NCBI RefSeq assembly: GCF_026210795.1
Contig: NC_089445.1
Location: 3,844,001 to 3,908,000, forward strand
Direction of reading: 5' to 3'
Source of the DNA: Rhizophagus irregularis
Taxonomy: Eukaryota > Glomeromycota > Glomeromycetes > Glomerales > Glomeraceae
Length of the DNA stretch: 64,000 nt
Shown: positions 1 through 64,000 of the stretch, one piece after another
How positions within the stretch are numbered: the first letter of the stretch is position 1
Layout: the number at the start of each line of letters is the position of its first letter
Notes under the pieces: generated by a model
Databases searched by the model: none
The model's input: the letters and a program-made list of their open reading frames with translations, nothing else
Told to the model about the DNA's origin: nothing
Program-made: the position numbers and the translations under genes

Positions 1-1023
1 AGCCTGATGAGAACTTCTAAAAAAGGTTGTCAAAATATTAACACGTTTTAATAAACGTTCCCCAAACTTCTCCTTGACGATGTCGCATGCAATTAAATTG
101 ATAGAATGTGCAACGCATCGCACATTCTCAATCTTTGGATGATTCTCATGTATAATTTTTCGTGCATTACGAACATTGGCCGCATTATCGGAAACTACAG
201 CACATATTCGATCTTCTCCAATACCTTCTATAACCTTTTCAATTACCGTAACTAGATATTCTGCAGTGTGCGAATTTTCAGACAAATCAGAAAGTTGATA
301 AAGATATTCTTTACGCGACGGAGTCATTACAATGAAGTTCCAAATTGAACGATGTGTACCAGACGTCCAACCATCAAAGGCTAAATTATAAATTAATATT
401 ATATAGTAAGTAAGATTAAATAAAAATGACGTATGATAGCCTATTTAATTTAACAAACCTAACGTTAAATTCGTTTCCTTTTCAAGCTCAGAATTAACTT
501 TGAAGTTCACTTGAGCCTAATTCACGTTCAAGTAGTTGATTTACTAATACTTCCCTTGTTGGTGTATTGTACCCGGCATTAAGCTCTTTTATAAAATTGA
601 TGAAAAAGGGATGTTCCACTACTCTAAACGCAATTCCGCACGCAATAAAAAATTTAACTAATGCACGATTAATTCGTGTACATCTTTGTTCGTTAAGCTC
701 TGTTGAATCATGGTAATCATCCATGTTACTTTGACCTTAGAGTATTTTCTTTTTTTGGATGACTTGACTATCTTGCCGTTCCATTACTTTAGTCATATAC
801 CTTCTAACAACTGCTGCTGGCGCATTTGGACAATGGTTTGAAAGATGCTCTTCGAGCTTTGAAGCTCACCGCGTGACCATGTATTCTTACAGTACTTGCA
901 GGAGGCGGCAAATTTGCCAGAACCAACAGCTTCTCCTTTATTAATATCTTCCCAAATGCTATTAGGTGGCCGACCTCCTCTATTTTTCATTTTAATGGGT
1001 GAATCTTCTATGTGATCAGTCAT
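1..1023 (-). pseudogene. Decayed BED zinc finger / hAT-family transposase (partial)
   Basis: Read on the minus strand, the ATG at 1023 opens a BED zinc-finger segment (CKYCKNTW, then HLSNHC in a shifted frame). A middle segment follows at 724-494 (RINRALVKFFIACGIAFRVV, then FFINFIKELNAGYNTP), and a DUF659-type segment at about 382-1 starts FDGWTSGTHRSIWNFIVMTP and continues to SDNAANVRNARKII and CVAHSINLIACDIV. These are the successive parts of hAT-like transposases common in glomeromycete genomes. The reading frame is broken: a shift near 853-872 inside the finger, an in-frame TAA near 734-736 just before the GQSNMDDYHDS segment, and a +1 shift near 499 before KVNSELEKETNLTL. A GT-AG intron fits 446-382. 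The rest of the gene lies left of the window. I regard it as a dead transposase copy; the family call is firm, the element boundaries are not visible. Confidence 0.85.
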
Positions 1024-1368
1024 TTGAAACAGTTTATTATTAATATTATTATTAAGAAAACGGAAGAAAGTAAAAGAAACTTTAGTTCAGTGTTAAAGGA
1101 GATGACGGAATTGGGTTTATTAAATGCATGTTACGCATTTTCCTTTAATGAATATAAGCCCCTTAAAAAAAAACTGTAAAAACGTGTAATATCATAATAT
1201 TAATATGGGAGTTAGAAATGAAAATTCTAACACTAGATAAAGCTTAAAAGAACTAAGACGACGGTAAAATATTGAAGTTTAATCTTTTATCTGTAGATTA
1301 TTTGATCATCTAAATTATATTATTAATTGGTGTAACTTGGCGTAACTATATGCAAATCTTATGATCAA
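1024..1368. other. Spacer without recognised gene
   Basis: AT-rich sequence upstream of the hAT relic. It would contain the 5' flank of that transposase and the 3' flank of the small ORF at 1369-1716. I see no motif, repeat or RNA gene that I can support. Confidence 0.5.
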
Positions 1369-1716
1369 CTATGCCGAAACTACGGAGAAACCTATTATAG
1401 AGGTTTCGGCATGTTTCGGCAGTTTCGCAATTTTGACAGGTTTCGCAGTTTCGGCGTTTCGGCGTTTCGGCACTATATAAGAGGTTTCACCTTTCGGCAT
1501 TAGGCCAAACAGGTTTCGGCAAGCAACCTTATCAGCAACAGAGGTAATTTCTGTAGTCTCATAAGTAAAATCAAACGCCTTTTTCTCATTATGCAAATCC
1601 AAAACACGAAGACCAGAAGAATAATCAACTACTATCCAACTGCCATTTGACCGTTTAAAAGCTTTACGATTATTAGGATCTTGTGCGACCAGTGCTGTAT
1701 ACCATTTAAAAGGCAT
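1369..1716 (-). CDS. Hypothetical 115-residue protein
   Basis: An ATG-initiated minus-strand ORF of 115 codons with ordinary amino-acid composition (MPFKWYTALVAQDP at the start, SWIVVDYSSGLRVLDLHNE in the middle), unlike the low-complexity ORFs typical of this window. No domain is recognised, and there is no signal peptide or membrane segment. The last third (about residues 80-115) is encoded by a stretch in which the word TTTCGGC recurs, giving repeated AET(A/S) and AKP/AKL words; this end may be repeat-derived rather than ancestral coding sequence. It could be an exon of a longer gene or an ORF fragment of a mobile element, since it lies between a hAT relic and the large TIR element. Confidence 0.35.
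   Translation of the reverse strand: MPFKWYTALVAQDPNNRKAFKRSNGSWIVVDYSSGLRVLDLHNEKKAFDFTYETTEITSVADKVACRNLFGLMPKGETSYIVPKRRNAETAKPVKIAKLPKHAETSIIGFSVVSA
1400..1475. repeat. Clustered GTTTCGGC short repeat
   Basis: The word GTTTCGGC or a one-base variant occurs about seven times in roughly 75 bp on the plus strand, the last copies in direct tandem. It is markedly more GC-rich than its surroundings and overlaps the 3' end of the hypothetical ORF. Confidence 0.6.
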
Positions 1717-1939
1717 TATCTATAGAATATAATATTCATTTTCATTAATATGATAAAATCTTCTATTTAATACATAACAACACACAAACAAACTTTATTT
1801 TCTGAATATTTATACGTTATTTCGCAGTTTTACTTAGTATAGTTTTGTTCATGAGAAAAAACTGTGTTCATGAGAAAAGTGTAAAGTCACTTTTTGGCTA
1901 TTTTAACGAAAATTTCTCTAAACCCTATAAAAAATATGT

Positions 1940-2236
1940 ATACGGTTTTTACACTGTATATACGTATTTTTGATACAGTTCGCATTTTTACATACGGCAT
2001 ATCAGTATAATGTATACTGTTTGCAAAATGTGTTTAGTAAAAAATACAATAAAGTATACGGTAAACATACTGTGTGATACGGTATATTAAATTCATACGT
2101 CTATAACGTATACCATTTCTACTGTATATCGGTATTTTGTATACGGTTCACAAAAATATTGTAAATGAAGGATACGGTATACGTATTATTCTACAGTATA
2201 TTAAAATTCATACGTTTATAACGTATTTTCTACAGA
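1940..2236. repeat. Left subterminal TATACGGT/TACTGTAT motif block
   Basis: Many copies in both orientations of ATACGGT, ACTGTATA and GTATACTG type words. A corresponding block lies at about 7600-7930 at the other end. Such clusters near TIRs are often transposase-binding repeats; that role is inferred. Confidence 0.6.
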
Positions 2237-2659
2237 TATACACAGGTCAAATAAATAAAAATCAGATTTTTGCCTTTTTAATATGGCTATCTGATTTTTT
2301 GGCAATTTTAATATAATATTTCCGATTTTAATAAATATTTTTGATTTTAATATAATATTTCTGATTTTTAACATGAAATTGCCGATTTTTGGCTATTTGT
2401 AGTAGGATTTTTCGATTTTAATATAAAATTTCTAATTTTAATATATAACATGTGATTATGTATTACGGTTTAATATTTATTTATTAACTTAGATTTTTTT
2501 TATTTCAGTTATAATTATTTTTTTGCCTCAAAAACTTTACTAAAATACTTTTTAAATACTTTATAAAATAGAATTAAAATATTTTTTTTCTTAAATATAA
2601 ACACATTTAAATTAAATAACTCATAATTTAAAATATAAACAAATATTATATTTTTTTTA

Positions 2660-3930
2660 CACATATTTCAAAGTATGGTTTGAGCATTTTGGTTAAAGTA
2701 AATCTTATTCTTTTAATTAAAAGTAGTTCAGTAAGTTTAAAACTGTTAAGATATTAATCTTCATAAAAGTACAGTTAATATTTTTGGAATTATTTACATT
2801 TTTTATATAATACAGTAGTATTAAGTTACAAATTTTTTTACCTTCAGAACGTATTTTGAGATCTTTATCCAAAGTAAATCAACTTCTTATATTAATTGTA
2901 AGTTGTTTAGCATGTCAAAATCTACTTGAATATTAATTTTCACGAAGGTACAGTTAATACTTGATGAGTTATTCACGATTTTCACAATGGTACTCATTCA
3001 CGAATTTTATTTTTTTCCGTTTTGTCACTTCAGAGCGTATTTTGAGCACTTTATCCAAAGTAAACTAACTTTTTATATTAATAGAATGTTGTTCATCATG
3101 TCAAAATCTACTTGAATATTAATTTTCACGAAGGTACAGTTAATACTTGATGAGTTATTCACGATTTTCACAACGGTACTCATTCACGAATTTTATTTTT
3201 TCTATTTTGTCACTTCAGAGCGTATTTTGAGCACTTTAGCCAAAGTAAATCGACTTCTTATATTAATTGAAAGTTGTTCAGCATGTCAAAATCTACTTGG
3301 ATATTAATTTTCACGAAGGTACAGTTAATACTTGATGAGTTATTCACGATTTTCACAACGGTACTCATTCACGAATTTTATTTTTTCTATTTTGTCACTT
3401 CAGAGCGTATTTTGAGCACTTTAGCCAAAGTAAATCGACTTCTCATATTAATTGAAAGTTGTTCAGCATGTCAAAATCTACTTGGATATTAATTTTTACG
3501 AAGGTACAGTTAATACTTGATGAGTTATTCACGATTTTCACAACGGTACTCATTCACGAATTTTATTTTTTCCATTTTGTCAATTCAGAGCGTATTTTGA
3601 GCACTTTAGCCAAAGCAAATCGACTTCATTTATTAATTGAATATTGTTCAGCATGTCAAAATCTACTTGAATATTAATTTTCACGAAGGTACAGTTAATA
3701 CTTGATGAGTTATTCACGATTTTCACAACGGTACTCATTCACGAATTTTATTTTTTTCCGTTTTGTCACTTCAGAGCGTATTTTGAGTACTTTAGCCAAA
3801 GCAAATCGACTTTATTTATTAATTGAAAATTGTTCAGCAGCTTAGAATCTACTTGAATATTTATTTTAATGAAGGTACAGTTAATATTTGTGGAATTATT
3901 AATTTTTATAATTGTGCATATTACATTGAA
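2660..3930. repeat. 185-bp tandem satellite, about six units
   Basis: The word CAGAGCGTATTTTGAG (first copy CAGAACG) recurs at 2845, 3031, 3216, 3401, 3586 and 3772, i.e. every 185-186 bp. The central units are almost identical; the outer units are degenerate. Each unit also contains GTACAGTTAATACTTGATGA and ACGGTACTCATTCACGAA. Two 72-codon ORFs offset by 185 bp arise from the repeat and are not regarded as genes. Confidence 0.9.
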
Positions 3931-4432
3931 TTACAAGTAAATTTATATTCTTAAATGTATTTTGTTTAAAATTTAATTATTTAAGATTAGTTTTTTATTT
4001 AATATTGCTTAATAAAATATTTTTTAAAATTTAATTCAATATTACAATATAATTTTTTATAAAAATATATATTTCATAATGTACAGTATATACAATTTTT
4101 TTGTATAGTGAAAAAACTGAAAAATGTAGTTAAGAATTGGTAATACGGCTGTAAAAAGTCACAAATCAGACAAATATAGCTAAAATCAGCAATCCGATTT
4201 GAATATGCAATTTAAAAATTGGCATATCCAATTTTTGTCAATTCGTACTAAAAAATCAGCTACAAAAAGTTACAAATTGGACAAATATAGCCAAAAATTG
4301 GCTATCTGATTTTTTTGCCAGTTTTTATTTATTTGACGTAAGTTTTTCTACACTTTAAAGCATCAAACAATACTAGTATCCACTAATATATACTACCCAA
4401 AAACTCACTGATGTAAAATCACAATTATTAAA

Positions 4433-5160
4433 AATTCGCAAGAATTTTTGTTAATACTGTTTAATTTTTAAGTTCAAAGTCTGATTGATAATACTAAATT
4501 CAAAACTCAATTATAAATCATTTTTATAAATTAGTATTAAGATTTTAATTTAAAAATTAAGCAGTATCAAGGAAAATTCTTGCGAATTTTTCTTAATACT
4601 GCTTAATTCTAATTTAACTAATTTAGTATTAAAGCTTTAATTTAAAAATTAAGCAGTATCAAGGAAAATTCTTGCGAATTTTTCTTAATACTGCTTAATT
4701 CTAATTTAACTAATTTAGTATTAAGGCTTTAATTTAAAAATTAAGCAGTATCAAGGAAAATTCTTGCGAATTTTTCTTAATACTGCTTAATTCTAATTTA
4801 ACTAATTTAGTATTAAAGCTTTAATTTAAAAATTAAGCAGTATCAAGGAAAATTCTTGCGAATTTTTCTTAATACTGCTTAATTCTAATTTAACTAATTT
4901 AGTATTAAAGCTTTAATTTAAAAATTAAGCAGTATCAAGGAAAATTCTTGCGAATTTTTCTTAATACTGCTTAATTCTAATTTAACTAATTTAGTATTAA
5001 AGCTTTAATTTAAAAATTAAGCAGTATCAAGGAAAATTCTTGCGAATTTTTCTTAATACTGCTTAATTCTAATTTAACTAATTTAGTAGTATTAAGGCTT
5101 TAGTTTAAAAATTAAGCAGTATCAAGGAAAATTCTTGCGAATTTTTCTTAATACTGCTTA
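4433..5160. repeat. 92-bp tandem satellite, each unit a strong hairpin
   Basis: GCAGTATCAAGG recurs at 4561, 4653, 4745, 4837, 4929, 5021 and 5116: exactly 92 bp apart except the last, which has an extra AGT. Each unit contains an inverted repeat of about 21-bp arms (AAGCAGTATCAAGGAAAATTC and its near-complement GAATTTTTCTTAATACTGCTT) around TTGC, so the array is a series of cruciform-capable hairpins. A partial unit begins the array near 4433. Confidence 0.9.
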
Positions 5161-6474
5161 TATTCGCCAATTTGTGGAATTAGCCAAAATTAAGATTTTC
5201 ATAAAGATTTGCACATTTTAACAAGAATTATGTTTCACAAGCTTAAATTATATGTGTTACATAATCAGATGATCTAAATCTATCAAAAAATAAAAAAAAA
5301 TTTTTTAACGTTTATTCAAAAATAACAATGGCAACTACTTTCTTTTTTAATCACTTTTCAATCACTTTTCAATCACTTTTCAATCAGATTTTTGTTAGGT
5401 GACTTAGAAAAGTTTATAGGCATATATAGCAGGTTTTTTTTAATCAATAATTAAGAAAACAAATATTAATAATTTTTATTAATAAGAAAAGTCTTTTTTC
5501 ATTTATTTTTAACCTTATTTCCTTCTTTTTTTTAGTAAAAATATATACAAAATAAAAATGTGAGTTATGATTTAGAGTTTTTGAGATGTTTTTTTTTGTT
5601 TTTTACTATACTAATTTTATTCTACTTGTTAATTACTTTTTAAAATTGATTTTATTAATTTATTCAATTTAAAACAGAAATAGCAAATAAAACCTTATTA
5701 AGTAAAGTAAAAAGAGCTCAATAATACCTGTAAAGATCATCTTTTGGTAAGAATTATAATTTTAAAAATTTTTGTATCAGAGTTTTATTCAATTAACAAA
5801 ATCGTTAATATATCAGCGTAAATACATGCTAAACACATATATTTATATTCATATGAAAGGCCAGAACCTAAACTACCTGAACGAAAAAAGATCATTCAAA
5901 TTGAATTACTAGATGTGAAGATATTAACGATCAAAGTCAAAAGTTAAAAACAAATACATTGAACGTAATTATTCAGCAACTTGTGATTCAATTCATGCGA
6001 TATTTGGTTTATAGATAGCTCTTGATTACCTCTTTCTAATGAATATAAATTCATTCATCTAGCACAGATACACGTTAAGTTATTCAATATTTTGTCATGA
6101 CAATTATATTTAAATTTTTTAATTTTAATGATATTATTAAAAAAAATCAAAAAATAATATAATCAAATCAATTTTATTTATGTCAGCTGGTGTGAATCTA
6201 TCATTTTCATGTAACTTGTATTTGCATTTGCTTAATAAAGTTAGTTTTTTGAATATAAAAACTTAATTCCATAAATCAGCCCATATTACGTTAGAGGAGT
6301 TACACATATCACGTAATATTCATTTTATTATAAACCTTACCCCACCCCCCCCCCTGTTAGATTTCATAACCAATCAAATTATAATATTTATAAATCATAT
6401 GATTTAAATAAGTGTAACGTAAAATTTTAACTACCCCCTATAATAATTACATAATATGTGTAGTACTCCCTAAT

Positions 6475-6715
6475 TCTAATTTAACTATTAAGCAGTATTA
6501 AGGAAAATTCTTGCGAATTTTTCTTAATACTGCTTAATTCTAATTTAACTAATTTAATATTAAGGCTTTAATTTAAAAATTAAGCAATATCAAAGAAAAT
6601 TCTTACAAATTTTTCTTAATTCTAATTTAACTAATTTAGTATTAAGGCTTTAATTTAAAAATTAAGCAGTATTAAAAAAAATTTTTACAAATTTTCTTAT
6701 TAAAAAAAAAGAACT
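6475..6715. repeat. Second block of the 92-bp hairpin satellite
   Basis: About two and a half degenerate units of the same hairpin sequence, with the same AATTCTAATTTAACTAATTT linker, separated from the main array by about 1.3 kb of other AT-rich sequence. Arms here carry more mismatches and the stem shortens toward the right. Confidence 0.8.
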
Positions 6716-7559
6716 TTTAAATTACTAATTGAACTTTAAAAACAATCTGTATGATTTAAATTTTAAAAAAATACTTCTGCTTTTTAATTTTCGCATTTCT
6801 ATATTTAACCAATTAAAATTCAGCTGATCGCTGATCACATGCATTAATAACACGTTATTGTTTATTTTTTGTTTATTTTTTCAAAAATATTCTTTTCTCT
6901 TCTTTTTTTTAGAAAAAAAAAAGACAATAAAAATGAATACCAAAACTATTTTAACATATAATGATAAAAATTAAATAAAAAACTTATTTTGATAATATAC
7001 AATATATATATTTGTACTAAACTACTAATTATACAAAAAGTGATACGCACGTATATCAATTAACAATTACTTTCGCTAATATCTCTCTGGAATTGTAATG
7101 GTGAATTTTAACAATATTAATTAAACAACTATATGTACACCTTTTTATGTTTTTATTTTTATATTAATATTATATGTTAACATATATTAATTATATTTTT
7201 TTTACTTTTATGTATTTTATTTAATTTTTTTAATATATTACTAACATTACTACTATCGTTTTATTACTTTTTTATATCTAACTAATATATTAATAATATT
7301 ACTAACTTTTTATTATTTCTTTTTTATATTTAAAATAATGATAATATTACTAATTAAGTTTCTTTTTTTCTAACCTTTTATTATTCCTTTTTTATATTTA
7401 AAATAATGATAATATTACTAATTAAATTTCTTTTTTTTTGTTTATATTTTGCTAATATTATTTTTTTTACAAATAGTATATTATTTTATACTAGTTTTTT
7501 ATTTATATTATTTATAAAAAATATTTGTATATTTAATATTATTTAATAAAAATTTTATT

Positions 7560-7942
7560 GATTATAAATGCATTTTAAATTCTGTTTGCAAATATAAAAT
7601 ATACGATTTAATTGAATAATATATACTATTTGTCAGTACAAAATATGCAGTTTAAACTGGAAAAAAGTACTGTTTATCAGTATAAAATATACGGTTTATC
7701 CTGGAAAAGTATACTGTTCGCAATATAAAATATAAAACAATATACTGTTTACAAGTATAAAACATACGGGTAAAACTGGAAAAATATACTGTACGCAAAC
7801 CGTATATATGATACGGTGTGCAGAATACCGAATATATACAGTATGTGAAAATACTGTAATCATACGGTAATAATACTATAAATATACTGTTCGCAAAATA
7901 CGAAAATACAGTATACTAACCGTATATATATTTTTTATAGGG
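7560..7942. repeat. Right subterminal motif block and right TIR
   Basis: Repeated AAAATATACGGTTTA and TATACTGTT-type words, ending in a sequence that is the reverse complement of the left terminus at 1923. It supports the reading of 1923-7942 as one element. Confidence 0.6.
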
Positions 7943-8557
7943 AAATAATATAAACTTTTTTACCACAAGTTTGAAAATTGAGGCTTTTCGTATCCTGTTT
8001 ATTACAATTTAAAGGTTGTTCTAACTTTTTTGAGAGTTAGCTATATGTGAAAGTCATGGTAAATTTTTCAATTTTTTTCGCAGTGATCTACTAATTAATT
8101 ATGACATCATTGTACTCTACCCTTAAAAGTTCATTTTTTCTGTTTTAATAATAAGCATTTATTATAACTTTTAAAAAAGCTGTATAAAATAAAAAAAAAT
8201 TTATTTTTGAATATTGAATTATTTGAATATAAAATAAAAATATAAAAATATATAAGAAATTGATTATTATACAAATTATTTGTAATTATTTACAACTTAT
8301 AAGTTACAAATAATAGAAAGAACTTTTAAAATAAATTCAGATAAAAGATTTTTGAAATTAATTTAGATATTTAAATTATTTTATAATTTACATTTAAATT
8401 TTCTATTACTTTTATAATATTTTAGTTTTCATAATTTTGAAAATTTTTTATTACATTTAGTATAAATATATTTGACTAATGACTATTATGATATTTTAAC
8501 TAATATATAATATTTATAAATTTTTTTTTTTTAAATATAGTATCATAAGTATTATAT
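7943..8557. other. AT-rich spacer, nothing recognised
   Basis: No convincing ORF, repeat or RNA. A short single-copy stretch (7943-8130) is followed by poly(A)/poly(T)-rich sequence. Confidence 0.5.
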
Positions 8558-8875
8558 ACCGTATATCGTGGGCCTATAGTACTTCACTTTATGCATAGTA
8601 CCCCCTGAAAAATTTCATAGAATTGTATAGTACCCGGGGGATATTTTACAATTATCTCGTGATCTAGTGATCAGATTTGAGCCATCTTTTTTTGTTTGAT
8701 AGCTCTCATTAGGGCTCTTGAAATAAAAAAAGATCGTTCAAATTAGGACCGGTAGATCGTGAGATGCAAAAATGAAAAAATGGAATTTTTAGGCTTTGTT
8801 TAGTACCCGGGGGTACAGGGTCAAACCCCCGATTTTTGCAAGATACCCGGGGTACTGTGGCCCGCTATATACGGT
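8558..8875. mobile_element. 318-bp foldback MITE
   Basis: The left end ACCGTATATCGTGGGCCTAT and the reverse complement of the right end (ACCGTATATAGCGGGCCACA) form TIRs. Complementarity continues inside: TAGTACCCCC and CCCGGGGGTA words, and ATCTCGTGATCTA against TAGATCGTGAGA, both followed by arms containing AGATCGTTCAAAT-like sequence. The element is much more GC-rich than its surroundings. No coding capacity. A target duplication is not clear. Confidence 0.75.
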
Positions 8876-9289
8876 AATATTTATAAAAAATTTATTAATT
8901 ATATCACTTGAATTTTACATCTTTTAATACTACTATTACAAGTTGTACTCTAAAGTTCTAATAAATAATAAATAGTCAATTAAATTTTTGTATTTCAATT
9001 TATAAATTTGAAATTTTAATATTTTTATTATTATTTGCATCTTAACTAGAGTTAGACTTTTTTTTATATCAGATTTAGTCTTGGGTTTATATATATAAAT
9101 CAGTTTTAGAATACTTTTTTATATTATAAAAAATTGTTATACTATAAATCTATAATAGAATTCCTCTATTACTAATATATGTTACCAGTAAAAATTTCAC
9201 TTTCATATGAAACCTTATTTTAGGATTTGCTTAAATTTTATTGGTTAATTAATTAAAAAGAAAAAAAATTATAATAATGTAATATAAAA
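8876..9289. other. AT-rich spacer, nothing recognised
   Basis: Low-complexity A/T sequence with no gene, RNA or element boundary that I can support. Confidence 0.5.
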
Positions 9290-9710
9290 TTTCCTTTTAT
9301 AGAGGACTATTAAAGTAGAGTAGAATCATGTGAATTTTAAAATTTTTCTTGTTTTTTAAATAAAATTATTTATTATATATAAAATTTTTTAAATAAACAT
9401 ATATTAAATGCATTTTGACCTGTTCTACAAGTTTACTTAGAGTACAAATCGATTTATTCAACTTTTTCAATTTTGTAAAATTGATCTATTTTTTTTTGGG
9501 TATGATCAGCAAAATTCATTTGCTTATATGTAAAGTCAAAAACATTATTTAAAATCCACTTTTTCTCCCTAAGTAAACTTGCAGAGCAGGCTGAAATACA
9601 CTTATTTAATAATTTTCAAATTCACTTTAATTTTAGTTTATAATAATTTTAAATCACGTGATTCTATACTGCTTTAATGGGCTCTCTTTTATAGTAAGAT
9701 CTTTATATAT
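9290..9710. repeat. Long imperfect inverted repeat (foldback element)
   Basis: The left arm (about 9290-9455) contains CTATTAAAGTAGAGTAGAAT and then TGACCTGTTCTACAAGTTTA. The right arm (about 9560-9710) contains their near-complements in reverse order (TAAACTTGCAGAGCAGGCTG, then ATTCTATACTGCTTTAATGG). The loop is about 110 bp. Probably a foldback MITE; termini were not fixed. Confidence 0.65.
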
Positions 9711-9973
9711 AAATCTTACCTTAGGCCATAGGGTAACCTATCTTAATAGTAGGTAAAGTTCTACTATAATATAAACTTTGATCTTTAAGTAAATTTAAGT
9801 AAATTCAAATTTTTAGTATTTTATAATTTTTATTAATCCTGAAAAATTTATATATAATTCAAATTTTAATAATACTTTTATCTTTAGCAGATTTGTATAA
9901 ATGAAATATCTTTAAAAAAATTTTCATATATAATAAAAAAATTCTATTATATTAAATAAAGTTTCAAATAGAT

Positions 9974-10322
9974 TAGGGTACTGTCAGATATTACCTAATA
10001 TCACTTTAATATAAGAGCTTACCTTCTTCCCCTAAGTAAGATATGTTATATATAATTCCTTATACAGTCAACTCTCTATAAATGCACCACTTATAAGTGC
10101 ATTTCTTTCTTAAATGCATACTTTGATTCAGTCTCAAGTATATATGACCTCTAATTATTTACTCTTTATAAATGCACACCCTTTGTAATCGCACACTTTT
10201 ATCCAGTTCCAAGAGGGGTGCATTTATAGAGAGTTGACTGTATAGTATTGTATGTAACCTAAGATCTTTATTTACCTCCCTCCCCTTAAAATATTAGGTA
10301 ATATCTGACAGCACTCTTAGGT
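9974..10322. mobile_element. MITE interrupted by a second MITE
   Basis: CTGTCAGATATTACCTAATA near 9982 is matched in inverted orientation by TATTAGGTAATATCTGACAG near 10294. Adjacent inner sequences (ACCTTCTTCCCCTAAG and CTCCCTCCCCTTA) are also partly complementary. Another complete MITE (10065-10240) sits between the arms, so the outer element is older. Confidence 0.7.
10065..10240. mobile_element. 176-bp Tc1/mariner-pogo type MITE with TA duplication
   Basis: It begins CAGTCAACTCTCTATAAATG and ends with the exact complement (CATTTATAGAGAGTTGACTG). It is flanked by TA on both sides (10063-10064 and 10241-10242). Inside, TATAAATGCAC-type words recur. The TIR differs from that of the pogo element at 10796-12687, so it is mobilised by another transposase. 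Confidence 0.9.
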
Positions 10323-10793
10323 TAAATTAGATTAATTGATAAATCTGTTCTAAAATTTTTATCAAGTTATCACAGTTTTCAGAATTCTGTGTACATTGTG
10401 ATGATTGATTGCAGGATGATTACAGGATGATTACAGGACAACATTATCCAATTTTTGTCTGATAATTATCCTATAATCTAATAATTTTTTTATTAGATAA
10501 TTTATAGGTGGTAGTACACTTTTGAAAAGTGCAATAAATCGGTGTCAAATTAGGTTATGTTAGATTATTTATTTGATTTGATCTGAAACCTAAAAAAAAA
10601 TTTTAGATTATATGAGAATCTGAATAATGAATACTTTCAGATTAATCTGAAAAAAAAAATGATTTGTTTTTTCTAATCTTTTTTTTTTTATTATATTATT
10701 ATTTTAATTTATTTATTTTTATACAAAAACGTTCACTTCTTAAAATAAATAACTAAGTTATTACAATTTTGTATAAACTATCAGTAAAATCAG
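10323..10793. other. Spacer between MITEs and pogo element
   Basis: Unique AT-rich sequence with a short tandem GATGATTACAG repeat near 10410-10438. No gene seen. Confidence 0.5.
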
Positions 10794-10795
10794 TA

Positions 10796-12687
10796 CCGTA
10801 TTTTATCGAAAATAAGCACCTATCAAAAATAAGCACCTCCCCTTATTTTGTGCGATTTCATGCAAAAATCAAAAATAAGCACCTTCAAAAATCAGCATCC
10901 CCCGGTATTTTATTAATTTTATTGACAATAGAAAAAAAAATAATTTTTAACTATATTGATTTTATTGACTTAGAAAAAAAAATAAAATTTAAACAAATAT
11001 TATTAATTTGTATCGATAAAATCAATTTCATCCATTTCCTCATTTTCATCTTGAAGTTCTTTAAGAAGTTCATCAATTTCTTCATAAACAAGATCATCTT
11101 CCGATCCATCTAAATCATTAGATATACCACATTTTTTAAAAGAACGGATAATAATATCATCCGAAATATTCTCCCATGCACGCTTAACCCATTTACAAAC
11201 ATCACTTATTTTAGCACGTCGAAGGTTTCCTGAAGTAGTATACCCAGCACCACCATTAGACATCCAGTGGTGCCATTCTTTACGGAGGTTGTCTTTAAAT
11301 GGCTTGTTGATTGCAACATCAAGTGGTTGACAAATGCTAGTCAAACCACCCGGAATTACTGCCAAATCAACATTAGTATCATGAAATGCGTTTTTAACAG
11401 ATTCTTCTAAATGTCCTCTAAAAGAATCATACACCATCAATGCAGGAGAGCTGGATTGACCGTTTGTCATTATTCTTGAACGTTTGAGATAATCAACATA
11501 CCGTTTCATTAAGTCTGTATTCATCCATCCACTCTCTTGGAACCAAACAATCACACCAGAAGGTGCTTGTTCTCCGCGTGGCATTTGTTTTCCTTTGAAA
11601 ATACAAATTGCCGGAAATTTAGTTCCATCTATTATAAATAAAAAAAATTGTTATTTTATTTAAAAACTAATAAAAACCATAAATTTAATGTAAATCTTAC
11701 CTGCGGCACATGTTAAAACTACTGTAAATCTGTTTTTTTCATTTCCTGTTCCACGAATATGAATTGTCTTATCACCTTTCGTATGAATGGTAAAATTTCC
11801 AGCCATGTCAAACCAGACAGGCGTTTCGTCCATATTAAAAATATTACACAATTCAAAAGATTTTCTGACCCTAATTCGAATGACAAATCTGCGAAATTTT
11901 TCCAATAATTCTTCTGTTTGTTCAGGTAGTTTTTGTGACACTTTTGTACGCCGCCGTAAAGCCAATTTATACCTTTTCATAAATGCAGATAACCAACTAG
12001 ATGTTGCCTTAAATGTTTCTATTGAATTACCATAGAGAGAGATCATTTCTGGCCGGTCTAAAATTTCAAACATTGAAATTCGTAAATTCACTGTGGTTAT
12101 AGCTAATGCCATTTTTCTTTGTTCCATAACCCATTTGTATAACTCCACTTCTGCTTCAGGATAAAATGCTTTTCGGCCAGAACCTACACTCATGTTTGTT
12201 GCTTTTGTTTCATCTTTCCAGTTTAAACTTGCTTTGACCCACCTTCCAACCATACTAGCATCAAGTTCAAAGTGCCTAGAAGCTTCATTTCTGCCACGTT
12301 CCTTAGCATAAGCAACGACAATTTTTTTTTGCTCAATAGAATACGAACTACGTTGGCGTTTTGAAACTTGTGGCATAGTATTAAAACAGGTTTGAAATTG
12401 TATGAAATTGTGAAAGTTATAAAAGTTGTATGAAAGTTATGAAGGTCGTATAAAAGTTTCGTGAAAGTTACGAGGTTACGCGAAAGTTATAAAGTCACGA
12501 ACGCGAAATAATACCCCTAATTCACATGGTGAAATTCCCGAATTAGTAAAAAAAATTTCCAGAGTGATAAAACCCCTTGATTAATAGATAATCGTATTTT
12601 AAAAAAAAGTCTTGAAAATAAACACCCCCCAAATTTTTCGTCCAGAATCCTTGCAAAAATGGGGTGCTTATTTTCGATAAAATACGG
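10796..12687 (-). mobile_element. Complete pogo-like DNA transposon
   Basis: 1,892 bp bounded by TIRs CCGTATTTTATCGAAAATAA / reverse complement TTATTTTCGATAAAATACGG, extending to about 25 bp with AGCACC, and flanked by TA target duplications at 10794-10795 and 12688-12689. Additional AAAATAAGCACC words lie inside both ends (about 10813, 10867 and 12615-12630) and may be subterminal transposase-binding sites. The element encodes one minus-strand transposase with an intact frame. TIR identity, intact ORF and intact TSD point to a recent insertion. It lies directly upstream of the SRPRA relic, whose recognisable sequence starts right after its right end. Confidence 0.93.
11003..12376 (-). CDS. 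pogo/Tigger-like DDE transposase, two exons, intact
   Basis: Exon 1 is 12376-11701 and exon 2 is 11628-11003, joined across a 72-bp GT-AG intron (GTAAGA..AATAG). The junction completes a GAT codon, giving 433 residues. Residues about 8-60 form an HTH resembling CENP-B/psq DNA-binding domains (SIEQKKIVVAYAKERGRNEA). Residues about 70-145 look like the second CENPB-type HTH. The DDE_1 catalytic core shows D183 (NMDETPVWF), D293 (MVYDSFRGHL) and D329 (QPLDVAINKPFK), a spacing of 35 between the last two as in pogo-type enzymes. The tail is acidic. It acts by excising and reinserting the element at TA dinucleotides. The start ATG is supported by the basic N-terminus and by lying just inside the right TIR. 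No frameshift or premature stop is seen, so the gene may be active. Confidence 0.92.
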
Positions 12688-12836
12688 TAATTTACTTAAT
12701 AGTAATATATGCAGTTATGCACCATTTGTTGGTCTAAATGATTATCATCTGCCAATCACATTTGCTGATGGTTTAAAAGTTATCAGCTTGTTTACATTTC
12801 TAACGAAAGGTGGAAATGTACTTTGGTCAAAATCTT

Positions 12837-12981
12837 GGGGTTCCTTGAGGGTGTATGATATTAAAGTACGAACTGTCCGGAATTAACGTTGACGCTATTA
12901 CTTGCAAGGGCATAACTCCTAAACTTCGAGCCAGTTCGTATGTTAATATCGTACACTCTCACTGTACGTTAAGGACGCCCC
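12837..12981. mobile_element. 145-bp hAT-like MITE inserted in the SRPRA relic
   Basis: Flanked by 8-bp direct repeats AAAATCTT (12829-12836 and 12982-12989). It begins GGGGTTCCTTGAGGGTGTAT and ends with GGACGCCCC. The two halves are complementary (GATATTAAAGTACGAACTG against CAGTTCGTATGTTAATATC). Removing it restores the SRPRA reading through WSKS into the TRITSFPTN segment, so it inserted into a recognisable coding exon. 8-bp duplications are typical of hAT transposition; the hAT relic at 1-1023 need not be its source. Confidence 0.9.
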
Positions 12982-14597
12982 AAAATCTTTACTCGTATTA
13001 CTTCGTTCCCGACTAATTAATTATAGTATTAAGTGAAGAAAGAGCTAGAGAAATATATATCAAAGACTCCTTAGGACCTCGAATATTTCGTATGCAACTC
13101 ACAATATCTGAGAGTGAAAGTGAAAAACACAATTTTTGTAATAGCTCAGTCAAAATTAATGCTAGAAATGTGATTACTTTCTTATCACAAATGAATATCG
13201 TGGTATATATCTAATAAAGTGTTGACTTTAGTAGTATCACCTATGATCTATGATTCTTAGTATTTTTTGATTGATTTATTGTAACAGGTATATTTTTCTA
13301 GGCTGCTTATCAAAAAATTCTTCAACTTGCATATACTGAAGAATTTCTAGAAATTTTGTGATAAATTTGTTAATCTCATTCGAGACGCTGCCCAACTTCG
13401 CAAATTCGATTATGATGATTTGACATAATATTAAATTATATCGAAGAAAAGGATTCCAAGAGTTAAAATATTCTTTAATAACGTTAAAATTCTAAAAATG
13501 AGGATAAGTACTAATCTAATTACCTGATTTATTATTTTTTAGGCTCACGATAAGTTATCTATAAAATTTAAAGAAATTGCAGAAGGATCAAAAAAACTTA
13601 GTAAATTCATATTACATTATCAGTTTGTTTTTTAAGAAAGATAAAATAAAAAATTCTTTCTCTATTCAGGTGTAAATGACTCTTACGAACCCGATTATCA
13701 GTGAAGATGAAATTACTCATAATATTCAAGACCTTCATCTACGTCGTGGAAAGCGAGGACACGGTTGATATAAACAGTCTGGAACTGCCGAACGATCTAA
13801 CGAATCTAATGTTTCATTAGAGTAAGTGTAAAAACAAAAGACGTATTTATTTTAAAAGCCTATTTTATTAATGATAATTGTTTATTGTATAATAGCGCGA
13901 TAAGAAGTAAGTTAGAAAGAAAACAATGCGTGTATGGGATGATAAATTGACGAAGAAGAGATGGAAAGTTTGGATTATAGTGAAGATAAAAAGTGATAGC
14001 GATAAATCGTCATCAGTAGATCCGCAAAATTTGGTTGACTTAGATTAATTGGGCCAATTACAAGTTGGAAGTACTCAAGATGACGATGAGTATGAATATG
14101 AAGAGGATGATTATAACGAAACAACACTTCTGCCAAAAAAATAGCAGATCTAGCATATTGTCATTTCTAAAAATATCACTGAACTGAAAGAAATTACAGA
14201 ACAGAATCTCGTTAACATTTAATTAAAAAAATGTTGCAGCTGATATTGCAGCTCATTTGTGATTCGGTTGTGAAAACTGGTAGGACAAAAGACTGAAAGC
14301 TTTAAGAGTATGTTATGAATAAATTTTTGTTTAATTTTGTCATTAAAATTAATTTTAACTTAAAAAGGAATTTAGTCAACTGTACTAACGTTCGTACTTC
14401 TTTTTTTTTAGGTGTGAAACAACGTATACTCACACCAAAGTCATCAGTTTATTTGCTACGTGATATTACGCAAGCTCAGTCCTATTCATGTCCTTGTACG
14501 ATTTGCTTTATTAGTAACGGTGGGTTAAATTTTGTAAGATAAATAATAAAATTGGAGACATGCTTACATACTTATCATTTATATAGGTGTTGGTAAG

Positions 14598-15846
14598 TGT
14601 TTTGCAAAAGGAACCAAAGTTTCAAAGTTTTAATGTATGATGGTACCCAAATGTCGAAGGGCTCAATGTGAGAACTCAATGTGAGAAATCAAGTTATGGG
14701 AGATGATGACAATCCAAGAACTATTCAGTTCACTACCAAAGATAGAAGCATAATGTACCGTGTTATTCCAAATATTAAGGGTCCTGCGAAATTTTTCGAT
14801 AATATATTATTGTACTCAAATTTGATGCCGAGCCATACGTGCGAAGTGAAGAAATTCCCATCGTAAATTGTAGTCCAGAGATTCGCCTCTTTTGGTATGA
14901 ATATGATGCAAGGAATATTATGATCATAAAAAGAATGATCTTTTTATTACGGTCTCAGCAAAGATTATAACCAAGAGAGTAGCGATGCGAGAAATGAGAA
15001 GACCCCCAGATTTCATTTTGGAGATACCAATTAAAGATTTCTTTGCCCGTCAGATGAAGTTATCTTATGCAAGGAAGATTTTAAGTGAAATTTTTGGAGT
15101 AAACTCTACTAATTCTCAAATTTCGGCTGCTTCATGGCACCATTTATGTCAATGATATTTAAAGGCTTTAGAACAAGTAAAACTATATCATATGATTCAG
15201 AATGGAAAATTTCATTTATGAGCGATAATGATATTGAAACCGGGTTCCTTGTCCATCTTCAAACGCTGGATATTTTAGACACTAAAAAAGTGCTACCATT
15301 TATTATGACTGATGAAATCTATCAGGTTTGACGAATTTTTTTTTTTATAATAATATTACTTTTAGCCGTTAAAATTGGTTAATTTTGTTCAGGAGAAAAA
15401 AATCAATTATGTTAATTAATTTTTTTCAACTTGAATAGGTTTGTTTACCTCTTGCTAGAATTTTAGACATTAGTGATCATTTACTTACTAGAAGAGAACA
15501 GAAATTATAAATTTTGTTTACGAGTACGATGTGAACAAATCTGTAAACCTGTAATCTAGCGAACTTATCAGGATATTATTCTACTTAAATAGTTGCAAAC
15601 ATGAAAGAGCGTTCAAATAATATAACGAACCCATCTTGTCGTACGATGATCAGTGGTAATAATTTTAAATAAACTTCCTTTAGTTGTCTCACGTAAGAAA
15701 GTATGATCATCACAAATTTAATCGTGATATGGTTTGGGGATTTAAAGTAGAAAAGTTGGCTTTGGTTCATAATATGGATCCAAGGGTGATAAAAACGAGC
15801 GCACAGACTTGACAGCGAGTCATAAATCTTTCCCAACGAAAAGAAT
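14598..15846 (+). other. Intein in the SRPRA P-loop, copy 1 (degenerate)
   Basis: Immediately after GVGK (14586-14597) the sequence reads CFAKGTKV, the block A start of Hint/intein domains, then in a shifted frame MGDDDNPRTIQFTTKD and SIMYRVIP, typical of the N-terminal splicing domain. A middle part (VAMREMRRPPDF, EIPIKDFFA, SQISAASW) and MSDNDIETGF / TDEIYQ are followed, across a GT-AG intron at 15326-15438, by LARILDISDH, which resembles a decayed second LAGLIDADG helix. The C-terminal part keeps GFKVEKL and, in another frame, SYYG..DKNERT. A GT-AG intron (15847-15959) then leads to STNL of the C-extein. The terminal HN of inteins is decayed here (the equivalent position reads RN). The identification relies on both copies together. 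Confidence 0.82.
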
Positions 15847-16760
15847 GTTGGTGCGATGAATATTGTTAGTCTTTATTTTATCTTTATTTAAAAATAAAAT
15901 ACATGTTTTTTTTTATTTATTTATTATTTATTAATTATGTATGCCTTCTCTTTTATTAGTCCACAAATTTGCCAAGACTAATTTGGTTAATACAAAATGA
16001 ATTAAAGGTCCTTATTAGATTAGGTGGCGTAGAACAATTAAGAATACATGTCAGAAATTTGAATGCATTGAGCCAAAATTCAAATGTTGAATTATATGAG
16101 TAAGATGCTACAGGGATAGCAAAGAATGTTATTAATTGCGGTAAAATTGAGGAGACATTTGTTGTTGGCATATATATATATATTTTACATTTTTAGCCAA
16201 AAACAAATTTGATGTTGTATTGATCGATACGATGGGACGCATGGAGGCGTTAGCGAAGGTACGATATGATCGAAATAATGTTATATTTTACATGATCTTG
16301 TTAATTATCTAATTTTTAATTTATAATATTAGTTGATTTCAGTGAATAATCTCGACAAGATGATATTCGCGTTAGTTGGCAATGAAGCAGTTGATCAACT
16401 TACGAAGTTGAATCAAGCTTTAGGATTTTTCTGGATCATGGAATGATTTTAACGAAACTTGATATAGTTGATGATAAGGTTTGGCAGGAATGATATTAAA
16501 AGTCTTCCAATTAACTTATGGTAATCAAACATTAATTTAAAATTTTTATTTTGAAACAGGTTGGGGCAGCCTTATCAATGACTTATACAATCGAACAACT
16601 GATTTTATTTGTTGGAACCGGACAGACGTATACAAATTTAAAGAACATGTAGCGATTATACACAACCGACGGTCTGAAAATTGGACATATTCGATCTCTT
16701 CTTAAGGCATGAAAATTTGGGGCTCACAAATTAGTCTGATTTAACGATGAACATGGTGAA

Positions 16761-17569
16761 CATTTAATATATCAAATTATCTTACAAGAATTTTTTATTT
16801 GAGAAAATTAATAATGTATTTTGTTTTGTTTTATTTTATATTTCTGTTAATTGTTTAATATCAAAAAAATTAATGATAGAGTGAATATTTGTGATAGGAA
16901 AAATACATGTAGTAGGTACATACATGCTGAATAAAAAAAAAAGAAATTGAAAATGAAAACCCAAATCAAATATCAATCAAGATCATGCATGGATATTTCT
17001 ATTGATAAAACATTTTGCCTTTATTTTTACTTTACCTCAATAACAGTTAGCTTTTACAAAAACTATAAATTATATAAAATAAATTTTATATATAGTATAT
17101 AGAAAATCTTAGATTTGTTTTTATATGTAAATCCAAATGAAAAGCTAAAATATAAGTAACATAAATTTCTAAAAAAAGGTAAAATTTTATTATAAATCAT
17201 AATCTGTTATAAAAAATCACTGATGGAAATATTACTAATATTTATTAATACAACTTATATTAATTATAATTAAAAATCATTATACAAAATTACAATATTT
17301 TTGCACAAATTATTGATAAATAACTTTTCCAAGTTATTATTATTAGGAATTATTTTAATTTCTTTTGCCAGCATAATCATTTGATTTTTAATAATAACAA
17401 TAGGTATTTATTTATTATTCTATTGATATTTGATATATCTGGTAGATTGAGCTTTAGTTGCAATAAAAGTTTTTTTACAATTTAATTTATGGATCTGCTT
17501 TATATATATATCTAGGGTTTTTTAAATATATTTATACTTGTTTATTAGAATTCTTTATAAGTCTAGATT
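16761..17569. other. AT-rich 3' flank of SRPRA copy 1
   Basis: No gene recognised. The segment includes short A/T repeats and no element boundary that I can define. Confidence 0.5.
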
Positions 17570-18050
17570 ATTTAATGAGTATTCAATAATTTATTTATCT
17601 AAGTAATTATAGAATAATCTTTTTTCTTTATTTTTATTAAATTATTAAGATTTAAGTTTTTCTTTTTATATAAAAAATCTATAATTCTTAATAATATCAA
17701 CAGATATTTTATTATTATTTAATGCATTCTAAGTAAGTGTAAATAAGTATTTTAATATTAGCTTAATAATTCAATAGCTTATTTATCTAAGTAATTATAG
17801 GATAAACTTTCTTTTAATTTCTATTAGATTATTCAGATAATAAGCATTTTAATATTAGTTTAGTAATTCAATAACTTATTTATCTGAGTAATTATAGAAT
17901 AAACTTTCTTTTTATTTTTATTAGATTATTAAGATTCAGATAATGAGTATTTTGATATTAACTTAATAATTCAATAATTTATTTATTTGAATAATTATAG
18001 GTTAACTTTTTTTTCATTTTTATTAGATCGTTAAAATTTAAAATTCAGGT
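17570..18050. repeat. About 100-bp imperfect tandem repeat, four units
   Basis: Four spaced copies of a segment containing CAATAATTTATTTATCTAAG, TAATTATAGAATAA, CTTTCTTTTTATTTTTATTA and GATTATTAAGATT, starting near 17581, 17768, 17868 and 17967. The units are diverged in sequence and spacing. No coding potential. Confidence 0.65.
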
Positions 18051-21000
18051 TTTTTTTTATTATATAAAAAATTTATAATTCTTAATAATATTAACAGGTA
18101 TTCTTATTAACATTTAATGCATTTAATAAAAAATTTATAAAGCTTTTTTATAATTTAAGAATTTTTATTAATAAGTAAAAAATAAGTTTAAATAATTTAT
18201 TTAACTATTAATATAAAATAATTTTAATAATAAAATATTATATAAAATAATATTTTCTTTGAATATAATATTTTTTTTTTAAAAAAAAAAATAGTAAGAA
18301 TTAATAATAAAATAATAATAAAATTTTTATTAAAACTATTATATATTTTAAAATATTTTAAATTTTTATTGATATATAGTAGTTAAATTTTAATTTAAAA
18401 TAAAAATAATATTTACTTTAAATAAAAAAAAAAGCTTTAAAATATTTAAATTGATTTTTTATATTAATTATAAAATATAATATTCTAAGAATTTTATTAT
18501 TAAAGAACTATTTTAATAATAAGTAAAAAAAATATATAATTATTAATTAATAAAATTTAAAGGTTAAATAACTATTAAAATCAAAAAAACCAAAATTTCT
18601 TTAAAAAAAATATAAAAATTGCAAATTTATAAAAATTGCAAATATTTTATAATTTTATAATTTTTTTTATTGAATAAATAAAACCCGAATATAATAATAT
18701 AATTTTTTTTTTTTTTAATGATTTATATATGCTTTATTGATATTAAGTTTATATACTATACAAACAAATTATCATGAGCTATATCTATCCAGCAGGATGT
18801 AATCATCAAAATACAGATAATAAAAGAAAAATAATAGAATAATAGTTGATACTATACCAATTAATTTGAACTACAAGATTTTGAGGTTTTTTTTTTTTTT
18901 CCAATTAATGAATTTAAGTTCAGAGTAAAATTAATTATGTTGTTATTAGATCTATTATAACATTGTTAATAATATTTTTTGTTTTCTTATATGCCCAACT
19001 ATACCACCAGTTATTACTAATTAGTAAACTCATCTGATCTTGAGCTTTTTTTCCCACTCTATAACACTTTGATATAATGTGATTTTCATTTAATGAATTT
19101 TCAGACTGTACTGAATCCAACTCAATTGATATAATAATATAATTAATAATTTTACTTTTTAATATTAAATAAATTATTTCTTCAAATTTTCAAATTTTCA
19201 GATATTTCCAATATTTTAATATTTTATAAAATTAATTTAATTAGAAAAATACTAAATTATAAAACTATAAAATTATATGATATTTAAATTTTAATATATT
19301 ACTGAAATTTAATAATTTTACTTTTAATAATAAATAAATTATTCTTTAAATTCTTCAAATTTTCAGGTATTTTCCAATATTTTATAAAATTAGTTTAATT
19401 GGAAAAATAATAAAACATAAAACTATATTATATTTAAATTTTTAATATATTAAATGTTATGCAATATTTCAAATTAGTAAATATAAAATAAATATCAAAA
19501 TTTATAGTACATATTGAAACTTATGTAAATTTTTTTTTATTTTTTTTATAATAACTGTAATAACCCATTTCTTTATAATTATAAACTAAATCTTTTGCTA
19601 TATTTTAAAAACAAAATCATTGGAAAAGAAATAAAAAAAAAATAACTGATCATCAATTTCAATATTTAAAAAATTTTTTTTTAACAAAATTTTAACAAAG
19701 TCTTTAAAGAATAACAGATAATACATTTTAATATATAATTAATAATAAATGAGATAATACAAATTACAAAATATCAAATATACCTAATTAACAAAATTTT
19801 AATCGTTTTACAAATTAAAATGAATGACTGAATGTTTAAATGAATATTGCTGCGGAATGTTTACTGTTACTGAAACACTTGTAATAGTGTAATTCATTTT
19901 ATTAAAAAAAGTTTCCATACTTTTCTATTTAATCATTTATAAGCTTTTGTTTTTTTTTCCACGCATTTCATATTTATTCTTTCATTATTTACGGTTGATA
20001 GGTCATTTGATTATTATTGTAAAAATAAAAATAGAAATGAAAAAATTTTTTTTTTTACTTTTATTCGTCCCTAAAAAAACATTTCGGATAATAAAAATCC
20101 GATTAAAATCATTAAAATCTTGGTATTTCTTTTCATTACCAAATCAATAAATAAATGAAATTAAAATTAGTAAAAATAACGTAATAAACCCAAATAATTA
20201 TAATATCATATAACAATGGACTCCGTAAAAGAAATTATAATAATTATAATAATAATTCCGAAATCATCGATTACAAAAAAAAAAAAAAAATCAATCAATC
20301 AATATTTATTTGTAGATGGATATTTTTTCTTTTTTGATCAGTTTATTTCATAAATAAATAATTAAAACAGATGTTCTAAGCAGAATACCGAAATGTATGC
20401 AAGTTGGCAATGATGATGATTATCTTAGCCAACGTGCATACAATTTCATTGTGCATTTATTCCATTAAACAAGTACAGTATAGTGTTATAATATATCTTC
20501 CTATATTAGGGATTTTTATTTTATTAAAATTGATAATTCCGATGATGTTTTTTTTTTAACAAAGGTTTTAGAATTTCGGACCGATTAAAACAGCTTAACT
20601 TTTAACGTAACGTAACGCAACGCAGCGTAGCGCACGCACGTACGCATGCGCACGTACGGGATTTTGCTATTGAATAGAAGAAAATTCCAAAAATTTAAAA
20701 GGGAAAAAAAAAAATCCCCAGATTTAATAATTTTAGTAATTATAATTAAAGTATTGTCCAATCGGATGGATATACAAGATATACAACATTTATACAAATC
20801 TATCTGATAGGCCAAAATCACCTTGTTTTTATTACCAATTAAAATAAATAAAATAAAATGTGATCACACGTAAACTACCAAATATAGTACAAAATGGAAT
20901 AAAAATGGGGGGATAAGGGGGGTGTCATGAATAAATGGGCGGATTTTTAATCGGTTGATAGAATGTTTTAAATGGGGTTTTCCTTTGTTTTCTATTTATG

Positions 21001-21322
21001 CTTAGTTAACAATGAACCCGTGACGTAAGCATTAGAGGCTATGCTAATTGCGGTGATTGCGGTGATATACCGAACTGATGTTATTCATTCACTCGTTATA
21101 TCTCCCCCCAAGTATTTTCCCCAAGTATTTCCCCCAAAAAATTTCTTCCACTAATTAGACTTGTCTAGAATTTCTTCTTTAATAACAACAAAAACAATAA
21201 ATCCAACAATAATGTAAACACCCCAATTTTTTTTTCGCTCAATGATCAACCTTTTTGTTTGTGGTTTTCTTTTCGTGCTCACTTCCACAACTTGCTCAGC
21301 CAAAAAGTTTAAAACCTAGGAA

Positions 21323-21367
<45 letters not shown>

Positions 21368-21386
21368 AAAAATAAGAAAAGAGAGT

Positions 21387-21418
<32 letters not shown>

Positions 21419-21541
21419 AAGAAAAAGTTGTTTAAAGTTTTGATTATTTAGGTTATTTCGTACTTCGATCAAATATTTTGTAGTAATTAATGCAAAAAGG
21501 CTACCTAAACCAGTTTTTTGGGAAAGATATATTGGCGGGCA
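18051..21541. other. Gene-poor AT tract
   Basis: Mostly A/T with runs of A or T. A roughly 130-bp segment is duplicated (about 19170-19300 and 19340-19460, sharing CTTCAAATTTTCAG and AATATTTTATAAAATTA). A short CG-rich block lies at 20599-20658, an (AAT)n microsatellite at about 21323-21362 and A-rich stretches at 21380-21425. ORFs at 18935, 19947 and 20585 have no coding character and are not called. Confidence 0.6.
20599..20658. other. CpG/alternating purine-pyrimidine island with dyad symmetry
   Basis: About 60 bp built of ACGC, GCGT and ACGT words, including GCACGTACGCATGCGCACGT, which is nearly self-complementary. It is an extreme local departure from the surrounding A/T composition. 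It could be a regulatory site, a Z-DNA-prone tract or a methylation target; no function is shown by sequence. Confidence 0.55.
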
Positions 21542-21709
21542 TTATTTGTGTAGCGGTCTGTGTTTGATTTTGATGTATTTGATGTTTGTTGTCAAAATAT
21601 TGATCTGATTATTCTGATGACTCATTGAGTGTGAACTCTGAGATGACTCGGAGACATTCCCCCAAAAACCAATCAAGCACATGACCAATATTAGAAGTAA
21701 AGAAAACAT
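21542..21709 (-). CDS. Possible small secreted peptide (55 residues)
   Basis: From the ATG at 21709 the minus strand reads MFSLLLILVMCLIGFWG, a good signal-peptide-like hydrophobic core, followed by a polar Ser/Asn/His-rich tail (SESSQSSHSMSHQNN) and a basic end, without cysteines. Small secreted proteins are frequent in mycorrhizal fungi, but this one has no recognised family. Six extra codons upstream are open only from a GTG. Chance ORFs with hydrophobic starts are expected in AT-rich DNA, so this is a candidate only. Confidence 0.25.
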   Translation of the reverse strand: MFSLLLILVMCLIGFWGNVSESSQSSHSMSHQNNQINILTTNIKYIKIKHRPLHK

Positions 21710-21727
21710 CTTTGTTGGGGTGGACAC

Positions 21728-23493
21728 TGTGGTGGTCTGAGTTTAGAATAAAAGACAAGGTATTTTACCTGTTGATATTCAGTAAAAAAGAATAAATGAG
21801 TTGGTGGTGTGTGCACAACTACTCTTAACTTCTTTTTTTTTTGTTACAAGATACGAAAAAAAAAAAAAAAAAATAATTTAAAAAAAATAAAATAAATTTT
21901 TTTTTTATTTGTCATACAATAACAAAAAAAAAAAGAAGAAACTTTAAAAAAAAAAATTTTTTTTTTTTGTGCTAGTTTTTTTTTCTCAGATTTTCTTTAT
22001 CTTTTTAAAATGATTACTCTTTTTTTTTTTTTAACCATTTTTTTTTTAACTTTGTTACCGGTTAATTTTTTTTTTTAAAAAAAAAAGATAATTATAATAT
22101 CTTAAAAATAAAAAAAAACTTATATGAAATATTCTAGTATTAATCTGGGATACAAATTTTCGTGTGAGCAAAAATGTTGTTTATCAATCAAGTTTTTTTT
22201 GTTTACTAAAAAAAAAAAAAATATTTTTTTTTCGCAAAAGAAAAAAAAAGGTATTATTATGTGACACAACATTATAACGGTTGGTCCGAGTTCCTACCCT
22301 TTTTGTTAGAGTTTTAATGGCCTGATTTAAACATTTAAACGACCACGCTAATCATTAAAACATAAATAATAACAACAGGATATGGAAATCTTTTTTTAAT
22401 CCATTAATAAAAGATGCGTAGTTTGTACAAAAAAAGAAAATGTTTTTTTTTTAAAGTGTGGCTTCTTGCATATTATTATAAACACAACAAACGAAGCAAG
22501 TAATAAAGGAATTCCCGTTCTAAGATGTCTTCTAATGCATAAAAAAGGGCCTTGTATAAAAAAAGATTCGTTCATTTAATATAATTAATATCGTGGAATA
22601 ATAATATTGGATGAATTGAACGCGTGACCTATAGAACCTATACAAATATGGTTCACCGAAAGATGAACTAAAAAAAGGGTAAACAAGGGAAAAATCAAAA
22701 AGAAAAAAAGGATATCAAATATCAAATAACAAACTAAACGAACCTTTATTAAGAAATAACGCGTTATGATACAGTACATTTTGGCGGATGGCGGAAAAAA
22801 TAATAATAAATAAATTCATTATTTGGTAAAGATTCGATAATCGAAAATTAGCTTTTCTAAACTATATTTTTTTTTTTAAACTTTTTCTTATTACTAACCA
22901 AAATAAAGTAATTTGGCGGATTCATTTCTAAACAATTCATTAAAGTTGTTTAAAGTTTATTATTTAGTGATCATCTTTTGTCGGAAGTATTCCCCTTAAA
23001 AATTTTGGTGACAATAAAAAAAAAAGATTGATTTATTTGTTCAAGATATCTAAAAAAGATTATTAAAAATTTTATATCAGAAATTATACCAAATATACCA
23101 AATATGCAACGCGTACTATCACATAAATGACCTCGTGACGCAATTGTTGTAAATGTTGTAAACTTTAATGTAAACTTTATTTTATTTATATTTATACTTC
23201 AACTTTTAAGGTTATTTAAGTCTAAATAAATTAGTTTTAGTAGTATATAAACTATATAAACGCGTAAAAAGAAGTAAAAGAAGTATAAATCGAAACCCAG
23301 CTGAAACTAATTTTATTTTTGATTTTTTGTCGCGTGCTCATTACGCGCAATTATTATTTATAATTGTGCTTTAATTGTGTTTTGTGTTTTAATTGTGTTT
23401 TTCGACGTGACTTTAACCCATGATCATTTACTCTATAAAAGTTATACTGTAATATGTTGAATATGTTGGTTATGTTAGTTGTAAGTTGTATTC
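21728..23493. other. Gene-poor tract rich in A and T homopolymers
   Basis: Dense mononucleotide A or T runs of about 9-18 bases (notably 21830-22090). No gene, RNA or element is recognised; the ORF at 22585-22779 is not supported. Confidence 0.6.
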
Positions 23494-23610
23494 ATTTAGC
23501 ATATTTAGCATATTTAGCCTATTTTTCCTATTTTGCATATTTAGCCTATTTAGCCTATTTAGCCTATTTAGCCTATTTTGCCTATTTTGCCTATTTTGCC
23601 TATTTTGCCT
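23494..23610. repeat. 9-bp minisatellite CCTATTTAG/CCTATTTTG
   Basis: About thirteen tandem copies of a 9-bp unit, in runs of the two variants. Because 9 is a multiple of 3 it opens ORFs on both strands (AYLAYF-like on plus, NRQNRL-like on minus). These are by-products of the repeat rather than genes. Confidence 0.9.
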
Positions 23611-26600
23611 ATTTAGCCTGCAATACTCCTGCAATAATCTTACAACAACCTTACAGCCTGTAATTACTGTAATTAACTGCAACTACCTTACAGCCCATTT
23701 AACCTTCCTGTATGGCATTTAAAGAAAACCTGTAAGGGAACGCTAAGAAAATGTTGTATTCTCTTAATTCTAATATATTCTTATTATATTCTTATATTCT
23801 TATTCTATTATTCTAATTTTACCAATTTTTTTCTGGGGACAATTAAAAAATTGAGAAACAAGTAATAAAAATATAAATATTTTATTCAAAAATAGTTACC
23901 ATAATTCTAATAATATATTTATACAACAAAAACAACAAAAACGCGACCGCGTGGTTATTGTGGTTATTGAAATATTGACTCTGGTCCAACCAGGATCCAA
24001 GGTCCAATAAATACGACTTTTAATGGACAAATGTTACAAATAACCTGATCACATGAACTATTAAAAAAAAAAATTTTTTTTTTTGTCTTTGTGTGAGCTT
24101 TATTTGTACGCGAAAAATATTATGCGAAAAATATCTTACAAAATATAAATACGTCATGAGTACTAATACGTTGATTGAACATGTTTGAGTATGTGAGTAC
24201 AAAAGATACAAGATTAATATTATCAATATTTTAAAACGAAGATAACTTGTCTTGTATCACATTACACCATCATTAAAAAATCTATTTATTTTTGGTTGGA
24301 TCAATATCAATTAAGGATAATTAATACCCGTAAAAAAAAAAATATGTTCAATTTCGTGTATCAATAATTAAATTGGTACAACTTGTCAAATACATCAAAA
24401 AAAAAAATACACGATAAATTTTGTGTTACGGTAGGAAAATTTTTATTAACAAATCATCAACCTTTTTAAATGAATTTTAAAATTGATCTTTTTTTTTTAA
24501 TAATATTTTTTTTTAAAAAAAAATAATAATTAACTTTGCATGAAATGTCAAGAATCGTATATCCGATATCGCATATCGCATATTGCATATTGCGGGGAAA
24601 CCATTTTATTAATACGAAGATAATTGGTAATATGTTATTTTTAACCAGTAAAAATAATCCTGCTAAATTTAAAAATGAAACACCAAGTATGATGTGTTTT
24701 ATGATGTGTTTTATGATGGTTTTTTATAATGTTTAATATATATTTAATAATAACAGATAATTTTTTTTATTGATAAATATCATAATAAATATCATAATAT
24801 ATATCATAAATATCATAAATATCATAAATATCATAAATATCGATATATAATAACTATGTAATATACGATATTCTTCCGGAGAAATTATTTATTTATTTAC
24901 TTTTATTTATTTATTTATTACTATTATTATTTTTTTTTTTATATTTTTTTTTTTTTTCTCGAAAATCATTTTTTTTTTTTGGAAAAGTAATAATTAATAA
25001 TTTAAAATAATAAATTAAAATAACAAAAATCGGAGAGTCCGGTTCACGGTTTATCTTTCGGTTTAAGACCCGTTAAGGTTTTTAGGGATGAAAATTGATA
25101 ATTAAATAATTATATATAAATAGTAATATAAATATTTAACATTCATTCATACATTCATTAATACATGATTAATGGCTAAATATATTATTTGAATTTTGTT
25201 ATCTGTTATTACGTACAATGTTACATAATCAAAACAAAATTCTTTTTTTTTTGGAATTAATAATCTTATTATTTTTTTAAATACCGAGCAAATAAAAATT
25301 AAATAAAAGTAACCGACAAAATACTATGATACCAAATATAACATTGATATCCAAACCATACAAAAAAAAATTTATAATTTTATAATATTTATAATATTTA
25401 AAATAATAAAAAAAAATAATAATAATACCTAATACCAATAATACTCATACCAAATAACGAAAAAATGATACCCAATAATAAAAAATTTCTAAACGAATAA
25501 TTTTTCGACGAATTATTTGAGTTTTTTTACGCCTTTTACACTACATTATTAACTTCGTTACAAACTTCTTAAAAAGTAATTATAATCATTTTTTAAACAA
25601 AGAAAATTAATAATTTTTTTTTTTTTAAAGTTTTTTAAATTATTTTAATTATAGTTTAGTTCTCTTACAAAGAAAACTTTGTTACAAAAATAAGCAAGCA
25701 ATCAAAAAAAAAAATATATTTTGACGGATTGAAACAAAAAAAGAAAAAAACGAAAATCGAAAATCAAAAATTGGTACAATTTTTTTTTTAAAAGTTTAAT
25801 TGGGCGGGAAAAAAAAAAATTAACGACATTTTTCTTTAATGACATTTATTAATGACATTTTTTTATTTATTAATAAACTTTATCAAAAAAAACCCTTTTC
25901 GGTTTTTACTTTTTGAACCTTTCCATTCAAATAATTACTATTTTATCTTTTTTCATTCAAAATAATAAAACGTTATATTTTGATATTTTGACAGGAATAC
26001 TTAATTCGGTTTGATTTAATTGTCTTTTTGATACTTTTTTCTCTTTTCTTTTTAAAAAGGAAACATGGCAAAAAAAAGTAAAAAATGTTCGTGTTACCAA
26101 AATAACCCCCTATAAATGGTATTATTATATAAAAGATATTCCGAACTATACCCGAAATTGGATTCCTTTTAAACAAAAAAAAAATTACTATTTAAATTAC
26201 ACGCATAACACGCATAATGATAATGAGAAAACAATGATGTTTTTTTTCCCTATTGTTTTTATTATTTATTTATTTATTTATTTATAATATATATATATGT
26301 ATATATGTATATATATGAATATATTTTATATAACCATATAATAAATCATATAAATTATTTATATACATATACATATACATACATACATACATGTATACGT
26401 ATATATATATATATATATAAATATATATATAGATGTATAGAATATTATACATTATATATTATATAATATATTAACATATTATTAATTCTTTTTTAATGAT
26501 TTCTCTCCTATTACTATCCGTTGTATCCGTTGTATCCGTTGTTATGAACGAAAATCATTTCTCCGAATATTAATAATTATTACGTATCATATTTACATAC

Positions 26601-29338
26601 ATAGTTAACATATATTCTCATCCGTACATTCCGTACATTCTATACTATTCTATATGACTTATTTTATATTATACTTTACATTCAAATGAACAAGTTTTTT
26701 TTTTTTCAAGAGTTTCAGGTCATTCAAGTCATTCAAGTATTTTTTTGGTTCTTATAGTTTTTCTCTTTTTTGATTTATTCATTAAAAAATTCAAATATAA
26801 CCTAATAGAGTCCAATAAGTTCAATAAAATCGAATCCGTTATTTACGTTATTTTACATTATTTTACATTATTTTACATTACTTACATTATAAACATTATT
26901 TACGTTATTTTTAGAAATTTTTTTTTTTCGCCACAATTTACAAAATGTTAATAGCCACACCGAGGGTTTCAATCGGTTTCAATCGATTTCAATCGATTTG
27001 AATCGAGTCTGTCAACTTTTCCGTCATCATTTTCCGTACTTGTTATGTAAGTTGAATGAGCCACAACTAAAAAAAGATAATCAAATAACCAAAATGACTC
27101 ACGAAATTCTTTATACGTTATTTCCCGTAAAAAATTCGGCGGAAGCAATTATCCGGCGGTGTATATATGTTGTTATTATTGTTATTGTATGATTTTGTAT
27201 AATTGATTGATTTAGGAATTTCTTTAAAAAATGTCGTTAAATGGCCTGAATATGAATGGCCGCAAATATCCGCAATATGCCGTAAATCAATAATCAATAA
27301 TCAAAATAATCAAAATAATCAAAATAATTCATTTTTTTTTTTGATCCTTTATTTGATTTCTAAAAAAAAAATAATTTGATTAATAAAAATGATGACGATA
27401 ATTATGATGATGATGATGTTATTTTTACATTATTTACATTATTTCATTATTTCATTATTTCAATTACTTCAAAAGAAAAGTGATTTTTTTTTATACAAAA
27501 TATAAGATATAACTTTTACTTTATTTTATTTTACTTTTTTTAACAAAGGTAAAATACAATTTTTGTTTTAAAATAAAATAAATGGCGATAGTTAGTCATA
27601 CTACATAACTGTAAAAAAAAAAAAGTTATTATGAACGGACCATATAAATTCTTTAAAGGAAAAAAAAAAAATTGGCGACCTTATGATCTCACAAGTAAAA
27701 TAATAACCCTCATGAGGCAAATATGTAAATAACATTTGATTGATTGTAAGTACATATCTGTTAAGGTACTGTTTAAGGTACTATTAAGGTAACTGTGTAT
27801 AATAAGGTAACTTTGTATAAATAATCTATAAATAAGATCACCAATCATATTATAACAAATTTGTTCATCTTTAAGCCAGAAAAGAAAAAAAAGGGAAAAG
27901 AATTGATTTTCCGGAATTAAATCAAGTTTTTTTTTTTTCTTGTTGTTTTTGTTGCTTTTTTTTTCTTTTGTTGTTGTTGTTATTTCTATTTTTCTTTATT
28001 TCTTTATTTTCCTTTCATTTTTTTTTTTTCTTTTACATTCTTTTTCGGTTTTTTTTTGATGCAAAAACTTCAGATGTTCAAAAGGATTTCACATTCCTTT
28101 ACATATTAATCATTATTTAGAATAGGTCAGGAATGTTCTTTGTTATGTTAAATGACGTGATGTCGCTTGTTACTCTTTAACTTATTTTATATTCATGATA
28201 AAAAATATTATTTCCTGTTATAGTTTTATACATGTTTAGCCGCGCTTTTCATTATCCAATTATTTATTTTTGATAGCGCAGTTGTTATTTTAATTGTACA
28301 TTAGGATTTTGTTTGATTTGCGATACCGCTTCAGCCCAATATTTTTTACTAAGCCATATTTAAATAAACGCTTTTTTTGGCGCTTTTATTTTATTTTATT
28401 TTGTATAAAAAAAATCAATAATAAATAATAAAAAATCAATAATATATATATATATATATATTTTTCATTCTCACAATGATCGACTCACCCCTTCCACACT
28501 TTTGATAAGGTATGTAATAATGTACTCTCCGCAGATTGCATTACATAATACATTAGGAAATACCTTTTTATGGTTTAGATTTTATTTATAAAATTCCATC
28601 ATTATTTATTTTAAAAACATAATATATTATATATATTTATTTTTTTTAAATGATTATTTAAAATGATTATTATTTATTATTTAATTATTATTTATTTAAT
28701 TATTTAAGTTTTATCTTTTTTTGAGTTAAAAGTGAGTGAGTATAAAGTGAGTGTAAAAGTGAGTTTATATATATATAGGAAAGTGAATAAATTATTTATA
28801 TGATATTTTTTTTTTATATTTTTTTTTTATATATATGAAAAATTGATAAAATTGAAAAAAAAAGTTTGTTTACTTTAAAAAAAAAAAAAAAAAGTTCAAT
28901 TAAGTTTTTTTCAAATCATTTCAAATCATTTTAACCCGCCCGTAGATCATTAATATTACTCCACGTGATTTGCATCATTAATCTTCGGCAATTTCTAAAT
29001 GGAGAATTAATTTCCGTTATTATTATGTTTATTATTATTATTTACTACGAAAAAAAAAAAATACATGTAAAAAAAAAAATCGTCGACATGAATGATGAAA
29101 AATCCTTTTTATCTATTGGTAAAAATTGTTTGTTGTTTAGCAATTCAATATTTTTAATTGGTGGTAAAAAATTATTTTGATTGTTAATATAAATTATTTT
29201 TTGAATTATTATTGGTGGTAATAAGGAGAAGAGATAAGGGTCGAATCATCAAGAATCATCAAGAATCAATCAAGAATCAATCATAATCAAATCAAATTTC
29301 AAAGAAAGAAAACGAAACATTTGAAAAAAAGATGATGG
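23611..29338. other. Gene-poor tract with microsatellites
   Basis: No supported gene. Contents include a 9-bp ATCATAAAT repeat (about 24774-24842), TA and ACATACAT microsatellites (about 26275-26430), TCCGTTGTA repeats (26517-26541), ATTTTACATT repeats (26845-26885), AATAATCAA repeats (27289-27326), TTGTTG-rich sequence near 27950 and a TA run at 28442-28462. Many A/T homopolymers occur throughout. All ORFs here are short and low complexity. Confidence 0.6.
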
Positions 29339-29785
29339 ATACACTTGTAAAAGGATGCAATGCAGTTAGATACGATAGATACACTTGTAAAACTTGTAAA
29401 AAAAAGAAAACACTTGTAATAAAAAAAAATAAAACACACTTGTAATACTTATAAAGAAGAACGCTTCAAATCATCTTTCTGTAAAGAGGTAACCCTTTTG
29501 AAAAAGAAACACTTGTAATACTCTAATACTCTAATACTCTAAAAGAACGCTTTTCACTTGTACCTGTACCTGTAATACTTTTTTTTTTGTAAAGAACATT
29601 GAAATATTAAAGAACACCACTTTTACCTGTAATGCACCTTCACTTTTACCTGTAATACACCTCACTTTTACCTATAATACCACCTTCACTTTTACTTGTA
29701 TAATAATACATACAATCTTCACTTTTACTTGTTTGTAAAGAACTTGTTTGTAAAGAACACCCACACACTTTAGTAATAATTTTAT
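29339..29785. repeat. Dispersed ACACTTGTAA / CACTTTTACCTGTAATAC repeats
   Basis: The related words ACACTTGTAA and CACTTTTACCTGTAATA occur more than ten times in about 450 bp at irregular spacing, interleaved with GTAAAGAAC words. The region grades into the TTGGCAAAATCTGAA cluster to its right. Confidence 0.75.
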
Positions 29786-29849
29786 ACACCTCTCCATTTA
29801 TACACTTTAAATTAAAAAGATTTCACTTAAAATACTCGTATTTTTTTTT

Positions 29850-30310
29850 TCTCTGGCAAAAAATCTGAATTTTCGTTACTTTATTTTTTTATTGAGAAAC
29901 CAAGAAATAAAAAAATTTATACAGAAAAAAAAATAAAAAAAAAATGAAAATAAAAAAAATAAAAAAGAGAAAAATAAGTGGCAAAAAGCAAAATTAAAAT
30001 TGGCAAAACGATAAAAAAATTGGCAAATCTGAATAAAAAAAAGAACAAGATATAAAAAAAAATTGGCAAAAAAATCTGAATATAAAAAACGTAATTAAGA
30101 ATTGGCAAAATTTCGAAGAAACAAAAAAAAAAATTGGCAAATTAATTAAAGAACTAAAATTGGCAAAATCTGAATAAAATGTGAACAAAAAAAATTGGCA
30201 AAATCTGAATTAAAAAAAGGAACAAAAAAAAAATTGGCAAAATCTGAAAACTAAAATTGGCAAAATCTGAATATGACAAACAAAAAAAAGTGGCAAAATC
30301 TGAATATAAA
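29850..30310. repeat. TTGGCAAAATCTGAA repeat cluster
   Basis: About twelve copies of TTGGCAAAATCTGAA or truncated forms, joined by A-rich linkers of variable length. The constant word and variable spacing distinguish it from an ordinary slippage minisatellite. Minus-strand ORFs here (phenylalanine-rich) are artefacts of the repeat. Confidence 0.8.
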
Positions 30311-32125
30311 GGAACAATTCGTAAAATTCGAAAATTCGTAAAAGATAATTCGTGAAATTAATGCGAAATTGGCGAATGGCGGTACTAGTAGAGTTAATTG
30401 TAAATTATTTAAAAAAAATAAAATTTTTTTTTCATAAATTTACAAATGATGATGGATGAATTGGATTTTTTTTTTTTGAAAAATATTAATTAAATAAAAT
30501 AGAAATCACAAACACAAACAAAAAAATTTCGATAGTTACTAAACGAATAAAAAATTGAGGAAAATCACAAACACAAACAAAAAAAATTTCGAGTTTTGGA
30601 AAATATGTAAAAAAAAAAAGTTTTTTTTTTTGGCGGTATGATAAAATGCTATATGTTAACTAAATTTTTGGTGTAATTATTATTAGGCATAATTATGATT
30701 AATTATAAGTAAATAATCAAAGGGCGGAATTTTAAAGCTTAAATTTTTGAGTTGTTGTTATTTGAAATTCGAGTGTTGTTATGTCAAATAATTTTTTTTA
30801 AAAAAGTTGTTTCGGAAGTCTTAACTTCACAAATCGTGAGAACGAAACAAAAGAAAAGAATAGAATAGATGTTCCAAGGAAAAAATACACAAACAACAAC
30901 CCACCCACAAGAAAATGAAAAACTGTTCGTACTTAAAAACAAAGTAGCCAATACAAGAAAAAAATGGAAAAACCCATGCTGCAAAAAATCAAAGAAACCT
31001 AGCTCCGTGTGCCAATTCGAATCTTCGTTAGAGAATACGATTGCACCGTATGCTGGGCTTTATAACTTCATCATATCAAAAGAAAATGATATATATATAT
31101 AAGGGATAAAATATATAAAAAAAAATATAATAATATATAATAAAAATGTTCTGTTATTTTCTTTCAATAGTTAGGCGTTGGCCCATTAGCAGTGACCTGC
31201 GGTTGATTACATCCTTAGGAATCGAATAAGTTGACAGTGACCAGCTTCAATAATCTCTAAGATTCCTTGGAGTGTGTCTTTCCACCTGTTTAAAGTGAGG
31301 ATATATTGGTTTAAAGTAAAAAGCAGCCCCATAACCTTGTGCGTAAGTGTGAAAGAGTCCCTTTTCAAAGGAAATCATCCTGTCCTTCTTTGTTCGGTTT
31401 TGACGACAATGAAGTGAGGTAGTGTGTTGTAGCTTCAAAAGCTGAAAGCTGATGAAGGGGTATGTTTTTCATTAAAAAGTGTATATTCGAATAATGTATA
31501 ATAAAATTTTTGATGCAAAGATATATTGCGATGATTGTTGTTGAATGGAAGAGTTATTTGCAAAGAGAAAATAATCGTGGCATGTACGAAGAAATTATAC
31601 GAAAAAAATTTCGAAGTTATTTGCAAACGCAAATCGTTGCGATTGACAAAAGACGGAAAAAGACTTTCGAGTTTTAAAATATTACAAACACAAACATTTT
31701 TTTTTTAAAAAGGGGATAATAGTGGTAAAATAAAAGTTGAGTGGTAGGTATTCAATACCTTTTTTTGTGGTAAAAAACGTAAAATAGAATCGAAGAAATT
31801 TTTTTTTGAAAAAAAAACTACACGAGTAGAAGTGCGATGGAATACATTATAGTACAAAGTTCATGAAAACCAAAAAAAAACATCCTAATAAAATAAATTG
31901 TTCATTATAACCCAATATAATAATATATAATATAAAAGAAAAAAAAATAAAAAATAAAAAAAGAAAAGAAAAAGAAATTAAAACTCAAAAAAAAATTAAT
32001 TTTTTTGAAATTTTTATCGAAAAAAGAAGTGGGAAATCAAGGTCTTAAGTACCTTTTTGGTTGAAAGGAAATCCCTATGACTGGTCATCTCTTTTCCTTT
32101 CTAACCTTCTTTGTGGAAGAAATGT
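30311..32125. other. 3' flank of the Reg1-like gene, mostly unassigned
   Basis: An ATG-started plus ORF at 30869-31102 (77 codons, with CCKK and ENTIAPYAG words) overlaps a minus ORF and is not convincing. 31150-31440 is the least repetitive part and could hold an unrecognised exon or noncoding transcript. The remainder is A/T-rich and would include the 3' untranslated region of the minus-strand gene ending at 32126. Confidence 0.45.
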
Positions 32126-34187
32126 TTAGAAAACGGTACTGTTCCATAACATGGAACCGCACCAGCTTACAACATCTTTAACATTGGATGCAATGTTTAC
32201 ACAACGTTCCACAACTCCTGATTCAGCAGTTTCAGAATCGCCGAATGCCACGTGGGAGGTCACATGCTTCTGATTGACAAAACTATTTTTAGAATAGGCC
32301 GACATCTTTTTGGCTGATGTGGCTGTGTATGAGGAAGGTGGCGTGGGTGATCTGCGATTCGGAGATCGAGGAGATGCGGACGGGGATCGTCTTGGAATTG
32401 ATTTAACCAATGGTGGAAGTGGTGGCATTACAAATTCATCATCATCGTCATCATTGGAATTTCCATCTAACCATGCACCATCTTCACCGAATAACCGGAG
32501 TTTACCAGTTGATTTGACTTGTTCTTTTGCCCAAGCAAATATTTGATCATATTTTTCAACATTTTTACCACATGATAAATCTTCTTCCATTTTTGTGAAA
32601 AATGGATTGCTCATTCTACGTCTTTGTGGTGGTGGTTGTGGTATTGAAATAGGACGGATGGTATAATGAGTAGGGGTATAATGAACTTGTTCAAGGTTTC
32701 GGCTAAATCTAATAGATTTCTTTTTTTGTTTTGGTTCAATAGGAACGGTATGTCGACGTTTTGGGTAAGGTTTTTCGTGAGTCAAAACTTCACAAGCGTA
32801 AGAAATGAGGTCTTTTAAAGGGTCATGTTCTACAGGTTTCTTTAAAGCTGGTTTAATTGTTGGAGAAGTGGAATATGGTGATAAACTAGGTGAAGGAGGA
32901 CAACCAGTATCTGGTGGAGTTCCAACCAAGGTTTTGTCATCATCATCTTCCATGAATGGATCATTATCTGGTTGATAAAGAGGTCCGTACAACCAAAGGA
33001 TATCGCATTCCTTTTGCCTATTGACAAAAAAAAAAAAAAAAAAAAATTTTTTTTAGTAATGTTTCATTCATATATTTCATCATATATTCTGAAAAAAGAA
33101 AAAATGAAGGCGGTGATATTATTTGTTATTGTGTGACCATTTTTTTTTTTTGAAGTTCTATAAACAAGAAAGAAATGAGGGGAAATAACAATAACAACAA
33201 TAACAAAAATAAAAAAAAAATAATAAATAATAATAATTTATAATTATAGTAATTATAATTAAAATTATAATTATAGAAAATAATTTAAAAAAGTTAATTT
33301 TTGAATGAGTGAATATCCGTAAAAGTCCGTAAAACCAAAAAAAGTAATCAAGTAATGATCCTCCCGAAACAAAAAAATCTAATCATTCATCTTATCGAAA
33401 AGAAGAAGGATGACAAACAACAATGCAATATAATGTAAAATAATGTTCCCCATAATCAAATAAAGGATGCGGATGCAATTCATGTTTCCATATAAGGGTT
33501 GATTCCTTCATAACCAATTAATTTTTTGCCGTGTACTACGCCTCTTATTATTCTTCACATCCCCATTTCTACCCCTCAAAATTTTTTTGGGGTGAAAGGC
33601 TAAAATAAAGTTGGTCACACAGATAACCAGTACCACCCCCCCCTTAAAAAAAAAAAAAAAATTTCTACCAAAAATAGAGCAAAAAGGAAAAAAAAAAAAT
33701 TTCCTTCCTTCTTTCTTTCTTAAATTAAAACTTACCATTTTAATGTCTTTGGAGAGACAAGTTTGTTTCCTTTACCAACACAACCAACTGATGGACCCAT
33801 ACGTCTCCATAAAGCGTTCTTCATACGAATTAAACGCTTCTCTTCTGCGCGTAAAGCAGATTCGTCTTTTTGTTGTTTGAGTTGTTTGCTAATGTTTCCA
33901 ATATTTCCTAAAGTAGCAATATTGTCATTTCTTCCACGGTGAGAACGTTGGGATTGTTGTGCTTGTAGAGCAGCTTTTTGAGATAGTTGTTTGGAATGTG
34001 AAGAACTTTTTCTTAATCTTCTTTGACCTTTTTGTTCGCGTTCTTCACGTAATTTTTCTTGAACAATATCAAGTTGTTTGCAAATCTCTTTATAAGAAGA
34101 GATAACATCAGTATCGGTCCATTTATGAGTTTGACCGAGATAATCAACAGATTGAGTGGCAGAATAAGTTACTGATGGTTGTTCCAT
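32126..34187 (-). CDS. Reg1-like protein (DUF1752), putative PP1 regulatory subunit
   Basis: Two exons, 34187-33736 and 33017-32126, spliced across a GTAAGT..CAATAG intron. The junction makes a TGG codon, giving 447 residues. DUF1752-type motifs are present: VDYLGQTHKWTDTDVISSYK (14-33), RMKNALWRRMG (121-131) and SPKTLKWQKECDILWLYGPL (145-164), the last created only by the splice. These are the hallmark segments of yeast Reg1/Reg2-type proteins, which target type 1 protein phosphatase in glucose repression and stress signalling. KSIRF (251-255), followed by SRNLEQV, fits an RVxF PP1-docking site. The rest is low-complexity, Pro/Ser-rich, with an acidic tract (about DDDDDEF) and a conserved-looking C-terminus (VSWCGSMLWN). 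It probably acts in cytosol or nucleus with PP1. It is the only clearly intact host gene between 17 and 47 kb and is flanked by homopolymer-rich spacers on both sides. Confidence 0.87.
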
Positions 34188-34446
34188 TTTTGTTATTTTG
34201 TTTTTAAAAAATTAGATTTTTATACAAGAAAGTTTTTTTTAAAAGTGTTCGTAAAATAAAAAAAATTTTTTTTTTATAAAAATTATTTACAAAATTATAA
34301 AATTTTTTTTTTCGCGAATCGAATTGTTTTTTATGTTTTAAATCAAAACACTTTCTAAGTGAATCTCGTTTTTGTTGTTTGTTGTTCTCTCGAAAAATAT
34401 TATTATTATTAAATTATATTAAAACTTCATTAAAAAAAAAAGAAGT

Positions 34447-34760
34447 TTTTTATCGAATATTGTTTTTTTCTTCAAAGTTGAGAACTGAATCAAAAAAAAT
34501 CTAGCGGTTTCTTACTTTTTATATATAAAATTTTTTTTTTTTTTAGATATATATATATAAAAATATATATCACATAAAAAAGGAACTAATGAAAATTTTT
34601 TGTATTAAAGGAGTTTTTAAAAAAAATTTGAAAGGAGAAGTTTAATAACTTCAAAACTTTCAAAAAAAAAAATTAAAATGAAAAATATAAAATAAAATTC
34701 GTCAAAGCAGAAAAAAAAAAGGAAATTTTTTTTTTCGTTGTTAAAAAATATTTGGGTTAA
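34447..34760 (-). promoter_or_regulatory. Upstream/5'-leader region of the Reg1-like gene, duplicated elsewhere
   Basis: Lies 260-570 bp upstream of the ATG at 34187. Its sequence (ATCGAATATTG, GAACTGAATCAAAAAAA, GAAGTTTAA..AACTTTCAAA, GCAGAAAAAAAAAAGG, TTTTTTTCGTTG) recurs colinearly at 54622-54855. The paralogous conservation makes it a good candidate for the core promoter or first untranslated exon; the exact transcription start is not visible. Confidence 0.55.
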
Positions 34761-37555
34761 ACGCCAAAGAGGGTTATTTTATATTAAAAAAAATTTTTTT
34801 TTTCCCTCTGATCTTCTGTGTTTTCTAACTAGGTAGTAATAAAAAAAAAAAAAAAATATAATATAAAATAAAAAAAATTTTTTTTTTTATTTATTTATTT
34901 ATTTATTTATTTACCAAAGTTTCTAATCTTAATTAAAATTTTTTTTTTTTAATATATATAAAAAATTTTTTTTTTTAAAGTTGGTTGCAAGTTTTTTTTT
35001 TTAAAGTTAGGCTTTCCCTTATAATATATATAATGTAACGTAAACGTAAATGAAAAAAAAAAAATTTTTTTTTATACAATAAAGTTTTTTTTTTTATATG
35101 TCTATATAATATTATACATATAATAATAATAATAATAATAATAAATAATAATAATAATAATAATAATAAATTTTTTTTTTTTTTATTTTTTTCTTTCTTA
35201 AAACAAATACAAATATTAAAGTAGGTTTTATAAGAAAATTATTTAAACCATAAATAGTTTAAGAGGTAAAGTCGATTATTGTTTATCAGTTATTACGTAC
35301 TATATAATTTCATTCTAAACTCATATTAGTATCAATAGTTAAGTTTCATAAATCATTTATATGCACCTTTTAATTTTAAATGCGCGGGGATGTGTTGAAT
35401 TTTATTAAGTAAAAGTGGGGGAATAATGATGGAAACTGCCGATAGTTAGTGGTTGGATAGAAATAATAAATTGACTATTTTTGAAAAGAATGATCTTAAT
35501 TTCTACAAAATCTTTTTTATGACTCATAATAGTATATATTATACATAATATAATATATAATATATATTTTTGGGGAAGAAAAAAAGGGATACTGATTAAT
35601 GTTGTTTAATGTTGTGATGTTGATGATGTTGTTGTTTTTTGTTGTCGGTGTACCAGCCAACCAAACGGTGCGACAAAGAGTGGTGTTACGTTTATTTTAC
35701 GATTCTTCGTGGGAAATATAGGAAATATAAGTTTAGTTTAGTTTTACACGTCTAGGAAAGTATATAACGCCAAAAAAAGAATTTATTCTTGAATTTCCCA
35801 GATTATAATAATAATAATATATTTTTTTTTTCTGAGACGCGAAAAAAAAATAAAATATAAACAAATCTTTTTTTCTTTGATGATAAATTTGTTAACTTGT
35901 TAACACCTCTTTTTTTCTTTGTTCCTCTTTTTTTTTTTTTTTTTTATCTTTTAAAATAAATAAAAATAATCCTGTAGGAGAAAAGATAAACAAACATTCC
36001 ATAAATGAAAAATTATATTTTAATATAATATATATCTATATAAGTAATTATAAAATAAAATAAAATTTTGATGTTCTTAAATGCAAAGTAATAAACCAAT
36101 ATTTGTGGCTAGACGCGAAAAAAAAAATCACTTTTCGTTATTTACGTCATTGTTGCGAAAAAAAAAAAATTTTTATTTTTATTTTTATTATTGTAAAAAA
36201 AAAGAGTTGGTTAAGTTTTTTTTTTTTTTTTTTTTTGTTTACATCTTCTTGCGCATATTTTTCAAATACCAGCCCAATGCCGATGCCGGTGGTTGCCTGA
36301 TTAGTGGTCACCTGAAACGGTTAAATTTGATTTCTTTTTTATGCCTGATTGACATTGACATTTCATGATTATTAATTGGTTAAAAAAATTGAAAATAATT
36401 TTTTTAAATTAACTAAAATAATTAAAAAAAAAAAATAATAATTACTAATAAACTAACTAAAATAATTAACTTAAATAACTAAAACTAACTAAAATAATTG
36501 AAATGATTTAAGTGTACAGTTTAATTTTTTTTACTCATACTAAAAAAACTAGTATTATATAATAATAATTAGTGACTTTTTTAAAACTTTTTTAACTTTT
36601 TTAAACTTTTAAAACCATTTTTTCAAAAATTGTTGAAAAAAAGATAAAAATAATTGTTGAATGAAAACTTTAGAGGAAAACAAGAAAACCTCCTCCCCGA
36701 AAGGAAAGTAACCCTTACCCTCAAACAATATACTTGAATCCTTTCCCCTTTCTTTGTTATAATAATAATACTTTTTTTCATTTCATCATAAATCGTCACT
36801 CCGATCTTCTCAATTATGCTATGTACATATAGTACGTCATTTTTGTACACAACAACAAAACAAATATCAAATATTGACACTACAGGAGAAAAAAAAATCA
36901 TTTTAAAAATAAAAATCTGATAAAAAGGTAATAGTCGAAAACTTAAATTAAAAATAAAATAAAATGATAATAATAATAATAATAGTAAAAACAAACCTAA
37001 TCGAATATGAAAGTGGGGAAAAAATTACTACCAAACTAAAAAAGCAAATATTATGCATAAAAATAAAAAGATGATAAAAAAAAATTTTTTTTTTTTATTA
37101 TTCAATTATGGATTAGTTAAAATAAAATAAGTTCATTAAAAAGCAAGATAATAATTGTATGTTGTGTTGGACAAAATAAGTTACAAGTATAACTTTTTTG
37201 TACTCAATCTCACTAAATAAGAAAGTGAATTGAATAATAAACTAGAAAAAAATGAGGGGGATTTATTCATTTATGTGATTGACATATTTAATATAAATTA
37301 GTTATAATGGTTTGTGAGATATTTGATATTTTTGTCAATCTATTGATACTATATAATTTCGGAGACTTTTTTTTTAATAATATAATGGATTACGTAGAAG
37401 AATTATATAAGCAAGAATTATCACATACCTTTCATTGTTCGGAAATTTTGTTGGTAATAATATATAAATATTCAGTAATTATAGTAATTATGGTAATTAT
37501 GGTAATGTAATTATGTGATTGGTGATATTTATATACTGACTGTATACTAATACTT
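34761..37555. other. Gene-poor tract upstream of the Reg1-like gene
   Basis: Long A and T runs, TTTA and AAT microsatellites (34888-34912; 35121-35169) and TA runs. No supported gene; ORFs at 36081 and 36623 are low complexity. Confidence 0.6.
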
Positions 37556-37860
37556 CATTAGATTCATTAGGTGATATAATAAATCTTTCTTAATCTTTTA
37601 TCTTTTAATTTTTCTCCATCAGTAATTGATATGTCACATATTACATACAGTACTACTGTACGTACTGTTACTAATAAAACTTTTATGTATATATATCTAA
37701 AAACTTTCTAGGTTCATTAGGTTCATTAGGTGATATTATAAATTATAAATTATAAAATTATAAATCTTTCTTAATCTTATCTTTTAATCTTTCTTTTAAT
37801 CTTTCTTCATCAGTAATTGATACGTCATACTACTACTGTGCGTACTGTACGTCCACATAT
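37556..37860. repeat. Tandem duplication of about 160 bp
   Basis: Two copies (about 37556-37680 and 37716-37855) share TTCATTAGGTGATAT, AATCTTTCTTAATCTT, CATCAGTAATTGATA and ACTACTGT(A/G)CGTACTGT. They differ by small insertions, including a TAAATTATAAATTATAAAAT expansion in the second. Confidence 0.8.
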
Positions 37861-40800
37861 TAAAACGCGTATAAATAGTATAAATACAAACGCGTTAATG
37901 ATCCTGATAAGAAACCTGACAGTATCGAGAATGCGTATACTATAATTCTCTCAATTCTCTCACTCCTTTTACTCCCCAAAAAACCCCCTTAAAAACAAAA
38001 TAACAAAATAATAAAAAAAAAAAAACTCATTTTTTGATCTAAAATATTAAATTGGTTTTATTGAATTGCTCGCACTCACGCTATCCTTACATATTCGTAC
38101 ATGAATAAATTTTTTTTTGGCGTTGTTATCGTTGTTATATTATAAACATTATTATAAATATTATAAACATTATTAAAAATATATAAATCATTATAAACAT
38201 TTAAAAATCTTTTTTTTTTTTTTGCCACATTACCGGTTAAAGAAAAAAAATTATAAGTTTGAAGTTCGTAAATATTTACTTGCGAATGGGCCACCTCAAA
38301 CTAATCTTTAAATGAATATGTATAAGGATTAAGATGGTCATGATGGTCATGGTGGGAGAAAAATGAAAAATTTTGAAAAATTTGAAACAAGAACAGGTTA
38401 AGGAAAATGAGGTTTATATATATCAAAAAAAAATTTTCACAGATTAGGAAATCCCCTTCTCAAGTCATAGGACCTTCAAAGGCCATCCTGAATAGAACAA
38501 TAGTTAAAAAGATCATGTACGACCATATGAGCATGTTTAAAATATTGATAACATAAAAAGGTACAATCATCTTTTATTATTCATTGTTTATTATTAAAAA
38601 AAAAAAAACCTGATTATTAACATGAAATTGAAGGAATGGAGATTACGATAGGTTTAAAATACATGTAAGTTTTTTTTAAATATTTTGAAAAAAAAAAAAA
38701 AAAATTTTTTTTTCCTTTGAAAAAAATTCGAGTTGTATAAAATTTTCTCACATTATGTAAAAGATATAAAAGAAAAAAAAAAAAATTATTATTTTTTGTT
38801 TATTATTGTAGATGAATTTCAGGTTTCAGATGTTACTCAAAAAAAAAAAATTAAAAATAATCTTCCTTCCTTTCCTCCAAATATAATTTTTATAAATGGG
38901 TTGCGTCAACGATAATCATCGTTGCTCTTCACTTGTTTCGGGATACCATTTTTTTTTCCCACAGGAAACGCAATAACTGAGTTTAGGAATTCAAATTGTC
39001 ATTTTTTGACAGCTTAAAAGATAGAAGATAAAAAGGAAAAAAAAAAAAAAATAATAATCTAACGATAAGATCATTTAGTAAATGCGGTTATGCGGTTTTT
39101 TTTTTAGAGCAGTTTTAGTTGGTAATTATTTTATTCTGGGTCAGTTCTGAGTCAAAACAATTTCTTTAATTGGGAACACTAAAAAATGCAATGTATAATT
39201 TCTGTACCGGGTGCTTTGAGATTGCATGCAGTTTAATAAATTTCATTGAAGGAAATTATTTTCATAATAATTACAGTCCAGTTGATAATGATGACGAATT
39301 AAATGCGCCAATTTACTTTTTGATTTCCTTATTGGATCTGACCATTCATTGCTAAAATTTTTTTTCGAACACTTTTTGGGGGATTAGAATATTAAAGAAG
39401 ATTAGATCGACATTTAAAAAAACTGCGGTATTTGTTAACCCGTTTTAAAACCTGTTTTCTTTCGATTACATTGCGGTATTCATAAGTGAATCACATTTTT
39501 ATCTTGTGCGAAATACTGTAACCCTCTGTATGTTATAAGCCATTATTAATTATAACTGCAATATTTTCCTGATATGCTTTGCAGAATTATCAATCATTAT
39601 TGACACTTTTTAATAACTCTTTAATTCTTTCCTTTTCCTTTTTCCTTGTTTTCTTGTTTCCATTATAGGAACAACGAAAATTGTTAATTGTTTAATATTT
39701 CACGTAAAGGAAAAAAAAAAATTTTAAAAAAAAACCTGTTTTTTTTTTGATAACATTTACCACGAGTTCATCAAAATCTAGATCTAACAGTGCGTGTCGT
39801 AAAATTTATTTTTTTGACGCGCTAAAAAAAAAAGAAATCTTTTTTCCGGTTTAATAATTAATAATACTACCGAATTATACTACCGAATTATACAGTATTT
39901 TTTTTTTTTTAATGTATACAATTTTAAACTTGAATGTATACAGTTTTAACTTGAAATGCACAAAAAAGAAAAAAAAAGAAAAAAAAAAAAAAAAGATTTT
40001 AGATTGATAATTAAGAGGAAGTCACAAGGTAATGTCACGATGTGACTCAAATATCAAATATTATACAATTATAATATTGTACAAATTATTATTATTATAA
40101 TATAACAATATTTATTAAATTAATAAGTTCAAATAATATAATAATATAATAATATATTTGGTGAAATTGGTGAAACCTTTCTTTCAAAACCTTTCAAATT
40201 TTAATTACTAAACCAAAAAAAGTATCTGTCAAAAAAAATTCTATTCGATGTGAAATGTGAGACAGCTTTTTTTTTTTTAAAATTTTTGCAATTCCGAACT
40301 ATTTTGAACCTTTTTTTTTTTTAACAAGTTAAAAAGTTATATATGTTATATATATGATATGACAATAATAATATTATTATTATTACTAATATGTAATATA
40401 CTATATTATATAAATAAAATATGTACACATTTATATATGAGTGTATGTATTACTTACGATATTTAGTACATAAAAAAAAACCGAAAAAAAAAACTAAAAT
40501 CATTTTTTTTTTTGGTAGATTTTAAAAGTAAGTTGGACAAAATTATGAGGACAAATATGAGGACAAATATGAGGACAAATATAAAAAACCTTAATCTGCA
40601 ACTCTGCATATAAACTTTAATAAACAAGAAAAATTTCTTGTTACGCCCTAAATACATAATTATTTTACAGGTAATATTACCTGTATTTAACCTATTATAT
40701 AATTTATTTAAAGTTATTTTTGAAAGTGACAACAACATTTTGGAAAACTTTTTTTAGTAATATTTATTCTTTTTTTTTTTTTTTAACGAAATTCTACGAA

Positions 40801-43800
40801 TATATCATTTTTTTTTTTTTTATAACATCAGCATCTTTCGGTTAATTTCCTTAATCAATGAAATAAATATAAACATCCTATTTAAGAGATTCTTTTTATT
40901 CCAGATAAAGAACAATTTGCTTTTTTCGAACAATTTTTATATACAAAATTTCGCCAATCAAAAATTTCGGCAACTCCGGTATATTATTATTATTATATAA
41001 ACAACAAACATATATATATGTATATATATATATATATCATATCATATATATATATCACATATACAACATATATATGTACATATTAATATATATTAAGTTA
41101 TTTTAAAATTCCGATTTTTTCAATCGAAAAAATTTTCTTATTTTTAAGGTTTTCAATTAATACAATTTTAATCTCTTACAACTATTTTGGTTAATTGGCG
41201 TCATTAAAAAAGTTTTTAAGTGAGGCGCTATAACTGATAATAAAAAAAAAAAAAACTCCTCCTAAACAAAAAATCTTTTTTTCTTGTTATTCCTATTTTT
41301 TTTTCTTTTTGATAATAAATGAGTATAAAAAAATTCTGATAACCAAACATTACCAAATATAGTAAAATTCAAGAATAAATAATTGAGCAGCTGAACAATA
41401 AATAAATAACAAAAGGGTTTTTTTTTTTGTTTACAAGTTTTTTTTTTTCTTACAGGAGAAACATTTTTTTTTTTTTTTTTTTGGTTGACTTTTTCTTTAT
41501 AATGACGATGGTTTTTTTTTTAACCTTAGCAGCAGCTCCTTGCTTTTTTATTTATCATTACCTAGCATACAAATACCAACAAAAAGAGTAAAAAAAAATA
41601 ATATTCCACCTTCAGCCAAGCAAATTTTTTGTTTACTTCTTTTTGACAATGAGAAAAAATTTAGAGAATTTCATACCCCCATCAAAAAAAAAAAAAAAAA
41701 TCAAAATAAACATTAAATAGAAAATAGAATAAAATAGAAAATAGAATGAGAATATAATGGATATTTTTTTTTTTATTTATATAATATTATATATATATAT
41801 ATATTACATTTATATATTTTTTTTATTTTGTTTCGGTTTCGTTCATTTTTTAATTCGTTCATTATTTTTAAAGTTTTATTTAGGAACATTTTTGGAATTT
41901 CTTGTTTATCAAACGCCGACAAGTATTATTATTGATTTTGAGAAATTCTTTGGAAAGAAAAAAAAAAAAAGGTTTTTTTTTTATTTTTTTTTTAGATGAT
42001 GATAAAATTATTTATTTATTATTTTAATTAAAAATAAAAAAAAAAAAATTCTATGAATAATTGAACAATGAATGATCTATTTCTAATGAAATCTAGTTTT
42101 CAAAAATAACTTTTCACTTTTCTTTTTTTTTTTAACAATGGATGTCCCTGCTTTTTTCATGTCGGTTTCTTTGTAAAAAAAAAAAATTGCGTTTTTGATG
42201 TGAATTTTATCGTGAATAATAAAACAACCTCCTTAATAAACAACCTTAATGACAACCTTAATAATAACCTCAATAATGACCATAATGACCATAATAAACA
42301 CAATAATAAGCCCGCGTTAAAGAGAATAATTATCCAAAATTGGACCCATTTTTTTTTTGAAAGGCGAAACGTTTCCTAAGAGGAATTGTTATTATTATTA
42401 TTATTATTTATTATTAACATCATCTCATCAACTCTGATTGGAACACGCAACACGCACAGCTGCGTATTTGATTGTAAGGCTGCTAGGATTATCATTAAAC
42501 ATATTTATTGATCCGAACTTTACAAATTAAGAAAAAAAAGGTGAGAAAATTTGAAACATTGAACCACCTTTTTCTTTTTTAATGTAAACTTATCCAGGTG
42601 ACCACCGTATTATTTGTTAACTTTGCCTAATCAGGTGATGCGTACAATGTTCAGGTGATTTATATGTTTATTCGTTTCCTTTTTAAATGATCGTTCCTGA
42701 GTCCTGAGTCAACCCTGAGTTCCTGAGTCACAGTTTTTATATTAATCCTATTTTTTTTTTTCGCGGGCAATTTTACACTTAATCATTTATTTTAAACACA
42801 TATAACACAAGGAGGAATTTCTATTTATTTAAAGATTGTCAATATCAAGTATCAACATAAAACCGGTGTTCACCGTTCAACCGCGTAATTTTCTTCTTTG
42901 TGTAAATTTTATTCATTTTCGCGAATTTAGCTTCATTGATTACAATATAGTATTATTTTTTTTTTGTTCGTTATTTCTTTACGCGACTTGCAATTTGTTT
43001 ACAAATAAACTTTCGTGTCGTTTGGCTGAAAAGCCTGAAACAAAAGAAAAAGAATAATAAAAAGTAGATCCTAATTATTTGGGGCGACTACATTTATTTT
43101 AAGTTTAAGCCGTGATCTATTTATTTTTTTTTATTTTATTTTTTTTATTATTACCCTTTTTATCCTTTTTATCCTTTTTACCCTTCTTTCCTTCCTTCTC
43201 CCCCCCACCCCTCAATTTTTTAATATATATGGTAATTATTATTATTAATTCTTACTTATAAACTTTTTATTATTATTTTTTATTTGGGGTTCGCTTGTTT
43301 ATTATTATTTATTTGATACTCAATTTACTCAATTTAATAAATATTATTTGGAAATTCCGGACCTTTTTGGGGGTGCATATTGAATGGATGAATGTTGTTC
43401 GATAATGTAATGTATGTACTATATGTACTGTATGTACTGTATATATATGTATGTATGTTACTTAGATAACCTTGTTACCTGATTCGAAAATTAAAAATGT
43501 AAGGTAATAATTTGTTTGAATAAATATAATTCGGAATTTTGAATGCAAATTTGATAAAAATGATCACATAGCATGATCACGAGGTCAACAGGTCATTTAT
43601 TTGAACAAACACAAAAGGTTTATCATTAGATTAAATAAAGTAAAAAAAAAAGATCGTACGTTTAATTGAGTTTTGTCATCTTTATTACCTTTGTAATTTA
43701 TTAATTACCTTATTATTATTAATCTAACTGTTATTTTTATTACAAATACTTTTTTTTCTCTTTTGAAACTAGGAACCAAGTTCGGAACATCGATCGAATA

Positions 43801-45284
43801 ATCTAGAAAAGATAAATATTATATTGTTACTATTATTACTATTATTACTATTATTATTATTATTATTATTATTCCTGTTTTAATATTAAATACAGGTAAA
43901 ATGTAATGTTATGTGTGTAATCATATCTTATATATATCAAGTACTAAATATGTATTATACGTATTCTTCTAATTTCTTTTTTTGTAAAATTTATTATTTG
44001 CATCAAAAAAAGCTCACGAGGTAATTTTGTACAATATGTCACCAAGTGAAACCACTCACCAAATTTGTTTCCTTCTCATTAAAACATTCCAAAAAGGATC
44101 TCCGATTTGATTATAAGTTTACTCAATTACCGTAATAATTCCGTAATTTTGTCATTTTTTTTTGTAATTTGATAAGATTGTAAACTATTTTGTAATCATG
44201 TCAAAACAATTTATTTTAATAAAAAAACTGTGAATTGTGGATCTTTTTTCTCGGTTGTTATTCTTTGGGTACATGTCACAAAAAAAAAATAAAAATAAAA
44301 ATAAAAAAAAAAAAAAAAAAAAAAAAAGAGGAAAAACAATAAACAATTAAAAAAAAAAAACTCCCCAAATTTTTTGTATTATCATAAAAATAAAAATGTT
44401 ATGTTACAAGTTTGAATTGTATACCTAGTCGGTAATATCCCCCAGTCGGTCTTTCTTATTTCCCCACTGAACAAAAAATAAAAATAAAAAAAAAAAAAGG
44501 TTTCTGAAACAAAAAAAGAAAATCCTATTAAAGTTATCCAAAACTTTTTTTTTTAAAGTTTTTTTTATATATATTTTATTTGCCCCAAAAAAAGCTTAGA
44601 ATATGTCACAAGCAGATCAAAAAGCTTCAACATATTTCATCCGAAACATAACATAAACATACAATACATACATACATTACATACATCATATACATCATCA
44701 TCATTTTTATCAGATTTAACCGTCCAATCTATTAAGGGAAATCGAAACTTTAAAAAAAAAACAATTTTTTAATATTTTTTTTTTTTTTGAGTGACCCAAC
44801 ATCATTTTTTAACTCGGGTACACTTATTTTTTACTTTTTTATTCGTTTGGGCGCGGTAAAATTTTTTTACTCTTTTTGTGGGGTATTATTTTTTATGTAG
44901 TACATGTAGTACTCATTTTTTCAAAATAAAAAGTTTATTTATTTATTTATTTATTTATTTAATTATTATTATTATTTTTTTTTTTTATTATCTATACTTG
45001 GTTTTATAAAAGAGAATGAATGATTCTTTTTTTTCTTTTTTTCTTTTATATATATAAAGTTTCTAATTTACGTTATTTGGTAATTTGAGTTCAATGTATG
45101 TAATGTAATAATGTATGTTAATGCTATGCACAAAGCGGTAATTACAAATTATTTAATTACATCACGAGACTTTGTGTTGCCGTGTTTGCCGTACGCGTTG
45201 CATAAATTAAAAAAAGGTTTTTTTCTTTCTTTTTTTCTTTTTTCCATCCCTCTTACCTTTTCTTTTATTATTGTGATTCATTAC

Positions 45285-45327
<43 letters not shown>

Positions 45328-47639
45328 TTAAATCATTCGACAAATCAATCAACCAATTAGACCTTCTATTTGATAAATGAAATGATTTTGACTTTCTTTT
45401 TTTTTAATGGTTAAAAACTATGGTTTAAACTCAAAAAGAAAATCTAATGAAGAAAAAAATCTAAAAAAAGAAAAAATCATTTTGTCATAAATCTTCCGTT
45501 ATTAACCATTAAAATTTTTTTTTTTATTTTTCGCGCCCGAAAAAAATATTAAATATACAATAATCATTCATTGTTGATCCTTTAGAGAGAAGAGATAAGT
45601 GAGAGTTTTGAGAGCCAATTTGGCGTAACTTAAATCTTAAAAATCTTGGCGAAAAAAAATAATACATTTTTTTTTTTTTTTTACTTAGTAATAATAAAAA
45701 ACCTAGATTTTTGTATGTGGCGCAATTTATCTTTTTTATTTCATTGGTTTAAGTTAATATAATTATTTGTAAAAGAAAAGTTTTATTATTGTAATAAAAA
45801 AAAAAGTTTATGTATTATTGTAAAAAATGGTTCCTTTTTTTTTTGAGTGAAGTTTTAACTTACTCTCGGTATCCGGTAGTTCGTTTTTGTTTTTTTTTTT
45901 TTATTTGTGATCATTGTGTGATTTGTGATTTGTTGATTTGTTGATTTTTGTTAAACCATTCTATCATTCCATTTCATTCTATTAACTATAAATATTATTA
46001 TATTATAAATTTATTATAAAGATCATTTATTTTATTTTATTATATTATTATATTTATTTCAAGTTATTCAGTTATTATATTATATTATTCAGTTATTATA
46101 TTATATTATTCAGTTATATTATATTATAATATTATCAAGTTTATATTATTATAAATAATATTATTATTATATTACATTATTATTACATTATATATATATA
46201 TTTATAATTACATACATGCAGAGGAAATATATAATATATATATATATGTGTGTTTATGTAACATATAATCTTGTATAATTTCCTTTTATATATTTCTTTT
46301 TAATTTTTTTTTTCTTCCTTCTTTTTTCTTCCTTTTTTTTTTTACAGTAAATATTTTTCCTCTTTTTTTTTTTTACAGTAAGATAATTTTCCACAATTTA
46401 AAAATAATTTTCCAACAGTAAAAAATAATTTTCCACAAATCCACAAATAAAATAATTTCCACAAAGTAAATAGTTTCTACAAGTAAATTACAGTATTAAT
46501 TAAAAAAAGAAAAAGATATCTTTTTTTTTTTTTATTTATTTATTTATTTTTGTGCTAATAAATAATAAATCATTTCATCATTTCATCATCAATCATCATC
46601 AAATCATCAAAAAATAAAAATGTAATAATAATAAATAGTAATAATGATAATAATAATAATATATTTGTAAATAAAAAAAAATGAGATTTTTTTTTTTTGC
46701 GCTATTTTACACAACAAAAAAAAAAAAAAAAAAGAATATTTTGTTTAATCGAAAAAAAAAAAAATATTATTTTTCCACAAAAAAATATCCAAAATACCAT
46801 ATTCCCTCACGTTTTAGTTAAACAGGAAATGATAACAGATTATCTACCATAGTTGGCTGAATATGGCTTGTTAAAAGTTTGTTTATTCTCGATTCAATTT
46901 TTCTTTCCTGTTCTTAAACTTGTTAATTTTCTCCCACGCAATTAATTACACCCATTCTTATCTTTAAAAAGATTACCCTAAAGTTATGTACTCCCCTGCT
47001 GTGCTGAATTGTAATCTACAATTATGTATGATGAACGTATTTTAAAAAAAAAAATTATTTAAATGTCAAATCAGAGATACAGCTCCTGAACTGTATTAAT
47101 GATTGTCAATCTACATCAAAAGAGAGATAACTACAAATCTTGAAACAAGGAGTTGATATGATAACTTTATTTGATTATCTTTTTTTACACTAATACTAAT
47201 TTTTGTGTACTCGCATCTTTTGACAGGTAAAGTAAAATAAGACATGGATAAAAATTTTTGCCAATAATAATAATAATAATAATAATAAAGAAATAGCCTA
47301 CCAACTCCCTACACGTGATCTCATTCAAAGCCTCAATCGCGGATGATGAGTATTGATTTAGATTTGATTTGATTTGATTAGATGTGATTTTTTTGATTTT
47401 ATTTTTGTTTTTCTTATCATTATTTTTTTATTCAGTACGTACTCTATTACACGTATCACACGTATTCTCTCTGCTACACTTACTCGGTCTATCGCACGTC
47501 GTCTCTCTATCATTGAGAAGTGATTTGATCAGAAATGATGTTAAATTAATAATGATCAATTAAAGTAAAAAAAATAAAAATAAAATAAAATAAAATACAT
47601 TACTTGATTTATAAAATTCAAATTAAAAAAAATTTTTAT
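37861..47639. other. Long gene-poor tract with homopolymers and microsatellites
   Basis: No gene that I can support in almost 10 kb. Visible items: a 12-bp GAGGACAAATAT repeat (about 40547-40582), TA runs (41000-41060; 41782-41803), repeated AACCTTAATGAC/ACCATAAT words (42225-42300), TATGTACTG repeats (43410-43450), TTA microsatellites (43826-43873; about 45284-45327), TTTA repeats (44935-44960), a 20-bp TTCAGTTATTATATTATATT repeat (about 46066-46128), and TTTTTTTTTTACAGTAA words (46333-46385). Unassigned ORFs at 39170 and 42836 start at non-ATG codons or lack coding character. Confidence 0.55.
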
Positions 47640-50600
47640 CAGTGATTTGTCAAAGTGTGTAAAGTGTGATCACCATATTCGTCATTAAATCAGAATGATT
47701 TGTGAGTCCCAAATCTTCATTCCTTAAGAAGAGAGTGAATAATATGTATAATATGTATAATAAATATGTCCAATATTTCATATTCTTAAAATCTGTATAT
47801 GTTTGTCCGGTTTCAACAAATATTCCCGCCATCAGCTGTATCAAAATCATCCCATCTATATGTCTTGAATTTCGTAATTTAAAGCATTATTGAATTTGTT
47901 AGTCAATCAACTCCGGCTAATGCTTCACCGACAAATACAATTTTGTCGGGATTATTCACTAACAGTATAAATTACAATTAAAGATCAATAAAATATTACG
48001 ATCGATATCGTACCTTCGCTAACGCTCGCATTAACAATTCGCTATCCTGCACATGTCCCGCCGTATCAATCAATACGATATCGAATTTATTTGTTATGTA
48101 AGAATATATATTTGCCAGCAACAATGTCTACACCGTAGAGTCAGTTTTATTGCAGCATCTTTTCCATACACTAAGTACGTTTCATATAATTGCACATTTG
48201 AATTTTGACCTAAAGCAACATGTACTCTTAATTGTTCTACGGCACCTGATCTAAAAGTATCAAATCGACCTTTAATCCATTTTGTACAAGTCTTCGATAA
48301 ATTTGTGGACTAATAAAAGAGAAGGATGCATAATTAATTAATAATAAATCAAAAAAGCATGTATTCTTTTTTTTATTGAAAAAAAAAATAAATAGAAATT
48401 ATGACTCACATTATGATTCCTTGTCAAATCTGCTAGTAAATACGCTGCATCTTCCTAGATGAGTCTTCTAACTTTTTAAAGTAGCTTTCATAAACTTCTT
48501 GTTCTTGTCAACTTAAATCCCGTCATAATATGACCCAAAGACAACTTTTTCTACCATACCATATCAGACGTTATATTATTTGAACGCTCTTCATGTTTTT
48601 GTAGTATAAAAAACCCTGATATATTCGCTAGATTACAGATTTCGCTAACATCGTACTAGTAAACATATAATTTCTGTTTTCTTACAGTAAATGATCACTA
48701 ATTTCTAAAATTCCAGCAAAAAAGAGGAAAGCGAACTATTCAAGTTAAAAAAAAGTAATTAACACAATTAATTTTTTCTTCTAAACGAAATTATTCAATT
48801 TAACATCCAAAAGAAATATTATTACATAAAATAAAATTCGTCAAACCTGATCGAGTTCGTCATTCATAATAACTGGGCGGCACTTTTTTTTCGTGTTCAA
48901 AATATCAGTGTACATAGAACCCGTTTTCAATATCATTATCGTTCACAAATGAAATTTCCATCCTGAATCAACCAATATAGTATCACGTAATTCTTTCAAC
49001 ATTTTCATTGACAATAAATAGTGGGTGATTTAACAAGCCATGAAACAGCAGAAATTTGAGAATCAATAGGATTTACTCCATGAATTTTGCTTAAAATAAC
49101 GCGAAATCTTCCTTGTACCGATTTAAAATAAGACAACATCGTTGTACTTCATCTGACGCGGTTACCCCAAATGAAATATGATGCTGCAAGTTCGAAAAAT
49201 TTTGCTGGAACTTTATCATTTGGGTCTTTTGGGATAATGCGGTACATTATGCCATCACCTTTTATAATAGGCAGAATAGTTCTTGGACATAATTTGATTT
49301 CCCACATTAAGCTCTTCGACATTTTGATGTGTTCCATCATACATTAAAACTTTGATCCCTCTTGCAAAACATTTACCAACACCTATATAAATGATCATGT
49401 CGTTGTTTTTAATATATTAAATAAAGATTTATTCAAAGCATATACATAGTTACATACTAACAACATACTCTTAAAACTTTCAGTCTTGCTAATACTGGAA
49501 ATACTGGAACGAGATCCTGGTCTGTAATTTTTTTCTGTCCAGTGATATTTTTAAAAATATGCTAGATCCAGAGTGTTGTTCGTTTCATTATAACCATCCT
49601 CTTCAAATTTATCCTCATCTTCATCTTGACCTAAATCTTGTACTTCATAATACTTGACTCAATTGATTTTGGTCAACCAAATTTTGTGGATCTACTGATA
49701 CGATTTATCACTATCCTTTATTTCCACTATAATCCAAACTTTTCCATCTCTTCATTTGTCAATTTTTATCACCCCATTACAAAAGCAATGTCTTTATAAC
49801 TTGTTTCTTATCGCTTAATTTTATTATAAACACTTATTAACCAAATAGGCTGTTTTTTAAATACGTCTTTACTCTGATGAAACATTAGATTCGTTAGACC
49901 CGAACTATTTTCGTCCGCTACGTCCTCGCATTCTACTACGTAAATGAAGGTCTGAGCAATTTCATCTTCGAATTCGTAGTAGGTTTAATACGTCATGCAT
50001 GCCTGAATAAAGAAATTTTTTATCATAAAAATTTATTCTTTAAGAATAAACAACAATATAATATTATCTTTTGAAAATGTGAATTCACTAACCAAGTTTT
50101 TTTTTATCTTAAATGGTCGCGGTTTAGATAACCTATCGTGACCCTAAAAAAAGAATGAACTAAATAATTAGATAATTATCCTCCTTTTTAGAATATAACA
50201 TATTAAAGAATATTTGGAACCTTGGAGTCCTATTCTTCGATATAATCTAATATTATGTTAAAATCTTTCATCAAAATTAATTTGTGACTAGAATCTCGAA
50301 TAAGGCTGGCAAATTTATCACAAAAGAATTTCTTGACAGTAGCAAGAAGTTCTTCAATATATGCGAATTGAAGAATATAAACAGCCTAGTTAAAAAATTA
50401 TATATTTGTTACAATAAATGTAAGTGTCAAAAAATTATATTAAACACTAAGAGTCGTAGTTGATAATGTTACTAAAGTTCAACTCACTTTACTAGACATA
50501 CATCACAAAATAAGAACTAATTCATTTGCGAATGCCCATTTTAAATTGTATATAACTTCGGCCCTTTCTTCTATTAATATTAATTAATTAACCGGGGACG

Positions 50601-50674
50601 AAGTAATATGAGTAAAAAGATTTTGACTAAAGAATAGTTCCGCCTTTCTTTAGAATTGTAAAGAAGTCCAGCAT
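47640..50674 (-). pseudogene. SRPRA: Decayed SRP receptor alpha-subunit gene, copy 2, carrying an intein
   Basis: On the minus strand the start MLDFFTILKKGGTIL (ATG at 50674) is followed by an in-frame TAG where copy 1 has Trp, then SKSF. Next come IEERAE and LKWAFANELVLI, an intron, AVYILQFAYIEELLATVKKF and CDKFASLIRDS (about 50400-50290). Pieces of the linker follow (EDEIAQ about 49965; MKMRINLKR-type acidic region read in other frames). The P-loop GVGK lies at 49383-49372, then the intein, then STNLSK (48309). After that come TFRSGAVEQLRVHV and LGQNSNVQLYET (about 48275-48190), KFDIVLIDTAG (about 48090), NNPDKIVFVGEALAG (about 47965) and GQTYTDFKNM (about 47805). The region between EALAG and GQTYTD is partly deleted. 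Stops and shifts are numerous, so this copy is inactive. It is an inverted, independently decayed paralogue of 12690-16760, and it keeps a better intein N-terminus. Confidence 0.88.
48410..49371 (-). other. Intein in the SRPRA P-loop, copy 2
   Basis: GVGK is followed directly by CFARGIKVLMYDGT and VEELNVGNQIM (from Cys at 49371), a textbook intein block A region open for about 37 residues. Next come DGIMYRIIPKDPNDKVPAKF (block-B side of the splicing domain) and a shortened central part with NDNDIENGF. A conserved GT-AG intron (48846-48736) precedes FAGILEISDH, similar to a degenerate LAGLIDADG helix. The C-terminal end reads GSYYDG, VDKNK and finally YLLADLTRNHN, ending in the His-Asn pair expected at an intein C-terminus (48412-48410). 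An intron (48409-48310) starts exactly there, and the next exon begins STNLSK, Ser being the required +1 nucleophile. The insertion point is the invariant K-S bond of the P-loop. Confidence 0.87.
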
Positions 50675-53600
50675 TTTCGGCGGAGTAAGAAATGAAATAC
50701 ATACGGTATAAATAATTTTTTTTTTTGATTACTTTAAAACCATCAATTTAATTTTCAGTTAATCTAAATGGGGCAATTGTTGATTGACAGATGTGGCAGA
50801 TGATAATTAAGTGCTACACTCCTTTGGTTTTCACGCGCTTTTGCATAAATTGTTTATTTTTTGTACATGGATATTATAATATATAAACCTCACGAATTTT
50901 ACTTCCCTATTTTCTTGTTCAGTTTTTTTTCCCTACTTTCATCTTAGAAACTCTTACTGAATGTGACAAATTGGTAGATAGTAATCACCAAATATAATTA
51001 CGTGATCACAAACACGGGATGGTCGGGATACACGTGTTTAATAATAGATGATTCAACCGTAAAGAAAATGATTAGTACATAGTAGTATACTTCAAAGTTA
51101 ACTAAGTTCGCCATCATATCTTGCATCTACTTCATGGTGTTCATTAATTAGATGATAGCGTAAAACGAGAGAGTTTATTCAACAAAGTGTAGTGGAATAT
51201 AATATCGTTGAAAAGATAAAGATTCTTTGGACGTTGATTTTGATTATTATAAAGACCTCGTTTGTACTAGTGTTATTCATTATAATAGCGTATTTATATC
51301 GCGCTCAGAATATAATTACTAATACTCTTGCAATTCCATTGGGCCCAAGAGTATTCGTTCGCTTTGATACAAGGGATCGAGGGAGTTCTATGGAGGATGA
51401 TTTTTGTCGGATATTTCACTCATTCCGAGCATTAAACAAAAAAAAAACATGCAGATGAAGATGCAGATGAAGCGCGTATTTTACAGTACTCTATAATAAA
51501 AACGAAAAGATTTTATCACAATGTTTATGTTCGAAGTGTAGCGGAAGTACTATAAGGTACACTCAAGAGTCAAGGCCATGCAATGACGTATTATTAATGA
51601 TCATATAATTATAACACTTCCACTTTATAATAAATGAAAATAGAATATCCTTTAAGTCTTAAACACTCGAATCTAATAAATAATGGAAAATTTAGATTTT
51701 ATATACTATAAGATATTGAAACATATAGTAGAAAATATTTAGAAGCAAAGACATTCTTATATGGATGCTCCTTATGATATGATAACTTGACGATATACGT
51801 TCATTAAAAAAAAGAAAAGAAATTACGAATCGCGGTTTATTTTTCTATTTGTATCAGCAAGGTATGACTCATCGAATCACCATTTTGACACCTTTTCTTG
51901 GGTGGCACCAGAAGAGAGTAAAAGAATTGTATTAACAAGAAGTAATTCCCATGGATTAATGGGTTGATACCTGCAGGAGGGCTTATACAAATCTTTTACT
52001 AATATATTAAATAAAAATCCGCTGTGGAAGCTTTCATATGTTCTGTATATTCACTAAGAGAACTTGATCTAACTTCTTATTAGTTAAAAATGGGATTGCG
52101 CCCGAATGATGGAAGGGTCTATTTTACTATCATCACTATTAGCGTCGGTAGTTCAACTGTAGGGCTAATGCGCTATCAAACAAGAAGAAAATCTCAGATA
52201 ATATCTAATAATAGGCCTTGTTGTACACGAACAGTGTGATGTCCTAAGAATGTACCTTTACGGGATCACATCCGCCCATCATAGACTCATAATAGAAAGA
52301 ACCTATAGTTAAAAGTATTTCTCCATGACCATCCAAAAACTTTAATTTTGAATTCATTGGAATCGGATGGAAATATTACGGACGATTTGATAAAGAGAGA
52401 ATAGCGAAGAGATTAATGGCTAGTTCATTTTCATTTTAAACAAACTTTAATTTTTATCTATTTGTTGTGTTTGATATTTTTAGATTATTATTTTTTTTTG
52501 AATGTCTTCATTGCTGAGAAATATTTTTTTTTTTGAAAAATTCTTTTTAATAATATAATCTAAAATACTGGATTTTAAATCATTTACCCTTTTACCAATT
52601 TTGAATTTACATTTCCCAATTACAAGAATCCATATGTAATTCAGTACCAGCAGACTTCATCAATCAAAATGATTTTATGATTTTTTAATAAATATTCAAA
52701 AAGAATGTTAATGGAAGTACTTATAAAGTCATATTTCAAAGAAAAGAGTTTGAATAATCTTATGCGAAATGTGTTGGGCAAACTTAATCAAAGTGTAACT
52801 TTGAAATTATTTGATCTGATGACATCGAAAATAGATGAAAATAAAATTTAAGATTATGATATTTCCTATTTTTTAACTGCTGATAAAATAAACAAGGTTG
52901 AACGTTTTATTCGTTTTTTTTTTTCGAATACAATAGCTTAAAGTCTGATTCTATTCTTGTACTAACGATTTTGCTCAAACATGGGGATTACTTAGATATA
53001 TAGCCTGCTTGCCGTTCCTGCCGTACTTGAGGACTTTACCAATCTTTCGAGGCAAAAGCGGGTAAGTGGGGTACATCATTAATATATTTATTAGCGCGCG
53101 AGGTTTTGATATACTAAAATAGGGAAATTTTTACAAAAATGGAAATTGAAAATAATAAATTCTTTCCTATTACTGTATGTGTCCTTTTCTGGGTCAAGAT
53201 GGTAACATTCGCGTCCTCGACAATGTCCATTCATTTTTCATTTTATTTTATTTAACGTAAATATAAATTAGTCAAGAATCAACCTTTTTTTTTCTAATTG
53301 GAAAGTTTTTGTATTAATAGTTGTTGTCTTGTGTTGATAATGTTTAATTATTTAATAAAGAAAATAAAATAAAAGAAAAGAAAAGAAATTTCCTTCAAAA
53401 TAAAAAAAAAAAATTTTTAAAATAAATATATACAAGGAGAATTATTCCTTCTTTTTCTATTTCTCGTTGAGATAAGGAGCAAATTAGTAAGTACATTAAA
53501 ATTATAAAGATATAACTATCTGTCCCGCAGTAGTCAACCTTCATGGTCTGCTATTAACCGTGCGCCCTCCCCAATGATAAAATATTGTAAAGTGAAGAGA

Positions 53601-53984
53601 AGTCTATGTAGCCAACAAAAAAAAAGAAAACCAAAGGAAAAGGAAGATAAAATTGAAGAGAGCTTGTCTCGGTTCTATTAGAATGATATATGAACCTCGA
53701 TGTAAGAACACATGATATTTAAAAATGAGTCGCGGAAAAAATTAATATTTTATCCAATCGTAATGACTGGTAATAGTATAGCACGGACGCGTTCTGAACT
53801 TGACCACATAATATATTTTAGCAATTAGGATCAGCACGGACCGTTGTGAAAAATAGATTGCATCGAAGATATCTTTTTTATCCAAGATACGAATCATGTT
53901 GCTTAGGTGCTTTAGTTTTAAAAGAGCTTAATATATAATAATTTCCATAATGGTAGTTTCTACCCGAAAAGAAACTAATAAGAA
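50675..53984. other. Spacer of mixed composition; no recognised gene
   Basis: Between about 50,950 and 52,440 the sequence has few homopolymers and is visibly richer in C/G than the tracts on either side, yet contains only short ORFs. One (51192-51458, opened by GTG, 88 codons) starts with a hydrophobic stretch LILIIIKTSFVLVLFIIIAY and continues with a charged tail; I do not recognise it. 52,960-53,060 is a further C/G-richer patch, open for about 34 codons and followed by a GTAAGT-like donor. It may hold decayed exons or transferred DNA. Confidence 0.4.
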
Positions 53985-54205
53985 AAAGAAATTTGCTGCG
54001 GAAGTATTTAACTTCTCGGAATAAGAAAAATTGTATAAAAATAGAAATTAAAACGAGTTAAATAACGAAAAGGTGATTGTTACTTTGTTTACAATAAAAA
54101 AAAAATATTTCTTTAAAAAACTCGAAAGTCACGTCGCCGCAGAGAAAGTAAATCTTCTCGGAAGAAAAAATTCAAAAACGGAAGTTAAAACCAAGTAAGG
54201 GGAAT
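53985..54205. repeat. Imperfect tandem duplication of about 135 bp
   Basis: Segments near 53996-54062 and 54136-54197 share GCGGAAGTATTTAACTTCTC / GCAGAGAAAGTAAATCTTCT, CGGAA.AAGAAAAA and AAGTTAAAAC.(A)AGTAA. It lies just downstream of the small ORF with the duplicated promoter. Confidence 0.6.
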
Positions 54206-54424
54206 CTTTTTTTTTTTGATCAAAGAGTCAGGGAGAGTCCTCCTAATATATAAATATAAATATATGTATATAATTGCCGCTTAAATGTTTTAAATTGATC
54301 GAAAGTGGGTTTGCCAACGATATTTGAGAATTCGAGTCTTGTCATATACAGATTTTGCGTTTTTCAAATTATTTGAATAAAACGTAAACGAAGGGATGAT
54401 ATCTTAATTAAATATTAAACATGT

Positions 54425-54616
54425 TTAAGGAAAAGTGTATCCACCAAAAAAACGATTTATAGATGGATTATTTGTGGTTTGTGTTGGTGGTAATGGTAAT
54501 CTTCTAAAATAATTCAACATATATATATCAATTCTCCTTGCTCGACGGTTATTCCGTCTTCGAATAATAAGACGTTCAATAGTTTCGGTAAAATTGGATT
54601 TATGAGCATGATCCAT
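54425..54616 (-). CDS. 63-residue ORF under a duplicated promoter
   Basis: ATG-started, no recognised domain. It is strongly basic (IIRRRNNRRARRIDIY, about residues 17-32), with a Pro/Thr/Asn-rich C-terminus (LPLPPTQTTNNPSINRFFGG). Its ATG follows within 6 bp of a region colinear with the upstream region of the Reg1-like gene (34447-34760), in the same orientation. Its protein shows no similarity to the Reg1-like protein. It may be a new ORF placed behind a copied promoter, or the remnant first exon of a retrocopied or rearranged gene. Codon evidence is too short to decide. Confidence 0.4.
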   Translation of the reverse strand: MDHAHKSNFTETIERLIIRRRNNRRARRIDIYMLNYFRRLPLPPTQTTNNPSINRFFGGYTFP

Positions 54617-54621
54617 TGTAA

Positions 54622-54855
54622 AAGTTTTATATCGAATATTGCTTTTACTTCAAAGTGGGAACTGAATCAAAAAAATCCTTGCGATTTATTTTTCTATTTT
54701 TTTTTTTGATATATATTTACATAAAAGGAGCTAGTGGAAAGGAAAAATTTGAAATAGAAGTTTAAAGTTTCTAAACTTTCAAAAAAAAAAAAATTATTGG
54801 CAGAAAAAAAAAGGATTTTTTTTTTCGTTTCCAAAAAATATTTGATTTGAGCATT
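54622..54855 (-). promoter_or_regulatory. Second copy of the Reg1-like gene upstream region
   Basis: Colinear with 34447-34760: shared words ATCGAATATTG, CTTCAAAGT.G.GAACTGAATCAA, ACATAAAA.GGA.CTA.TG, GAAGTTTAA, AAACTTTCAAAAAAAAAA, GCAGAAAAAAAAA and TTTTTTTTTCGTT..(A)AAAAATATTTG. Differences are mainly homopolymer lengths and small gaps, so the copy is neither brand new nor ancient. Confidence 0.65.
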
Positions 54856-55511
54856 ATATATATAAATTATATTATATAATTTTTCTTTCTTTTTCTACGT
54901 ATAAAAAAAAGAAATAATTTCATTGATAAATTAAAAAATTTTTTTTTTATACATAAACAAATTATAATAAATTATAATATATAATGGTAAAACAAGTTAA
55001 TTCTCCATAATTAGAAATTTGATTTAGTAATAAAACAATAGTTAAAAAATTATTTTCTCACGAATCTATAAAATTTTGCGCAGAAATATTCTTTACTTTA
55101 TTAAATTAAGTTTATTTGTGTATTTACAGGACATTTGGCCAAAACGTGGCTTTTAACTTTGTACACACCAATCGGATACCTTAAATTTAGGATATATGTG
55201 CATTAACGCTTTTTTTTTTATGAATAAATAATTACTGATAAGGTAAATGATTATGGCAGTCTTGAGGAGATTTATACCTTATATGGAATAATTTACTGAG
55301 AATGTGATTCCACAATACTAATAAAATAAATGGGCGTCAATTTTTTACGAAAGGTTTACAAAATTAAATGAATTTATAATTTAATCATTCCATTATTCAT
55401 TTTCTATATATCTCGAAAATTTATTATGCTTTCTGGTCTACCAAAATTATTTATTTGCATCACATGAACCAAAAATCTCAAAATTGATTAGGAGGGTGAT
55501 TTCCCCCTTTT
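54856..55511. other. Spacer, nothing recognised
   Basis: TA and T runs up to about 54,960, then single-copy AT-rich sequence. No ORF or repeat that I can support. Confidence 0.5.
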
Positions 55512-55730
55512 TTAACTGACACAAGCCCATATCTTCTCAATGAATATAATTAGATTGTTTTCTTTTATGTACAATTTTTCACAAAAATTTGGGTCGTTAA
55601 TGTCGGTCAACTTTCGCTCGAAGCGCAAGTTGAAAAATTCGAAATTTTCAAATCGCTCCGCTTTTGGCGCTAAATTTTTTGAGTGAACACTACTATATGT
55701 GTTAGATATAGATACCTTCCGACCGTTCAT
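55512..55730 (-). CDS. Unknown 72-residue ORF
   Basis: From ATG 55730: MNGRKVSISNTYSSV at the start, then APKAERFENFEFFNLRFERK and NDPNFCEKLYIKENN. The composition is that of a real protein or a decayed exon (charged, mixed), with no known domain. It may be part of a repeat family whose boundaries are not visible in this window. Confidence 0.3.
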   Translation of the reverse strand: MNGRKVSISNTYSSVHSKNLAPKAERFENFEFFNLRFERKLTDINDPNFCEKLYIKENNLIIFIEKIWACVS

Positions 55731-55873
55731 ATGCAAAATATCGAGCGTCAGTAAAATTTATTGAACAAGTAAACCACGAAAATTGAACTTGTATTTTTCA
55801 TCGATTTATTATGCGATCTACATCGCAATTTACATTTATATTTATCTTAATGCCTTAGACAATAAAAATACCT

Positions 55874-56131
55874 TTGTCATTTACAATACACACTCATAGA
55901 TCAGAAAAAGAATTTAGAGGACTGTATATTTCCTCTGATGGAGAAGTTGATAATTTTAAAAAATCACGTTACGTATTTGGTTCACTTAATTACTTTGCGA
56001 TTATCTTGAATAGCGAAAATGAAGAAGAATTACCTAATAGATACAAAATGTTATACAATGAATTTAGTCGTTCTCTTAACAATTTATTTATTTTAAAATA
56101 TTTCAAGAAATACAAAGGTTATTATTATTAA
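55874..56131 (+). CDS. Unknown ORF of up to 85 residues
   Basis: The frame is open from a TTG and has no good ATG near its start, so it may be an exon rather than a complete gene. It contains EFRGLYISSDGEVDNFKKS and EEELPNRYKMLYNEFSRSL. No domain recognised. It ends 28 bp before the Cys-rich ORF that follows on the same strand, and the two may be parts of one gene or of one decayed element. Confidence 0.3.
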   Translation: MSFTIHTHRSEKEFRGLYISSDGEVDNFKKSRYVFGSLNYFAIILNSENEEELPNRYKMLYNEFSRSLNNLFILKYFKKYKGYYY

Positions 56132-56159
56132 AAGCGATCTAAATGATATCGAATATAAT

Positions 56160-56396
56160 ATGCATAAATCATTATGCAACGGCAAAAGAGCAGCAAAAAT
56201 CGTAAAATGTGATTGCTGCTTTCAAAATATATTGAAATCTGAAGCTGCAAAATTATCATTCAAAGCTAGTTGCCTGATAGAAAGATGCAATGTTACTAGT
56301 AATCATCATCATAAATTTTGTGAGGAGTGCAATTTTTTAATCGAATTTCATTCTCAAGGATCCAAAAAAAATACAAAATTTCTTAAATCATATTAA
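56160..56396 (+). CDS. Small Cys-rich protein, zinc-ribbon-like
   Basis: 78 residues from an ATG. The cysteine/histidine pattern CDCC..(about 19)..C....C, then HHHKFCEEC, suggests one or two zinc sites of C-x2-C type. Such short Cys-rich modules stand at the N-termini of kinases in this type of genome (compare the CYICG and CQSC pairs in the gene starting at 57037), but no kinase sequence follows here. Function unknown; it could be an orphan N-terminal module. Confidence 0.35.
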   Translation: MHKSLCNGKRAAKIVKCDCCFQNILKSEAAKLSFKASCLIERCNVTSNHHHKFCEECNFLIEFHSQGSKKNTKFLKSY

Positions 56397-57036
56397 TTAT
56401 TTAGCGTTAGTTATTATTGTTATTCTAGGTTTGCAATTTAACATATAAATTAATATTAGTGTAATGATGAATAACGGATATGATATCGAATTACATGTAA
56501 TATTCATTTTAAGAATAAAGAGAGGGAAAATTTGCCTCAAGAACACAGACAGATCATAATAAAGCTCTGCATTAGAATCTGCATTTTAAAGGATCTTTAC
56601 CGCACGGGTCTTTAACAAGAATGTGTCAATTTTTTTTAATTTAAATATCACATGCAAATTTATAAATTGAATGTTTAATATCGAACTTTGCCACTTTATG
56701 TTCGATATCAATATTTTCGCTATATACAGTTCGATTCTGGTATTGATTAACACACATGCAATATAGATATAGGTACAAAAAAAAATTTGTAATCGATTTT
56801 GGAGAAGGTCATTAGTCTAATATTGTATCACGTAAATTGTTATTATAGTTATTGGATTTGGACTCTTCAATAACATTTGTGTAACTGATACAGTTACGAC
56901 TTACGATTGCTGAGAATATAATATATCTTTATTTATTATTTTTTTTTTTTTAACTGAATGCAGCTCATTATCTTTACAATAAGTAGTTAGTTAATATACT
57001 TACAATTTTATTTCGTAATTAATTAATTCTTACATT
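56397..57036. other. Upstream region of the kinase gene
   Basis: Single-copy AT-rich sequence without ORF. The last 100 bp (T run at 56939-56952, CTTACATT just before the ATG at 57037) presumably contain the promoter and leader of the kinase gene. No specific element identified. Confidence 0.4.
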
Positions 57037-60000
57037 ATGAGCGAAGATTCACCCAATTTAGAGGAGTGAGTATATCATTTTAAAATTAGAGTTTTATATG
57101 ATTTTGTCATTAACTAACACTTCATTAATTATAAAATAATAGGCGGTAATTATATCATTTTTAAAATTGGAGTTTTATAATGATTTTATCACTAACTAAC
57201 ACTTTATTACTCTAATCAATTACCAATCGATCACAATTTAATTAAATTACCAGTTTGTAAGTATATCATTTTTAAAATTGGAGTTTTATAATGATTTTGT
57301 CATTAACTAACATTTCATTTTTCTAATTAATCACTGATCAATCACAATTCAATTAAATTACCAGAAAGTAAGTATATCATAATTGAAATCAAAGTTTCAT
57401 AATAATTTTATCATTAACTAATACTTATTAATTATGAAATAATAGGCGGTAATTATTTCACTTTTAAAATTGGAATTTATAATGATTTATTACTAACTAA
57501 TACTTCATTTTTAATCAATACCAATTAATCACAATTCAATTAAATTACCAGTTTGTAAGTATATCATTTTTAAAATTGGAGTTTTATAATGATTTTGTTA
57601 TTAACTAACACTTCATTTTTCTATTCAATTACTGCTAAATCATGATTTAAGGGAGTGAGTATATCATTTTTAAAATAGGAGTTTTGTAATAATTTTGTTA
57701 TTAACTAACTAACACTTCATTTTTCTAACCAATTATTGATCAATCATGATTTAAGGGAGTGAGTATATCATTTTTAAAATTGGAGTTTTATGATGATTTA
57801 TCACTAATTAATACTTTATTTCTCTAATTAATTACAATTCAATTAATTACTAGTTTGTAAGTGTATTATTTTAAAATTGAAATTTATTATGATTTTGTCA
57901 TTAACTAAAACTTTATTTTTCTAATCAATTACCAATTAATTACAATTCAATTAAATTACCAGACAGTAAGTATATTATAATTGAAATTAAAGTTTTATAA
58001 TAATTTTGTCATTAACTAACATTTCATTTCTCTAATCAATTACAATTTAATTAAATTACCAGAAAGTAAGTATATTATAATTGAAATCAAAGTTTCATAA
58101 TGATTTTGTCATTAACTAACACTTCATTTTTCTAATCAATTACTGATCAATCATAATTTAAGGAAGTAAGTATATCATTTTTAAAATTGGAGTTTTATAA
58201 TAATTTTGCCATTAACTAATACTTTATTTCTCTAATCAATTACTTATTAATTACAATTAAATTAAATTACCAGCCAGTAAGTATATTATAATTGAAATTA
58301 AAAGTTTTATAATGATTTTATCATTAATTAACACTTCATTTTTCTAATTATTTATTGATCAATCACAATTTAATTAAATTATTAGACCGTAAGTATATTA
58401 TAATTGAAATCAAAGTTTTATAATGATTTTATCATTAACTAGCACTTCATTTCTTTAATCAATTACCAATTAATTATAATTCAATTAAATTACCAGACAG
58501 TAAGTATATTATAATTGAAATCAAAGTTTTATAATAATTTTGTCATTAACTAACATTTCATTTCTCTAATTAATTACAATTTAATTAAATTACCAGCCAG
58601 TAAGTATATTATAATTGAAATTAAAAGTTTTATAATGATTTTATCATCAATTAACACTTCATTTTTCTAATTATTTATTGATCAATCACAATTTAATTAA
58701 ATTATTAGACCGTAAGTATATTATAATTGAAATCAAAGTTTTATAATGATTTTAATTAAAGTTTTATAATAATTTTGTCATTAACTAACATTTCATACTT
58801 TTATCAATCATACAATTCAATTAAATTACCAGTTTGTAAGTATATTATTTTTAAAATTGGAGTTTTATAATGATTTTGTTATTAATTAACACTTTATTTT
58901 TTTAATCAATTACTTATTAATCACAATTCAATTAAATTATTAGACAGTAAGTATATCATAATTGAAATTAGTGATTTTATCATTAACTAATACTTCATTT
59001 TTCTAATCTTTTACTAATCAATCATGATTTAAGAAAGTGAGTATATCATTTTTAAAATTGGAGTTTTATAATAATTTTGTTATTAACTAGTACTTTATTT
59101 TTCTAACATTTATTAATTACCAATTAGTTTTAATTCAGGTATTAATTGTTATATATGTGGTAATAAATGGTTAAATAGTCCAACTAATCATACCATGTGG
59201 TGTCAAAGTTGTCAAATAAAAGTGTTAAAAAAAATTCTTATAAATTCAGCCTGTGAAAATAAAAAAATTTATGATTTCATTCAAAAAATGCATTCACAAA
59301 TTAACTATGCAGAAGATATTGTATTTGAATGGATACCATACATTCAGTTTGATAATATTAAAGAAATAACAAAAATAGAAAAGAATAGTTCTATTACTTT
59401 TACTACAGAATATTTAGCAATATGGAAAGATGGTCCATTATATTATGAATCTGCTAACCAGAAATTTAAAAGACAATTAGATCAAAATGTTATCTTAAAA
59501 TATTTATATAATTCACAAAATATTATTGATGAAGTTTTAAATGAAGTATGAAATTTCTTTTTAATTTAAATATTTTTCTTAATATAATAATAATATGTTT
59601 TTATATTTTTTATGTTTAATAGGTTAAAGAATATACAATTGAACGAGGACGTAAAGGTTTATTTTCAGATAAAACAAAAAAATTTATATATGGAATATCT
59701 CAACATCCTAATACAAAAGATTATATTATGGTCCTTCATTGTAAAATATATTGTAAAAAATGTTATAAAAATATAAATATTTATGAAGGATGTAAATTAT
59801 GTTTAATAGATTCTTTAAAAGAAAATTTTATAAACTGGACTAGTGGAAATAAAATAATTGATAATATTATTCAAGAAATGCAATTAAAAACATCTGATAA
59901 ATTAATTGAATGGATACCATATAATCAGTTTATTAATATTAAAAAAATAGGTAAAGGTGGTTTTTCTACAGTATATTCAGCAATATGGAAAGATGGTCCA

Positions 60001-60973
60001 TTATATTATGATTCTATTAAACAGAAATTTATAAGAGTATCATATGAAAATGTTGCCTTAAAATGTTTAGATAATTCTCAAAATATTACTTATGAATTTT
60101 TAAAGGAGGTATGAAATTACTTTTAATTAAATACTTTTTTTTAATATAATAATAATATGTTTATTATATTTTAATAGATTAAAGGATATTCAATTATAAA
60201 ACAGAATAATATTATTAAAATATATGGAATATCTCAAAATCCAGATACAAAAAATTATATTATAGTTCTTCAACATGCAGAAGGTGGAAATTTTAGTAAT
60301 TGGGTAAATATGAATTATAAAGATTTTAATTGGAAGAATAAAATAAAAGTATTAGGTGATATTATTGAAGGCCTTAAAGAAATTCATGAAAAACAAATGG
60401 TTCATCGTGATTTTCATACAGGAAATATATTATTCAATAAGGCTTCTGCTTATATTTCAGATATGGGATTATGTGGAAAAGTTGAAAAAATTGATAAAAT
60501 AAGTGAAACAAAAATTTATGGAGTTATGCCTTATGTAGCTCCTGAAGTTTTAAGAAAAAAACCTTATACTCAAGCAGCAGATATATATAGTTTTGGTATG
60601 ATTATGTATTTTGTAGCAACTGGAAAACAACGCTTTTGCGTCGTGAGCATGTCGTATTTTAGTATTAAATATATGTGGAGGAATTAGACCTGAAATAAAT
60701 GAATTAGAATTACCAAAATGTTATATTAATTTAATGAAAAGATGTTGGGATTCAAATCCAGATAATAGACCAAATACTATTGAAATAAAAGAAGAAATTA
60801 AATTATTTTATAATTCATATAAAAATGATGATGATAAAATTAAAAAGCAATTTGAAGAAGCAGAAAAATTTAAGAAAGAAATTGCATTAACAATTACTCA
60901 TCCACAAGCTATTTATACATCTCAATTGCTTAATCCTTTTACAGAAGATTTTTCAATAACTGAATGGTTATAA
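57037..60973 (+). CDS. Protein kinase gene with microexon array and duplicated N-lobe; frameshifted near the end
   Basis: Exon 1 57037-57065 (MSEDSPNLE plus two bases), 19 microexons of 3 nt, then 59128-59545, 59623-60108 and 60178-60973; the last two introns (GTATGA..AATAG) are phase 0. The frame is open from exon 1 to about 60640. Residues about 34-60 hold a Cys pair module (CYICG, WCQSC). A degenerate kinase N-lobe follows (EWIPYIQF.., AIWKDGPLYY, YGISQHPNTKDYIMVL), lacking a Gly-rich loop. A second Cys module (CKKC, CKLC) leads into a complete kinase: GKGGFSTV (from G278), K315 (VALK), HRDFHTGN (D408), D-M-G (425) and APE (451). The C-terminal helix motif is RCWDSNPDNRP. The Gly loop, Lys, HRD and Asp are present, so catalysis is plausible. 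A net +1 shift at about 60640-60656 separates GKQRF from LVLNICGGIRPEI: a sequencing error or recent damage. Confidence 0.75.
57066..59127 (+). repeat. Tandem array of 20 intron units separated by 3-nt microexons
   Basis: Each unit starts GTAAGT, GTGAGT or GTAATT followed by ATAT, carries TTAACTAAC or a close variant, and ends in AG; lengths run from 77 to 121 nt. Between consecutive units lie exactly three bases: GCG 57143, TTT 57254, AAA 57365, GCG 57446, TTT 57552, GGA 57652, GGA 57756, TTT 57854, ACA 57963, AAA 58063, GAA 58163, CCA 58274, ACC 58386, ACA 58497, CCA 58597, ACC 58709, TTT 58833, ACA 58944, AAA 59034. Units fall into two body types (ATCATTTTTAAAATTGGAG or ATTATAATTGAAATCAAAG) and several ends (ATTACCAG, ATTATTAG, ATTTAAG, AATAATAG). 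Full inclusion would encode ERLKRLEDLQKNQPHQPLQN between exon 1 and the Cys module, in frame, when the last acceptor is AATTAG at 59127. Whether the microexons are really spliced in is not shown by DNA alone. Confidence 0.88.
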
Positions 60974-61639
60974 ACTTTTAAAGTAAGTTTTGCTAAATTT
61001 TTAATGTTTATTTAATAATATTATTATTAAAAATTCTTACTTAAAATAAGTATCATTTATTTTATTAAAACAGATGAAAATTATATATAAGATTTTTTAA
61101 AAACATATATAAATTTTTTGTTAGTAATATTTAATATTATCTGTTTTATATAAAAATATTTTCTTTTATTTTTTATTTAAAATTATTTAAACACTAAGAT
61201 TAGAGTAGTAAAATATTTTACAAAATTCTTAGTTTGTAATTTAAATAATTTAATTTTTTATTATTTTTTTATTTTAACCAATTATTAAATATATAAATTA
61301 TCAAGTTATTTTTATTTATAATGAATTTGAGATTTAAATAAATATATATTAATTTGAATTTTATATAGCCAAAAAAGTTAAAAGTATAGTACAATTAAAA
61401 TAACTAAATAATATTAAAAATAAGATTCAGATAAACAAAAAAAAATAGTTAAATAAGTAAATATTAGTATAAATTATTTATACCTAATGAATTAAAACTT
61501 GCTTCTATAATTTATTAATCTTAATAACCTACTTCTTTTTCAATTAAAATATATCTATACTTATTTATATTTTATAAACTTAATATGTTATTAAAAGTAA
61601 TGTTTTTCTGAAATATCATATATAAATATATTTCTGGTT
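60974..61639. other. 3' flank of the kinase gene
   Basis: AT-rich, no ORF. It begins with an imperfect palindrome (AAAGTAAGTTTTG..AAAATTCTTACTTAAAATAAG, about 60979-61050) that could form a hairpin near the transcript end. No other feature recognised. Confidence 0.45.
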
Positions 61640-62865
61640 AGTATTAGATCAAATCAGATTTGAATTAAATCTGATCTGATTTGAATTCAGATTAAATAAA
61701 ATCAAATCTGATTCAATTTAATTTGAATTCAATTTGATTTAATCTATTAGGTTTTTATTAATATAGTTAATAAATAGTTTTTTATTAGCAAATTTATAAT
61801 CAAAAATATGTTGTAATATTTTTTATTGCAATATTTGCAATATTTCTTATTAATACTATTAAAAAATATTGCGAAAAATATTTTTATTGGTAAATTATTA
61901 AATAAAAAATGTTTTATAACATTTTTTATCGTAGCATTTTTTATTTATTATTTTTTATTTTTAATTTAATAAATAAAAAACTGGTTTATAACAGTTTTTA
62001 ATTATCATTCCTATGAGTTTTTTACAATATAATGTAGTTTTTAATAAGGCGATTTCTATTTGTACACAGGGTGTTCAAACATGAGTTTCCAAAAAAGTAA
62101 ATTTCCTATGCTGATCATTTAATGTTGGGCAGAATTAAATTTAACAAAAACAGGAAAAAAAAAGAATTTGTTAAATAATCAAAATTGGCATTCAAAATCA
62201 ACTTTGACGCTTTAGTAAATTTGCAGAACAGACAAAAATACATATACTACATGTTTCTTTTAAAATTATATTTATTAAAAAATTTTTTTTACATAACTTT
62301 TTAATAAAGTCACGTGATATGTGTATGAACACCCCGTGTAAATTAAGAAATTTTCTTTTAATAAATAATAAAATATTGCTATCTGATTTTAATAAAAAAT
62401 ATTGTGAAATATTTTTATTTTCAATTTAACAAATAAAATAAAAATTGTTGCAAAATGTATTTAACAAATAAACAAATAAAAAAATAATTTCTTAACAATT
62501 TTTAATCATTTTAATAAAAAAATGTTGCAAAATGTTTTTTTATTTCAATTAATAAATAAAAAATTCATTTTATAATGATTTTTAATAATTTTAAATAAAA
62601 AATATTGCAAAATATTTTTTAATTACTAACTTAATTATAAAAAATAGTTCACAATATTTTTAACTTCATAATAGCATTTTTTATAAAAAGATCCAATTTA
62701 AATCTGATTCAGATTACTTAAATTTAATCTAATTTGATCTGATTTAAATGAATTAAATTTTTTTTGATTTAGACCAGATTATAGATCATAAAATATATAA
62801 TTTAATCTGATCTATTTTAAATCAAATCTGCAAATACAAATTGGATTAGATTTTTTTAGAATATT
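61640..62865. repeat. AATCTGATTTGAATT-rich foldback region
   Basis: Both ends (about 61643-61745 and 62692-62850) are clusters of ATCTGATTT, AAATCAGAT and GAATTCA(A/G)ATT words in both orientations. The interior holds at least eight short imperfect palindromes of the form AAAATATTGC..AAATATTTTT, on each side of a mariner-like MITE inserted in the middle. It looks like a non-autonomous repeat that was itself a target for insertion. Exact termini were not defined. Confidence 0.6.
62065..62338. mobile_element. 274-bp mariner-like MITE with TA duplication
   Basis: It starts CACAGGGTGTTCAAACATGA and ends TGTATGAACACCCCGTG, forming about 16-bp TIRs. TA flanks it at 62063-62064 and 62339-62340. No coding capacity. 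The GGGTGTTC terminus is like that of several Tc1/mariner elements. Confidence 0.85.
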
Positions 62866-64000
62866 ATTTCTGACTTGTGATGTATTATCATCATCTAATG
62901 TATTACCTATAATAATTTATTAACTTTTTTTTTTATTTAAAGATTTTATCAAATTTATTAATTACAGTCCCCGGCGAAAAGAATGGCGGTGCGAGTATCA
63001 TTTGTTATTTTGGATATGAGATCAGAATTTTCCTATTTAAATTAAAACTTGTAAATGCCCAATGGATTTTTAGAATACTATTTTAAAAAGCAATAAAAAA
63101 AAATGAAAATTTATTATTGTTTTTACACCTATTTTACCTTCTAAAAAACTAAGAAGTTATAAATTTAATAGAAATCGGAGCATAATAATTTACTATGAAT
63201 TTTTTTAAAATGCTCAAAATCCTACATAATAATAAATTCCAATTTTTTTTAAAAAAAACCACTTACTTTTAACTGCCAAATATTATAATTGCATTTTGTT
63301 ATATCACATTATCACAGAGAAATACTACTAATAATTTTTTGAATTTGGTATGAAAGTTTGAAATAAAAAGTTTAAACTTCATTTTCTCATCAACCAAAGC
63401 TGTATTGAAACAAAATTTCAACTATTAGATTTCTTGCAATTACGAGATTTAAATAATGGTCTTTTATTATATTATTGAGCTTTTATATTGCTTTTAGAAA
63501 TGATTATCTTTATACAACATAAAAATTCATAATACTCACTATTATACTTGAACTATCATATTACACAGATGCTACACAGTAATTTTGAGACCACCATTCG
63601 AACCACATAGTCAAGAGGAATCCAATGGTGGTAAATTTGTCTCAATCTGACCTCTGGATGGCAAGAAAGTTAAGAAAATATTAAAATATCATAACAAAAT
63701 AACGCTGGTTAAGAATGCGAATAGTATGCAATAATAAATTAAAGCATTTATTGACATGGGAAGATGATCATATCAAATGTTATTTAAATAATGAAATATA
63801 TGTATTTTCTATTCCTCTTTCAGAAAATAAAAAAATATTTCACATTTTACTATAAATTACATTCGCGATAAAAATCGAAAAAACCGCCACCGCCTTTTAC
63901 GTCGTAGTATTGTAAAAATATTTATTTATAATTTTCTTATTAATTATATAGCATATGACTCTAATTCTGTTATCCATATTTCTGAAATAGATAAAACCTT
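62866..64000. other. Right end of window, mostly unassigned
   Basis: A sharp start of non-AT sequence at about 62967 (CAGTCCCCGGCGAAAAGAAT, then GGCGGTGCGAG) resembles a transposon terminus, but no matching end is found. Near 63579-63640 GAGACCACCATTCGAACC and CCAATGGTGGTAAATTTGTC are partly complementary. ORFs 63714-63854 (plus) and one open from about 63857 to the edge (KNRHRLLRRSIVKIF) are unrecognised and may be fragments of a gene or element continuing to the right. Confidence 0.35.

Follow-up and report, generated by a model that had tools for sequence, protein, structure and literature searches.

Exons of three nucleotides strung together by the dozen have been described in the truffle Tuber melanosporum, whose NACHT-ANK genes carry dozens of 3-bp mini-exons (Iotti et al., 2012, as cited in PMC9815663 and PMC10197012); the parts of these two articles that deal with them place the mini-exons in the C-terminal recognition region of NLR proteins and report alternative splicing. 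Exons of a single nucleotide, lying between two GT-AG introns and required for phase agreement, are described in excerpts on Arabidopsis APC11 (PMC4674806) and on Fusarium CYP621A, which its authors call the second example and the first in a fungal gene (PMC12940212). The micro-exon genes of Schistosoma, according to a partial account in PMC10526429, encode secreted proteins and contain, in series, numerous very small exons (6-81 bp, usually 15 bp) that mostly keep the frame, between introns of 0.1-5 kb. The arrays that we describe here from Rhizophagus irregularis share with the truffle genes, as those sources present them, a fungal host, dozens of 3-bp exons and a setting in signalling or recognition genes, and the principle is the same. 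What appears new is the host families (Pkinase/PK_Tyr_Ser-Thr protein kinases and an AIG1-type GTPase instead of NACHT-ANK proteins), the N-terminal instead of C-terminal position, the genome-wide occurrence, the presence of a 1-nt exon in the kinases, and a stop-codon pattern that, as evidence from sequence, favours constitutive joining. Unlike the single exons of APC11 and CYP621A, the 1-nt exon considered here closes an array of microexons, recurs in exact form at 84 places, and is predicted from sequence. The Schistosoma genes differ in kind: here the hosts are kinase and GTPase genes, the predicted exons measure 3 nt and the introns about 80-120 nt.

Within the window (the whole stretch of DNA analysed, 64,000 nucleotides long), the gene that carries the array was modelled as follows:

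57037..57065, + strand: exon 1, encoding MSEDSPNLE plus GA and ending in phase 2
57066..59127, + strand: array of 20 homologous GT..AG introns and 19 microexons of 3 nt
57143..57145, + strand: first microexon, GCG, between the intron 57066-57142 and the donor at 57146
59034..59036, + strand: last microexon, AAA, followed by the final intron 59037-59127
59128..59545, + strand: exon 2, with the FNSGINCYICGNKW Cys module and a degenerate kinase N-lobe segment; end placed by eye at GTATGA
59623..60108, + strand: exon 3, with a second Cys module, an INWTSGNKIID motif and a kinase N-lobe with a GKGGFSTVYSA loop; ends placed by eye
60178..60973, + strand: exon 4, the kinase catalytic part; ends placed by eye

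The initial annotation had claimed 20 intron units with donor and acceptor, separated by exactly 3 nt each time, and both claims hold: the introns run head to tail, are 77-121 nt long and all start with GT and end with AG (20/20), and all 19 spacers measure 3 nt, with triplet counts identical to those first given (TTT 4, ACA 3, AAA 3, GCG 2, GGA 2, CCA 2, ACC 2 and GAA 1). Pairwise identity between the introns is 0.78-0.99 (median 0.87; aligned columns, gaps left out), and the 20 donors comprise 14 GTAAGT, four GTGAGT and two GTAATT. A branch-like box had been ascribed to every unit; its exact form, TAACTAAC, occurs in only 9 of the 20, although the looser TAA[CT]TAA occurs in 18. Between this box and the acceptor, the dinucleotide GA occurs 14 times and AG only twice in a total of 996 nt, and both instances of AG (units 2 and 17) arise because the script picked an earlier TAATTA, 5′ of TAACTAAC within the unit. 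Exon 1 ends and exon 2 starts (at 59128) in phase 2, the initial nucleotide of exon 2 completing a codon, and the concatenation with all microexons included reads MSEDSPNLEERLKRLEDLQKNQPHQPLQNFNSGINCYICGNKW with zero stops; through the whole run it gives ERLKRLEDLQKNQPHQPLQ and then the Cys module, likewise stop-free; the phase-2, in-frame reading originally proposed is thereby borne out. The peptide predicted to lie between exons 1 and 2 is RLKRLEDLQKNQPHQPLQ. Omitting all microexons would likewise preserve the frame. The stop-free frame of this array by itself was rejected as evidence, the array being too short.

The joined protein upstream of a frame break is a protein kinase (PF07714, PK_Tyr_Ser-Thr, E 4.3e-33, 115.2 bits against a cut-off of 23.1; PF00069, Pkinase, 105.5 bits against 31.7). 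The break falls in the kinase C-lobe at about 60630-60690, after which the conserved C-lobe resumes in another frame, so that this copy may be decaying or misassembled. Exons 2 and 3 each carry a Cys module and a kinase N-lobe segment (59128-60108), and the gene therefore looks internally duplicated; the exon 2 copy of the N-lobe segment is without the glycine loop. That the window copy is a pseudogene and its array a relic, as the frame break within the C-lobe suggests, is a prospect that we rate somewhat short of even, since the array is intact (GT and AG at all 20 introns, no stop) and the break could be an assembly error. The window array is a small member of its class, in a kinase copy that is possibly decaying. 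Elsewhere in the window are two tandem arrays, both clean: 2842-3890 (185 bp x 5.7) and 4527-5165 (92 bp x 6.9).

Tandem arrays of this kind recur across the genome (146,748,485 bases in 32 contigs). A two-junction pattern with 3-nt spacers matched 1506 times (740 + 766; backward control 0), compared with a single match for the same pattern with 4-nt spacers (backward controls 0 and 2). The figure of 1506 is a lower bound, and among the matches listed just one falls in the GTPase array considered below; among those listed, which lie on contigs 1 and 2, most belong by eye to another intron family than that of the window. A genome search with one window intron unit, which omits common words, recovered one further place with the window's own family, at C1:1723697-1731514. 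Introners are likewise homologous, near-identical introns, present in many copies dispersed over many genes; here, in contrast, the copies stand head to tail in arrays, and the window family was seen at only two places by a search that omits common words. We read 21 arrays, mostly in part: that of the window, the GTPase array and 19 arrays before kinase exons. The four read whole show dozens of consecutive 3-nt spacers, delimiting 19, 69, 28 and 28 putative microexon triplets.

The second locus of the window intron family is the start of a gene unrelated to the kinases, that of the AIG1-type GTPase. Its array (C1:1723675-1731511) comprises 70 triplets, namely the end of the first exon and 69 microexons, with unit lengths of 89-132 (10 of 80 pattern matches were excluded as out of register before reading). 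One of the 69, ACC at C1:1729555, is preceded by AA instead of an AG acceptor and is therefore perhaps unusable as an exon. On the 3′ side the array leads to a coiled-coil protein with an AIG1 domain (PF04548, E 1.7e-17, 63.9 bits; cut-off 27). The phase was taken from the first long downstream exons; read in this phase, the array gives MDERLWEELEESLKGLLPPTIPPPPPLPGRLPLGTKIPSPPPLPGRLPIKKIPINERNERPRRRHAIKG-GISNQGELQ... with 0 stops, against 3 and 5 in the other two phases, and the start codon is assembled over the first junction as AT|G. Because 25% of order-shuffles of these triplets are also stop-free, the open frame of the GTPase array by itself is only suggestive. The encoded peptide repeats PPPLPGRLP and contains a proline-rich stretch, PPTIPPPPPLPGRLP, which we take to resemble SH3/EVH1-type ligands.

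The remaining arrays precede protein kinases: the array 3′ ends that were read lead into kinase exons of the RFGKSGN..IID type, of which at least 150 are listed (150 of 2838 candidates scored). One such gene (g1, C1:1864301-1869300) was read end to end and has exon 1 encoding MGQCISK (phase 1), exon 2 (phase 1), 28 microexons, a 1-nt exon A and a kinase exon in phase 2, giving MGQCISKEFEGNDTGGFKERST-VSDWFDQKKNHLENHRYHLDRWFEINPFE-FGKSGNKIIDKF; its frame is open from MGQCISK into the kinase with the 1-nt exon and broken without it. A single nucleotide between AG and GT closes all 19 kinase arrays (A in 18, G in one), the need for it to keep frame being seen in g1. At all three 5′ ends traced the array is entered in phase 1, which in L071 requires the upstream of two possible acceptors, and 16 of the 16 kinase exons scored start in phase 2, those of g2 (insertion) and of L067 and L079 (no motif found) being left unscored. 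The predicted terminal 1-nt exon accordingly shifts phase 1 of the 5′ exons to phase 2 of the kinase exon. An exact pattern for this terminal module has 84 matches in the genome (backward control 0), of which 75 are followed, on their own strand and at no more than 200 nt, by a listed kinase exon, and 75 of the 150 listed exons have one; two more (L070 and L078) read as kinase ends. Ten of the 19 arrays came from array-pattern matches and nine from the kinase-exon list (five of these chosen for long open frames), and all nine picked from the kinase list instead of the array list carry both an array and a 1-nt exon; the kinase query itself came from an array gene, so this sampling is uninformative on other kinase families. 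For the 29 loci L034-L062, taken from the first kinase search, the comparison was by protein only.

The kinase arrays encode chiefly D, R, F, N, W, Y and H. Two of the three first exons read from array genes start with MGQ, a possible N-myristoylation start, and the third with MAQ. Two insertions were observed at these loci. On the minus strand at C1:2290001-2295600 (L073 + L068), the kinase exon 3′ of the array is interrupted by a probable mobile element, an insertion that has inverted ends (GGATAGGGATGGG..CCATCCCTAC), and at about 1990-2045 of L067 a small inverted-repeat insertion (CACTGGGGTGATGATTACCCCAGTG) lies inside one array intron.

Spacers were also measured without assuming a length of 3 nt, by taking strong donors (GTRAGT/GTRAGC) and the first AG within 22 nt upstream as the acceptor. 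The 281 strong donors of 18 loci gave 258 spacers of 3 nt, 16 of 1 nt, three of 6 nt, four of 19-20 nt and no other length, as against eight such donors on the reverse strands. The 16 spacers of 1 nt are exactly one per kinase array of this set; those of 19-20 nt are exon 1 of the window gene, one in L076 (3 nt if a nearer AG is used) and two in g2 outside its microexon run. Three later arrays added 66 spacers of 3 nt and three of 1 nt. L092 (C4:4735801-4738420) is the sole array seen with frame-shifting spacers: one junction is of 0 nt and two spacers measure 2 nt, apparently where a block of units has been duplicated; this exception may be a dead copy or a sequencing error. For comparison, the indel load in mid-intron predicts 16.4 spacers other than 3 nt among 170 (spacers here being taken from the 3-nt pattern). 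Sequence conservation is far lower in the triplets than at the splice sites: column identity of the leading spacer is 0.47-0.58 in five arrays, against 0.92-0.96 for the donor in four of them, the 0.69 of the fifth (L067) being taken as misalignment, and MAFFT column identities at unit ends are unreliable because acceptor types differ.

Since each codon straddles two neighbouring microexons, stop codons can be avoided at the joins only if selection sees those two neighbours joined. For the kinase arrays, most of which were read at the 3′ end only, the phase came from the 3′ side by way of the 1-nt exon, assuming its inclusion, and triplet pairs more than 160 nt apart, between which a weak junction may lie, were excluded; in g1 the 5′ exons give the same phase as the 3′ side, and in g2, whose kinase exon is unscored, they agree with the 3′-side phase. 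Across the 19 kinase arrays there are no stops at 238 adjacent joins, against a shuffled mean of 7.0, and none of 3000 shuffles was as low; with the first 16 arrays shuffled whole, 1 in 5000 was as low. The same neighbours in reversed order give 9 stops in 238, and the stop-codon analogues show no deficit as sets (A, 8 against 4.7 in shuffles; C, 5 against 5.3; G, 10 against 6.0; stops, 0 against 7.05). Joins over one microexon carry 6 stops in 210 (6.5 in shuffles) and joins over two carry 4 in 186 (5.9 in shuffles). Duplication of units makes the adjacent joins partly dependent on one another; with distinct neighbour pairs of the first 16 arrays counted once, there are 0 stops in 120 against 5.35 expected, zero being reached in 4 of 5000 re-pairings. 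Order is also non-random beyond stops (GGG 9 against 18.3, TAT 19 against 26.2, GTT 9 against 13.9, TTT 23 against 14.1), and unit duplication could therefore supply part of the stop signal. The three kinase arrays fetched last, as a replication, have 0 stops in 60 joins with 0.59 expected, too few of their triplets being stop-capable. The GTPase and window arrays together have 0 in 86 adjacent joins against 1.33, which is not significant (1 of the 86 is not real, the regex having omitted the GTPase triplet without an AG acceptor and included one spurious match beyond the array). Since stops are absent at adjacent joins of the kinase arrays and occur at about the shuffled rate at skipped ones, successive microexons appear to have been spliced and translated over evolutionary time. 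The original proposal that the trinucleotides are microexons fares well by this measure, in that they behave as though real and translated, and the pattern speaks for neighbouring microexons of the kinase arrays being joined constitutively; constitutive joining in the window array would be an extrapolation from these.

We consider it highly probable that the arrays are runs of one-codon spliceosomal exons, in which every unit pairs a normal short fungal intron with 3 nt, the codons are joined one by one into an N-terminal segment, and array size changes as intron-plus-codon units are exchanged or duplicated. In fungi, recognition of a short intron works across the intron itself (intron definition), so that each unit should be removable on its own. 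Units of about 80-120 nt would be removed singly, one after another, exon 1 gaining one codon per step, and the mature mRNA would carry the codon run as a short N-terminal segment, ending in the kinases with the 1-nt exon that takes phase 1 to phase 2. Arrays would grow and shrink via unequal exchange or duplication of intron-plus-codon units, and codons could change without a frameshift; repeated triplet blocks, such as CCA-ACC-ACA-CCA-ACC in the window array and those of the GTPase array, are expected if units multiply in this way. The sequences themselves present the spacing, the phase agreement where both ends were read, the 1-nt exon, the avoidance of stops at adjacent joins and the genome-wide recurrence in more than one gene family; splicing itself, its order, the exchange mechanism and a product that would serve as a variable tail on signalling proteins are what we infer. 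Passive tandem duplication of an intron plus one codon, the alternative that the initial annotation had allowed for, survives in one half: such duplication probably grows the arrays, but it seems not to be passive, as spacing, frame and stop avoidance are kept with few exceptions.

Extended to the whole genome, we regard as rather likely a one-codon-per-exon system of at least 77 kinase genes (perhaps at least 150) and at least one AIG1-type GTPase gene, in which N-terminal runs of up to about 70 3-nt exons would be joined unskipped, kinase runs would be closed by an obligatory 1-nt exon, and recombination would edit proteins codon by codon without frameshifts.

Other readings can be weighed against the one-codon exons. 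The arrays could act through splicing itself, by delay, transcript surveillance or control of expression, the codons being neutral save that none may be a stop; triplets far less conserved than the splice sites would fit, and we hold this to be unlikely, though not negligible, as well as compatible with one-codon exons, from which it differs only in the target of selection. It is improbable that the arrays are a combinatorial generator, in which any subset of microexons is skipped to yield many N-terminal variants per gene. Nearly all units being 3 nt, skipping would be frame-neutral; alternative splicing is reported for the 3-bp mini-exons of T. melanosporum in the relevant parts of PMC9815663 and PMC10197012; and joins over one microexon in the GTPase and window arrays carry 0 stops in 83, though only 1.3 were expected. 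In the kinase arrays, however, stops are about as frequent as in shuffles when one or two microexons are passed over, so that free skipping, which looks unselected, would often yield a truncated protein, and this idea, raised in the initial annotation, was not sustained. Also improbable is a passive minisatellite within one long intron (57066-59127) removed whole, its internal splice-like signals being functionless copies: all units being homologous, their equal spacing could be inherited, and a direct splice from exon 1 to exon 2 also preserves frame in the window gene, but the spacers stay at 3 nt despite many intron indels, stops are avoided at adjacent joins, a direct splice in the kinase family stays in frame only with the 1-nt exon included, and the GTPase start codon requires the first microexon.

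Searches of the R. irregularis genome for an intronless copy (retrocopy or paralogue) of the window-array peptide found none, returning only the peptide itself and one weak match, and found none for the GTPase-array peptide; here the C20 relative (L084) is degenerate, with no N terminus visible. For the first MGQ kinase, none of the 150 matches listed from the same genome starts before query residue 33, most of them starting at the kinase exon. In the open-licence literature on micro- and mini-exons we found no publication on arrays like these in Rhizophagus, which does not show that they are unpublished; the only intron mentioned in the passage of PMC11333574 on SP7-effector genes is a conserved one that precedes the first repeat.

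If the one-codon exons are confirmed, a single genome would probably hold 3-nt exons in numbers well above 1500, together with 1-nt exons numbering over 80. Such sizes are far smaller than what is usually considered recognisable as an exon, and whole runs of dozens are apparently joined faithfully. The arrays would offer a natural test bed for intron definition without exon sequence, for the ways in which gene-finding pipelines can miss coding sequence, and for the evolution of a protein tail by recombination, one codon at a time. The hosts are signalling families of what is apparently a major plant symbiont.
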